In this document: piece after piece, positions 1 through 48,419 of the stretch
Position numbering within the stretch: position 1 is the first letter of the stretch
Layout: every line of letters begins with the position of its first letter
Assembly (NCBI GenBank): GCA_022340425.1
Contig: JAJDNY010000199.1
Coordinates: 1 to 48,419, forward strand
Source of the DNA: Desulfobacteraceae bacterium
GTDB taxonomy: Bacteria; Desulfobacterota; Desulfobacteria; Desulfobacterales; JAABRJ01
Length of the DNA stretch: 48,419 bases
Direction of reading: 5' to 3'
Notes under the pieces: generated by a model
Database searches by the model: none
Seen by the model: the letters and a program-made list of their open reading frames with translations, nothing else
What the model was told of the DNA's origin: nothing
Position numbers and translations under genes: made by a program

Positions 1-1206
1 TATCGGCAGCTTGGCCTGCCGGACCCGGAGACCATCGGCTACCGCTATCCCCACCAGGTCTCCGGGGGGCAGTTGCAGCGCGCCATGGTGGCCATGGCCA
101 TGGCCACCGACCCGGATATCATCATCTTCGACGAGCCCACCACGGCTCTGGACGTGACCACCCAGATCGAGGTCCTGGCCGCCATCAAGAACGTCATCCA
201 GCAGCTCAACACGGCCGCCATCTATATCACCCACGATCTGGCGGTGGTGGCTCAGCTGGCCGACCGCATCATGGTCCTGCGCCACGGCAACCTGGTGGAA
301 GAGGGCGCGGCCCGAGAGATGCTGGAAAACCCGCAGAAGGAATACACCCGCCGGCTGCTGTCGGTGCGAGGTCTGCGCGAGGACAAGGCTCAGGCCGCCG
401 CAGACCGCGACGTGATCCTGGACGTTCAGAACGTCTCCGCCAGCTACGTCAAGGGCGTCAACATCGTGGAAGACATCAACCTCAGGATACGACGGCGCAA
501 AACCGTGGCCGTCGTGGGGGAATCCGGCAGCGGCAAGACCACCGTGGCCCGGGTGATCACCGGCCTGCTGCCAGCGCACCAGGGTAAAATCGTTTTTGAC
601 GGTCAGGAGCTCTCGCCGGATCTGCAGTCGCGAAAGCGCGAAAGCCTCCAGCGCCTGCAGATGATCTACCAGATGCCGGACGTGGCGCTCAACCCGCGCC
701 AGAAGATCCGCAAGATCATCGGGCGGCCGCTGGCCTTCTACTTCGGCATCGGCGGCCGAAAAGCCCTGGAGCGGATCCAGGAGCTGCTGCGTCTGGTGGA
801 GCTGCCCGAAAACTATGCCGATCGCTACCCCTCGGAGCTTTCCGGGGGCGAAAAGCAGCGTATCTGCATCGCCCGGGCGCTGGCCGCCAACCCCGACCTG
901 GTGATTTGCGACGAGATCACCTCGGCGCTGGACCAGCTGGTGGCCGAGGGCATTCTGAAACTGCTGCAGAACCTTCAGAACGATCTGGGGGTTTCCTATC
1001 TTTTCATCACCCACGACCTGGCGACGGTCAAGGCCATCGCCGACGAGATCGTGGTTATGCTAAACGGCCGTATCGTGGAGCAGGGCGCCAAGGGTGAGAT
1101 CCTCAGGCCGCCTCACCACGAGTACACCGAACTGCTGCTCTCCTCGGTGCCGGAAATGGATCCCGACTGGCTGGACAACCTTCTGGAGGAACGCACCACC
1201 AACTGA
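1..1206 (+). CDS. Tandem ABC transporter ATP-binding protein, peptide/nickel type (5' partial)
   Basis: The frame is open from base 1, so the N-terminus lies outside the window; 401 residues are visible. Two ATPase domains are fused. The first shows only its end: signature VSGGQ near residue 20 and Walker B IIIFDEP. The second is complete: Walker A GESGSGKT near residue 172, signature LSGGEKQR, Walker B LVICDE and switch His in ITHD. The C-terminus has the oligopeptide-transporter style extension seen in DppD/DppF, OppD/OppF and NikD/NikE proteins; fused pairs such as GsiA and YejF are known. It would energise import through inner-membrane permeases encoded upstream, not visible here. The substrate cannot be told from this fragment. 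A perfect terminator follows. Confidence 0.93.
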   Translation, partial: YRQLGLPDPETIGYRYPHQVSGGQLQRAMVAMAMATDPDIIIFDEPTTALDVTTQIEVLAAIKNVIQQLNTAAIYITHDLAVVAQLADRIMVLRHGNLVEEGAAREMLENPQKEYTRRLLSVRGLREDKAQAAADRDVILDVQNVSASYVKGVNIVEDINLRIRRRKTVAVVGESGSGKTTVARVITGLLPAHQGKIVFDGQELSPDLQSRKRESLQRLQMIYQMPDVALNPRQKIRKIIGRPLAFYFGIGGRKALERIQELLRLVELPENYADRYPSELSGGEKQRICIARALAANPDLVICDEITSALDQLVAEGILKLLQNLQNDLGVSYLFITHDLATVKAIADEIVVMLNGRIVEQGAKGEILRPPHHEYTELLLSSVPEMDPDWLDNLLEERTTN

Positions 1207-1270
1207 CCCGGCCCATCGCCCGCTGGGAAAAATTACGTCCGCTGGATGACCGGCGCGGCATCCAAATAGA

Positions 1271-1303
1271 AAGGAGCGGCACCCGCGGGTGCCGCTCCTT
1301 TTT
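1271..1303 (+). terminator. Intrinsic terminator after the ABC ATPase
   Basis: A perfect 30-base palindrome (1271-1300) with arm AAGGAGCGGCACCCG is followed by TTT. It lies 65 bases past the ATPase stop. Being symmetric, it has A residues on its left and could also act on the minus strand. Confidence 0.85.
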
Positions 1304-1375
1304 CACGCTGGGCGAAGGCACGGCCGCAGACCGCGCAATAACGGTCGCCGCAGTGGACTTCGTCTGGGGCCCGAA

Positions 1376-1699
1376 TCAGCGCAGGGCTGAGCGGGGGGCT
1401 TTGCCGGCGAGGGGGTTGTAGAGCTTCATGATCGCGAATTTCATCACATCCAGGGTTTTCATGTCCGATACAATGCCGACCAGCTTCTCCTCGGCATCCG
1501 GCGGCAGCACGCAGGCCTTGGTGGCGTCAAAGGTCAGGTCCGGAAAGCCTTTGACCAGCTTTTTCTGGTCTTTGGCGGTCATCGGCACCTGGATCGCCTG
1601 CTTGCCTCCGATCTCTACGGCCTTGTCCGCCAAACCGGCGGCCTCGATCTTCTTGAGTTTGGCATCATCCAAAAAGACATTGATAAAGAAATCCGACAT
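1376..1699 (-). CDS. Small conserved-looking protein of unknown function (107 aa)
   Basis: I do not recognise a family. The protein is soluble, has no signal peptide or membrane segment, and is rich in Lys, Asp and Ala, with one Cys near residue 63. The start is supported by GGGAGG eight bases before the ATG. A TTGACA hexamer on the minus strand (1782-1787) with a weak TAGGGA 17 bases on could be its promoter. It stands alone, transcribed towards the palindromic terminator at 1271-1300, which may end both transcripts. Coding status rests on codon bias like its neighbours and on the clear ribosome binding site. Confidence 0.7.
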   Translation of the reverse strand: MSDFFINVFLDDAKLKKIEAAGLADKAVEIGGKQAIQVPMTAKDQKKLVKGFPDLTFDATKACVLPPDAEEKLVGIVSDMKTLDVMKFAIMKLYNPLAGKAPRSALR

Positions 1700-2122
1700 G
1701 TTTTTTCCTCCCGTTGTGATTGGCTGAAATTAAAGGTAAAGGCCCCAAACCGTCCAATTCCCTATTCGAGACGGCGGGGGGTGTCAAGCCAAGAATTCCC
1801 CCGATGGCGGGAGAAATTAAAATCGTGTGCCATTGTAAACGATAGGTGTGCGCCCGCGGCCGACCGGTTGCGCCGGTTTGATGGAGGCCTGCGGGATCGT
1901 ACCGGCTCCTTTCTCCAGAGCGCAGTGAAGCTTTTCCATCTTGCAATGAACGGAAAAATATTTCAAGAATAAATGACTCGTTGGCCCCGCCGCTTCAGGC
2001 CGCCGCGCCGGGGATGGGCCCGTTTGGCGGTCCTGCGAGCCTGCAGCCAGCGCTTTGGCGCCTGACCCAAAGCGCGCCAAGGGAGCGCAAAAATCGAAAC
2101 GGATATCAAGATAACGGGGCCC
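1700..2122. other. Intergenic region, 423 bases, no gene seen
   Basis: The left part probably holds the promoter of the 107 aa gene: minus-strand TTGACA at 1782-1787, then 17 bases and TAGGGA. The stretch 1925-1980 is AT-rich and may hold the promoter of the GNAT gene at 2123, but no convincing -35/-10 pair is visible. Open frames here lack a ribosome site and look like chance. Confidence 0.5.
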
Positions 2123-2608
2123 GTGCCCGGCGCCTGTGCGCGCATCGCCGCCTTGCATGCGGACTATTACGGCCGCAACTGGGGTTTCGGCGCGGTTTTC
2201 AAAGAGACCATCACCGACGGCGTGACCGCTTTCCTGGAGCGCTTCGACCCGCGGCGGGACGGTTTTTGGACGGTCTGCGTGAAGGGGGAGGTGGTGGGGG
2301 CCATCGCCATCGATGCTATTCACGCCGAAAGCGAAGGGGCGCACCTGCGCTGGTTTATTCTCAGCGAAGACCTGCGGGGCCGCGGCCTGGGCAACCGCCT
2401 GCTCTCCCTGGCGATCGCCTTTTGCCGCGAGCGGGGCTACGGGCGCGTCTACCTGTGGACCTTCGAAGGCCTGCTGGCGGCCCGGCACCTCTATCAAAAA
2501 TATGGCTTCCGCCTCGTAGAGGCGCGACCGGGCAGCCAGTGGGGCCTGGAGGTGATGGAGCAGCGGTTCGTTCTGGATCTGACGGTCAGCCCGCCCAACC
2601 CCCCATAG
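2123..2608 (+). CDS. GNAT family N-acetyltransferase
   Basis: About 161 residues with the GNAT acetyl-CoA site: the beta4 strand around residues 75-82 (LRWFILS), the pyrophosphate loop LRGRGLGNRL near residue 87, and the C-terminal HLYQKYGFR motif typical of MarR-linked GNATs. It would transfer acetyl from acetyl-CoA to an amine; the substrate is unknown. The GTG at 2123 is the first usual start codon after an in-frame stop at 2063. Family-like sequence (IKITGP) seems to begin before it, and GGGAG at 2081-2085 sits eight bases ahead of an ATC at 2093, so the true start is uncertain. It is followed by a metallo-hydrolase gene on the same strand. Confidence 0.85.
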   Translation: MPGACARIAALHADYYGRNWGFGAVFKETITDGVTAFLERFDPRRDGFWTVCVKGEVVGAIAIDAIHAESEGAHLRWFILSEDLRGRGLGNRLLSLAIAFCRERGYGRVYLWTFEGLLAARHLYQKYGFRLVEARPGSQWGLEVMEQRFVLDLTVSPPNPP

Positions 2609-2688
2609 GCCGCCGCGCACCTCGGGCTTGGGTCGGTTTTCGTGGCCGCGAGCGGCAGCAATGAAACTTCAAAAGCCGGGGTAAAACT

Positions 2689-3369
2689 GTGCAAATCATC
2701 GAAGATATCTGGCAGGTGGGCGGCGAGGGCCTGACGGCGCCGGGCGATGCGGCCGTCTATCTGGTCCGCTTCGGCCCTCAGGCGGCGCTGATCGACGCCG
2801 GCTGCGGGCCGGGCCATCAGCGGCTGGTGGAAAACGTGTTCGCCTGCCTGCCGCCCGGCACGGCTGTTACCCACCTGCTGCTGACCCACTGCCACTTCGA
2901 CCACAGCGGCGGCGCTGCGGTCCTTCGCGAGCACTACGGCTGCCGCATCATTGCCCACGCCAAAGACGCCGCCTTCCTGGAGGCGGGCGACGACCGGGTC
3001 ACCGCCGCCGCCTGGTACGGCGCCCGCATGCGGCCGTTGACCGTCGATCACCGGATCACGGCCAGTCGGGAAACCATCGCTGTCGGCGACGGCATGCTGA
3101 CCGCCCACCACTGCCCCGGCCACTCCCCCGGATCGCTGGTCTTCACCACCCGCCGCCACGGGCGGACCGTGCTCTTTGCCCAGGACGTCCACGGCCCGCT
3201 GCACCCCTCCCTGCTTTCGGATGCCGCCCAATACCGCGATTCGCTCCGGTACCTGCTGGAACTGGAAGCCGACATCCTCTGCGAGGGCCACTTCGGCGTC
3301 CACCAGGGGCGCGTGGCCGTCAAGAATTTCATTCGCCGCTATCTCCATGCGACCGACCAGGGCCTTTGA
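2689..3369 (+). CDS. MBL-fold metallo-hydrolase
   Basis: Metallo-beta-lactamase superfamily protein of 226 residues. The zinc motif HxHxDH is altered at its first position but readable as THCHFDHSGG near residues 66-75; later ligands are the His in CPGHSPG (about residue 144), the Asp in FAQDVHG and the His in CEGHFG near residue 200. This pattern is that of glyoxalase-II-like thioester or ester hydrolases of the cytoplasm; the substrate is not predictable. It starts with GTG, with GGGG seven bases before. It follows the GNAT by 80 bases and may share its transcript. It does not look like PhnP. Confidence 0.88.
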   Translation: MQIIEDIWQVGGEGLTAPGDAAVYLVRFGPQAALIDAGCGPGHQRLVENVFACLPPGTAVTHLLLTHCHFDHSGGAAVLREHYGCRIIAHAKDAAFLEAGDDRVTAAAWYGARMRPLTVDHRITASRETIAVGDGMLTAHHCPGHSPGSLVFTTRRHGRTVLFAQDVHGPLHPSLLSDAAQYRDSLRYLLELEADILCEGHFGVHQGRVAVKNFIRRYLHATDQGL

Positions 3370-3381
3370 GGTTTCAAGCCG

Positions 3382-3747
3382 TCACTGCGGGGGAAATGCG
3401 CACGGCCCGAAACGACCGACAGCCGCCCCCTGGGGGGGTGTCCATCGGGGGGCGCCGCTGGGTGGCATGTCGCTGGCCGGTTGGACGGGTTTTGGAATCT
3501 TTGAGGGGGTTTTCAACCCTTTCGTGTCGTCGCCGGCGCGCTTTGGAGAAGCATCGTGTTCCTGATGGATTATCCTTTGCCAGCGATCGCCATATCCGCG
3601 GCCTGTTTCACCGATGCCCATCTGTCTGGCCCAGATTCGGACCGCTTTTGTGGCCAGGCCCTGGGAAATGGCCCAGGCCTCGAAGAAGTTTTCCAAGGAC
3701 TTTTTTTGAAGATCGATGAAAACCCTTGCCATTAACGCCGCATCCAT
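3382..3747 (-). CDS. Small phasin-like protein (tentative)
   Basis: A 121-residue protein with a strong ribosome site (AAGGAG, six bases before the ATG). Residues 1-45 look like an amphipathic helix rich in Phe, Leu, Lys and Trp (for example LQKKSLENFFEAW), as in small phasins that coat polyhydroxyalkanoate granules. The last 50 residues are Pro-, Gly- and Lys-rich and probably disordered. A PHA synthase lies in the same window (46088-47791) but 42 kb away, so the link is only suggestive. It is transcribed convergently to the MBL hydrolase, with 12 bases between the two stop codons. If not a phasin, it is simply an unknown small helical protein. Confidence 0.55.
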   Translation of the reverse strand: MDAALMARVFIDLQKKSLENFFEAWAISQGLATKAVRIWARQMGIGETGRGYGDRWQRIIHQEHDASPKRAGDDTKGLKTPSKIPKPVQPASDMPPSGAPRWTPPQGAAVGRFGPCAFPPQ

Positions 3748-3871
3748 GGCGCACTCCTTTCGGGCAGACCTTTTTAGGGGTCCAAATTGCTCAGTTTACC
3801 GGCTATCCACCGGGATAAGATTGTTTTCTTGAAAAAGGCCACCGTCCCAAGCCAGGGCGCGGGTCCTGCCG

Positions 3872-4372
3872 TTACACCACGTTACCCAACAAAAAACGCA
3901 CGAGCGCCGCTTGAATGCATTCCGGAAGGGTTTCCATGTGGTGGCGGCAGTCCGGGCAAAAAAGCAGCCCGCTTCCGGGATGCCGAAACAGTTCGTCGGC
4001 GCCCCTTTGTTCACAAAAATCGCAGGCCCGGCCGGCAGCGGAAACAATCGGCCCACAGGCGAAGGCCCTCCTTGGGGTGAATTCCACACCAATGCCATAA
4101 CGCGGGGCTTCATCGTTCGCCACCTGATCGCACCATTTAACCCTGGCCCTGAGACCATCATCGGGGTCGGTTTCAACCCCGCTAGGGTAATGCCCCATGA
4201 CTTTTATGGACAGAACCGATTGGGGGGGCAGGGGAGCGTCCGCTTCAAAATACATTCCGTCCGGACAGCTGTTGAGCATGACGCCGCGGCGATAGCCTCT
4301 GGCACCGCCGCCAGATAGAACCGGCACCCGGTCGGACTTCCGGGTGAATTTTCTTCCCGTCGGGGTGGTCAT
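3872..4372 (-). CDS. PilZ-domain protein with C-terminal zinc ribbon
   Basis: 166 residues. The N-terminal part is a PilZ domain, the usual bacterial c-di-GMP receptor: RKSDR (RxxxR) near residue 12, then NSCPDG, which stands where D/N-x-S-x-x-G is expected but has Cys for Ser, and the closing strand RYGIGVEF near residue 96. The C-terminal part holds CDFC and CPDC spaced by 18 residues, a zinc-ribbon arrangement. No membrane segment or signal peptide. The start is supported by GGAGGCGAG about ten bases before the ATG. It probably senses c-di-GMP and acts through its zinc ribbon on a protein or nucleic acid partner; the target is unknown. Confidence 0.8.
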   Translation of the reverse strand: MTTPTGRKFTRKSDRVPVLSGGGARGYRRGVMLNSCPDGMYFEADAPLPPQSVLSIKVMGHYPSGVETDPDDGLRARVKWCDQVANDEAPRYGIGVEFTPRRAFACGPIVSAAGRACDFCEQRGADELFRHPGSGLLFCPDCRHHMETLPECIQAALVRFLLGNVV

Positions 4373-4581
4373 TTCGCCAACTCGCCTCCAATCCCGTTTT
4401 GCGCTTGGATGTCAAAAGTCCGCCGGCGCCTGTCTTTGCACCGCGGAAGGTATTTGAGGGCTTTTGTCCCATAAAAAGATGAAATCAAAATTAGGTTTGG
4501 GTTGGTTTTTCGTTTTGGCTGGGCTCGCGACACACTTTTTTAAAGGGCAGGCCACGGGGAATTGTCCGCGATGGGGACTCT

Positions 4582-4601
4582 GAACCGACCTGGGGCGGTT
4601 C
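4582..4601. terminator. Weak hairpin downstream of the phosphatase gene
   Basis: GAACCG and CGGTTC (6 bp, 8-base loop) lie 17 bases beyond the minus-strand stop at 4618. No T tract follows, so termination here would be weak or Rho-dependent. Confidence 0.3.
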
Positions 4602-4617
4602 GAAATCGATTAGCGCT

Positions 4618-5484
4618 TCAGGCGGCCCGGGGGTCACCCGTCACCCGCGGCCGCGGGGGCTCGTCGCTGGCCCCGTCACGACGAGGGCTCATGATTTCGG
4701 ACAACGGTTGCCCGATCCAGCTGTAATGCGGCTGGATCCCCAGCAGATGGGCGATGGTGGGCGCCGTATCCAGGATGCTGACCGGCGCCGCGATGCGGTG
4801 CCCGGGACGCACATCGGGCCCCCAGGCGATCCATGGGATGGTCAGGTTCTCGGGGGTGGCCTCCTGGTGGTGGGTTCCGGACCCGCCGTGGTCGCTTTGC
4901 AGGATGATGTGGGTTGCGCCGGTCATGCCCGCCTCGTCCAGCGCGGCTTTCAGGGTGCCGACGGCCCGGTCGGCTGCCGAGAGGGCATCGAAATAGGCCG
5001 GCGACATCCAGCCGGCCGCGTGACCGGCCTGGTCGACGCCCTCGAGGTAGACAAAGAGAAGCGCCGGCTTGAAACTGACCAGACAGGCCGCCGCGGCCCG
5101 GGCGAGGTGGAGATCGCCATCGGCGCGCTGCAGGGTGTTGAGGTAATAAACGAAATCCAGGGCTTCGGGGGGCGCGAGGTTTCTCAGGTGCTCCCAGCTG
5201 TAGACCGCCGCGGTGAACAGGCCGTTGTACTTGGCCACCTCGAAAAGGCCGGCGGTTGCTGGCGATGGATGGGGCCGGCCGGTGTTGGTCAGCACATTGT
5301 GGCCGATGGGCTTCTGAGAGGTGAAAAGTGAGTAATGGGCCGGCAGGGTGAGCGACGGCGACACGGTTTCAGCGCTCATGGAAGCCGCGCCGGCGGCCGC
5401 CAGGGCATCGATGTTAGGCGTGGCGCCGCGCTGCAGGGCGTCCGGACGGCAGCCGTCGATGAGGATCAGAATGACGTGGGGCAT
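4618..5484 (-). CDS. Alkaline-phosphatase-superfamily hydrolase (NPP / phosphonoacetate-hydrolase-like)
   Basis: 288 residues in the nucleotide pyrophosphatase/phosphodiesterase branch. Visible metal and catalytic positions: Asp10 (LILIDG), nucleophile Thr46 (SPSLTLPAH), Asp151 and His155 (EGVDQAGHAAG), Asp198 and His199 (SDHGG), and a His pair at 205-206. Members cleave phosphodiesters, phosphomonoesters or phosphonates such as phosphonoacetate. There is no signal peptide, so it acts in the cytoplasm. Its start overlaps the end of the upstream permease gene by 71 bases, which ties it to the ABC importer and suggests that it processes the imported compound. The exact substrate cannot be read from sequence. 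Confidence 0.88.
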   Translation of the reverse strand: MPHVILILIDGCRPDALQRGATPNIDALAAAGAASMSAETVSPSLTLPAHYSLFTSQKPIGHNVLTNTGRPHPSPATAGLFEVAKYNGLFTAAVYSWEHLRNLAPPEALDFVYYLNTLQRADGDLHLARAAAACLVSFKPALLFVYLEGVDQAGHAAGWMSPAYFDALSAADRAVGTLKAALDEAGMTGATHIILQSDHGGSGTHHQEATPENLTIPWIAWGPDVRPGHRIAAPVSILDTAPTIAHLLGIQPHYSWIGQPLSEIMSPRRDGASDEPPRPRVTGDPRAA

Positions 5485-6304
5485 CTGTTTTTTTGCTCCG
5501 CATGAATTTCAGGCGACCTTCCCGGACCCGGCAGTACTCGTAGAGCACGGCTCCGGCAACGGTCAGGGTGATAAATATCACGGCCAGGGCGTTCATGGCC
5601 GGGCTGATGAAGACCCGCAGCTTGGTGCCGATGTAAATGGGCAAGGTCTGCTGGAAGCCGATCGCAAACAGCGTGGTGTTGTAGTTCTCAAAAGACTGCA
5701 TGAAGGCCAGAACCGCCGAAGATACCAAGGCCGGCCTGAGGAATGGCAGGGTGATTTTTAGAAAGACCTGCAGATGGGTCCCCCCCAAATCAAAGGCGGC
5801 CTCCTCCTGGGTGCGGTCAAACCGCTGCAACCGGGCCATAATCAGCAGCATGCAGTAGGCGCTGATGAAAGTGGCCTGTCCCATGACGGCCGTCCAGAGG
5901 CCGCCGCTGACGTGGAACCATCGGTCCCAGAAAAGAAAGGTCGAGATGCCCAGAATGATGCCCGGCGTCAGGATGGGGGAGACCAGGAGGGCGTAGCAGA
6001 CGTCCCGGGCCCGGAAATGCAGGCGGGTCAGAAACAGCGCGCCCGCCAGCCCGATGGGGACTGCGATGGCGACCACGGCGCCGCCGACGACAAAGCTGTT
6101 TTGCAGGGCCGGCCACAATTGGTCGTCGGCATACAGGTGCCGAAACCATTTCAGGGTGAATCCCTCCCAGGGGGTAACCTGGGGGATGCTGCTGCGGTTG
6201 AAGGCCACGATGCCCATGAACAGCAGCGGAAGGAAAAGGTAGGTGAAGAACAGGGTAATGTAGGCGGCGCTGGTGAAGCGACGGACCGTGCGGCTGGACA
6301 TCAT
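5414..6304 (-). CDS. ABC transporter permease, PotC/PhnV type
   Basis: 296 residues with about six membrane helices and the EAA loop (EEAAFDLGG near residue 176) that docks the ATPase. It belongs to the spermidine/putrescine - iron - 2-aminoethylphosphonate permease family. The start is fixed by an ATGA overlap with the preceding permease (6301-6304). A basic, Arg-rich tail of about 30 residues follows the last helix and overlaps the phosphatase start. The codons are GC-rich like those of the neighbours. It forms the channel with the gene product at 6301-7194. Confidence 0.92.
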   Translation of the reverse strand: MMSSRTVRRFTSAAYITLFFTYLFLPLLFMGIVAFNRSSIPQVTPWEGFTLKWFRHLYADDQLWPALQNSFVVGGAVVAIAVPIGLAGALFLTRLHFRARDVCYALLVSPILTPGIILGISTFLFWDRWFHVSGGLWTAVMGQATFISAYCMLLIMARLQRFDRTQEEAAFDLGGTHLQVFLKITLPFLRPALVSSAVLAFMQSFENYNTTLFAIGFQQTLPIYIGTKLRVFISPAMNALAVIFITLTVAGAVLYEYCRVREGRLKFMRSKKTDAPRHSDPHRRLPSGRPAARRHA

Positions 6305-7194
6305 TGGGCGAGCTCTTCCAGCCTGAGCCGAAACACCTTCAGCATCAGAAAAACGAATGCCAGGCAGAGGCCGGCCAGCACGGTGGCATAGGCCGCGCCC
6401 TGGTTCCAGTTGGCGGTTTCGAAATTGGTATAGATGATTTCGGTGAACCAGAAACTGCTCGGGCTGCCCAGGAGCTGCGGGGCGGCGATGGAGCCGGCCG
6501 CCAGCATGAAGGTCATGATGCACCCGACGGCAATGCCGGGCTTGGCATGCGGGATGACGATATCCCGGTGGATCCTCGCCCGGGACGCTCCCAGGTCCCG
6601 GGCCGCCTCCAGCTGGTGGCGATCGAGGCTCTCCATGGCGTTGTAAAGTGGAAAGATCATGAAAAGCACATAGGCATATGCCATTCCGAGGATCACGGCG
6701 CCGTTTCCGGCGCGGAAGTTTACGGGCTCGGCGATCACACCGAGCTGCATCAGCAGGTGGTTGAAGAGCCCCCGGTCGGCCAAAATCAGCTGCCAGGCGA
6801 ACAGGCGCAGCAGCTCGTTGATCCAGTAGGGGATGATCAGCCCGATCATCAGCCACCTGCGCGGGGCGGCCCGGGCGACCTTGGCAAGGTGAAACGATAT
6901 CGGGTAGCAGATCACCAGGGCAGCCAGGGTGACGACGATGCTCGACCAGATGGTTTTGAGGAAAATGGTTCGGTGCAGCCCGTTGGCCAAAAGTTGGCCG
7001 TAGTTCTTCAGGGTCCAGACGTCTTTGGGCCCCCCGAGCTCCCGCAAAGGCAGCAGCGGCCGGAGGGAAAAGTCGATCATAATCAGCTGCGGGACGAGAA
7101 TCATGAAGAGCAGCCACACCCCGAGGGCGACCACCACATAGGCCCACCCGATGGGCCCGAAGGCCCGTAGGCCCTCTCGCCAGAGCCTAACCAT
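6301..7194 (-). CDS. ABC transporter permease, PotB/PhnU type
   Basis: 297 residues, six predicted membrane helices, the first around residues 17-40. The EAA motif is LEAARDLGASRARIH near residue 195. It is the first of two permeases in the operon; its ribosome site (GGAG, nine bases before the ATG) lies inside the ATPase gene, whose end it overlaps by eight bases. As in PotB-type proteins, an extracytoplasmic loop follows the first helix. It pairs with the next permease to import the ligand delivered by the Tat-exported binding protein at 8409-9575. Confidence 0.92.
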   Translation of the reverse strand: MVRLWREGLRAFGPIGWAYVVVALGVWLLFMILVPQLIMIDFSLRPLLPLRELGGPKDVWTLKNYGQLLANGLHRTIFLKTIWSSIVVTLAALVICYPISFHLAKVARAAPRRWLMIGLIIPYWINELLRLFAWQLILADRGLFNHLLMQLGVIAEPVNFRAGNGAVILGMAYAYVLFMIFPLYNAMESLDRHQLEAARDLGASRARIHRDIVIPHAKPGIAVGCIMTFMLAAGSIAAPQLLGSPSSFWFTEIIYTNFETANWNQGAAYATVLAGLCLAFVFLMLKVFRLRLEELAQ

Positions 7195-8278
7195 CGGCGC
7201 ACTCTCCGGACGGGAAGAGCAGGGCGTTTTCCGGTTTGAAGCCGATGCGGATATTTCCGCCGGCGGTCGCGGCCCACCCCTGGCCGTCGTTGTTGCAGCG
7301 CATGGTCAGGGTCTCGCCGCCGCGGGTTTTCAGGCGAATGGTGGTATACGCACCTTCGAAGCTGCGGCCGATGACGGTGCACTCCAGGGTGTTGGCGCCG
7401 TCGGGCGTCTGGTCCGCGACGAAAATGGCCTCGGGGCGCACGAAGGCGGTGCTCTTCGCCCCGTGGCCGAGGCCGGCGGGGTTTTGCCCGATGATCCGGC
7501 CCGAAGGGGTGTCGATCGAGGCTGCGCCGTTTTCAACCCCCGCGACGGTGCCGCACAGCCGGTTGGCCTCACCGACAAACGACGCCACGAAGGCGCTGCG
7601 GGGGGCGTTGTAGATCTTTTCCGGCGCGTCCACCTGCTCCAGCCGCCCCACCGACATCACCCCCACGCGGTCCGACATGGTGAAAGCCTCGCCCTGGTCG
7701 TGGGTGATATAGACAAAGGTCACGGCGGTTCGCCGCTGAATCTCCCGCAGGGCCAGACGCATATGCTTGCGCAGCTTCAGGTCCAGGGCCGAGAGCGGTT
7801 CGTCCAGGAGAAGGACGGCCGGCGCCACGGCCAGCGCCCGTGCGATGGCGACCCGCTGCTTCTGCCCGCCGGAGAGAGCGCTCACCGGGCTGTCCCCCGC
7901 GCCGGGGAGGTCGACCAGCTCCAGCAGGGCCGCCACCTTCTTTTCTCTTTCGGCTCGCCCAACCCCCCGGACTTCGAGACCGAAGCCGATATTTTGGGCC
8001 ACGCTCATGAGCGGGAAAAGCGCGAGGTTCTGAAAGATCATGGCGGTGGGACGCCTGTTGGGGCCGATGCCCCGCATGTTGCGGCCGTCGATCCGGATCT
8101 CGCCCGCAGACGGCTCCATGAAGCCCGAGATGAGGCGCAGGAGCGTGGTTTTGCCGCACCCCGAAGGCCCGAGGAAACTGAAGAACTCCCCGGCCTGGAT
8201 GTGGACGCGGATGTCACGGACGGCATCCACATCGCCGAAGCGCATGCTCACGTTGGCAATCTCTACATCCTGCCCCAT
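7187..8278 (-). CDS. ABC transporter ATP-binding protein, PotA/PhnT type
   Basis: 363 residues. Walker A is GPSGCGKTT near residue 37, signature ALSGGQKQR near residue 136, Walker B LLLDEPLSALD, and the switch His is in ITHDQ. The last 120 residues form the TOBE-type beta domain of the polyamine/iron/phosphonate ATPases. It couples ATP hydrolysis to import through the two permeases encoded next. ATG at 8278 was chosen; a TTG directly before it (8281) would add one residue. A purine-rich GGGGTGGG precedes it. It lies 130 bases after the binding-protein gene. Confidence 0.93.
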   Translation of the reverse strand: MGQDVEIANVSMRFGDVDAVRDIRVHIQAGEFFSFLGPSGCGKTTLLRLISGFMEPSAGEIRIDGRNMRGIGPNRRPTAMIFQNLALFPLMSVAQNIGFGLEVRGVGRAEREKKVAALLELVDLPGAGDSPVSALSGGQKQRVAIARALAVAPAVLLLDEPLSALDLKLRKHMRLALREIQRRTAVTFVYITHDQGEAFTMSDRVGVMSVGRLEQVDAPEKIYNAPRSAFVASFVGEANRLCGTVAGVENGAASIDTPSGRIIGQNPAGLGHGAKSTAFVRPEAIFVADQTPDGANTLECTVIGRSFEGAYTTIRLKTRGGETLTMRCNNDGQGWAATAGGNIRIGFKPENALLFPSGECADG

Positions 8279-8408
8279 CAACCCACCCCTGCGGGAGCGC
8301 CTTGGGCCGGCGTTCGCCGGACGGGAATCAGCTTCCCGCCGGCCGCCACGACGCTTTGGGCGGTCCCCCCTATTTCAGGCTGGATTCCCCCTGAACCGTC
8401 GCGGCCCA

Positions 8409-9575
8409 TCAGGCCGCTTGGAACCTGTCCCGGTACTCCGTGCGCGCCGGCACGAACCATGCGGGCTCGGACACGTACCACCACAGGTTATCCAGGGCGT
8501 CTTGGGGATAAGCCTCGGCGAAGTTCTTTTTGGTCGCCTCGTCCAGGAGGTCGCTGGCCCCTTTGACCACGCTGTTGTAGCCGGTGGATTTGGCCATGAT
8601 CGCGCCGGCCTCGGGGGTGTAGGCCCAGTTGATGAAGGCATAGGCCTGCTCGAGATTCTCCGCGTTCTTGACGATGCCAATGGAGTCCACCCAGGTCAGG
8701 GCCCCTTCCTTGGGTGCCATGTAGGAGACCGGTTTGCCCTCCTTTTTGAGAGTCAGGATCGGGCCGTCCCAGGTCTGGCCGATGGCGCAGGCGTTCTGGA
8801 GAAACGCCAGCTGATGGTCCTGGGCGTTGTTCCAGAACATCTTGACGTTTTGCTTGTGGGCGACGAGGAACTTCAGGATTTCATCATAGACCCGGCGCAT
8901 CTTCTCCTCGGACCGATAGGTGTCGTACATCCGGTCGGAGGGCAGCCGGCCGGTGGCATCCAGATGGAGCCCCGCACCGATGAAGACCGAGTGGGGGCGG
9001 CAGGTGACCTTACCGACAAATTCAGGCGCCCACATCGTGCCGTAGGACAACTCGCCGTATTTGGGGGTGAGCAGCTCCGTGTTCCAGGCGATGGCTTCCG
9101 TTCCCCAGTCGTAGGGCAGCCCGACCCGCTTGCCACCGATCACGCCGCCGAGCTTTTTAGATTTCTCATAGAAGGCGGGTTCCAGATTGTTCAGGTTCGG
9201 TATCCGGCTCTCGTCGATTTCCCGGTACAATTCGTATTCCATGTGCAGTTCATACTCGGTCAGAGACGGCTGGGCGATATCGAACCCGCTGGCGCGGGCC
9301 GCCCGAAGCTTGTTCATGCACTCCTGATTGGTGCTGTAGTTGGTGACCTGCACCTTGATGCCGGTGGCCTTTTCAAAGGCCGCGATCACTTCGGGCTTGC
9401 TGTAGTCCGGCCATGTGAAGAGCTTCAACTCCCCTGACGAGGACCGGGCGTTGCGGATGAACCAGGGGCCCACGCCGGCCGCGGCGAAGGCGGCCGTCCC
9501 GGCCGCTGCCTGGTGGAGGAAGGTCCTTCGGGTGATGCCGGACGCTTCGGGGTGTTTTTTTTGCCTGCCGTTCAT
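8409..9575 (-). CDS. Periplasmic solute-binding protein, PotD/PhnS-like, Tat-exported
   Basis: 388 residues. The N-terminus carries a twin-arginine signal (TRRTFLHQAAAG near residues 15-26) and a hydrophobic stretch to about residue 37; the mature part starts near ELKLFTWPDYSKPEV, a hallmark of polyamine-type family 1/8 binding proteins. The start at 9575 has AAGGAG eight bases before it; an in-frame start 32 codons upstream would bury the signal. It is first in the operon, followed by ATPase, two permeases and a phosphatase-superfamily hydrolase. The ligand could be a polyamine, but the hydrolase and the flanking phn genes make an organophosphorus compound more likely (inference). Confidence 0.9.
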   Translation of the reverse strand: MNGRQKKHPEASGITRRTFLHQAAAGTAAFAAAGVGPWFIRNARSSSGELKLFTWPDYSKPEVIAAFEKATGIKVQVTNYSTNQECMNKLRAARASGFDIAQPSLTEYELHMEYELYREIDESRIPNLNNLEPAFYEKSKKLGGVIGGKRVGLPYDWGTEAIAWNTELLTPKYGELSYGTMWAPEFVGKVTCRPHSVFIGAGLHLDATGRLPSDRMYDTYRSEEKMRRVYDEILKFLVAHKQNVKMFWNNAQDHQLAFLQNACAIGQTWDGPILTLKKEGKPVSYMAPKEGALTWVDSIGIVKNAENLEQAYAFINWAYTPEAGAIMAKSTGYNSVVKGASDLLDEATKKNFAEAYPQDALDNLWWYVSEPAWFVPARTEYRDRFQAA

Positions 9576-9819
9576 ATCGCGCTCTCCTTGTTGATGTGTA
9601 AAAAGTGAAGGGGGGACAGACCGCCCCGCGGCGGTTCTGAAGCCGCGTCGGCGGCTGCTGCACCCCGTCACTTGGCTAGGGCCGGTGTGTTAGGGGATGA
9701 TGAGTGGAAGAATAGAATTTGGTTGGCTGTCCAGGGCCTCCAGCGGCTGCCTGAAGCCGGCGGGCTTGCGGGGTTGGCGGGGGCATGCCGCGCCGACGTC
9801 TCGCGGCCAAGCCCCGCGG

Positions 9820-10416
9820 CTACCCGCCGACATGCGCCCTAAGCAGGGCGATTCCCATTTCGCGTGCCTTGAGGACCGTTTTGAGTTTGACCCCGCGCAG
9901 CTCCTCGCGGGTGTTCAGCAGGTTTTCCATGGCCGTGCGATACCGCAGATATTCTTCCTTGGCTGAGATGTGGGGCGTGACGGCCTCGGTGTGCAAAAAA
10001 GCGTCGATGGTCCGGTTCTTTCCGTTGCGGTTGCCCGCGGTCAGATCGACGCGGTCGTCGCCGCAGACCAGAAAACAGTGGATCATGGGCACGTAGGGCA
10101 GCAGAAAGGTATCCAGCAGCGCCTGGGTCCCGGTGACGAGGGCTTCGGTCATGGCGAAGATGCCGATGTGCTTGGCCACGGGCAGGCCCAGCTCCGATGC
10201 TAAAGCTGCGATGACGGCATGTTTGGTGGTGCAGCTGCCCTTTTCCTCCTTGAACAGAACCATCGGATCGTCGCGATCGGAGTTGTACCCGTAGGGCAGC
10301 CCCTGGACATAGGCGCAGGCGGCGTGAAAGCTCTGAACGCCGCGCGCCAGAAGGGCGGCCGCCATGGGGCCGGTGCCGTTGATCGATTTTTCAGGAAAGG
10401 TGTCGAAAGGGTTCAT
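9820..10416 (-). CDS. Transglutaminase-like fold protein of unknown function
   Basis: 198 residues. I read a Cys-His-Asp set typical of the transglutaminase/cysteine-protease-like fold: Cys in EEKGSCTTKHA (about residue 60), His in PMIHCFLV (about 115) and Asp in DRVDLTAG (about 125). No signal peptide, so cytoplasmic. The start at 10416 has AAGGAG nine bases upstream; an earlier in-frame start lacks this. It lies upstream of the Tat-exported binding-protein gene with a gap of 244 bases, so it may or may not be in that operon, and it is divergent from phnC. Its reaction is unknown; amide or peptide bond cleavage is possible. Confidence 0.7.
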   Translation of the reverse strand: MNPFDTFPEKSINGTGPMAAALLARGVQSFHAACAYVQGLPYGYNSDRDDPMVLFKEEKGSCTTKHAVIAALASELGLPVAKHIGIFAMTEALVTGTQALLDTFLLPYVPMIHCFLVCGDDRVDLTAGNRNGKNRTIDAFLHTEAVTPHISAKEEYLRYRTAMENLLNTREELRGVKLKTVLKAREMGIALLRAHVGG

Positions 10417-10671
10417 GCGCTGCGCTCCTTGAACTTCATCCCCCCCTTGCCTGCCGGTCGGCATCCCGACCGGACCGTGATCGTGCAGATCCTACCCCGG
10501 GAGTGTTAGGTCTTGATGAAGGCGCGCCGAAAAAAATGACCTTCCAGCTCCCCATCGCCGTTTCCGAAGCCGCACACAAAAAACAAACCCAGCGCTAATG
10601 CGGTTCTCACAGGCGGACCCTATGTTCACCGCCATCGCTGTTTTTGAAACCGCTTAGCCGAGGATTGCGCC

Positions 10672-11520
10672 ATGACCGATTCGTCCCCAGCCGCCATCGA
10701 GATCGAGGCCGTGACTAAAACCTTTGGCTCCCGTCAGGCCCTGCGCAGGGTCAGCCTGCGAATCGCGGCCGGCGAAATGGTCGCTCTGATCGGACCTTCC
10801 GGGTCCGGGAAATCCACCCTGCTGCGGCATGTGTCGGGACTGCTGGCCGGCGACCGGGACTCGGGCAGCATTCGTATCTTCGGCCGCCAGGTTCAAAAAA
10901 ACGGTTCGATATCCCCCGACGTCCGGCGTATCCGCTCCGAAGTCGGTTTCATCTTTCAGCAGTTCAATCTCGTGGGGCGCCTGCCGCTGTTGACCAACGT
11001 CATGGTCGGGATGCTGCCGCGGGTCGGCACCTGGCGAAGCCTGCTGGGCTGGTTCAGCCGGGAGGAAAAACGGCGCGCCATGGAGGCCCTGGACTGTGTG
11101 GGCCTGGCGGAATATGCCGCCCAGCGGGCCAGCACCCTTTCCGGCGGGCAGCAGCAGCGGGCGGCCATCGCCAGAGCGGTGGAGCAGCGCGCGCGCATCA
11201 TTCTGGCCGACGAGCCGATCGCTTCGCTGGACCCCGAATCGGCCCGCATGGTGATGGAGTGCCTCACGGCCCTCAACCGCAACAACGGCGTGAGCGTCCT
11301 GGTGAGTTTGCACCAGGTTCAGTTTGCGCTTCAATACTGTCCCCGCTCCATCGCCATGAAAGAGGGGCGGATCGTGTTCGACGGGCCCAGCGAAGCGCTG
11401 ACGGCCGCCGCGCTGCGCAATATTTACGGGTTGAAGTCGGCTGACTGCAACCTCGACGGCACCACACCCATAAAACTTGGTCTAACCGGTCACCGGCCGG
11501 TCTTGGCCGCCCGGGCCTGA
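10672..11520 (+). CDS. phnC: Phosphonate ABC transporter ATP-binding protein PhnC
   Basis: 282 residues. Walker [10 protein letters not shown] near residue 42, Q-loop IFQQFN, signature LSGGQQQR near residue 160, Walker B IILADEP, switch His in SLHQVQ. The order ATPase, binding protein, permease and the similarity of the next two products to PhnD and PhnE identify it as PhnC. It powers phosphonate uptake at the inner membrane. GAGGA precedes the start by seven bases. No clear promoter or Pho box is visible in the 255-base divergent region upstream. A 90-base gap separates it from phnD. Confidence 0.95.
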
Positions 11521-11609
11521 TCCCACGGCCGCGGCGCAAACCGGCCGCCACCCCTTTCCGATCCTCGGGGTTTGCCCATCAATCGCAATTTTGAAAGGAG
11601 AATAAGGAA

Positions 11610-12623
11610 ATGAAAAGCGTTCTGCAGGCGTTGATCTTCGCTCTGATTGCCGTGCTGGCCTTTTCGGTCGGCACGCCCGCGGCGGCGGACGATCTCAAGG
11701 AAATCACCCTCGGCATCATCCCCACCGAGTCCAGCGCTTCCGCCATGACGGGCTTTGAGCCCTTCCGGGCCGATATGGAAAAGGCCCTGGGCATTCCGGT
11801 CAAGCTCTTCATGGCGCCGGATTACGCCGGCGTGATCGAGGCCATGCGCTTCAACAAGGTCCAGATCGCCTGGTTTGGCAACAAATCCGCCATCGAGGCC
11901 GTCAACCGCGCCGACGGCGAGGTGTTCGTGCAGACCGTGGACGTCACCGGCAACCCGGGCTACTGGTCGCTCATCGTGGTCCACAAGGACAGCCCCTTCC
12001 AGACCATCGAAGACATCATCCGCGACGGAAAGAACCTGACCTTCGGCAATGGCGACCCCAACAGCACATCCGGCTATCTCATTCCCACTTACTATATCTG
12101 GGGCCAGCACGGCATCGATCCGGCCAAGCACTTCAAGCTGGTGCGCAACGCCAACCATGAAACCAACCTGATGGCGGTGGCCAACAAGCAGGTGGACTTC
12201 GCCACCAACAATACCGAAAATTGGGACAAGTTCGCCAAGGCCCACCCCGACATGATCAAGAACGTGCGCATCATCTGGAAAAGCCCGCTGATTCCCAGCG
12301 ATCCCATGGTGTGGCGCAAGGACCTCTCCAAAGAGTGGAAGAGCCGGATCAAGGGCTTTTTCCTGGCTTACGGCCGCATCGGCGCCGAGAAAGACAAGCA
12401 GCTGGCGGTGCTCAAGGGGATGAGCTCCGGGTGGGCCCCCTTCCCGGACTCCTCCAACCATCAGCTGCTGCCGATCATGGAGATTAACTTTGCCAAGGAC
12501 AAGATGAAAATCCAGAACAGCGACGCCATGGCCGCCGAGGCGAAGACCCAGAAAATGGCCGAAATCGACCAGCACCTGGCGGAGATCCAGTCCTACAGCA
12601 AGCTCGTCGAGAAGTTCAATTAA
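11610..12623 (+). CDS. phnD: Phosphonate-binding periplasmic protein PhnD
   Basis: 337 residues with a Sec signal peptide (hydrophobic residues 6-20, likely cut after AAA near residue 28). The mature start ITLGIIPTES and the inner motif GNGDPNSTSGY are typical of the phosphate/phosphite/phosphonate-binding PhnD family. It captures phosphonates in the periplasm and hands them to PhnE. AAAGGAG stands 13 bases and AAGGA four bases before the start. A strong hairpin directly after the stop probably protects this message and raises binding protein over permease levels. Confidence 0.95.
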   Translation: MKSVLQALIFALIAVLAFSVGTPAAADDLKEITLGIIPTESSASAMTGFEPFRADMEKALGIPVKLFMAPDYAGVIEAMRFNKVQIAWFGNKSAIEAVNRADGEVFVQTVDVTGNPGYWSLIVVHKDSPFQTIEDIIRDGKNLTFGNGDPNSTSGYLIPTYYIWGQHGIDPAKHFKLVRNANHETNLMAVANKQVDFATNNTENWDKFAKAHPDMIKNVRIIWKSPLIPSDPMVWRKDLSKEWKSRIKGFFLAYGRIGAEKDKQLAVLKGMSSGWAPFPDSSNHQLLPIMEINFAKDKMKIQNSDAMAAEAKTQKMAEIDQHLAEIQSYSKLVEKFN

Positions 12624-12633
12624 CCACCACCCC

Positions 12634-12665
12634 GCGGGAGCTCACCCCTTTCGGGGAGCTCCCGC
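12634..12665 (+). other. Intercistronic hairpin between phnD and phnE
   Basis: GCGGGAGCT pairs with AGCTCCCGC (9 bp), and an inner CCCC/GGGG pair closes a TTTC loop. It starts 11 bases after the phnD stop and is not followed by a T tract, so an mRNA-stabilising or processing role fits better than full termination. Confidence 0.7.
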
Positions 12666-12688
12666 AATAGCCAGGCAATAAAAATATC

Positions 12689-13486
12689 ATGACCACTGCC
12701 AGTCACCCGTTGGAGATCCCGGAAATCACGCTGGGCCGCAAGCTGCTGCGTCTGCTGGGTTGGCTGGCCTTCGCAGCCCTGCTGATGTGGGCCTGGCAGG
12801 GGGCCGAAATGCGGCCGCTGGATCTGGTGACCTACCGCGGCAACATGGCCGCCTACCTGGCCGGGTTCCTGTCGCCGGATTTTACCGAATGGCGCCAGTA
12901 CCTGCACCACACCATCGTGACAATTCAGATCGCCGTTTGGGGCAGTCTGCTGGCGGTGGCGGTCGCCGTGCCCTTGGGGCTGCTTTCGGCCGCCAACGTG
13001 GCCCCGCTGTGGGTGCACCAGCCGGTGCGGCGCTTGATGGATGCCTGCCGTTCGATCAACGAGATGATCTTTGCCATGCTCTTCATCAGCGCGGTCGGCC
13101 TTGGGCCCTTTGCCGGTGTGCTGGCTCTGTTCATGCACACCCTGGGCACGCTGGCCAAACTCTTCTCTGAAGCGGTGGAGGCCATCGACCCCCAGCCGGT
13201 TGAGGGCATCCGGGCCACCGGCGCCAGCAAGTTGCAGGAGATCGCTTACGGGATCATTCCCCAGGTGGTGCCGCTGTGGATTTCCTACTCCCTCTATCGT
13301 TTCGAATCCAACGTCCGCTCGGCCAGCGTCGTCGGCATGGTGGGCGCCGGCGGGATCGGCATGCTGCTGTGGGACGCCATTCGCAGCTTCAATTACGCGG
13401 CCACCGCCGCCATGCTCATCATTTTGGTGGTGGTGGTGAGCCTGCTGGATCTCGGGTCGGCCTATGTGCGCAAAAAATTCATCTGA
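12689..13486 (+). CDS. phnE: Phosphonate ABC transporter permease PhnE
   Basis: 265 residues with five to six membrane helices, the first around residues 20-36. The EAA-like loop ([13 protein letters not shown] near residue 172) and the ending [11 protein letters not shown] are characteristic of PhnE. It forms the membrane channel of the PhnCDE importer, probably as a homodimer. Its end overlaps the next gene, a GNAT, by 23 bases. The ribosome site is weak (AGG about 14 bases upstream), consistent with lower translation than phnD. Confidence 0.94.
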
Positions 13487-14039
13487 AACCGCTTTAAAAA
13501 CGCCCCTTTCGCCGTCTTCCGCTTCCCAACCCGCCATCCGCCCGGCCACCCTTGCCGATGCCCATGAAATCGCGGCGCTCCTCGGCGAGCTGGACTACCC
13601 CAGCCCCGCCGGCCGCGTCCGCCTGCGGCTGGAGGCCATTTTGGACCGCGATGACTACCGGGTCCTGGTGGCCGAAGGTGATCGTGGCCTGGCGGGTGTG
13701 ATCAGCGTCTGTTGGGGGCTTTGTCTGGAACAGGACGGTCGCTGGGGGCAGATCCTGGCCCTGGTGGTGACCGCGCCGGAACGCGGCAAAGGGCTCGGCG
13801 CGCGGCTGCTCGCCCATGCCGAGGCCTGGCTGCGCGCGGCGCCGGTGGCGCGGATCATCGTCACCAGCAGCCAGCGGCGCACGGCGGCACATCGTTTCTA
13901 TCAAAACCGCGGCTACCGCGCCGACGGCCAGCGCTTCGTCAAGACTCCAGGGGAGGCCGGCGGCGTCCCGCTTCAGATGGACAACAGCGGCCTCAGCGCG
14001 GCCAGGATTTCCGGTGCGCCGGCCAGGACCCGCCACTGA
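13464..14039 (+). CDS. GNAT family N-acetyltransferase, possibly phosphonate-linked
   Basis: 191 residues. The GNAT fold is shown by [16 protein letters not shown] near residue 25, the acetyl-CoA loop [11 protein letters not shown] near residue 110 and [10 protein letters not shown] near residue 145. Its ATG lies inside phnE, so it is co-transcribed with the phosphonate importer. E. coli PhnO, an aminoalkylphosphonate N-acetyltransferase, is also a GNAT in a phn operon; a similar role is plausible, but this protein is longer and the assignment is by context only. Its 3' end overlaps the convergent inositol-phosphatase-like gene by 67 bases. Confidence 0.85.
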
Positions 14040-14827
14040 TCGGGCTGGGTTTCCACGGCCTCCAGACAGCCGCCCGCCTCTTCCAGCAGGATTTTACCCG
14101 CCGCGAAATCCCACTGCTTGATACCCTCGTAGATCACGCCCCCCAAAAAGCCTGCCGCCGCATAGGCCAGTTCCGCCGCGGCCGCCCCCAGGCAGCGCCC
14201 CTTGCGCACCTGCGGCAGCAGCGCCGCGAGCCTCCGGGTCATGCAGTCCATGACTGCCGGCGTCTTGCCGAAGCTCAGCGAGACGACCGCCTCACGGGTG
14301 TCCGTCACCTGACAGGTCCGGATCGGCTGCTGATTTAAAGATGCGCCGCGGCCCGCCACTCCCACGAACATCTCATCGCTGCAGGGCATAAAAACCACCC
14401 CGGCCAGTGGTCTGCCATGGGGTCCCGCTTTTTCTGCCTCTCCTTCGGGGGCGTCATCGCCGTTGAGGAAACAAGCGATCGAAACGCAGAAAAACGGCAG
14501 CCCGTGCCAGAAGTTGACCGTGCCGTCCAGGGGGTCGATGACCCACCGGCAGGCGCCGTCGCCCGGCAACTCCCCGCGCTCTTCGGTGAGGATCGCATGG
14601 TCGGGAAAGGAGTCTCTGATGGTCTCAACGATGGCCTCTTCGCAGTCCCGGTCGGTGCGGGTCTTGACGTCATGAAGCAGGCGCGTGCACTCTACCGGGG
14701 CGTTGCGGAAATCCCGCAGCTGGATCTGGCCGGCGCGTCGGGCGGCCGCCAGCGCCGTTGCCACAACGGGTTTGGCCAAGTCGGCCGACAAGCGTGCGAC
14801 GGCCGAGGACGGGGCTTTGGGGGCCAT
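13973..14827 (-). CDS. Inositol monophosphatase family protein in the phn operon
   Basis: 284 residues. Metal-site motifs of the family are present: Glu in LTEERG (about residue 83), DPLDGT (about residues 99-104) and WDFAAG (about residues 238-243). The family removes phosphate from inositol phosphates, PAP or sugar phosphates with Mg2+. Start supported by AAAGGAG six bases before the ATG. It begins only 19 bases after phnM ends and is the last gene of the C-P lyase operon, where phnN and phnP are missing. It may therefore act on a ribose-phosphate intermediate of phosphonate breakdown (inference). An alternative is a CysQ/SuhB-like housekeeping role. Confidence 0.9.
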   Translation of the reverse strand: MAPKAPSSAVARLSADLAKPVVATALAAARRAGQIQLRDFRNAPVECTRLLHDVKTRTDRDCEEAIVETIRDSFPDHAILTEERGELPGDGACRWVIDPLDGTVNFWHGLPFFCVSIACFLNGDDAPEGEAEKAGPHGRPLAGVVFMPCSDEMFVGVAGRGASLNQQPIRTCQVTDTREAVVSLSFGKTPAVMDCMTRRLAALLPQVRKGRCLGAAAAELAYAAAGFLGGVIYEGIKQWDFAAGKILLEEAGGCLEAVETQPDQWRVLAGAPEILAALRPLLSI

Positions 14828-14846
14828 TTCGTCTCCTTTGGGTAGG

Positions 14847-16031
14847 TTATTTGCCGACGCCGAAGACCTCGCGGCCGGCCACGAAGGTGCGGACCACCTC
14901 GGCCACGCGGCCGTGGTCCTCGACGATGACCAGATCGGCGGCTTTGCCGGTTTCGATGGCGCCGGTCAGGTGGTCCAGGCCTGCGGCGCGGGCCGGGTTG
15001 AGGGAGATCATGCGCACGGCCGCGGGCAGATCGAGGATCTTTTCGCGGTGGAGTTGAAGGGCGGCGTGCAGCAGGGACATGGGGGCGTAGTCCGAGCACA
15101 GGATGTCCCCCAGCCCGGCGCCGATGGCCTCGCGCCCGGAAAGGTTGCCGGTCAGCGAAGCACCGCGCAGGACGTTGGGAGAGCCCAGGGAGATCAGCAT
15201 GCCGTGGGCGCGGGCTGCCCGGGCGGCCTCCAGGTTGACCGGAAACTCCGCCAGCGTGACCCCCAGTCGGCCGACGGCGTCCACCTTGTGACTGGAATCG
15301 TCGTCATGGCTGGCCATGCGGATGCCGTTTTCCCGGCAGAGTCCGGCCAGCAGCTCCAGGCCGGGCCAATCGATGCGGCGACTGGCGTTCAAGCGGCGCG
15401 CGATGAGCCGATCCACGTGCTCGGCCGACAGGCCGCGGGCCTTGGCGTAGTAGGCCCGAAAATGCGCCACATCGGAGAACTGGCCCTGGCCGGGGGTGTG
15501 GTCCATGAGGGAGAAGAGGTGGATCAAGCCCTGGCGGATGAGTCGCTTCAAATGGGGCAAGCCTTCGGCGTTGGTGATCTCGTAGCGTGCATGGACGTAG
15601 GTCCGCGCGCGGAATTCTCTTTTCAGATCCTGCAGGTGGTGGACTAGAAAATCGGTCATTTCCGCATTGCGGAAGGTGGGCTGTTCATCGCTGCTCAGAA
15701 AGCAGAGGCAGTGGAAAATGGCCGTCACCCCGCAGGCCACCAGCTGCCTGTCCAACTCGTGGAGGGCGACGTCGACGGGAAAGCGGCCGCCCGGCCGGGG
15801 CTGGATGGCGTTTTCGATGACGTCGCTGTGGATGTCGATGAAACCCGGCAGCAGCAGGCGGCCCTGGCCGTCGATATCCACCGCGGCGGCCGCCGGACTG
15901 GGTCGGGTGGTGATGTCGTCGATGATGCCCCGGGACACTACGACGGTGGCCCCGGGCAGGACCTCGCCGGGCGTGACGACCCGGACGTTGCGGATGATCG
16001 TGTCCGGGGTGGCGGTCTTGTTGCGCATCAT
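14847..16031 (-). CDS. phnM: Alpha-D-ribose 1-methylphosphonate 5-triphosphate diphosphatase PhnM
   Basis: 394 residues of the amidohydrolase superfamily. The metal motif is GFIDIHSDVIE near residue 57; later markers are FHCLCFLSSDEQ, SLMDHTPGQ, ASHDDDS and CSDYAPMSLL, all characteristic of PhnM. In the C-P lyase pathway it removes pyrophosphate from ribose 1-methylphosphonate 5-triphosphate before PhnJ acts. The start is fixed by an ATGA overlap with phnL. Length is close to the E. coli enzyme (378 aa). Confidence 0.95.
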   Translation of the reverse strand: MMRNKTATPDTIIRNVRVVTPGEVLPGATVVVSRGIIDDITTRPSPAAAAVDIDGQGRLLLPGFIDIHSDVIENAIQPRPGGRFPVDVALHELDRQLVACGVTAIFHCLCFLSSDEQPTFRNAEMTDFLVHHLQDLKREFRARTYVHARYEITNAEGLPHLKRLIRQGLIHLFSLMDHTPGQGQFSDVAHFRAYYAKARGLSAEHVDRLIARRLNASRRIDWPGLELLAGLCRENGIRMASHDDDSSHKVDAVGRLGVTLAEFPVNLEAARAARAHGMLISLGSPNVLRGASLTGNLSGREAIGAGLGDILCSDYAPMSLLHAALQLHREKILDLPAAVRMISLNPARAAGLDHLTGAIETGKAADLVIVEDHGRVAEVVRTFVAGREVFGVGK

Positions 16032-16720
16032 ACGTGGGGCTCCTTCGCCGGCATGGCATAAACCGCGTCCATCAGGCGGTTCATAATGGATCGGTCATGG
16101 AAGATGGCGATCATGGTGGTGCCTTGGTGCTTCATCTCCATCAGCAGCTCCAGCACGACCCGCATGGCCTCGGGATCCAGGGAGGCCGTCGGCTCGTCCA
16201 GCAGCAGCAGACGCGGCGGGCGGATAACGGCCCTGGCCAGGTTGACCCGCTGCTTCTCCCCGCCGCTGAAGGTGGCCGGATAGGCATCGTGCAGGCGGGC
16301 GTCGATCTTGAGCCGCGCCAGGAGCGCGCCGGCCTGCTTGCGGGCCTCGGCCCGGGGCACCCCGGCATTCACCAGGGGCTCGGCCACCACGTCGCGCGCC
16401 GGAACCCGCGGCAGCACCGAGAGAAACTGGGTCACGTAGCCCATCTCCCCGCGCCGCAGGGTCAGTACCTGGTTCTCAGGCAGGTCGGTGAGACAAACGG
16501 GCCCAAAGGCTTCGGATTCGTAGGCGATGCTTCCTGAACAGGCCCGGTAGGTGCGGTAGATGCACTTGAGCACCGAACTTTTGCCGTATCCGCTGGGGCC
16601 GGCAAGGCCCATGGCGTTGCCGGCCGACACCGAAAATGAAACGCGCCGGAAGCCGATGATCTCTTTGCCGTTGAGGGCATGGGATACGAATCGTTTTTCC
16701 AGGTTTGCGACGTTCAGCAT
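16028..16720 (-). CDS. phnL: C-P lyase ABC-like ATPase PhnL
   Basis: 230 residues. Walker A reads GPSGYGKSS near residue 41, signature TFSGGEKQR near residue 149, Walker B LLLLDEPTASLD, and HDRS carries the switch His. PhnL has no permease partner; it belongs to the C-P lyase apparatus and in E. coli binds on top of PhnK on the core complex. The gene lies between phnK (40 bases upstream) and phnM (4-base overlap). Tyr in the P-loop is a minor departure from the usual GxSGxGKS. Confidence 0.94.
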   Translation of the reverse strand: MLNVANLEKRFVSHALNGKEIIGFRRVSFSVSAGNAMGLAGPSGYGKSSVLKCIYRTYRACSGSIAYESEAFGPVCLTDLPENQVLTLRRGEMGYVTQFLSVLPRVPARDVVAEPLVNAGVPRAEARKQAGALLARLKIDARLHDAYPATFSGGEKQRVNLARAVIRPPRLLLLDEPTASLDPEAMRVVLELLMEMKHQGTTMIAIFHDRSIMNRLMDAVYAMPAKEPHV

Positions 16721-16760
16721 GGGGCCGCTCCGGGGCCTGAAAGGTGTTTCGCAGCGATTT

Positions 16761-17624
16761 TCAGAGCGCCGAATTCACCAGCAACTGGGTGTACGGGTGC
16801 TGGGGGTCTTCGAGGATCTGGTCCGACAGGCCGGACTCTACGATGGTGCCGAAGCGCATCACCAGGGTGCGGCTGGTCAGTAGACGGATCACCCCGAGGT
16901 CGTGGGAGACCACGATGGTGGCCACCCCCAGCTCCTGCTGCAGCGACCGGACCAGGTCCAGCACCCGGGCCTGGACCGAAACGTCCAGGCCGGTGGTCAC
17001 CTCGTCCAGCAGCAGCAGCGCCGGACGGGTGGCGAGGGCCTTGGCGATTTGCACCCGCTGCTGCATGCCGCCGGAAAAATTCCGCGGCGGTTCGTTCATT
17101 CGCGCCACCGGCACCTCGGTTTGGGCCAGCAGGTTGGCGGCCCGCCGCTGCATTTTCCCCACATGGCGCCAGCCGGCCATCAGCAGCCGCTCGGCAATGT
17201 TGCCGCCGGCGCTGACCTTCAGGCGCAGGCCCATGCGGGCATTCTGGTAAACGATGCCCATGCGCTCGTTGCGGATCCGTCGCCGGTGGAAGGCGCTGAG
17301 GGCAAAGAGGTTTTGGGCGGGGTCGATTTGCAATTCGCCACCGGGAATCGGATTCCCGTTCAGGTTCAAATGAAATCGTCCTCCGGTGGGTTCGAAATCG
17401 AAATGCAGCAGGCGCACCACGGTGCTTTTGCCGGAGCCGCTTTCGCCGACGATGCCCAGCACTTCGTTAGGGTAGAGGTCGAAGGAGACCTCCCGGCAGG
17501 CCAGGACCGATCGGCAGCGGGGGCATTGGTTGACCCCCCGCACAGCCCCGGTGAGATCCAGGCACGCAGGGCATCCCGGGCCGTAGCGTTTGGTCAGATG
17601 GCGGACCTGGAGAACCGGCTTCAC
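16761..17624 (-). CDS. phnK: C-P lyase subunit PhnK, with CxxC/CxxC insertion
   Basis: 287 residues. It has Walker A GESGSGKST, the PhnK-specific RLKVSAGGNIAERL, signature NFSGGMQQR, Walker B LLLLDEV (Val replaces the usual Pro) and the ending HPYTQLLVNSAL shared with E. coli PhnK. PhnK is the ATPase that docks on PhnJ. A GTG start at 17624 is chosen because it makes a GTGA overlap with phnJ and has GGAGGAG upstream. Between the first strand (RYG) and VSFDLYP there is an insertion with CPAC and CPRC spaced by 12 residues, a probable metal-binding knuckle that E. coli PhnK lacks. Confidence 0.94.
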   Translation of the reverse strand: MKPVLQVRHLTKRYGPGCPACLDLTGAVRGVNQCPRCRSVLACREVSFDLYPNEVLGIVGESGSGKSTVVRLLHFDFEPTGGRFHLNLNGNPIPGGELQIDPAQNLFALSAFHRRRIRNERMGIVYQNARMGLRLKVSAGGNIAERLLMAGWRHVGKMQRRAANLLAQTEVPVARMNEPPRNFSGGMQQRVQIAKALATRPALLLLDEVTTGLDVSVQARVLDLVRSLQQELGVATIVVSHDLGVIRLLTSRTLVMRFGTIVESGLSDQILEDPQHPYTQLLVNSAL

Positions 17625-18559
17625 CCTCTTTTCTCCTCCGGCGACGGGGTTTCCCGGTCCCCCCTGCGGCGAATCTTGTCGCAAAAGGCGGTGTCCGAGC
17701 AGCTATAGACGCGCCGGCCTGTCTTATCGTCGACCACCTCGTCCAGAAAGGTTGTGGCGGCACCGCAGCGCTCGCAGCGCCGGCCGTCAAAGGCCTCGAC
17801 CCGAAAAGCGAAGTCCTCGAAGGCCAAGGGTTCCACCCGGGTGTGGGGGGGGACGGCGTAAATCCGCTTTTCCCGGCCGGCGCAGAAGAGCAGCAGCGCT
17901 TCGCCCCGGTTCAGCTTGGGCACATCCCAGCGCGGAATGGGGCTGGGGTCCATGAGGTGGCGCCGGTTGACCATCACCGGGTAGCGCGCGCCCACGGTGA
18001 TCGCCTTGAATTTCACGATGTCTTCGTAGAGGTAGAGCCACATGCGGCTGTAATCGGCCTCGGCATGCATCCGCCGGGTTGTGCGTTCCGACGGCTCCAC
18101 CAGGCGCAGGGGCTCCGGGATGGGCACCTGAAAGACCAGCACCTGGTGGGGGCGGAGGGGCTCCTCGGGAATCCGGTGGCGGGTCTGGATCAGCGTGGCG
18201 GCGGCGGTGTCGGTGGTCAGGGCCGCGTCAGTCACGCGCTTGACAAACCTTTTGATGTTGACGGCGTTGACGCTGTCGTCGGCCCCCTGATCAATGACCT
18301 TGAGCACATCCTGCGGGCCGATGAGCGCCAGCGTCAACTGCAGACCGCCGGTTCCCCAGCCGCGGGCGATGGGCATTTCGCGCGAGCCGAAAGCCACTTG
18401 GCAACCGGGGATGGCCACGGCCTTGAGCAGCTTGCGCCGGATTTCGCGTTTGGCGCCCTCGTCCAGAAAGCCGTACGCATACCGGTCGCCCTCGGTGGGC
18501 AGGCGATCGCGCCAGTCGGCCGGCGGCGGCATCGGTTCAAGCGGCACGCTGAGGGTCAT
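17621..18559 (-). CDS. phnJ: Carbon-phosphorus lyase catalytic subunit PhnJ
   Basis: 312 residues; E. coli PhnJ has 281. It uses S-adenosylmethionine and a 4Fe-4S cluster to make a glycyl and then a thiyl radical that breaks the C-P bond, releasing the hydrocarbon (methane from methylphosphonate). Cys262, 265, 287 and 293 fit the family pattern CX2CX21CX5C exactly. Gly52 in AIPG matches the radical glycine (E. coli Gly32). The residue after it is Cys53 where E. coli has Tyr. The start at 18559 makes an ATGA overlap with phnI and has the normal N-terminus; longer in-frame starts run into phnI. Confidence 0.97.
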   Translation of the reverse strand: MTLSVPLEPMPPPADWRDRLPTEGDRYAYGFLDEGAKREIRRKLLKAVAIPGCQVAFGSREMPIARGWGTGGLQLTLALIGPQDVLKVIDQGADDSVNAVNIKRFVKRVTDAALTTDTAAATLIQTRHRIPEEPLRPHQVLVFQVPIPEPLRLVEPSERTTRRMHAEADYSRMWLYLYEDIVKFKAITVGARYPVMVNRRHLMDPSPIPRWDVPKLNRGEALLLFCAGREKRIYAVPPHTRVEPLAFEDFAFRVEAFDGRRCERCGAATTFLDEVVDDKTGRRVYSCSDTAFCDKIRRRGDRETPSPEEKRG

Positions 18560-19659
18560 GAAAGGGGGTCCCGGGCCGATGTCTCTTCGGCCTGAATGTT
18601 TCGCAGCCGATCGAGTTCCGACTGAAAGGTGACGTAATGGGGCAGTTTGTAGTGATTGCAGAAGCCCATGGACTCGATGCCGTCCACATGGGTCAGCACA
18701 AACTCCTGGTCTTCGGACGGCGCTGCCGGCTCCGGGGCGGCGATGGCCCGGTCCAGGACGGCCATGGCGATGGCTTTGGTTTCGTTGTGGCCGAAACACA
18801 ATCCGTAGCCGAGACTGAAGACCGCCGGCCCGCCGTCATCGGCGATGCGTGAGATGACCTCGGCCTCGGTCACCAGAATTTCGCCGATGGTCTCCACCAC
18901 GCCGCTGACGGGGTTTTTGTAGGGCACCGGCAGGTACCCCACCCGCAGCTCACCGATCACCGGGTGGACCGACCCGTAGCCGCGCATGTTGGAGTAGGCC
19001 AGTGCCAGCATGCCGCCGGTTTCGCCCCGCGCAAGGCTTTGCAGCTGGGCGCTGCGCGCAGCCGGGAAGGTGAGGGCCTGGCGGGTGATATCCACCAGCG
19101 GCTCCTCCTTCCCGGAAGACGCCGGGCGGGGTGCCAGCAGGCCCTCGCGCCGCAGCATCTCGACCACCTTGGGAAAGCGCTCGGGAAGCGGCGCTAGCGG
19201 CGCGGTGTCTTTTAAAAGCTGCGCAACCGCCTCTCGCGTGCGGGCCGACGATTCCGCCTGCAAATCGAAATCCAGCAGCCGCAGGGTGTAGTCCGAGGTC
19301 GGGCCGAGGAGCTGCCCGCCGGGGATATCCTTGAAGGCCGCGGAAATGCGTCGGATCAGGCGCATGGCGTCGGTGGCGATGGGCTCGGCATACCCCAGGC
19401 GGGGGAGGGTGGTGCGGTAGGCGCGCAGGATGAAGGCGGCCTCCAAGGTGTCGCCGGCCGCCTGCTTGAAGGCCAGGGCCGCCAGATCCGGCGCGTAAAG
19501 CGACCCCTCGCCCATCACCCGGTCCACCGCAAAATGGAGCTGATCGCGGATCTGGGCCGGCTCCAGCAGATTGGAATCCCCGCCGGCGCGACGCACCAGG
19601 CTGAATTGCGCGGCATTTTCGATGGCGGCGGCCCCGCCTCTGACGGCCACATACCCCAT
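18556..19659 (-). CDS. phnI: C-P lyase nucleosidase subunit PhnI
   Basis: 367 residues, about the length of E. coli PhnI (354). Recognisable blocks: MGYVAVRGG at the start, AYRTTLPRLGYAEP near residue 83, AYSNMRGYGSVHPVIGELR near residue 220 and FSLGYGLCFGHNETKAIAM near residue 285. With PhnG, H and L it displaces the base of ATP by phosphonate to form ribose 1-phosphonate 5-triphosphate, and it is part of the PhnGHIJ core. It starts four bases after the phnH stop and overlaps phnJ by four. Confidence 0.96.
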   Translation of the reverse strand: MGYVAVRGGAAAIENAAQFSLVRRAGGDSNLLEPAQIRDQLHFAVDRVMGEGSLYAPDLAALAFKQAAGDTLEAAFILRAYRTTLPRLGYAEPIATDAMRLIRRISAAFKDIPGGQLLGPTSDYTLRLLDFDLQAESSARTREAVAQLLKDTAPLAPLPERFPKVVEMLRREGLLAPRPASSGKEEPLVDITRQALTFPAARSAQLQSLARGETGGMLALAYSNMRGYGSVHPVIGELRVGYLPVPYKNPVSGVVETIGEILVTEAEVISRIADDGGPAVFSLGYGLCFGHNETKAIAMAVLDRAIAAPEPAAPSEDQEFVLTHVDGIESMGFCNHYKLPHYVTFQSELDRLRNIQAEETSARDPLS

Positions 19660-19663
19660 TGTG

Positions 19664-20245
19664 TCACCCCACCTGAATGCGCGTTGAACGCGGCAGCCCC
19701 ATCAACTCACCGCCCGGTCGCACAAAAAAGGCATCGACGCCCAGGGGGTAGTCGGCGTTGACGGTCATCAGCGCCTGGAACTCGGCCGGCGGGACTCCGG
19801 GCATCTCCGGCGGGATGCCGTCGGGCCGGGCGATGCCCGGCCCCCGGAGCCGCACCTGCAGGCGTTGCGAAGCGTCCGCCGCCCCGCCAGCCAGACAGTA
19901 GACCAGGGTCGCGCCCTCCTCGGGGGCTTCCAGCCGGCCATGTTTGGCGCGCGCCGCCGCCTCTTGACCGCGGGACCCGGCGATAAAAAGGTAGTCCGCC
20001 TTTTCCGGCACCTCGGGGCGCCCCTGGGTGGCCCCCACCAGGGCCGCCTGGAGGGCCCGGGCGTTGCCGCCGCCGATCACGCAAAGGCTCACCTCATGGT
20101 CCAGCAGACAGCCCCCCACGGCCAGGATCGCGGCGAAAGGCGCGGCGGCCTCGATGCCGCCCAACCGGACCAGACGGCCCGGCCGGCTCATGGCCTCCAG
20201 CAGGATGCGGAAGTTCTGCTGGTTTTTTAAGATCTCGGCATCCAT
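19664..20245 (-). CDS. phnH: C-P lyase core subunit PhnH
   Basis: 193 residues (E. coli 194). Blocks seen: NFRILLEAMSRPGR near residue 12, LLDHEVS near residue 47, a GTDYPLGVD-like motif (NADYPLGVD) near residue 164 and a C-terminal GLPRSTR. PhnH is a PLP-transferase-fold scaffold subunit of the PhnGHIJ complex without known catalysis of its own. The ATG at 20245 overlaps the phnG stop by one base (TGATG); a longer frame upstream lies in phnG and is rejected. Confidence 0.95.
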   Translation of the reverse strand: MDAEILKNQQNFRILLEAMSRPGRLVRLGGIEAAAPFAAILAVGGCLLDHEVSLCVIGGGNARALQAALVGATQGRPEVPEKADYLFIAGSRGQEAAARAKHGRLEAPEEGATLVYCLAGGAADASQRLQVRLRGPGIARPDGIPPEMPGVPPAEFQALMTVNADYPLGVDAFFVRPGGELMGLPRSTRIQVG

Positions 20246-20733
20246 CAAGGCCGCTTCTCCGGCGGGTCTCCCAGGGAGCCAAAGTCCACGGTCTCTTTTT
20301 TCATGGACGTGAAGCGCACCCGGGTGGCGGCGGCCAGCCGGGACATCCGCGCCTCCCGCTGGCCCTTGGTTTTCTCCAGGCGTTCGACCAGATCGCAGAT
20401 CCATTCACGCATCGATGCCCCGCCTGCCTGCGCGGCGGCCTCAACCGCCGCCAGCAGCAGGGCGCGCTGTGGTTCCTCACCGCAGATCACGCCGCAGCCC
20501 ACCTGCCCGTCGCAAACCACCTGGGCTTCGCTGACCAGCACTTCCCCCAGATGGAAGGACGTGTCGAACGGGTCGCGTGCGCTGGCCATCAGCAGGCCGG
20601 TGTGCGGCGCGCGCCGGATGCGGAAGCGCCCCGAAGCCCAGAGCCGGTCGAGGAGCGCCTCCACCTGGCCCGTCTCGGCCGCGGAGATCACCCTGAGCAG
20701 GCGCGTTTTGAGGTCCCCGGCGGCTTCGGGCAT
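20245..20733 (-). CDS. phnG: C-P lyase core subunit PhnG
   Basis: 162 residues (E. coli 150). The motifs RAPHTGLLMASARD near residue 42, FHLGEVLVSEAQV near residue 60 and GCGVICGEEPQRALLLAA near residue 77 are typical. It works with PhnH and PhnI in the nucleophilic transfer step. ATG at 20733 is preferred; an earlier in-frame start at 20820 would overlap the preceding transferase gene. The ribosome site is modest (GGAG about 11 bases upstream). Confidence 0.94.
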   Translation of the reverse strand: MPEAAGDLKTRLLRVISAAETGQVEALLDRLWASGRFRIRRAPHTGLLMASARDPFDTSFHLGEVLVSEAQVVCDGQVGCGVICGEEPQRALLLAAVEAAAQAGGASMREWICDLVERLEKTKGQREARMSRLAAATRVRFTSMKKETVDFGSLGDPPEKRP

Positions 20734-20773
20734 TCTGCGGCGGTCTCCGGCCCCCCCAGCTGCGGCGGGGGGA

Positions 20774-21418
20774 TCAGGCGAAGGCTTCAAGAAATTGCTC
20801 CAGGTTCGAGAAGTGCTCAAAGCGCGCTTCCAGGGTTGCCCGGTTCCAGTCCCACCAGGCGATGCGCATCAGTTTGTCGACCACATCCTGGCTGAAACGC
20901 ATCCGCAGGAAGCGGGCCGGCACCCCGGCCACCACCTGGTAGGGCGCCACATCCCGGGTCACCACCGCCCCGGCTGCCACCACCGCCCCGCTGCCGACCG
21001 TAACGCCGGCCATCACCTGGGCCCCGGCGCCGATCCAGACATCATGGCCGATGCGGCAGGATTGCCTGCGGCGCCACTGGAAAACCGCATCGTCATCGGT
21101 CCCCGCAAAGCCATACCGCCGTCGGCGGTAGGTGCAGTGATGTTGCGTCACCCGGTGCATGGGATGATTGCCAGGGTTGATGAAAACGTGGGAGGCAATC
21201 GAGCAGAACTTGCCTATTTCGGTGTAAATGACCACGCCATCGGATCCGGCCAGGTAGCTGTAATCCCCTAGCCGGGAGGCCAGCACCGTCCAGTTGGGTC
21301 CGATATCGGTATAGCCGCCGATTACGGAGCCGCGCACCTGGGCGGCGGCGTGCACCTGGGGCGCCGCATCGGCCGCCGCGACTTCGATATCCCCGAGGTC
21401 TTCTGCTGTTTCCATCAT
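20774..21418 (-). CDS. Hexapeptide-repeat acetyltransferase of the phosphonate cluster
   Basis: 214 residues. Repeated isoleucine/valine-rich hexapeptides (for example [20 protein letters not shown] near residue 140) form a left-handed beta helix, and a loop with [10 protein letters not shown] supplies catalytic His. This matches the phosphonate-metabolism hexapeptide transferase family often found in phn operons, related to chloramphenicol and Vat acetyltransferases. It probably acetylates an amino-phosphonate or another intermediate; the exact role is not established. ATG at 21418 has AAGGAG eight bases before it. It is the first gene of the C-P lyase operon, with a candidate Pho box about 50 bases upstream. 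Confidence 0.9.
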
Positions 21419-21466
21419 CCTTACTTCTCCTTTGAGACCACTATCCACGGCAAAGATTTGGCGGGG

Positions 21467-21484
21467 ATTAGAATTGGGTTAGAA
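21467..21484 (-). promoter_or_regulatory. Candidate Pho box upstream of the C-P lyase operon
   Basis: On the minus strand TTCTAAC-CCAA-TTCTAAT: two 7-base direct repeats separated by 4 bases, giving the 11-base period of PhoB sites (consensus in E. coli CTGTCAT repeats). It ends 49 bases before the first start codon of the operon. A weak AATCTT eight bases downstream could be the -10. Assignment is by architecture and context. Confidence 0.5.
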
Positions 21485-21729
21485 ATTTGGTCAGGCCCGA
21501 CCGATGTCGATCAAAGGCCGCTGCGGCCGAGGGTGACCACCAGCGGCCAGTCGGGTGCCGCCCGAACCTTCCGGGGCGGACCCCGCCGACTGCGGCCGCC
21601 CCTCGCCACAGGGCTTGAAAAAAAAACCGGCGGGGGCTAAAAGAGCCTACGGTAGTTGGCCGGCGCAATGGAAACGGGCCGCCGCCCCCCCTCTACCTTA
21701 CATGCCGCTTTCGGAAAGGAACCTTTGCC

Positions 21730-22188
21730 GTGAGCATTTGGAAGGTGCCCGGCCCCATCGACCTGGCCGTGCTCAACCTCTCTTCCCGCAACACCCTGGT
21801 GGCGCACCTGGGCATCGAGATCAGCGCCGTGGGCGATGACTGGGTTCAGGCCAGCATGCCGGTGGACCACCGCACCCATCAGCCCATGGGGCTGCTGCAC
21901 GGCGGGGCCTCGGTGGCCCTGGCGGAAACGGTGGGCAGCGTCGCGGCCAATCTGGCGGTGGCCCCCCCGCGGCGCTGCCTCGGCCTGGAGATCAACGCCA
22001 ACCATATCCGCAGCGTCCAACGGGGGGTGGTCACGGCCGTCGCCCGGCCGATCCAGATTGGGCGCAGGATCCAGGTGTGGGACATTCGGATCGCCGACGC
22101 GGAGGACCGCACCGTCTGCGTCGCGCGTCTGACCATGGCGGTGGTCACCCCCCATTCAGCGGCCGACCCACCATCGGAACCGGTTTAG
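21730..22188 (+). CDS. PaaI/YdiI-like hotdog-fold acyl-CoA thioesterase
   Basis: 152 residues. The hotdog signature is HQPMGLLHGGASVALAETVGS near residue 53, with the catalytic Glu of the LAE segment; LEINANHIRSV follows near residue 89. Such enzymes hydrolyse aromatic or hydroxylated acyl-CoAs, for example DHNA-CoA in menaquinone synthesis or phenylacetyl-CoA intermediates; which one is not clear. GTG start with GGAAAGGA about nine bases upstream. It is divergent from the phn operon and 44 bases ahead of the SrkA-like gene. Confidence 0.9.
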   Translation: MSIWKVPGPIDLAVLNLSSRNTLVAHLGIEISAVGDDWVQASMPVDHRTHQPMGLLHGGASVALAETVGSVAANLAVAPPRRCLGLEINANHIRSVQRGVVTAVARPIQIGRRIQVWDIRIADAEDRTVCVARLTMAVVTPHSAADPPSEPV

Positions 22189-22232
22189 GCCCGCCGCTGG
22201 AAACCTTCAGCAGAGACCAGATCAAGGCTCGC

Positions 22233-23198
22233 ATGGACCATTTTTCACAATTGACCCCCGATCGCTTTCTGCCGGCCCTGGAAGAGTCGCTGGGGACCCG
22301 GCTGACCGCACTTGCCCGCCCCCTCAACAGTTACGTCAACCGCGTCTATGAGGTCCAGACGCCGGACAAGACCGCCTACATCGCCAAATTCTACCGCTCC
22401 GGGCGCTGGTCCCAGGCCGCCTTGCAGGACGAGCACACCTTTATTCAGGACTGCGCCGAAATCGACATTCCGGTGGTCTGCCCGCTTCGGCTCAAAAACG
22501 GTGAAACGCTGGGGCGTTTGGGCGGGATTTTCTTTGCCGTCTTCCCCAAGCGGGGTGGGCGCGCCTTCGACATCGAGCGCGAGGAGAGCTGGGTGCGGGT
22601 GGGCACCCTGCTGGGCCGGCTGCACAACGCCGGCCAGAAAAGGCGGGCCGCCGCGCGGCTCGAGCTGACGCCGGAGGCCACCACCCGCCGTTATGCGGCC
22701 CAGCTGGTGGCAGAGGCGGTCACCGAATCCTACCGCCAGAAGTACGGCGACATTTGCGCGCGCATCATCGACGCCTTAACGCCCCGCTTCGAGGGGCTGG
22801 AATCCATCCGGCTGCACGGCGACTTTCATGCCGGCAACATCCTGCAGCGCCCCGGCGAGGGGTTGATGGTGATCGATTTCGACGACATGCTGAACGGCCC
22901 CGGCGTGCAGGACCTCTGGCTGCTCCTGCCCGACCACTATCCGGCCAGCGAACGCCACCTGCAGCTGCTGCTGACCGGCTACCGCCAGTTCCGCGCCCCG
23001 GACCACCGCTGGCCACTGCTGATCGAAGGGCTGCGGGCCATGCGCATGATCTACTTCACCGCCTGGTGCAGCCTGCAGCGCGGGGATTACCAGTTCCAAA
23101 GCAAGTTCCCCGACTGGGGCAGCGACCGCTTTTGGGCGCGGGAGGTCCAGGATTTGAGAACCCAGTACGCCTACATGCTGGAGGCGGCGGGCGGTTGA
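22233..23198 (+). CDS. srkA: SrkA/YihE-like serine/threonine kinase
   Basis: 321 residues (E. coli SrkA 328). Begins with the family-typical FSQLTPDRFLPALE block; IRLHGDFHAGNIL near residue 195 is the catalytic loop and VIDFDD near residue 215 is the metal-binding Asp. The ending LRTQYAYMLEA is also typical. SrkA is a cytoplasmic aminoglycoside-phosphotransferase-fold kinase that counters stress-induced death. The start was placed at 22233 because sequence before it overlaps the thioesterase gene in another frame. It may be co-transcribed with the thioesterase and lipoprotein genes. Confidence 0.92.
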   Translation: MDHFSQLTPDRFLPALEESLGTRLTALARPLNSYVNRVYEVQTPDKTAYIAKFYRSGRWSQAALQDEHTFIQDCAEIDIPVVCPLRLKNGETLGRLGGIFFAVFPKRGGRAFDIEREESWVRVGTLLGRLHNAGQKRRAAARLELTPEATTRRYAAQLVAEAVTESYRQKYGDICARIIDALTPRFEGLESIRLHGDFHAGNILQRPGEGLMVIDFDDMLNGPGVQDLWLLLPDHYPASERHLQLLLTGYRQFRAPDHRWPLLIEGLRAMRMIYFTAWCSLQRGDYQFQSKFPDWGSDRFWAREVQDLRTQYAYMLEAAGG

Positions 23199-23224
23199 GG
23201 TCGGCAGGGAGGTGAAAGGGGGCT

Positions 23225-23740
23225 ATGCAGCTTTTGAGAGTGCTCTTGATGCTGGCGGTTGCCGCCGCCAACGTTTCGTGTTCGGTCATTTCAAGCGGGA
23301 TCCGGGCCGAGGCCGAACCCCGGGCGGCTTTTGGCGCGCTGCTGGAAAACCCCGACGCCTTCAGGGGCAAAACCGTGATCCTGGGCGGCTATATTCTCGA
23401 TATCCGCGTCGACGGCGACCGCAACCTGCTGCGCGTGCTGCAGGCGCCGCTGATCATGCGCGACGAACCGGCGGTGCGCTCGGATTCCCAGGGCCGCTTC
23501 TGCCTCGTGCAGCAGGGGTTTTTGGAGCCCGAAATTTTCCAGCCGGGCCGCAAGATCACCGTCGCCGGAAGGGTGATGGGGATGGAGGCGACGCCCCACG
23601 GCCCCTGCCTGACCCTTGAAGCCCGCGAAATCCATCTGTGGCAGGTCAACCCCTACCGTGATCTGCCCTACTACCACTACGACGAGTGGGATTATCCGTT
23701 CTTCATCCGCCGCCGTTTTCGCGGCTATCATGACCGCTGA
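23225..23740 (+). CDS. Slp-family outer membrane lipoprotein
   Basis: 171 residues. A short hydrophobic leader (residues 3-16) ends at Cys19 in NVSC, a slightly unusual lipobox. The body matches the Slp family: AFGALLENPDAFRGKTVILGGYI near residue 35, a GRFCLVQQGFLEPEIF block near residue 97 and GRKITVAGRVMG. Slp in E. coli is an outer membrane lipoprotein induced in starvation and acid stress. GGGAGG about 12 bases before the start. The C-terminus is rich in Tyr, Asp and Arg. Starts 26 bases after the kinase gene, so probably the same operon. Confidence 0.82.
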   Translation: MQLLRVLLMLAVAAANVSCSVISSGIRAEAEPRAAFGALLENPDAFRGKTVILGGYILDIRVDGDRNLLRVLQAPLIMRDEPAVRSDSQGRFCLVQQGFLEPEIFQPGRKITVAGRVMGMEATPHGPCLTLEAREIHLWQVNPYRDLPYYHYDEWDYPFFIRRRFRGYHDR

Positions 23741-23872
23741 GGGCCGCGCCGCGGCGGTTCGCCTGCGCCCCCGGCGGGACCGCTGCACCCCCTGTGCGTC
23801 TGCCGGCGGCTGAAGCCCGCGGTTCTGATTCCCCTCGCCTTCGGCCGGAGCTGCCGGCCCGTCCATTTGGAC

Positions 23873-23902
23873 TTGACATCGGCCTTCGCCTGTCGATATT
23901 GA
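23873..23902 (+). promoter_or_regulatory. Candidate promoter for the GNAT / peptidase genes
   Basis: TTGACA at 23873-23878, 18 bases, TATTGA at 23897-23902. It lies about 110 bases before the GNAT start in a 271-base gap that otherwise shows no gene. Confidence 0.4.
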
Positions 23903-24011
23903 CACCGGGTGCCGGGAACCCGCCCACGGCAGGCGGGCTCCACGGCCATGTCGGGATCAATGCAAGCGAAAGGAATACGAGCGGCCTGGCCCCCGTGCGC
24001 CAAGCCCTGTT

Positions 24012-24536
24012 ATGGAACCCACCGCATCCAAAGCAATCCAGGCGCCGCATCCGCAGGTGAAGATCCGCGAGATGGAAATCGACGACATCGCCAAAATCTT
24101 TCACCTCGGCGAGCAGCTCTTCGAAGCCGGCAGCATGCCCAATCTCTACCGGACCTGGGACGAGTTCGAGGTCACCGAACTCTACAACAGCGACACCGAA
24201 AACTGTCTGGTGGCCGAACTGGACGGTGAGCTGATCGGCTTTGCCCTGGGCACGACGATTTCCAAATCCAATTCCGCCTGGAAATACGGCCATCTGGTAT
24301 GGCTGGGGGTCGATCCGCGCTGCCAGCGGCTGGGTGTCGCCGAGAAGCTCTTTTTCCGCTTCCGCAGCATCATGCGCCGGCAGGGCGTGCGGATGCTGAT
24401 CGTGGACACCCAGGCCGAGAACCTCTCGGCCCTGCGTTTTTTTCGCAAAATGGGGTTCGGCAACCCCAGCCAGCACATCTACCTGTCGCTGAACATGGGG
24501 GGCAGCCAGCATGCCCGCAAGAAACCAACCGCCTGA
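24012..24536 (+). CDS. GNAT family N-acetyltransferase, RimI-like
   Basis: 174 residues. VKIREMEIDDIAKIFHLGEQLF near residue 17 opens the fold; VDPRCQRLGVAEKL near residue 99 is the acetyl-CoA loop; NLSALRFFRKMGFG near residue 138 is the C-terminal signature. It probably acetylates a protein or amine in the cytoplasm. No strong ribosome site precedes 24012; a later ATG at 24072 (EIDDIA) is an alternative start. Its end overlaps the M20 peptidase gene by 26 bases, so the two are translated from one message. Confidence 0.85.
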   Translation: MEPTASKAIQAPHPQVKIREMEIDDIAKIFHLGEQLFEAGSMPNLYRTWDEFEVTELYNSDTENCLVAELDGELIGFALGTTISKSNSAWKYGHLVWLGVDPRCQRLGVAEKLFFRFRSIMRRQGVRMLIVDTQAENLSALRFFRKMGFGNPSQHIYLSLNMGGSQHARKKPTA

Positions 24537-25674
24537 CCCGCCGGGTGCAGACCGGATGCCGCCCCCGGCGGAAGCCTTTCAACCCCGCCGGCTGCGCCGG
24601 CTGCTGGGTCGGCTGATCGACATCTACAGCCCGTCGGGCAAAGAGGGCGACATCCTGGCGTTTATCCACGGCTATCTCAAACGCCGGGGGCTGCCGGTGG
24701 AGCGCCAGGAGGTGGACGAACACCGCTGCAACCTGCTGGTGCTGCCCGTCGGGGCGGCGCCGCGACTGGTGATGCTGGGGCATGTGGACACCGTTCCGGC
24801 CTACGATCTGGACCATTTCGCCAGCGTGGAGACCGATGGCCGCATTCGCGGGCTGGGGGCCGCCGACATGAAGGGTGGTTGTGCGGCCATGATCGAGGCT
24901 TTCGTGGCCTTCCTTGAAAAAAGCGGTGGGATGCCCCCGGCCGCCCTGGCCCTGGTGGTGGGCGAGGAGGAGGACGGCGACGGGGCCGCGCGCCTCATCC
25001 GCGACCACCATTTCCCCTGGGCGGTCATCGGGGAGCCCACCGATCTCACCCCCTGCCTGAGCCACAGCGGCTATCTCGAACTCCAGGTGCGCACCCGGGG
25101 CAGGCGCCGGCATGCCTCCCTTTCCAGCCGCAACGAGAATGCCGTGGCCGCGATGCTGACCGCCATCCTGGCGATGACCCGCTATCTGGAGCAGGCCCAG
25201 CCCGATATCGTCTACAACATCCGCGACCTGTTCAGCGCCCGGGCCGGTTTCGTCGTTCCGGAGCGCTGCGAGGCCTGGCTCGATCTGCACCTGCCGCCGT
25301 CGGCGGCGATTGCCGAGGTGGCCGCCGACCTGGAGGGGATTTTCTGCCAGAGCGGGGGCAATTGCAACGGCGGCCAGCGGGATTTTCGCATCACCACCAT
25401 TGATGCCGGCTACAGCCTGCCCCACAAGGGACCGGTGGCCGAGACCCTGGCGGCGATCCTCGCGGCCCGCGGCCTGCCCGCCGAGCCCAGGGTCTTTCGC
25501 AGCCATTCCGACGCCAACCAGATCTGGGCCGCCGGGATCAAACCCGTTCTCTTGGGCCCCGGCCGGCTGGAGCAGGCCCACGTCCCCGAGGAGTCGGTCT
25601 CTTTTGGGAAGGTCTGCCAGGCGGCCGCCATTTACCACGATATCCTGACCGCCGCCGCCGCCGGCCGCTGGTAG
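24511..25674 (+). CDS. M20 family metallo-peptidase/deacylase (ArgE/DapE type)
   Basis: 387 residues. Di-zinc site residues are visible: His in LGHVDTVP (about residue 90), Asp in GAADMKGG (about 116), Glu pair in VGEEEDGDG (about 151) and a C-terminal His in EQAHVPEE (about 362). A dimerisation domain lies between. The family removes acyl groups from amino acids or cleaves dipeptides (ArgE, DapE, CPG2, LysK). The exact substrate is not clear. GGGGGGCAG precedes the start. The gene overlaps the GNAT gene; an acetylase with a deacylase is a suggestive but unproven pair. Confidence 0.88.
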   Translation: MPARNQPPDPPGADRMPPPAEAFQPRRLRRLLGRLIDIYSPSGKEGDILAFIHGYLKRRGLPVERQEVDEHRCNLLVLPVGAAPRLVMLGHVDTVPAYDLDHFASVETDGRIRGLGAADMKGGCAAMIEAFVAFLEKSGGMPPAALALVVGEEEDGDGAARLIRDHHFPWAVIGEPTDLTPCLSHSGYLELQVRTRGRRRHASLSSRNENAVAAMLTAILAMTRYLEQAQPDIVYNIRDLFSARAGFVVPERCEAWLDLHLPPSAAIAEVAADLEGIFCQSGGNCNGGQRDFRITTIDAGYSLPHKGPVAETLAAILAARGLPAEPRVFRSHSDANQIWAAGIKPVLLGPGRLEQAHVPEESVSFGKVCQAAAIYHDILTAAAAGRW

Positions 25675-25772
25675 GCGCGGCCCGCAGGCTGCCGGGCGCC
25701 TTCCGCCCGCGGTGGTGAACCATTTGCCTGGAGCGCCATGACGCCTGCCGTACCCTCTATGAGGAAGACACC

Positions 25773-26438
25773 ATGAAACCCTCCCCGATTGTGCGCCAGA
25801 TCACCCTGGGCGAATATCAGGTGAACACCTACCTGGTGGGCTGTCCCCAGACCCGTGAAGCGGTGGTGATCGACCCTGCCGGCGAACCCCAGACCATCAT
25901 CCGCCAGGCGGCCGCGGACGGCCTCACGATTCGCCTGATCCTCAACACCCACGGACATGCCGATCACGTTGCCGCCAACCGAGAGCTCAAGGCCCTGCTC
26001 AAAGTGCCGACGGGCCTGCATGAGGCCGACGCCCGGTTTTTTGCGGACCCCGCAATCAGGGCCCGCACGGAAGCGGAGCTGGGGCTGCCCGCGCCCGACC
26101 CGGCCGACTTCACCTTCGTCGACGGGGAGCGGCTGAAGGTGGGCACCCTCGAAATCGAGGTGCTGCACACCCCCGGCCACACCCCCGGTTCGGTCTGCTT
26201 TCGGGTGGCGGACAACCTCTTCACCGGGGACACCCTGTTCGTGGGGGACGTGGGCCGCACCGACCTGACCGGCGGCTCCCTGGAGACCCTCCTGAAATCG
26301 CTGGAAACCAAGATCATCGGCCTTCCGCCGGAAACCGTGGTGTGGCCGGGGCACCCCTACGGCGACACCCCCAGCTCCACCATCGCCCGGGAGCGGGAAG
26401 AAAACCCCTACATCACCGATTTCATCCTGGCGCCCTGA
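25773..26438 (+). CDS. MBL-fold hydrolase, glyoxalase II-like
   Basis: 221 residues. The motif THGHADH near residue 53 gives the HxHxDH metal set; further ligands are His in HTPGHTPGS (about residue 134), Asp in FTGDTLF (about 155) and His in WPGHPYG (about 195). This is the standard small glyoxalase-II-like group (about 210 aa) that hydrolyses S-acyl-glutathione or similar thioesters in the cytoplasm. GAGGAAG stands before the ATG. It follows the M20 gene by 98 bases. Confidence 0.92.
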   Translation: MKPSPIVRQITLGEYQVNTYLVGCPQTREAVVIDPAGEPQTIIRQAAADGLTIRLILNTHGHADHVAANRELKALLKVPTGLHEADARFFADPAIRARTEAELGLPAPDPADFTFVDGERLKVGTLEIEVLHTPGHTPGSVCFRVADNLFTGDTLFVGDVGRTDLTGGSLETLLKSLETKIIGLPPETVVWPGHPYGDTPSSTIAREREENPYITDFILAP

Positions 26439-26572
26439 GCCGCTCCCCCACCTGGAAAGCCGGACCCTTGCCACCGATCCGCGGGTCGTTTTTGGAGCCG
26501 GCTGTTGGCGCAAGCTTCATTACCCAAAGAAAAAAAATAAAAAGGTAATATTTTTAATTCTTTTTTTATATA

Positions 26573-26600
26573 TTGACATGAAGGCTGCGGTCATTAACTT
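26573..26600 (+). promoter_or_regulatory. Candidate hsp20 promoter with AT-rich upstream element
   Basis: TTGACA at 26573-26578 follows about 50 bases of A and T runs (26527-26572), like an UP element. The -10 is poor: TAACTT after 16 bases. No CIRCE repeat or classical sigma-32 CCCCAT element at the right spacing is seen. Confidence 0.45.
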
Positions 26601-26657
26601 TGGGTTCAAAAGAAACCGATATACGGGGCTGGCGCCCCACGAACAAGGAGGTATCGC

Positions 26658-27098
26658 ATGAACCTGGTAAAATGGAATCCCTATGATGAGATGACTGGCC
26701 TTCGGCACCGCTTCAACCGGCTTTTGGAACCGCGCCTGCCGTCCCTCTGGAACCTGGAAGCGACGGCGGCCGAAAGCTGGCGCCCGGTGGTGGACGTCTA
26801 TGAGCAAGACGACGCCTACATCATCAAGGCCGAACTGCCCGGCGTCGAGAAAAAGGACATCAGCGTTGAACTGAAGGGTCGCACCCTGGTGGTCAAAGGC
26901 GAACGCACCTCGGAAAACGAGGTCAAGGAGGGCCATTACTATCGTCGCGAGCGGACCTTCGGCAAATTCCAGCGGGCCTTCAGCCTTCCCGAAGCGCTGG
27001 AGACCGACAAGATCAAGGCCGAATTCAAGGACGGCGTACTCAGACTCACGGTTCCCAAGCGTGAAGAGGTCAAACCCAAGCAGGTGACGGTGCACTGA
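26658..27098 (+). CDS. Small heat shock protein, Hsp20/alpha-crystallin family
   Basis: 146 residues. The alpha-crystallin domain spans about residues 40-140: WRPVVDVYEQDDAYIIKAELPG near its start, GRTLVVKGER in the middle and FKDGVLRLTVPK with the G-x-L motif near its end. A short ending EVKPKQVTVH holds an IxI/VxV-like tail. These ATP-independent chaperones hold unfolding proteins for refolding by DnaK or GroEL. Excellent ribosome site (AAGGAGG). It is followed by a terminator and then groES-groEL, making a small heat-shock block. Confidence 0.95.
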   Translation: MNLVKWNPYDEMTGLRHRFNRLLEPRLPSLWNLEATAAESWRPVVDVYEQDDAYIIKAELPGVEKKDISVELKGRTLVVKGERTSENEVKEGHYYRRERTFGKFQRAFSLPEALETDKIKAEFKDGVLRLTVPKREEVKPKQVTVH

Positions 27099-27135
27099 TC
27101 CGCGGGGTGGCCGCCGATCAGGTTCTTTCCCGGTC

Positions 27136-27167
27136 CGGGGCGGTCGAAAGACCGCCCCGCATCTTTT
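27136..27167 (+). terminator. Intrinsic terminator after hsp20
   Basis: A 10 bp stem, CGGGGCGGTC with GACCGCCCCG, around a GAAA loop (27136-27159), followed by CATCTTTTT. It separates hsp20 from groESL. Confidence 0.88.
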
Positions 27168-27231
27168 TGGGGCTTTGGCAACCCCCAAAACCCGTCCCGA
27201 CATGCCACCGCAAAAATCCAGATCCAACCGC

Positions 27232-27259
27232 TTGACAACCCCCCCATCGTGCTTAAAAG
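27232..27259 (+). promoter_or_regulatory. Candidate groESL promoter
   Basis: TTGACA at 27232-27237, 16 bases, TAAAAG at 27254-27259, leaving a leader of roughly 120 bases before groES. No CIRCE inverted repeat is visible in the leader. Confidence 0.45.
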
Positions 27260-27386
27260 TTATCTCGCTCCGCGCAGGTCGGAGGATCTTGTTGCGATGC
27301 GCCTTGCTGCGTCGAAACTTGCGGGGTGCGCCCCAAGCGACCCTCAACCTTTTTCTCACTCACTTTTCACAGGAGGTTCAACACCC

Positions 27387-27674
27387 ATGAAGATCAAACC
27401 TTTGAATGACCGCATCCTGGTTCGTAGACTCGAGGAGGAACAGAAGACCGCCGGCGGTATCATCATTCCGGACACGGCCAAGGAAAAACCCCAGCAGGGC
27501 GAGGTTGTGGCTGCCGGTCCGGGCCGGATGAACGACGACGGCAAGCGAACGCCCTCGGAGGTCAAGGTCGGTGATCGGGTTCTGTTCTCCAAGTATGCCG
27601 GCACCGAAATCAAGGTGGACGGTGTCGAGCATCTGTTCATGAAGGAAGACGACATCCTGGGAATTCTCGGGTAA
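27387..27674 (+). CDS. groES: Co-chaperonin GroES
   Basis: 95 residues, the usual length. Starts [18 protein letters not shown]; the mobile loop [19 protein letters not shown] is around residues 16-34 and the end is EDDILGILG. It caps the GroEL ring as a heptamer. AGGAGG lies ten bases before the ATG. An in-frame extension upstream is noncoding leader. It is followed 18 bases later by groEL. Confidence 0.98.
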
Positions 27675-27680
27675 GCATAG

Positions 27681-29318
<1,638 letters not shown>

Positions 29319-29329
29319 CCGATCGCACA

Positions 29330-29361
29330 CCGGCGGGCGGGACCCGGTTCTCGCCCGCCGG
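29330..29361 (+). terminator. Hairpin after groEL
   Basis: CCGGCGGGCG and CGCCCGCCGG pair (10 bp, 12-base loop) 12 bases after the groEL stop. Only a short, broken T tract follows, so termination may be partial. Confidence 0.65.
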
Positions 29362-29388
29362 CAAGCTTCTCTGCCCCGCCTTTTCTAG

Positions 29389-30354
29389 TCATCCCTTTTT
29401 CGCAATGATCACCATTTGATCCACAACGCCACGGGGCGGCAGCACCTCCAGCACCTGGAATCCCGACCAATTTTGGCGAATCCAGGACTCTGGAACCACC
29501 GCTTCCCCATAGAAATCAGCCTCCAAAGGGCCGCCACCACCCGTAGGCGCATAGCAGAAGCGCCCCGCGGAATAGTCCGCAAGCGCTTTGTCCGCATCGG
29601 GAAACGCGTCGGTGGCAAGCATGGATTGGCGCAGGCCGCGGGACTTTCCCTGTTCCCGCTTTTCAGCGAGCAACCGCAAAAAATTCGCGCTGCGCGTCGT
29701 AACCACCAGCAATCCCCCTGGTCGAAGCAGCCGCCGGAACTCGGCAACCCAAGCCAAATGCGCCTTTTCGGACAAGTGCGAAAACACGGAATAGAGGTAG
29801 GTTACGTCAAAGCTATTGCTCGCATAAGCCGTTTCCGGCAACGGGGAAATTGTTCGAAACTCGCACCAGCGGTTGTCGCGTTTGGCGACCGCCACAATCT
29901 CCGCCCAGCAGTCGCAGCCACGCAGTTGGCAATGGGGGATGTCGCGCATGAAGAAGCGTAAAATGCGCCCCCAGCCACAGCCAAAATCCAACAGCTCAAG
30001 TTCCGCAAGCGGCCTCTGTATATAGCGTCCTGCCGCCCGCGCAACAATTCCTCGGAACGCCATTGCCTGGCGAAACGTCCGTTCCCCGGCATCGCCCGTC
30101 CAATTACGCCGATGGTACGGCGAAGGAATCCCAGGCACCAGCCCGCGCGCCTCCTGACCCAATTCCGCAGAATGCACCAAGGTCCAGTAGAAGAACCCGT
30201 CGTGCATGCCTCCCAGAAATGACAGGGGAGTCGCACGCTCATCGGTTTTGGCAAGCTTGTCCAGGTAGGCGGCTTCATAGAACGGGTAGCGGCACTGCCG
30301 AAACGGCGCGCTCAAAAGACGCCAATAGCCTCTTACAATCGTTTTCAACCGCAT
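29389..30354 (-). CDS. SAM-dependent methyltransferase, class I
   Basis: 321 residues. The SAM-binding motif I is LLDFGCGWGRILRF near residue 121; motif II-like acidic strand and FDVTYLYSVFSHLSE near residue 185 are present, followed by LLRPGGLLVVTT near residue 211. No signal peptide. The acceptor cannot be predicted; similar proteins often sit in polysaccharide or lipid gene sets. It is convergent to groEL and less GC-rich than its left neighbours, the first gene of a lower-GC stretch up to about 33.6 kb. The ribosome site is weak (GGGAG about 13 bases upstream). Confidence 0.85.
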   Translation of the reverse strand: MRLKTIVRGYWRLLSAPFRQCRYPFYEAAYLDKLAKTDERATPLSFLGGMHDGFFYWTLVHSAELGQEARGLVPGIPSPYHRRNWTGDAGERTFRQAMAFRGIVARAAGRYIQRPLAELELLDFGCGWGRILRFFMRDIPHCQLRGCDCWAEIVAVAKRDNRWCEFRTISPLPETAYASNSFDVTYLYSVFSHLSEKAHLAWVAEFRRLLRPGGLLVVTTRSANFLRLLAEKREQGKSRGLRQSMLATDAFPDADKALADYSAGRFCYAPTGGGGPLEADFYGEAVVPESWIRQNWSGFQVLEVLPPRGVVDQMVIIAKKG

Positions 30355-30967
30355 GAGAGGTTCGAATCTCCCTTTGTCCGATCAGTATCCGCTGGGTAGC
30401 TGCAAGTCGCCCCTTCCGCAAATACCCAAGGCCTGATGAAGCAGTAAAAAGTCAAAAACCAGGCGGTTTCGAAAAAAGTTCAATTTCAAGGCGCGCAAAT
30501 CTCGAGGAGTGAGGGGTACTTATGTACGCCGCAGCGACTTCGAGGTGAAGCGCAACGCAGAAAGTGGACTTTTTGCGGAATCGCCAAGGCCTTATGCACA
30601 GCGGGCTAAGGCCGAGGCCCTTTCACCCGTAAGTGCAGCATACCCCAATACCACGTCAATCCAAACCCGTTCAACACCCGGAAAGCGCGGGCGCCTGCAC
30701 GAGCTTGCAGCTTGCAGTTCGCAGGGTGTCCCGCTGCCTCTCATCCGCTCGCATATGATATTTCCGTCTGTGGGTGACGCGTTGTTGCCGCCTCGACCTC
30801 GAGCCGCGGAGACAAGGCCGGGGATGAAGGCCCCTGCCAAGTGCAATTTGATTGAGATTTAGATCGATAAGCGCTATCATATGACCGTCTTTTTGGCGCG
30901 GCCGCTCGGCCTCGGGTTGGGGTTGATGGGTTCGGCGGCACTTTCCACCCGGATTTGTGGAGTGAAA
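30355..30967. other. Intergenic region, 613 bases, no convincing gene
   Basis: Open frames of 84 and 117 codons exist here, but neither has a ribosome site or family-like sequence and both are rejected. Part of the region (30448-30590) looks like an interspersed repeat, described separately. A small tandem CTTGCAG x2 lies at 30703-30716. The right end leads into the SGNH hydrolase gene. Confidence 0.5.
30448..30590. repeat. Candidate interspersed intergenic repeat
   Basis: The segment contains a GTAC-TTAT-GTAC mini-hairpin, CGCAGCGACTTCGAGGTGAA and GCAACGCAGAAAGTGGAC followed by TTTTTGCGG. It resembles, from memory, a repeat scattered between genes in Desulfobacterales. Only one copy is present in this window, so the repeat nature is not shown here. 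Confidence 0.35.
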
Positions 30968-31996
30968 ATGATCCCTTTCCAAAGAGGCCATTTAATCCGC
31001 TTAATGCTCTTGTGCATCACCTGCTGTTTCGGGGCGCTGGCAACTCCAGCCGCAGCCGTCAGGCCGGTACCGTCCAACCTGTTCAGCAGCGGCGACTCGA
31101 TGGGTGAAGGTATCGCCGCCGACGGCGTCATCGGGTCAACCCGGCATGATATGGTGTGGTCCACCGGCTACAACCGCAACGACGTTGTTTACAGTCTGAA
31201 CGAGCGCTTTGAGGATAAGGACCCGGACGGGTATTACCAGAACAATGCCGAACGGGATGCCATTTTCAACCACGCCGTAAGTGGTGCCAAAATGGACGAC
31301 TTCAAGGGGCAAGCCGATGAAATTGTTGCCGCTGCCGGCGCGACGCCCTCCGGGAAGGCGGGCATGATCACCCTGCTTATGGGCAATAACGATGTTTGCG
31401 CAGACAGCCTGGCGGATATGACACCACCTGAACAATTCGAACGTTTCTACCGCGACGGCCTTGATGTGTTGGCATCATCGGAGGCTACCCGGAGGGCCTA
31501 TATCCACGTCTCCAGTATTCCTGCGATCTATTGGCTCTGGTATGTCAAACGTGCAGACAACTGGTGCCGGGTCGTTGCCTGGCCTTTCGTTCCGTGCCAG
31601 AATCTTTTAAATGATCCCGACGATGACTGCGGAAGCGGGGGCTCCAGCCAGGACCCCGACACCATCCATGAGGATGACGGCCCCAACTGCCGACGGAGGA
31701 AAGAATTTCATGCGAAAATTCGGGATATTTACAACCCCATCCTCAAGAACGTCCTGCAGGAATACATCAACGACGGGCGCCTCCCCAATGCGTATTTCGT
31801 GGATATATTCGACATCCGATTCGAAGCGCTGCACGTCAACGACGGTGACTGCTTTCACCCGAGTGTCGAAGGGCAAAAGGCCTTAGCCGAAAATCAGTGG
31901 TGCGGCTCGCCCTGGCGTCTGGTGGATCCGTTTTGCGGGCCGCCGCCAGCAACCCCCTGGATACCCCTGCTGCTGCTTGACGGTGCAAGCCCTTGA
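30968..31996 (+). CDS. Secreted SGNH/GDSL-family hydrolase with C-terminal PLLLLD tail
   Basis: 342 residues. A Sec signal peptide (hydrophobic residues 10-26, cut likely after AAA) is followed by the GDSL block LFSSGDSMGEG, the GxND block LLMGNNDVC near residue 140 and the DxxH block GDCFHPSVEG near residue 295, so the Ser-Asp-His esterase set is complete. It probably hydrolyses an ester outside the cytoplasm. Several Cys suggest disulfides. The last residues read WIPLLLLDGASP, nearly repeated in the secreted protein at 32577-33641. ATG at 30968 has GGAG six bases upstream and gives a proper signal peptide; an earlier in-frame ATG at 30881 does not. Confidence 0.85.
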   Translation: MIPFQRGHLIRLMLLCITCCFGALATPAAAVRPVPSNLFSSGDSMGEGIAADGVIGSTRHDMVWSTGYNRNDVVYSLNERFEDKDPDGYYQNNAERDAIFNHAVSGAKMDDFKGQADEIVAAAGATPSGKAGMITLLMGNNDVCADSLADMTPPEQFERFYRDGLDVLASSEATRRAYIHVSSIPAIYWLWYVKRADNWCRVVAWPFVPCQNLLNDPDDDCGSGGSSQDPDTIHEDDGPNCRRRKEFHAKIRDIYNPILKNVLQEYINDGRLPNAYFVDIFDIRFEALHVNDGDCFHPSVEGQKALAENQWCGSPWRLVDPFCGPPPATPWIPLLLLDGASP

Positions 31997-32077
31997 TCTC
32001 ACCTTCCCGGGGCCTTGGGGTGTATGGCGAAGGTACAAGTGATTTTTCCGGTTGCCAGGTAGCAATGGGAGGCTGTT

Positions 32078-32506
32078 ATGCAGAAAGTTCCTGCCATCAT
32101 AACCGTATTTACGCTGTTTTGCTTTCTTGCCAGCGCTCCTTTGGCAGAGCAAGGCGTGATCGTTATGGAAAGCGGTTTGAAATACGAGGATCTGGTGGTG
32201 GGTTCCGGCCCGGAGGCAGGCGTTGGCAATATAGCCGTGATCCACCTAAAGGGATGGCTGGACGGCAATGGCCAAAGGGGAGCGGGATTTATCGACTCAA
32301 AAGAACGTGGCAAGCCGGTATCGTTTAAAATCGGCACTTCACACGTCATGAAGGCTTGGAACGAAGGCATACCCGGCATGAGAGTCGGAGGCAAGCGCCG
32401 GCTGATGGTCCCCTCCCACCTGGGGTATGGAGCTAAAGGCGCCGGCGAACATGTTCCCCCGAATGCGGACTTGATCATCGAGGTGGAGCTGTTGGAGGTC
32501 AGATAA
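32078..32506 (+). CDS. Secreted FKBP-type peptidyl-prolyl isomerase
   Basis: 142 residues. Signal peptide of about 23 residues, then one FKBP domain: GLKYEDLVVGSGPEA near residue 33, a shortened first half, VMKAWNEGIPGMRVGGKRRL near residue 89, HLGYGAKGAGEHVPPNADLIIEVELLEV at the end. It catalyses prolyl cis-trans isomerisation in the periplasm or outside the cell. GGGAGG is seen five bases before the start. It lies 81 bases after the SGNH gene on the same strand, and may help fold that secreted enzyme. Confidence 0.92.
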   Translation: MQKVPAIITVFTLFCFLASAPLAEQGVIVMESGLKYEDLVVGSGPEAGVGNIAVIHLKGWLDGNGQRGAGFIDSKERGKPVSFKIGTSHVMKAWNEGIPGMRVGGKRRLMVPSHLGYGAKGAGEHVPPNADLIIEVELLEVR

Positions 32507-32576
32507 TTCAAGGATCCCGCGGGCCGCTGCGATATTTTTCATTGGAGGAGCTCATCATCCGATGTTTACCGGTCCG

Positions 32577-33641
32577 TCAGTTTTGTCCATCGTCAAGCAG
32601 CAGCAAGGGGACGTTGGGCAGCGGGGCCTTGAATGGCAACTTTAGGGTGACCACAACGGCGGCATGATCTGAGACCGTTGGCGATACCCCGTTGGGTGCG
32701 TTGGGATTGAAAACCACCTGGCTGTGAAGGGGAGTCCCGAAACCACGCGCAAAGATGTAATCGATCCGCCGCGCGTTGCTGCCGTTCAGGTCTGAAACGC
32801 CCACCGTACAGTGTTCGTCAGCATTTTTTTCATCCTCACACAGCGTTTCCAAGGTCTCCTTTCCGCCCGCTGCCGCGATGATGTGGTCGGCATAGGCGTC
32901 GGTAAACCCCTCGGCAAGAACTCTTTCGTAAAGGAATCTCTCATCGCCGTCGTTGTCAAAGAGATCGAAATTCATATCGCCCCCCAAAACGGTCGGTCGT
33001 GGAGCGCCGCTATTGTTTTTAAACTTATTTATGAAATTGAAAACCGTATCGAGTTGATCTTCACGGTCCGCAAGGTTGCAGCGGGCGCAAAGATGGGTAT
33101 TGAACACATCGATTTCGCCGAAACCAGGTATAACCAGACGCGTCATCAACACCCTGCGGGCAAGCTTTACCTCAAAGCCCATGAACTCCTCTTCGGTTAC
33201 TCCCGGGAGCCCGTGGTCGTCGCTGAATTCTATGTCAAAACGGCTCAAAATGGCGTTGGCCAGACTCAGTAAGTTTGGCACCCCGGTTTCAAAAGCGGAT
33301 CGCGAAAAATACTTCAGCCTGTGCTCATCACGCAGGATGTCCCTGAGGTCTACGGCACTGTTTCTGGTATTGACCAGCTCACCGCCCACCACCTCCTGCA
33401 GCAACAGGACATCCACGTGGTTGGCGGCCACGTAGTCGGCGATTCTCCTGAGTCTTTTATTACGATCGTCAACCTCTGAAAACAGCAAGTTGAGTGTCAT
33501 GAACTTCACGCTTTTAATTTTGGCGCTCCCCGTTTCCTGGGCCATACCCGTTCCGGGGTACGATCCAAAAAGGGCCAGCATCAAAAATACAAAAGCGAAA
33601 ACAGACCAAGACGACCTTGTCATTTTACCCAATCGGTTCAT
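32577..33641 (-). CDS. Secreted endonuclease/exonuclease/phosphatase-family protein with PLLLLD tail
   Basis: 354 residues. Signal peptide (residues 7-30, ending near GMAQE). The fold's motifs follow in order: FMTLNLLF, Glu in LLLQEV (about residue 75), DVFNTHL, GGDMNFD (about 223) and SDHAAV (about 325). These give the DNase I-like Mg2+ site used by nucleases, sphingomyelinases and inositol phosphatases; the substrate is open. The C-terminus VPLLLLDDGQN nearly repeats that of the SGNH hydrolase. The start at 33641 has AAGGAG seven bases upstream; seven more residues from 33662 lack one. It is convergent to the FKBP gene. Confidence 0.87.
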   Translation of the reverse strand: MNRLGKMTRSSWSVFAFVFLMLALFGSYPGTGMAQETGSAKIKSVKFMTLNLLFSEVDDRNKRLRRIADYVAANHVDVLLLQEVVGGELVNTRNSAVDLRDILRDEHRLKYFSRSAFETGVPNLLSLANAILSRFDIEFSDDHGLPGVTEEEFMGFEVKLARRVLMTRLVIPGFGEIDVFNTHLCARCNLADREDQLDTVFNFINKFKNNSGAPRPTVLGGDMNFDLFDNDGDERFLYERVLAEGFTDAYADHIIAAAGGKETLETLCEDEKNADEHCTVGVSDLNGSNARRIDYIFARGFGTPLHSQVVFNPNAPNGVSPTVSDHAAVVVTLKLPFKAPLPNVPLLLLDDGQN

Positions 33642-33685
33642 AATCTGGCTCCTTCTGGACACCTCAACCCGCCGGCCGGCGGTTT

Positions 33686-34219
33686 TCAGCCGTTTTGCAG
33701 CCGCCTTTCGGCCAGCAGCAGGGCGGTGATGGTTTTGGCGTCCTGGATCTCGCCGCTTAAGACCATCTCCACGGCCCGGGGCAGGGGGGTCGGGTGGACG
33801 GAAAGCAGTTCGTCGGCATCCAGATCCTGGGCCGACGGTGTCAGGCCCGAGGCCAGAAAGAGGTGGATGCGCTCATCGGCGTAGCCCGGCAGGGGGGTGA
33901 TTTCCCCGAGCTTTTCGAAATCCCGGGCGGTGTAGCCGGTTTCCTCGGTCAGCTCGCGGCGGGCGCAGGCCTCCACGCTTTCCTGGGGATCCAGGGTCCC
34001 GGCCGGTATTTCCCAGATCCAGCCGCCCACGGCATGCCGGTACTGGCGCAGCAGCAGGACGGTTTTTTCGTCCAGGAGCGCCACGATGGCCGCGGCCCCG
34101 GGGTGGCGGATGACATCGATATCCACGCGGACCCCGTTTGACAGGGTAATATTCTCGGTGACCAGCCTGAACACCCGGCCGCGGTGAACCGGGGTGATGC
34201 GGTTGACGGTGGCGTTCAC
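33686..34219 (-). CDS. Nudix hydrolase, ADP-ribose pyrophosphatase-like
   Basis: 177 residues. The Nudix box GTLDPQE...RELTEETG (about residues 81-100) is complete. Other marks are LRQYRHAVGGWIWEIPAG just before the box and PLPGYADERIHLFLA after it, as in ADP-ribose/NADH diphosphatases. It would cleave ADP-ribose to AMP and ribose 5-phosphate in the cytoplasm. GTG at 34219 is favoured by AAGGAG six bases upstream over an ATG 11 codons earlier. Another ADP-ribose-related gene, a macro domain, occurs at 47788 but is not linked. Confidence 0.92.
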   Translation of the reverse strand: MNATVNRITPVHRGRVFRLVTENITLSNGVRVDIDVIRHPGAAAIVALLDEKTVLLLRQYRHAVGGWIWEIPAGTLDPQESVEACARRELTEETGYTARDFEKLGEITPLPGYADERIHLFLASGLTPSAQDLDADELLSVHPTPLPRAVEMVLSGEIQDAKTITALLLAERRLQNG

Positions 34220-34396
34220 AGGCGACTCCTTTCGGCTGTCGGTGGGGTGCAATCGCTATCTCGGCGGCCCGGGGAGCGACTATAGAGCCAAAGGCGGTTG
34301 TTGTCAAAAGCGGGGCCGGCGCGTTTTGGGCCCGCCGCTCGAGCCGGCGGCCCGCATCCCTCGGGGGCTGCCGGAAAGGCCGGAAAGGAGGGTTGG

Positions 34397-35473
34397 GTGA
34401 GTCGATTTCTGCTGGTGGATATCGGGGCCGGAACCATGGATGTGCTCTACCGTGACGATGATGCCGGCCTGACCTACAAGGCGGTGGTCAAATCGCCGGT
34501 TCTGGCGGTGGCTGAAGCGCTCCGGGCGCTGCCCGGGGATTTGCTCGTGGATGGCGTCGAGATGGGCGGCGGCAGCGTCGCCGCCGTCCTCAAAGAGCGC
34601 GCCCGCCAGGCGGTGGTGGTGATGACGGCCGCCGCCGCGGCCACCGTTCACCACGACCGGCGGCGGGTGGAGGCGGCCGGCATCCGGGTCATCGCCGACG
34701 CCGAGCTGCCCGTCGTGGCGGCCGAGGGGCGGTGGCAGCGGCTGACCCTGGGGGACCTGGACCCCGGCCGTTTGCGCCGGATCGTCACGGGCTTCGGCGT
34801 GCCCTTCGAATTCGACGTTGTGGGGGTCTGCGCCCAGGATCACGGGGTGGCGCCCGCCGGCGTTTCCCACCTGGACTACCGCCACCGCCTCTTTCGCGAG
34901 GCGCTGACCCACCAGCCCACGCCCCACAGCCTGCTCCATTCGGCGGCGGATGTGCCGCAAACGATGAACCGCCTGCGGGCCCTGGCGCACAGTGCCCAGA
35001 GGCTGCCGGCGGTCGAGGTCTACGTGATGGACAGCGGCATGGCGGCGATTCTGGGGGCCAGCCTGGACGCCCAGGCCCGTGGCCGGGACCCGATTCTGGT
35101 GCTGGACGTGGCCACCTCCCACACTGTCGGCGCCGCTCTTGAAGGGGGTGAGATCGCGGGCTTTTTCGAGTACCACACCGCGGAGCTCACCTGCGAGCGG
35201 CTGGACCGGCTGATGGTGGCGCTGGCCGAGGGCCATATGCGCCATGGCCAGGTCCTGGCCGAAGGCGGCCACGGGGCCTATACCCGCAGGGCCGTGGGGT
35301 TCGACCGGGTGGCGCTGATTCTGGCCACCGGCCCCCGGCGCAGCCTGTTGCGGGCCTCCCGCCTGCCGGTGGTCTGGGGAGCCCCCGGCGGGGACAACAT
35401 GATGACCGGCACCGTGGGGCTGCTGGAGGCCATCGGGCGCCGCAAGGGGCTGCCGCCGCGGGAATATATCTGA
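34397..35473 (+). CDS. DUF1786 family protein
   Basis: 358 residues. Opens with FLLVDIGAGTMDVLYRD, an ASKHA-like phosphate-1 loop (DxGxGT), and has a second phosphate-type loop LVLDVATSHTVGAAL near residue 237. This is the DUF1786 family, annotated in databases as putative pyruvate formate-lyase activating enzyme, though it lacks the CxxxCxxC radical-SAM motif, so that name is doubtful. An actin/Hsp70/sugar-kinase-like ATPase role is more in line with the visible motifs (inference). GTG start with AGGAGG six bases before it. Confidence 0.8.
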   Translation: MSRFLLVDIGAGTMDVLYRDDDAGLTYKAVVKSPVLAVAEALRALPGDLLVDGVEMGGGSVAAVLKERARQAVVVMTAAAAATVHHDRRRVEAAGIRVIADAELPVVAAEGRWQRLTLGDLDPGRLRRIVTGFGVPFEFDVVGVCAQDHGVAPAGVSHLDYRHRLFREALTHQPTPHSLLHSAADVPQTMNRLRALAHSAQRLPAVEVYVMDSGMAAILGASLDAQARGRDPILVLDVATSHTVGAALEGGEIAGFFEYHTAELTCERLDRLMVALAEGHMRHGQVLAEGGHGAYTRRAVGFDRVALILATGPRRSLLRASRLPVVWGAPGGDNMMTGTVGLLEAIGRRKGLPPREYI

Positions 35474-35698
35474 GGGCTTCCCGGGCGCCCGGAAACGGTT
35501 CGGCGCGCCAGACAGAAGGGTCTCCGGCCGAAAATGAAACCGGCCGCCGCCGATTGAGGTCACCCGCTATTTGTGCTAAGGGTGGCCAAAACGGCACCTG
35601 CATTTCGGCGGGCTGTTGCCGCCCGAGCCCCTCGGGGACGCGGTGCCAAGGCGTCATATATTTGCCGGTGTCCCTCAACCGGTGCACAGCAGGGGGTT

Positions 35699-36808
35699 AT
35701 GGATACGGTCCTGATCGTCCTGGGAGACGCGGAAATCCGCGACGGCCTTCAGACCAGCCTTCAGGCCCTGACCGGTTTGCGCCTGATTGCGGCCCAGGAC
35801 GAAAAGACGGGGCTGGAGCGGCTTACGGGCGAAGCGGTGGACCTGCTGGTCACCGAACTGACCTTTGCCCAGGGCGACGGGCTTGCTCTGATCGCCTTTC
35901 TGAGCGTCAACCGCCCCGGCACCCCCCGGGTGGTGCTGACCGAGCGCCCGCTGCCGGGCGGCGCCCAGTGGCGCGAGGGGCTTTACTGCCTCGCCATGCC
36001 CTTCGAATCCTTCCAGCTGGCTGCAGTGGTGCGCGAGGGGCTGACGCGGCGGGGCGAGGCGGCCGGCTTGTCCCTTCGCCCGCTGCTGCCGTTGGTGGCC
36101 GAGGCCCGCAAGACCTGCCGCCTGGAGGCCAGCGCCGACGAGGGCCGCAAGGGGTATTTCTACTTCGAAAACGGCGAGCTCAACGAAGCCCATTGCGGCG
36201 CGCTGCGGGGCCAGGCGGCGGCCCTGGCGATGCTGGCCTGGGACGCGGTGCACATTCGCTTCGACAGCTTGCCGGCGCGGCGGGCCGGGCGCCGCCTGCC
36301 CCAGAGCCTGGAGAGCCTGCTGCGGCAGGTTCAGAGCCCGTCACCGCCGCCCGCCCCTGCGCGAACCGCCGAACCTCCCCCGTTGCCGGCGCCCGTGCGC
36401 CACTATCCGGCGGCCGAAAAAATGCGCCTGGGGGAAGCCCTGGCGGGGCATCTGCCGCTTTTCAGGGGGATCAAGGGCTACCAGGCGGTCGGGGTGGTGT
36501 CGGATGAGGGCCAGATCCTGGCGGCCGACGGGGTTGAAAGCGACGGCGCGACGGTTCTGCCGTATCTGGCTGCGATTCTCCACCGCATCTTCAAACCCGC
36601 CCGCGCCGCCGCCGGGAGGGCGGGCATGCAGGACTGTCACGCCCTGAGCGTCCACAGCGCAGGCGCCACCGTGCTGATTGCGGGCGGTGCGGCCAGCGCG
36701 GAAAGCGGTCTCTATCTTTTCGGAGTGGTGGAGGCCACGGGCAACTGGTTTTTTCTGAAAACCCAGCTGGCCAAGGCCGCGGCCGAGATCCTGGCGCCGG
36801 CAGGTTGA
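35699..36808 (+). CDS. Receiver-like / PATAN (DUF4388) / Roadblock-like regulatory protein
   Basis: 369 residues in three parts. Residues 1-115 resemble a response-regulator receiver, but the phosphoacceptor Asp position reads LLVTEL, so it is likely not phosphorylated. Residues about 130-210 form a DUF4388/PATAN domain (GYFYFENGELNEAHCG). A Pro-rich linker (about 215-240) leads to a C-terminal Roadblock/LC7-like domain (KGYQAVGVVSDEGQILA; final strand LYLFGVVEATGNWFFLK). Such proteins act with small GTPases or in gliding, motility or signalling. AGGGGG is next to the ATG. It lies alone between DUF1786 and a convergent dehydrogenase. Confidence 0.75.
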   Translation: MDTVLIVLGDAEIRDGLQTSLQALTGLRLIAAQDEKTGLERLTGEAVDLLVTELTFAQGDGLALIAFLSVNRPGTPRVVLTERPLPGGAQWREGLYCLAMPFESFQLAAVVREGLTRRGEAAGLSLRPLLPLVAEARKTCRLEASADEGRKGYFYFENGELNEAHCGALRGQAAALAMLAWDAVHIRFDSLPARRAGRRLPQSLESLLRQVQSPSPPPAPARTAEPPPLPAPVRHYPAAEKMRLGEALAGHLPLFRGIKGYQAVGVVSDEGQILAADGVESDGATVLPYLAAILHRIFKPARAAAGRAGMQDCHALSVHSAGATVLIAGGAASAESGLYLFGVVEATGNWFFLKTQLAKAAAEILAPAG

Positions 36809-36825
36809 ACCGAGTTCCGGCGTCT

Positions 36826-38238
36826 TTAAAGATGCATGACCACCGTTTTGATCTCGGTCATCTCGCGGATGGCATAGCGCGGGCCTTCCTTGCCGGTGCC
36901 GCTTTCCTTGAGGCCGCCATAGGGCATCAGATCCGCGCGCCACTGGGTGCCCCAGTTGACCATCAGGTTGCCGCTTTGCACCTGGCGCACGAATTTCATT
37001 GCCCAATCCAGATTGCGCGTAAAGATCCCGGCGCTGAGGCCGTAGCGGGAATCGTTGGCCAGCGCGATGGCCTCCTCGAGGGTGTCGAAACGGGTCAGGG
37101 CCACGGCCGGCCCGAAGAGTTCCTCGCACGACAGCCGCATGCCGGGGGCCACCTCGGCTACCAGCGAGGGGGTGAGCAGGTTGCCCTGGCGGCTGCCGCC
37201 GGTCACCAGGCGCGCGCCGCCGTCCACGGCCTCGTGGATCCAGCGCTCCACCCGGAGGGCGTCATCCCGGCGGATCATGGGGCCCATCTGGGTGGCTTCC
37301 GCCAGCGGGTCGCCCACCGTGATGGCCTCCACCCGCGGTTTGAGGGCGTCGATCAGGTTGCCGTGGATCCGGTCGCTGACCAGCACCCGTTGGGTGGAGA
37401 TGCACACCTGGCCGGCATTGGCGTAGCCCGAAACGGCAACGGCGCGCGCCACCAGGTCCAGGTCGGCATCCGGCATGATGATCAGCGGCGCGTTGGCGCC
37501 CAACTCCAGGGTGACCTTTTTGATGCCGGCCACCCGGCAGATCTGCTCCCCCGCATCGCGGCTGCCGGTGAAGCTGATCTTGCGCACCCGCGGGTCGGCG
37601 CAGAGCTTCGCCCCCACGGCGGCGCCCGAGCCGGTGATGCACTGGATGCCTTCCGGGGGAAGCCCGGCTTCCAGCAGCAGGCCGGTTAAATTCAGGGCGG
37701 TCAGGGGGGTGTCCGAGGGCGGTTTGGCGATCACGGCATTACCGGCTGCCAGCGCCGGGCCGACCTTGTGGCACAGCAGGTTGAGGGGGAAGTTGAAGGG
37801 CGTGATGGCGACCACCACGCCGCAGGGCACCCGCAGGGTAAAACCGAATTTGCCCTCACCGCCGGGGGCGGCGTCCAGGGGCAGGGTTTCCCCGCTGATG
37901 CGCCCGGCTTCCTCGGCCGAGAGGGTGAGGGTTTCGGTGGCGCGCTCGACCTCCACCCGCGCCTCGCCGATGACCTTGCCGCTTTCCTGGGTGATCAGGC
38001 GGGCGAACTCCTCCTTGCGGGCGGCCAGCATTTCGGCGGCTTTGTGCAGGATGCGGGCGCGCTCGCGGGCCGTCAGGGCCGCCATGACGCCGGCCCCGCG
38101 AGCTGCCCCGGCCAGGGCGGCCTCCACCTCGACCGGACCGGCGCTGGGGACCGTGTCCACCAGGCTGCCGTCAAAGGGGTTGTGGACCGCGATGGTCTCG
38201 GCGGCCGAGACCCACTTCGTGCCGATATACATTTCCAT
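36826..38238 (-). CDS. NAD(P)-dependent aldehyde dehydrogenase
   Basis: 470 residues, normal ALDH length. Catalytic Glu is in LELGANAP (about residue 246) and catalytic Cys in NAGQVCIST (about 280). ITPFNFPLNL near residue 145, FTGSRDAG near residue 225 and the C-terminal YGGLKESGTGKEGPRYA are family marks. The group resembles lactaldehyde / glyceraldehyde-3-phosphate (non-phosphorylating) type enzymes; phosphonoacetaldehyde dehydrogenase PhnY is in the same broad family but there is no strong reason to choose it. Ribosome site AAAAGGAGG is excellent. Divergent from the crotonase remnant. Confidence 0.92.
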   Translation of the reverse strand: MEMYIGTKWVSAAETIAVHNPFDGSLVDTVPSAGPVEVEAALAGAARGAGVMAALTARERARILHKAAEMLAARKEEFARLITQESGKVIGEARVEVERATETLTLSAEEAGRISGETLPLDAAPGGEGKFGFTLRVPCGVVVAITPFNFPLNLLCHKVGPALAAGNAVIAKPPSDTPLTALNLTGLLLEAGLPPEGIQCITGSGAAVGAKLCADPRVRKISFTGSRDAGEQICRVAGIKKVTLELGANAPLIIMPDADLDLVARAVAVSGYANAGQVCISTQRVLVSDRIHGNLIDALKPRVEAITVGDPLAEATQMGPMIRRDDALRVERWIHEAVDGGARLVTGGSRQGNLLTPSLVAEVAPGMRLSCEELFGPAVALTRFDTLEEAIALANDSRYGLSAGIFTRNLDWAMKFVRQVQSGNLMVNWGTQWRADLMPYGGLKESGTGKEGPRYAIREMTEIKTVVMHL

Positions 38239-38345
38239 GAGGACCTCCTTTTGTGAAACTCTGAAACCAACCTAAAATGCGAACCAAAGCCGGAGGCGTC
38301 AACCGACTGCAGGGTTGTCCGCGCCGCCGGCAGGGGAGAAGCCCA

Positions 38346-38684
38346 ATGAACTACGAGGAGATTTTGTTCACCAGCGAGAATCCCGTGGGGATTCTGACCC
38401 TTAACCAGCCCGCCGAAGCCAAGGCCCTGGGCCTGGTCAACCGGGTGGTGCCCCGGGAGGCCCTGGAGGCCGAAACCCTCGCCCTGGCGCGCCAGATCGC
38501 CGGCGCCAGTCGTCTGGTACTGGCCATCGGCAAACAGGGGTTTTACGACCAGATTGATCAGCCCGATGACGCGGCCCTGAATTACGCCAAGCACACCATC
38601 GCCCTGAACCTGGGCGGCGAGGATGCCCAGGAGGGGATCCGCGCCTACCTTGAAAAACGGACCCCCGAATGGAAAGACCGTTGA
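38346..38684 (+). pseudogene. Enoyl-CoA hydratase/isomerase remnant with internal deletion
   Basis: 112 residues in one open frame, whereas crotonases have about 260. The first 21 residues match a crotonase N-terminus (NYEEILFTSENPVGILTLNQP). The next residues already match the region after the active site (AEAKALGLVNRVVP), and the rest matches the C-terminus (EDAQEGIRAYLEKR). About 140 codons, with both oxyanion-hole strands and the catalytic Glu residues, are missing in frame. It cannot be an active hydratase. GGGGAGAAG precedes the ATG, so a short protein may still be made. Confidence 0.8.
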
Positions 38685-38686
38685 AT

Positions 38687-38714
38687 CGCCGCCGCTTTCT
38701 GCCCCACGGCGGCG
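38687..38714 (+). terminator. Hairpin after the crotonase remnant
   Basis: CGCCGCC and GGCGGCG can pair (7 bp, 14-base loop) just past the stop codon. There is no T tract, so its role is unclear. Confidence 0.3.
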
Positions 38715-38729
38715 TCAGGCCCTAATGGG

Positions 38730-39467
38730 ATGAAGCCTTACCCTGATTCCTATTTAAATTCCCTGCGGGAAACCGCGCGCAAGATCTCCCTGGTGGGCCA
38801 TTCCGCCGAGGCGCTCAAAAACAGCGTGGCGGAGCTCAGCCAGAATCTCGAGGTCCTGGAGCTCTACGGGATCGAACTGCGGATGGAGGATTACGTCGGC
38901 CGGGCGGTCCACCTCTTTTTCCTGGGCAACTACGCACCGGCCCTGCAGAGCCTCGAAAAGGCGATTTCCCTGGCCCCCGATGACCCCGCCCTCTGGACCC
39001 ACAAAGGGATCCTGCTGATCCGTCTGGGGCGGCTTTACGAGGCGCTTTTGGCCGCCCAGAAGGCCGTCGGCCTGGATCCCCGCAATGCCGCCGCCCGCAC
39101 CTGCCAGGCATTGGCCCTGGAGGCCGCGCGGCGCTTCGGCGAGGCCCTGGCCGCGGTGGAGGCCGGCATCGCCTGCGCCCCGGATTACGCCCCGGCCTGG
39201 GCCCTCAAAAGCGGCATCGCTTGCCGCCTGGGCCGTTATGACGAGGGGCTCGCCGCCGGCCGGCAGGCTCTTTCGCTGGATGCCGCCAACCCCACCGCCT
39301 GGTACAACCTGGCGTGCCTGTTGGCGCTCAAGGGCGAGGTGCGCCAGTCCCTTTCGCACCTGGAGCGGGCGGTCGCCATCGACCCCGCCTGCAGCGCCAT
39401 CGCCCGGCGTGACGAGGACCTGGCAATTCTCAGGCAGATGCCGGAATTCCGCCGCCTCACCGCCTGA
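38730..39467 (+). CDS. Tetratricopeptide repeat protein
   Basis: 245 residues without a signal peptide. About five TPR units run from residue 52 to 230 (for example YAPALQSLEKAISLAPDDP, AWYNLACLLALKGE, SLSHLERAVAIDP). The first 45 residues form a separate helical cap. TPR proteins are protein-protein adaptors; the partner is unknown. The ATG at 38730 has no clear ribosome site (GGG directly upstream), and translation may depend on the preceding remnant 45 bases away. Confidence 0.85.
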   Translation: MKPYPDSYLNSLRETARKISLVGHSAEALKNSVAELSQNLEVLELYGIELRMEDYVGRAVHLFFLGNYAPALQSLEKAISLAPDDPALWTHKGILLIRLGRLYEALLAAQKAVGLDPRNAAARTCQALALEAARRFGEALAAVEAGIACAPDYAPAWALKSGIACRLGRYDEGLAAGRQALSLDAANPTAWYNLACLLALKGEVRQSLSHLERAVAIDPACSAIARRDEDLAILRQMPEFRRLTA

Positions 39468-39613
39468 GATGGGCGCTTGACAAACGTCCGGGGTCCACAT
39501 AAAAAAACCCAACCTGCGGCCGGCGAAAAGCCGGCACGCGCGGGATGGGGGAAAAAAAGCCCGCTAAAGGGGGCTTCGCAAACGCTTCAACCTGCTGTCA
39601 CAGAGAGCCTGCC

Positions 39614-40108
39614 ATGCCGATCTACGAATTTTACTGCAGCCGCTGCAACACCATCTACAATTTCTTCTCGCGGCGGATCAACACCACCAAGGTGCCGGTC
39701 TGCCCCACCTGCGGCGATGTACCATTGAACCGTCAGGTCTCGGTCTTCGCCGTCACCGGCCGCGCCCGGGAAGACGGGGAGGCCGACGATCTGCCCTTCG
39801 ATGAGAGCCGCATGGAAAAGGCCATGCAGATGCTGGCCGGCGAGGCCGACAAGATCAACGAGGATGACCCCCGCCAGGCGGCCGCCATGATGCGCAAACT
39901 CTCGGATGCCACCGGCCTGGAGCTCGGGGCGGGCATGCAGGAAGCCCTGCGGCGCATGGAGCGCGGCGAGGACCCGGATGCCATCGAGGCCGAACTGGGC
40001 GATCTGCTGGAAACCGAAGACCCCTTCCAACTGCCCGAAAAAAAAGGCGCCGGCAGCCCCGGGCGCCGTGCGGCGCCGCGGCGCGACGAAACCCTCTACG
40101 ACCTATAG
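39614..40108 (+). CDS. FmdB-family zinc-ribbon protein, extended
   Basis: 164 residues. The N-terminal 40 residues are an FmdB zinc ribbon: MPIYEFYCSRC and CPTC give four Cys ligands. The remaining 120 residues are acidic and helical (ESRMEKAMQMLAGEADKINEDD), with a disordered basic end. FmdB proteins were named as regulators of formamidase; most have unknown roles. This one is about twice the usual length. Its ribosome site is weak. It is followed by a 445-base gap. Confidence 0.82.
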   Translation: MPIYEFYCSRCNTIYNFFSRRINTTKVPVCPTCGDVPLNRQVSVFAVTGRAREDGEADDLPFDESRMEKAMQMLAGEADKINEDDPRQAAAMMRKLSDATGLELGAGMQEALRRMERGEDPDAIEAELGDLLETEDPFQLPEKKGAGSPGRRAAPRRDETLYDL

Positions 40109-40259
40109 AGCGGCGGCGTCCATCTCGATTTCACCACGGTGCTTGGGACGCGTTGCGGGTTTGGGGGCCAAACCTTGCCGCTGCAGCCAGGCGCGCCCTT
40201 CGTTGCACCTCAAATACCCTTCGCACCCCGAGTTTTGTGCGGCTGAGTTTTTGAGTGCA

Positions 40260-40290
40260 GCGGATGGCTACAGCAGGTGTAGCTATCCGC
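40260..40290. other. Strong hairpin in the intergenic region
   Basis: GCGGATGGCTACA pairs with TGTAGCTATCCGC (13 bp with one G-T) around a GCAGG loop. No T tract follows on either strand, so a simple terminator is unlikely; a protein site or RNA element is possible. Confidence 0.6.
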
Positions 40291-40410
40291 AACAGGTCAA
40301 GTAACCCACCTTAATTCCAACCTTTGGTTCGGTCCCGGCACCCTCTGTCCAGGGGAGTGTGGCCGTTTGAATCACCCCGGCTGCTCCGCCTTCCCCGTCC
40401 GCCCGCTTCC

Positions 40411-40457
40411 GATATGAATCAAAATAAGACATTATTTCATTAAGTTAGTTTCATATC
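40411..40457. promoter_or_regulatory. AT-rich dyad, candidate activator site for the sigma-54 promoter
   Basis: GATATGAA (40411-40418) and TTCATATC (40450-40457) are a perfect 8-base inverted repeat. Between them AAATAA-GACA-TTATTT adds an inner dyad. The centre is about 70 bases before the expected transcription start of the sigma-54 promoter. The GC drop is abrupt against the surroundings. Confidence 0.55.
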
Positions 40458-40476
40458 CGGCAGTGGTCTGGCCGCC

Positions 40477-40492
40477 TGGCACCCGGCTTGCT
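40477..40492 (+). promoter_or_regulatory. Sigma-54 (RpoN) promoter
   Basis: TGGCAC-CCGGC-TTGCT matches the consensus TGGCAC-N5-TTGCW at every defined position, with the invariant GG and GC ten bases apart. Expected start of transcription is near 40503, giving a leader of about 50 bases to the cysteine-rich gene. An NtrC-type activator is encoded nearby at 42416-43768. Confidence 0.85.
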
Positions 40493-40553
40493 GTTTATCG
40501 GGGGCAACCGCCGCAGACCCCATCGGTTTGCCGCCATGAAGGAGGTGAGTGCC

Positions 40554-40742
40554 ATGACCAGACGCCGTCTGTCCCCCATTGTTGCCTGCCCGCTGGCATC
40601 CGAAGTGGGAATCCCCAGAAACTGCATGCGAAATCAGGCCTGTCAGCGCTGCGCTTTCGCCGAGTGGGTGGATGACACCTGCCCGGAGTGCGTCACGCTC
40701 CCGGCCCTTGAGGCCCCGGAAGCCCTCGCCTCTGCGGCATGA
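40554..40742 (+). CDS. Small cysteine-rich protein with CX5CX2CA[FY] motif
   Basis: 62 residues, no signal peptide. Cys residues: one at position 11, then C-MRNQA-C-QR-C-AF near residues 24-35, then CPEC near residue 42. The motif C-X5-C-X2-C-A-[FY] occurs twice more in the next gene product. It probably binds zinc or an iron-sulfur cluster. The start has a near-perfect ribosome site, AAGGAGGTGA, and lies about 50 bases after the sigma-54 promoter start. I do not recognise a named family. Likely translated together with the GcvH-like gene 118 bases downstream. Confidence 0.8.
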   Translation: MTRRRLSPIVACPLASEVGIPRNCMRNQACQRCAFAEWVDDTCPECVTLPALEAPEALASAA

Positions 40743-40860
40743 AGGTGTTTCCGGGCACCGCCTTATCGACGCCCTCCCCGTCGGGTGCCAAAAGTCGCCC
40801 CGGGGGAGGAGAGACCCGCCGCCGCACACCAGGCGTGGCCGGTGGCGAAGGAGGACCCCC

Positions 40861-41796
40861 ATGAAAGCGTCATCCAAAACCAAAATTCAGGGATTTCAGG
40901 TCGTGGAAAAGGAATGCATCTGGATGAAGGCCGGCGTGATCAATTTCAGGATCTGTGATTCGGCTTACGACTGCAGCCGCTGCGCCTTCGACAAGGGGAT
41001 GCGGCGGGCCATGGGGATCGACCCCGCGGCGCGCACCGAAAAGATCGCCCCTGAGTGGGCCGCCCATCTGCAGAAGAAATTCGCCGGCGCCGATAGGCCG
41101 TGCCGCCACAGTTTGACCGGGCGGGTGCAGGCCCCCAAAATCTGCATGCTGAATTACGAGTGCTATCACTGCGCCTACGATCAGATGCTCGACGACATGG
41201 ACCTCAGTCCGTCGACCCGCCGGCCCCGGACCGTCCTGGCCGGAGGCTATCTCCTGGCCGAGGACTATTACTACCACCCGGGCCACAGTTGGGTGCGCAT
41301 CGAGCACGGCGGGCGCAGCCGGGTCGGCCTGGATGACTTCGCCGCCTGCCTCTTCGGCCCTTCCCGGCAGGTCACGCTGCCGCCCCTGGGGGCCGTGGTC
41401 CAGCAGAATCAGATCGGCTGGAGCTTCCAGCGTGACGGGCGCGAAGCCGCGGTTCTGTCGCCCCTTTCGGGAACGGTCCTGGCCGTCAACCCCGACGTCC
41501 AGGCGCACCCCGAAATCCTCCATGAGGACCCGTACCATGGGGGCTGGCTCTTCATGGCGGAGCCCACACGGCCACACAAGGATTTGAAGAATCTGTTTTT
41601 CGGCGATCAGAGCCGCTGCTGGATGGAGTCCGAGTCGGAGCACCTGCTGGGCATGATGGGGCCGGAGTACGGGGGACTGGCCGCAACCGGCAGCCGCGGC
41701 ATTCGGGATGTGGTGGGCGCCGTGGACCGGCTGGATTGGAATGCCCTGACCGAGCGGTTTCTGCAAACCGTGACCCGCCCCCCGGCCGGGGTGTGA
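40861..41796 (+). CDS. GcvH-like protein with N-terminal cysteine motifs, no lipoyl lysine
   Basis: 311 residues. The N-terminal 120 residues hold two C-X5-C-X2-C-A-[FY] motifs (CDSAYDCSRCAF near 30-41; CMLNYECYHCAY near 97-108). The middle, about residues 135-230, is a glycine cleavage H-protein-like barrel: HPGHSWVRIE, VGLDDFA, LPPLGAVV, VLSPLSGTVLAVN and GWLF. The loop that should present the lipoyl lysine reads RDGREAAVLSP and has no Lys, so it cannot be lipoylated at the usual site. A C-terminal tail of 80 residues follows. A redox, cluster-carrier or regulatory role is possible; glycine cleavage is unlikely. GAAGGAGG precedes the ATG. Confidence 0.82.
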   Translation: MKASSKTKIQGFQVVEKECIWMKAGVINFRICDSAYDCSRCAFDKGMRRAMGIDPAARTEKIAPEWAAHLQKKFAGADRPCRHSLTGRVQAPKICMLNYECYHCAYDQMLDDMDLSPSTRRPRTVLAGGYLLAEDYYYHPGHSWVRIEHGGRSRVGLDDFAACLFGPSRQVTLPPLGAVVQQNQIGWSFQRDGREAAVLSPLSGTVLAVNPDVQAHPEILHEDPYHGGWLFMAEPTRPHKDLKNLFFGDQSRCWMESESEHLLGMMGPEYGGLAATGSRGIRDVVGAVDRLDWNALTERFLQTVTRPPAGV

Positions 41797-41817
41797 AAAC
41801 CGGCGGCCCGGGCGGGC

Positions 41818-42414
41818 CTACGGCTGGCAGAGGCGCTGGTCAAGCTGGCGCCGGCAATAGCGGCACAGGGCCAGGCGCCGCTGGTCCAGTTCGTGGACGT
41901 CGCCGGAGATATGCATCACACACAACGGGTCGGGGCAGTGGACGATGCCGAAGAGGTGACCCAACTCGTGGAGCGCCACCTTGGCGCAGCGCTCCAGAAG
42001 CGTGGGCTGGGGAGAAGCGCCCGGTCCATCTTTTTCCGCCAGGCGGCACAGCGACACCAGGGCGCATCTGCCCCCCTGGCGCGCTTCGCCCAGAACGTAG
42101 GTGAAAATCGGAACAAAAAGGTCGCCTTCCACGACCCCGATCCATTTCCGGCAGCCCGGGAAGGCCTCCCGCTCCAGGCGCTGGATGATCTTGCCGGCGT
42201 CGAACTGCATGCGACCCGCATCCAGGGCATACACCGGCGCGGGCAAGCCCGGCAGCACCTCGGCCGGCAGTCCGAAAAACGCGTGGATGTGCGCGGCCAC
42301 CACCCGGGGGGCCACCGCCGGGACCCGGCCCATGGCTGCCACGCAGATTTTTTCGGTGGCTGGGCGATCGGGAGGCTGGCGAGGCGCTAGAGCTTGCCGG
42401 TTGGCGGGCGCCAT
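41818..42414 (-). CDS. amzA: Archaemetzincin-family zinc metalloprotease
   Basis: 198 residues. The extended zinc motif HELGHLFGIVHC, followed by PDPLC-VM and a CRYC pair 16 residues later, is the archaemetzincin signature: one catalytic zinc and one structural zinc on four Cys. The protein has no signal peptide and is a likely cytoplasmic aminopeptidase/protease; physiological substrates of this family are unknown. It begins one base after the stop of the sigma-54 activator gene, so it is the third gene of a kinase-regulator-protease operon. It is convergent to the GcvH-like gene. Confidence 0.92.
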   Translation of the reverse strand: MAPANRQALAPRQPPDRPATEKICVAAMGRVPAVAPRVVAAHIHAFFGLPAEVLPGLPAPVYALDAGRMQFDAGKIIQRLEREAFPGCRKWIGVVEGDLFVPIFTYVLGEARQGGRCALVSLCRLAEKDGPGASPQPTLLERCAKVALHELGHLFGIVHCPDPLCVMHISGDVHELDQRRLALCRYCRRQLDQRLCQP

Positions 42415-42415
42415 A

Positions 42416-43768
42416 TCACCTCTGCGGCCCCCGGGAGAGCTGAAGCCGCTTGATCTTGCGGTGCAGCGTCACACGGTTGATGCCCAGCACCGCGGCGGCG
42501 CGGGTGATGTTTCCGGCGCAGTCATCCAGCACCTGTCGGATGTATCCCTTCTCCATCTCCAGCAGGGACCCGCCGGGTGCCGGCTTGGTCTGAGCGGCAT
42601 GCAGGAAAGCGAAGTCGTCGACCCCCAGCAGGGGCCCCGTGGACAGCACGACAGCCCGCTCGATGGCGTTTTCAAGTTCGCGGACATTGCCCCGCCAGCG
42701 ATAGCCTTGCAGCATTTTCAGGGCCGCTTGGGAAATATGGTCGACCTTGCGGCCGGTTTCGTGACTGATCTTGGACAGAAAATGGCGCGCCAGCAGGGGG
42801 ATGTCCTCCTTTCGCTCCCGGAGCGGGGGAATGGCGATGCGGATGACGTGGATCCGGTAGAAAAAGTCCTCCCGGAAACGGCCGGCGGCGATTTCCTTTT
42901 CCAGGTCCTTGCAGGTGGCGGTGATCAGGCGAAAGTCGACCGGGACGGTCTGGCTGCTGCCCACCCGCGAAATGCGCCGCTCCTCCAATACGCGCAGCAG
43001 GTCGATCTGCATCTTCATGCCGATCTCGCCGATCTCATCCAGAAAGAGGGTCCCGCCGCTGACCACCTCCAGAAACCCCTTGCGGGGGTGGGTCGCCCCG
43101 GTAAAGGCCCCCTTCTGGTGACCGAACAATTCGGTTTCCAGAAGGTTTTCCGGCATCGCCCCGCAGTTGAGCGCCACAAACGGGTGGTGCGCGCGGCGGC
43201 TTTTGGCATGGATCGCCTTGGCGACCAACTCTTTGCCCGTTCCGGTCTCTCCGGTCAGCAGCACCGACGTGTCCTGATCGGCCACCTGCGTGATGGTGTC
43301 GAAAACCGCCTGCATGGGGGCGGAGCGGCCGATGATGTTTTCGAAGCGGGTTTTCTTTTCCAGCTGCGCCTTCAGGTAGTTGCACTCCCGGGCCATGTCC
43401 AGCTGCTGATCGATCTTCTCCATCACCAGCGTCAAGTATTCGGGCTTGAAGGGCTTGATCAGATAATCGCTGGCCCCCTTTTTCATGGCCTCGACGGCCG
43501 ATTCGATGGACCCGTAGGCGGTAATGATGACCACCACGGCGGCGGGGTATTCGGCCTTGATCCTTTCCAGCAGCTCGATCCCGTTCATCCCCGGCATCTT
43601 GACGTCCACAAAGAGCAGTTCGGCCGGACGGCCGGCCATCTTCTCCAGGGCCTCCGCGCCCGAGGCGGCGGTCGCCACGGCGTAGCCGCCGTTTTTGAAC
43701 CAATGGAACAGGGATTCGCGCACGATGCGCTCGTCATCGACAACCAGGATCTCGGGTTTGCTCTTCAT
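42416..43768 (-). CDS. NtrC-family sigma-54-dependent response regulator
   Basis: 450 residues. Receiver domain with phosphoacceptor Asp55 (FVDVKMPG). AAA+ domain with Walker A GETGTGKE near residue 168, the sigma-54 contact loop GAFTGA near residue 217, Walker B FLDEIGE, and RWRGNVRELENAIERAV. The C-terminal Fis-type helix-turn-helix is NITRAAAVLGINRVTLHRKIKRL. It activates sigma-54 promoters after phosphorylation by the kinase encoded just before it (ATGA overlap). The only strong sigma-54 promoter I see nearby is at 40477, for the cysteine-rich/GcvH-like operon, a likely target. Confidence 0.96.
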   Translation of the reverse strand: MKSKPEILVVDDERIVRESLFHWFKNGGYAVATAASGAEALEKMAGRPAELLFVDVKMPGMNGIELLERIKAEYPAAVVVIITAYGSIESAVEAMKKGASDYLIKPFKPEYLTLVMEKIDQQLDMARECNYLKAQLEKKTRFENIIGRSAPMQAVFDTITQVADQDTSVLLTGETGTGKELVAKAIHAKSRRAHHPFVALNCGAMPENLLETELFGHQKGAFTGATHPRKGFLEVVSGGTLFLDEIGEIGMKMQIDLLRVLEERRISRVGSSQTVPVDFRLITATCKDLEKEIAAGRFREDFFYRIHVIRIAIPPLRERKEDIPLLARHFLSKISHETGRKVDHISQAALKMLQGYRWRGNVRELENAIERAVVLSTGPLLGVDDFAFLHAAQTKPAPGGSLLEMEKGYIRQVLDDCAGNITRAAAVLGINRVTLHRKIKRLQLSRGPQR

Positions 43769-45357
43769 GGCGCGCCTTTTGGCCGGTCGTTGGCGGCATC
43801 GGTCTGGGGAAAAGTGAGCACGAAGCGGCAGCCAGCACCCGGCCGGCTGTCCACGGCGATATCGCCGCGATTCGCCTTGACCGTGTCATAGACGATGGAC
43901 AACCCCAATCCCGTCCCCTGGCCGGCGGGCTTTGTGGTGAAAAACGGGGTGAAGATCTTGTCCTGGTGTTCTTCCGGGATCCCCATACCGGTGTCCGCGA
44001 TCTCGATCTCAATCTGTTTCTTTTCGCGATCGCGTCGGGAGCAAACGCTCAGGGTGCCGCCATCGGGCATGGCTTCAAGGGCATTGAAGACCAGATTGAG
44101 AATGCATTGCTGCAGGCGCAGGGTGTCGCCGCTGAGGGTCAGCGGGGTTTTGGACAGGCACGTCCGGAGGGTGATCCCCTGCATCTGCATCTTGTGACGG
44201 GTCAGGGAGATCACCGAGGCGATGGTGTCGTTGACATCGATGGTCTTGGACTGCACCGGCCGTTCACGGGAAAAGGAGAGGAGGCCGGAAACGATGCGGC
44301 CGCATCGTTCCAGTTCCTCGGCCATCATGGTCAGGTATTGCCGGAATTCCGCAGCCTGGGCGGCCGGAAGCCCGTCGTCGGTGAGCATCGACTGCATCAC
44401 CGAGGTGAAGGTCAACAACCCTTGAATCGGGTTGTTGATTTCATGAACGCAACCGGCCACCAACTTTCCCAGGGAAATCATGCGGTCTTCCTGGACGAGC
44501 TTTTTGAATTCCAGTTTGAGCTTCTGGTAACGGCCGTTCCAGCGGGACTCGATCTCACTGCTGATATCGCGCCAGATTTCGATCACCCGGATGATGGTGC
44601 CGTCGGGATCGATGAGCGGGTAGGTGACGATGTTTCCGAAAGATGCCTCGAAACCCGATCCGGCCATCTCGTGGATGACATGCGCGGACTTGCCCGTGCG
44701 CAGGGTCTCGATCATGGGGCACTGCAAATCGGGCCGGGCATGCGGGCAGGGCATGCTCAGCCCGTGGGAAACCTCGTAGCAGTAGGCCCCGACCACTTCC
44801 TTCTTGGCCTTGTGGACTTTTTTGAGAAACGCCTCGTTGGCTTCGACCACGGTGAAATCGGTGTTCAGAACGACAATGGCCGCATTGCTGTGCTGGATCA
44901 GGATGTCGGTGGACATCTTTTCCAGGACCACCTGGCGTTCCAGCGACTTCATGCGCTGGTCGGTCATGAACAGAGACCGCAGCAGCCGCCCGATGTTGTG
45001 TTCGATGACGCCCACCCCCTTGGGTCGGGCGGCGATCAGTTCGATGAGCAATTTGCGGCTGTTGGTCAGCTCGACGATGCTGTCGAGATGTTCGATGGCG
45101 AAAAGATCCCGATAATCGCGGGTGGTGAAAATCCCCATCTCACGGGCCAATTGAAACCCCTCGGCCCTGGGGTCGGTGTCACACACGCCGACGACGTGGA
45201 TATCCAGCAGGGGGAAAGGCTCTCTTTTAAGAAGCTCCAGGAAGTACCGGCAGGCCCGCCCGCCACCGACAATGGCCAGGTTGAGGGGTATTTTCTTCAA
45301 TTCCTCCCCCTCGGGGCCACGGCCGCGGTCTGACTTGGAAGAAACCACAAATTCCAT
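43765..45357 (-). CDS. Histidine kinase with N-terminal Rossmann-like domain and PAS domain
   Basis: 530 residues, no membrane helices, so a cytoplasmic sensor. Residues 20-150 look like a dinucleotide-binding Rossmann fold (LAIVGGGRACRYFLELL; VGVCDTDPRAEG; LDSIVELTN). A PAS domain follows (about 150-280) with a Cys cluster (CYEVSHGLSMPCP...LQCP). HisKA shows the phospho-His in GCVHEINNPIQG near residue 346; the ATPase domain has NLVFNALEA, DTGMGIPEE and GTGLGLSIVYD. It phosphorylates the regulator encoded next. The start at 45357 is the first one that gives a sensible N-terminus; its ribosome site is weak. Confidence 0.92.
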   Translation of the reverse strand: MEFVVSSKSDRGRGPEGEELKKIPLNLAIVGGGRACRYFLELLKREPFPLLDIHVVGVCDTDPRAEGFQLAREMGIFTTRDYRDLFAIEHLDSIVELTNSRKLLIELIAARPKGVGVIEHNIGRLLRSLFMTDQRMKSLERQVVLEKMSTDILIQHSNAAIVVLNTDFTVVEANEAFLKKVHKAKKEVVGAYCYEVSHGLSMPCPHARPDLQCPMIETLRTGKSAHVIHEMAGSGFEASFGNIVTYPLIDPDGTIIRVIEIWRDISSEIESRWNGRYQKLKLEFKKLVQEDRMISLGKLVAGCVHEINNPIQGLLTFTSVMQSMLTDDGLPAAQAAEFRQYLTMMAEELERCGRIVSGLLSFSRERPVQSKTIDVNDTIASVISLTRHKMQMQGITLRTCLSKTPLTLSGDTLRLQQCILNLVFNALEAMPDGGTLSVCSRRDREKKQIEIEIADTGMGIPEEHQDKIFTPFFTTKPAGQGTGLGLSIVYDTVKANRGDIAVDSRPGAGCRFVLTFPQTDAANDRPKGAP

Positions 45358-45725
45358 GAGCTTAATTCTATGGCAAAAGGCCGATACTTTGTCAAAGGCA
45401 AAACCCGGCCTGCGCTTAAGGGCCGCGGCAAGAAATAATGCCACATCTTGCTTGTCTTTTGGCCCGTCACTGGCGTTACATCCGCCGGCACATATCCCGA
45501 TATGCACCGGCGAATGTGCCTTGGTGGCGAACCAAAATCCGGCGCCATATTGTGGAATTTTTTTTTGCCGCGACCCTAAGGCCCTTGTCTTCGGGTTTTG
45601 GCGCGCCCCATCCAATATATTGCATCGCAAAAGGATCGGGCTTGTTCCGGAAGAATTGAGGGTGGTCCGCAAGAAGGCAGGGAATTGGCGGAGAAAGACA
45701 ATTTGTGCAACGCAACAATTTTTAC

Positions 45726-45754
45726 TTGACAGAGGCCGGCTGGAATTTTATCTT
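45726..45754 (+). promoter_or_regulatory. Promoter of the phaC leader
   Basis: TTGACA at 45726-45731, 17 bases, TATCTT at 45749-45754. Transcription would begin near 45761, 327 bases before phaC. Confidence 0.7.
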
Positions 45755-45760
45755 AAGTAT

Positions 45761-45971
45761 GTTTCGGGAACCGCAGCCCGTTTCACGAATTTGTCCCGCA
45801 TGGCAGCCAAGGCCGCAAGGCCTGGCGCCGTTGCCCCAACAAAACGGCACGTTTGGGAAAGTTTGAGAATTTTCGCTTGTCTGGGGGATATTTTACGCCG
45901 AGGCCCTGGAGGTCGATGGGTATAATTAACCCTGGCGGGCGGTGCCGGTTGCACCCATCCTGCTTTTTTTT
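45761..45971 (+). ncRNA. Candidate structured leader RNA or small RNA upstream of phaC
   Basis: About 210 bases from the promoter to an intrinsic terminator. Predicted parts: CGGGA...TCCCG near the 5' end; a long hairpin 45802-45835 with a GGCA/TGCC base, GCC/GGC, AGGCC/GGCCT and a GCAA tetraloop; then a CCCAA/TTGGG hairpin (45835-45857); then the terminator. The combination suits an attenuation leader for phaC or a free small RNA. I could not match it to a known riboswitch by eye. Confidence 0.5.
45915..45971 (+). terminator. Intrinsic terminator/attenuator inside the phaC leader
   Basis: GATGGGT (45915-45921) pairs with ACCCATC (45953-45959); inside, AACC/GGTT and GGC/GCC extend the stem. 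Three bases later comes a run of eight T (45964-45971). It lies 117 bases before the phaC start, so full-length phaC mRNA from the upstream promoter needs readthrough. Confidence 0.65.
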
Positions 45972-46087
45972 GGGGGCAAAGCTCCTGCTTTATACCTTCC
46001 CCAGCGCCGAATTGCCGCCCGAGGAGGGTGGAATAGGGGTCAACTCCCAAATTTTATTCAATATTTGCAACTCGGAGATGGTTCAAC

Positions 46088-47791
46088 ATGAAAACTTCGG
46101 ATCCAAAAACGCCGGTCGAACAGCCCAAGGACAGTCTAATCACCTCCCCTTTCCATTACCCGTCCAAGTGGCTGCAGCGGTTTGGCGACGTCCTGCTGTC
46201 GGCAACCGAACAGACCAAGGCGGCCCAGATTTACGCCAACGGCGTTTTGAAATATCTCGGAGAATTCACTGCGCCCTATTGGATCGCACTGAGTGCCTTC
46301 AACTCCACAGAGCGGAAAAAGCTGGGGCAGGTCCACCCCCTGGAGACCATGAGCGATTACATCGAACTGCTGCGGTTCAACCAGCAGGTGGCCGAAAAAG
46401 GGCTGGCCAGCACCCTGGAGTCCATGAACCTCTTTCACGCCCGCAAGGTCAGTGAAGGCTTTTTTGCGTGGCTCAACACCCTCTTGGGTCGCGAGAGCGA
46501 GGATATTGGCACCTTCACCGCCCGGCAGCGGGAGTTGATCGAAACCGTTGTCAATGGCTATCCCCAGGCCATTCGGGATATCAAACCCGAGTATGGTTTC
46601 GACTTCGAACACGGGGACTACCTGAAGGTCGCCGAAACCGAGCGCTTTTGCCTCTACCAGGTGTTTCCGCTGGCCGAAGGGGTCAATATCCGCGAAAACG
46701 GCAAACCGATTATCATCCTGCCCCCCTACGTCCTGGGAGCCAACATCCTGGCCTTTCTGCCGGGGGAAGGCAAAAGCTACGTGCACTGCTTTGCCAACCA
46801 GGGGATCCCCACCTATATCCGCATTCTGAAGGATATCGACACCACCCCGGCCGTGCAGACCATGACCGGTGAGGACGATGCGCGCGATACCCGCCATTTC
46901 TGTGAAACCCTCATGCGGCGGCACGGCCGCCAGGTCACCTTGAACGGTTTCTGTCAAGGCGGTTTTATCGCCATCCTGGATCTCCTCTCCGGCGAACTGG
47001 ATGGGCTGGTGGACGCCCTGATCACCTGCGTGACCCCCATGGACGGGACCCGCAGCAAGTCCCTGATAGAATACCTGTCGCACCTGCCGCCACGCTTCCG
47101 GGACCTGGGCTATGCCGTCAAAACCCTGCCCAACGGCAACCAGGTGGTGGACGGCTCGGTGATGAGCTGGGTTTACAAGCTCAAGAGCATGGAAAGCGAA
47201 GCCCCGCTTTTCTCGCTTTATCGGGACCTGATGATGTTCGACCGGCCGGGCCGTAAAAAGGTGACCATCAGCAAGACCGCGGCCGCCATCAATCACTGGC
47301 TGATCTATGAACGCAACGATCTGCCGGTGGCCATCACCCAGCTCAGCTTCGACTCCTATACCCGTCCGGTGCAAAAGGACGGCACCCTGCCGGTGAAGCT
47401 CTTCGGCCGTTCGCTGAATTTCAAGCGGCTGGCGGAAAAAGGCATCCGCTTCCTGATGTGCTACGCGGAAAGGGACAACCTCGTGGACCCGGAGGCTGTC
47501 CTGGCGCCGCTGGACTTTGTCGATGCCGAGGTGACCGTTTTCCCCAAGGGCCATGGGGCGATCGCCACCTCCTGGTCCCTTCCCACGGACTGCGTCATTC
47601 ATGACGGGAAGACGAGTCCCAACCTGCTCTGCTCCCGGGGGGCCAGCCCATCCTGCCGCATCAACCACTGCGGCGCTCAAAACTGCCGCGGGCCGGTGCG
47701 CTTCCAGCTCGACCTGGAGGAAGAGCTCCAGCCCACGGCGCCAAAAACCCGGCGGGTTGCCAAAACCAGACCCACAAGGAAGCCGAGGTGA
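46088..47791 (+). CDS. phaC: Poly(3-hydroxyalkanoate) synthase
   Basis: 567 residues. The alpha/beta-hydrolase core holds the lipase-like box GFCQGG (catalytic Cys near residue 300), Asp in ERDNLVDP (about 465) and His in PKGHGAIA (about 490), the Cys-Asp-His triad of PHA synthases. It polymerises hydroxyacyl-CoA into carbon-storage granules. The 150-residue N-terminal region is helical. Between the catalytic His and the family ending [10 protein letters not shown] there is an unusual stretch of about 40 residues with five Cys, and the tail is Lys/Arg/Pro-rich. GGAG lies ten bases before the ATG. No phaA, phaB or phaE gene is adjacent. Confidence 0.9.
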
Positions 47792-48318
47792 CCGCCGCCA
47801 ACCGTGACCGGATCGAAGCCCGACAGGGCGATATCACCCAATTGACCGTGGATGCCATCGTCAACGCCGCCAACCAGACCCTGCTCGGCGGCGGCGGGGT
47901 GGACGGCGCCATTCACCGTGCGGCGGGGCCCGAGCTCCTGGCGGAGTGTCGCACCCTGGGCGGCTGCCCCACCGGGGAGGCGCGCTTGACCCGCGGCTAC
48001 CGCCTGCCGGCGCGCTACGTGATCCACACCGTCGGGCCGGTCTACCGCGGCCACCCGCGCGACAGCCGGCTGCTGGCCGCCTGCTACCAGAACAGTCTGC
48101 AGTTGGCCGTGGACCACGGGCTGCACTCGATCGCCTTTCCGGCCATCAGCTGCGGGGTTTACGGCTACCCCATCCGCGAGGCCTGCCGGGTTGCCGTGGA
48201 TACCACCCTGGCCTTCGTCGAACGGTATCCCAGCATCGAAAAAGTGATCTTCATGCTCTTCTCCCCGGGCGATCTGGCGGTCTACCAAGACTATCTCGCC
48301 CGCCGCGGCTCTATCTGA
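47788..48318 (+). CDS. Macro-domain protein, O-acetyl-ADP-ribose deacetylase-like
   Basis: 176 residues. The ADP-ribose site is shown by [31 protein letters not shown]-type sequence from residue 14, by [24 protein letters not shown] near residue 60 and by [13 protein letters not shown] near residue 115. This fits the YmdB class of macro domains that hydrolyse O-acetyl-ADP-ribose or remove ADP-ribose from proteins or nucleic acids. The GTG start overlaps the phaC stop (GTGA), so translation is coupled to phaC. The length is typical. Confidence 0.94.
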
Positions 48319-48370
48319 TCCCCGGAGGCCCCCTGGGAAGGGCTTTCCCGCGGCCGCAAGCGGTGCTTCA

Positions 48371-48399
48371 TTGACAAACCGAACCGATGTGGCTATCTT
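48371..48399 (+). promoter_or_regulatory. Promoter reading out of the window
   Basis: TTGACA at 48371-48376, 17 bases, TATCTT at 48394-48399: the same -35, spacing and -10 as the phaC leader promoter. The gene it serves lies beyond base 48419. Confidence 0.6.
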
Positions 48400-48419
48400 G
48401 CGGTCGTCTTAACAGGACG

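Follow-up and report, generated by a model that had tools for sequence, protein, structure and literature searches.

A conserved gene module of Desulfobacterota with a sigma-54 promoter, a GcvH-like protein lacking the lipoyl lysine, a two-component system and an archaemetzincin

Among the described systems closest to the locus reported here, LbpA, which binds lipoate in the sulfur-oxidising Hdr-like (sHdr) pathway, strictly conserves its lipoyl lysine and also has two conserved cysteines (PMC6067878), and locus VIII of Desulfobacterium autotrophicum HRM2 is described as containing tandem HdrL/HdrA4, FdhB, HdrB and HdrC (PMC2702500).

Our locus lies in a 48,419-nucleotide stretch of DNA from a Desulfobacteraceae bacterium, which we refer to as the window. 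Here a sigma-54 promoter precedes two genes, for a small cysteine-rich protein (the mini-protein) and for a GcvH-like protein (GcvHL), and a convergent operon encodes a histidine kinase, an NtrC-type response regulator and an archaemetzincin. This five-gene module is real and widespread in sulfate-reducing and related bacteria, and is apparently undescribed; among open-licence papers we found no description of the combination of archaemetzincin, GcvH-like protein, sigma-54 and Hdr, nor of an archaemetzincin in a two-component operon beside GcvHL.

Proteins encoded at the locus

GcvHL (311 aa; 40861–41796 on the forward strand, with a strong ribosome site, GGAGG-N5-ATG, at 40861) consists of two four-cysteine (Cys4) units (C19-C32-C38-C41 and C81-C95-C101-C104), a GcvH-fold domain at about residues 130–260 and a conserved C-terminal extension. 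AlphaFold2 predicts the GcvH fold confidently for residues 130–260 (the mean pLDDT of the whole model is 83), and residues 130–264 of the model align with the GcvH structure 1htp at Z 19.1 and rmsd 1.4 over 131 residues, with 27–28% sequence identity to GcvH over about 128 residues. All eight cysteines are invariant in the 69 relatives' sequences that we aligned. The lipoyl lysine, in contrast, is present in only one of these 69 family members, the column being occupied mostly by G, D, S or N (G in the window protein), and in one of 11 further relatives that are fused, anchored or diverged in another way. This agrees with a preliminary description of the locus in which the protein had been called non-lipoylatable, and lipoylation is predicted from this column to be excluded across the GcvHL family. 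No GcvH-type NCBIfam model reaches its cut-off on GcvHL (59.2 bits against 115.85 for TIGR00527, and 31 against 150 for NF045810, GcvH_rel_desulf). Judged by its sequence, with two four-cysteine units and no lipoyl lysine, GcvHL is not a glycine-cleavage protein.

The mini-protein (62 aa; 40554–40742 on the forward strand, with a strong ribosome site, AAGGAGGTGA-N5-ATG, at 40554) is a free-standing copy of the Cys4 unit of GcvHL and ends in -AA. The shared motif, C-x11-13-C-x5-C-x2-C-x-F, occurs once in the mini-protein, with the spacing C-x11-C-x5-C-x2-C, and twice in GcvHL, so that the cysteine motif which the preliminary description had seen in both products of the promoter is indeed common to them; the gene pair itself also stands, with the bounds of both genes corrected to those given here. 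The mini-protein gene lies between the promoter and GcvHL in about 30 of 81 loci, and in two of them the product still has both units, one of which is degenerate. It probably arose as a partial copy of the N-terminus of GcvHL. A known RNA element between the two genes was considered, but the interval has no Rfam match.

The convergent operon, on the reverse strand, has the gene order and domains first ascribed to it. The histidine kinase (43765–45357) combines a Rossmann domain with PAS and HisKA/HATPase domains; G31-G33 and D60 of the Rossmann domain are invariant, as are C193, C204 and C213 of the PAS domain, and a homologue of the kinase scores over the cut-off of NAD-binding Pfam models. 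An invariant GGG and D60 are typical of NAD-binding Rossmann domains. The NtrC-type response regulator (42416–43768) has a receiver, an AAA+ domain with GAFTGA and a Fis-type HTH. The archaemetzincin (M54; 41818–42414) retains an intact HELGHLFGIVHC...CVM...CRYC site with all catalytic and zinc-knuckle residues of the M54 motif (HExxHxxGxxHCx4CxM...CxxC) and is a predicted peptidase; it matches PDB 2x7m at 1.7e-20 and reaches 137 bits with NF033823, below the cut-off of 145. Elsewhere in the window we note an enoyl-CoA hydratase-like ORF at 38277–38684 whose middle part is seemingly missing (an internal deletion or a remnant), and a gene for a macro-domain-like protein at 47788–48318, near the contig end.

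Conservation of the neighbourhood and its promoter

As relatives we used the best 80 loci from a profile scan with one genome per species (84,980 species), picked on GcvHL similarity only. In the 63 loci with enough flanking sequence, the archaemetzincin adjoins GcvHL in 61, the NtrC-type regulator in 59, the kinase in 55 and all three in 55, with a median distance of 38 bp between the archaemetzincin and GcvHL genes. Gene order and strand differ by lineage, with divergent, convergent and entirely co-directional arrangements, yet the gene set is retained. We also drew 297 genomes evenly from the phylum as an independent sample, in which about a quarter of the species encode a member of the GcvHL family (E below about 1e-20, among the matches listed); an archaemetzincin was found in 69 of these 73 genomes compared with 33 of the other 224 (Fisher 8e-37, with relatedness ignored), and in 61 of the 69 genomes having both it is encoded within 5 kb of GcvHL. 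The neighbourhood that had been proposed as one regulated module is thus conserved in Desulfobacterota, as the four genes for GcvHL and its three partners. A plasmid location of the relatives was considered and rejected, the best matches among plasmid records being only ordinary gcvH. We also observed a second group of GcvHL paralogues (loci L133–L139, e.g. L135:8193–10200) which occur as tandem pairs, often also beside archaemetzincin, NtrC and kinase genes.

The full sigma-54 promoter reported in the preliminary description (TGGCACCCGGCTTGCT at 40477–40492 on the forward strand, of the form TGGCAC-N5-TTGCT) is present and is kept in relatives, with strict −24/−12 sites in 53 of 81 loci, located 5' of GcvHL or of the mini-protein gene where there is one, against 0.5% in shuffled sequences; most of the loci without a strict site that we inspected have a near-match at the equivalent place. 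The AT-rich dyad that had been noted upstream of it (about 40415–40446, between enhancer and promoter) did not hold up as an activator site, since its sequence is not conserved and only AT-richness at −20 to −60 is kept across loci, as composition. What is conserved is a 19-bp inverted repeat with the consensus gTGTtGC-N5-GCaACAc, obtained by de novo motif search, usually in two to three copies per locus spaced about 22 and 80 bp apart. The window has three such sites on the forward strand: UAS1 (GTGCAGCGGATGGCTACAG, 40255–40273, score 11.7), which lies 22 bp from UAS2, a pairing seen in many relatives; UAS2 itself, the best enhancer site (GTGTAGCTATCCGCAACAG, 40277–40295, score 18.6); and UAS3 (GTGTGGCCGTTTGAATCAC, 40357–40375, score 16.4), 80 bp downstream of UAS2. 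They are at −221, −199 and −119 relative to the −24 element, and promoter and array recur at the same spacing in relatives. The two occur together in 60 of 79 loci compared with 1 of 3160 shuffles, a comparison that is partly circular as 53 of the same loci had served to train the weight matrices.

The 3.97-Mb genome to which the window belongs contains 19 matches to TGGCAYN5TTGCW including the window promoter, which is the only one with the array, and on this basis the two-component system appears to serve only its neighbour. A wide regulon was rejected at the level of exact-dyad matches and strict sigma-54 sites, which coincide in this genome solely at the window promoter. The locus thus has the parts of a sigma-54-dependent two-component regulon, namely the −24/−12 promoter at 40477 and an activator with phosphoacceptor, GAFTGA and HTH, and from their adjacency and co-conservation it seems that the NtrC-type regulator would bind the inverted-repeat array and serve the GcvHL promoter as a dedicated local activator. 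A separate cluster of four strict sigma-54 sites, on both strands within 3 kb, was seen elsewhere in the same genome (contig C14, 77–80 kb; L158–L161).

Links to electron-transfer complexes

Relatives of GcvHL are found as parts of, or next to, electron-transfer proteins. The GcvH-like domain is fused C-terminally to Hdr subunits in three loci, forming part of an HdrA2-like/Fer4/FlpD/molybdopterin-binding protein in two (L149:8603–11521 and L151:6135–9101, clustered with HdrA, MvhD and, by our reading of the sequences, metF/metV-like genes) and of an HdrA protein in the third (L050:5704–9108). It is also C-terminal in a NuoG/HoxU-like Fer2+Fer4 protein with a Cys4 unit of its own, encoded next to NuoE/NuoF and HdrA (L088, 8177–9529, and L089). 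These fusions are apparently undescribed domain architectures. Membrane-anchored relatives are encoded directly after nrfD in a further three loci (L145:8564–10530, L148:8855–10824 and L152:15565–19152), the last of which also has cytochrome c3 and a 4Fe-4S protein beside nrfD.

Within 10 kb of GcvHL, 21 of 80 loci have genes of an HdrL-MvhD-FdhB-HdrA4-HdrC-HdrB operon, variously arranged, and in four loci (L072, L082, L088 and L089) HdrL comes next after GcvHL, 29–155 bp away in the same orientation, behind a promoter of the same sigma-54 type. Hdr-type genes are numerous in the genomes searched (19–48 matches each). HdrL at more than 60% identity is present as one copy in each of the four genomes having it (eight searched), and because it is single-copy, 20 kb taken from about 5 Mb of genome would be expected to contain it by chance well under once in 80 loci. 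It should be noted that the flanking DNA examined contains no Hdr gene in most loci, and that the genome of the window carries its HdrL operon on a different contig (C28), where neither a UAS nor a recognisable sigma-54 promoter precedes it. We rejected the idea that the same array controls the HdrL operon, as no consistent UAS was found upstream of HdrL in 11 loci, six of which have weak sigma-54-like sites 540–760 bp upstream (L053, L056–L059 and L068). In several loci HdrL is preceded by short receiver-like ORFs (about 145–186 aa).

Possible roles and comparison with known systems

The idea of a metal- or cluster-dependent carrier, put forward in the preliminary description, is consistent with the invariant cysteines and may be narrowed by the Hdr, NuoG-like and NrfD fusions and operons. 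We lean slightly towards a role of GcvHL in Hdr-type (flavin-based bifurcating) complexes, as an accessory or electron-relay subunit whose production is inducible and is governed by a local two-component system that senses redox state. The kinase, with its NAD-type Rossmann domain and three-cysteine PAS domain, would sense the redox or NAD(H) state and phosphorylate the NtrC-type regulator, and this would occupy the TGTtGC-N5-GCaACA sites near −120, −200 and −220 and activate sigma-54 transcription of the mini-protein and GcvHL genes. The Hdr-type complexes that GcvHL would then join are cytoplasmic, mostly HdrL-MvhD-FdhB-HdrA4-HdrC-HdrB, and its Cys4 units would hold a putative cofactor; the mini-protein, as a lone Cys4 unit, may compete with, chaperone or report on GcvHL, and the archaemetzincin may be the module's dedicated peptidase. 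Several observations speak against this reading: the place of the HdrL operon in the window's genome, the lack of Hdr genes near most loci, the abundance of Hdr-type genes, and the Cys4 region of GcvHL, which has no convincing PDB counterpart by profile or Foldseek search, matches no known Fe-S or Zn fold in a model of modest confidence (pLDDT only 69), and so may be purely structural. A wider generalisation, which we regard as somewhat unlikely, is that anaerobic electron-transfer machines across Desulfobacterota (Hdr, NuoG-like and NrfD-type) have taken up a lipoate-free GcvH-fold domain as a general part, with Cys4 units that bind Fe-S forming a new relay and with a supply set by the redox-sensing sigma-54 system and a dedicated archaemetzincin.

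The four-cysteine units could instead bind zinc, in which case GcvHL and the mini-protein would buffer or sense metal or thiol in a stress module, the metzincin would be a metal-linked peptidase and the link to redox complexes would be indirect. We consider this unlikely. The invariant four-cysteine knuckles have weak similarity to zf-CHY (E 0.042, below the cut-off) and a zinc peptidase is nearly always encoded near GcvHL, and both would suit such a module. However, a metal buffer would not explain the fusions of the GcvH-like domain, sometimes without Cys4 units, with HdrA/FlpD and NuoG-like proteins, or its position after nrfD, and in the neighbour clusters, which we read by eye, no recurrent metal transporter family was obvious.

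Quite unlikely, in our view, is a proteolysis circuit in which the archaemetzincin and the mini-protein control the turnover of GcvHL, with the mini-protein as a short-lived decoy or adaptor; the preliminary description had also suggested that the protease could be a turnover factor. Such a circuit would account for the co-occurrence of GcvHL with a peptidase whose catalytic residues are conserved, and for the -AA end found in 21 of 26 aligned mini-proteins compared with 3 of 530 conserved-family genes of the same loci, the mini-protein tails being otherwise poorly conserved (40731–40742 in the window; L057–L129). This end is possibly an ssrA-like ClpXP degron. A strict pairing is nonetheless not seen, with the archaemetzincin nearly always present and the mini-protein in only the minority of loci given above. 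A lipoate or sulfur carrier comparable to the LbpA of sHdr systems, or else a glycine cleavage H protein, would be in keeping with the GcvH fold (Z 19 to 1htp) and with an association with Hdr-like enzymes as in LbpA (PMC6067878), but is very improbable given the near-absence of the lipoyl lysine and the sub-threshold GcvH-type model scores. Mere conserved synteny within one lineage, without functional linkage, is the least probable explanation, for although the close loci are mostly from Desulfobacterales-type genomes, the set persists through changes of order and strand and the archaemetzincin association holds in the evenly drawn phylum sample.

With the Hdr-subunit reading, a widespread family to which general models would attach the name 'glycine cleavage H' gains a testable role, and bacterial archaemetzincins gain a genomic partner. 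The HdrL-type complexes of sulfate reducers, which are poorly understood, gain a regulated accessory protein, whose promoter and enhancer array are defined and open to direct assay.

Compared with known systems, GcvHL has the fold of GcvH (PF01597, TIGR00527) but differs in lacking the lipoylation site, in having extra domains and in its low model score (59 against a cut-off of 116 bits). NF045810 is likewise a GcvH-related family with its own NCBI model, of which GcvHL is not a member. Like LbpA, GcvHL is GcvH-related, stands outside glycine cleavage and is encoded with Hdr-like enzymes, in its case near Hdr genes in the relatives' loci noted above and not in the window; unlike LbpA, it has two Cys4 units, a C-terminal extension and a sigma-54 promoter, is without the lipoyl lysine, and occurs in sulfate reducers and their relatives. 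The gene content described for locus VIII of D. autotrophicum fits the HdrL-MvhD-FdhB-HdrA4-HdrC-HdrB operon found beside the module, whereas neither a Gcv protein nor sigma-54 control is named in the text searched (PMC2702500). The archaemetzincin shares the full motif of its family (M54; NF033823, PDB 2x7m) and is distinguished by its setting in a two-component operon beside GcvHL. Finally, ZraSR/AtoSC-type systems also pair a kinase with an NtrC-type activator of a small local regulon, from which the present module differs by the Rossmann domain of its kinase, its TGTtGC-N5-GCaACA array and its GcvHL target.
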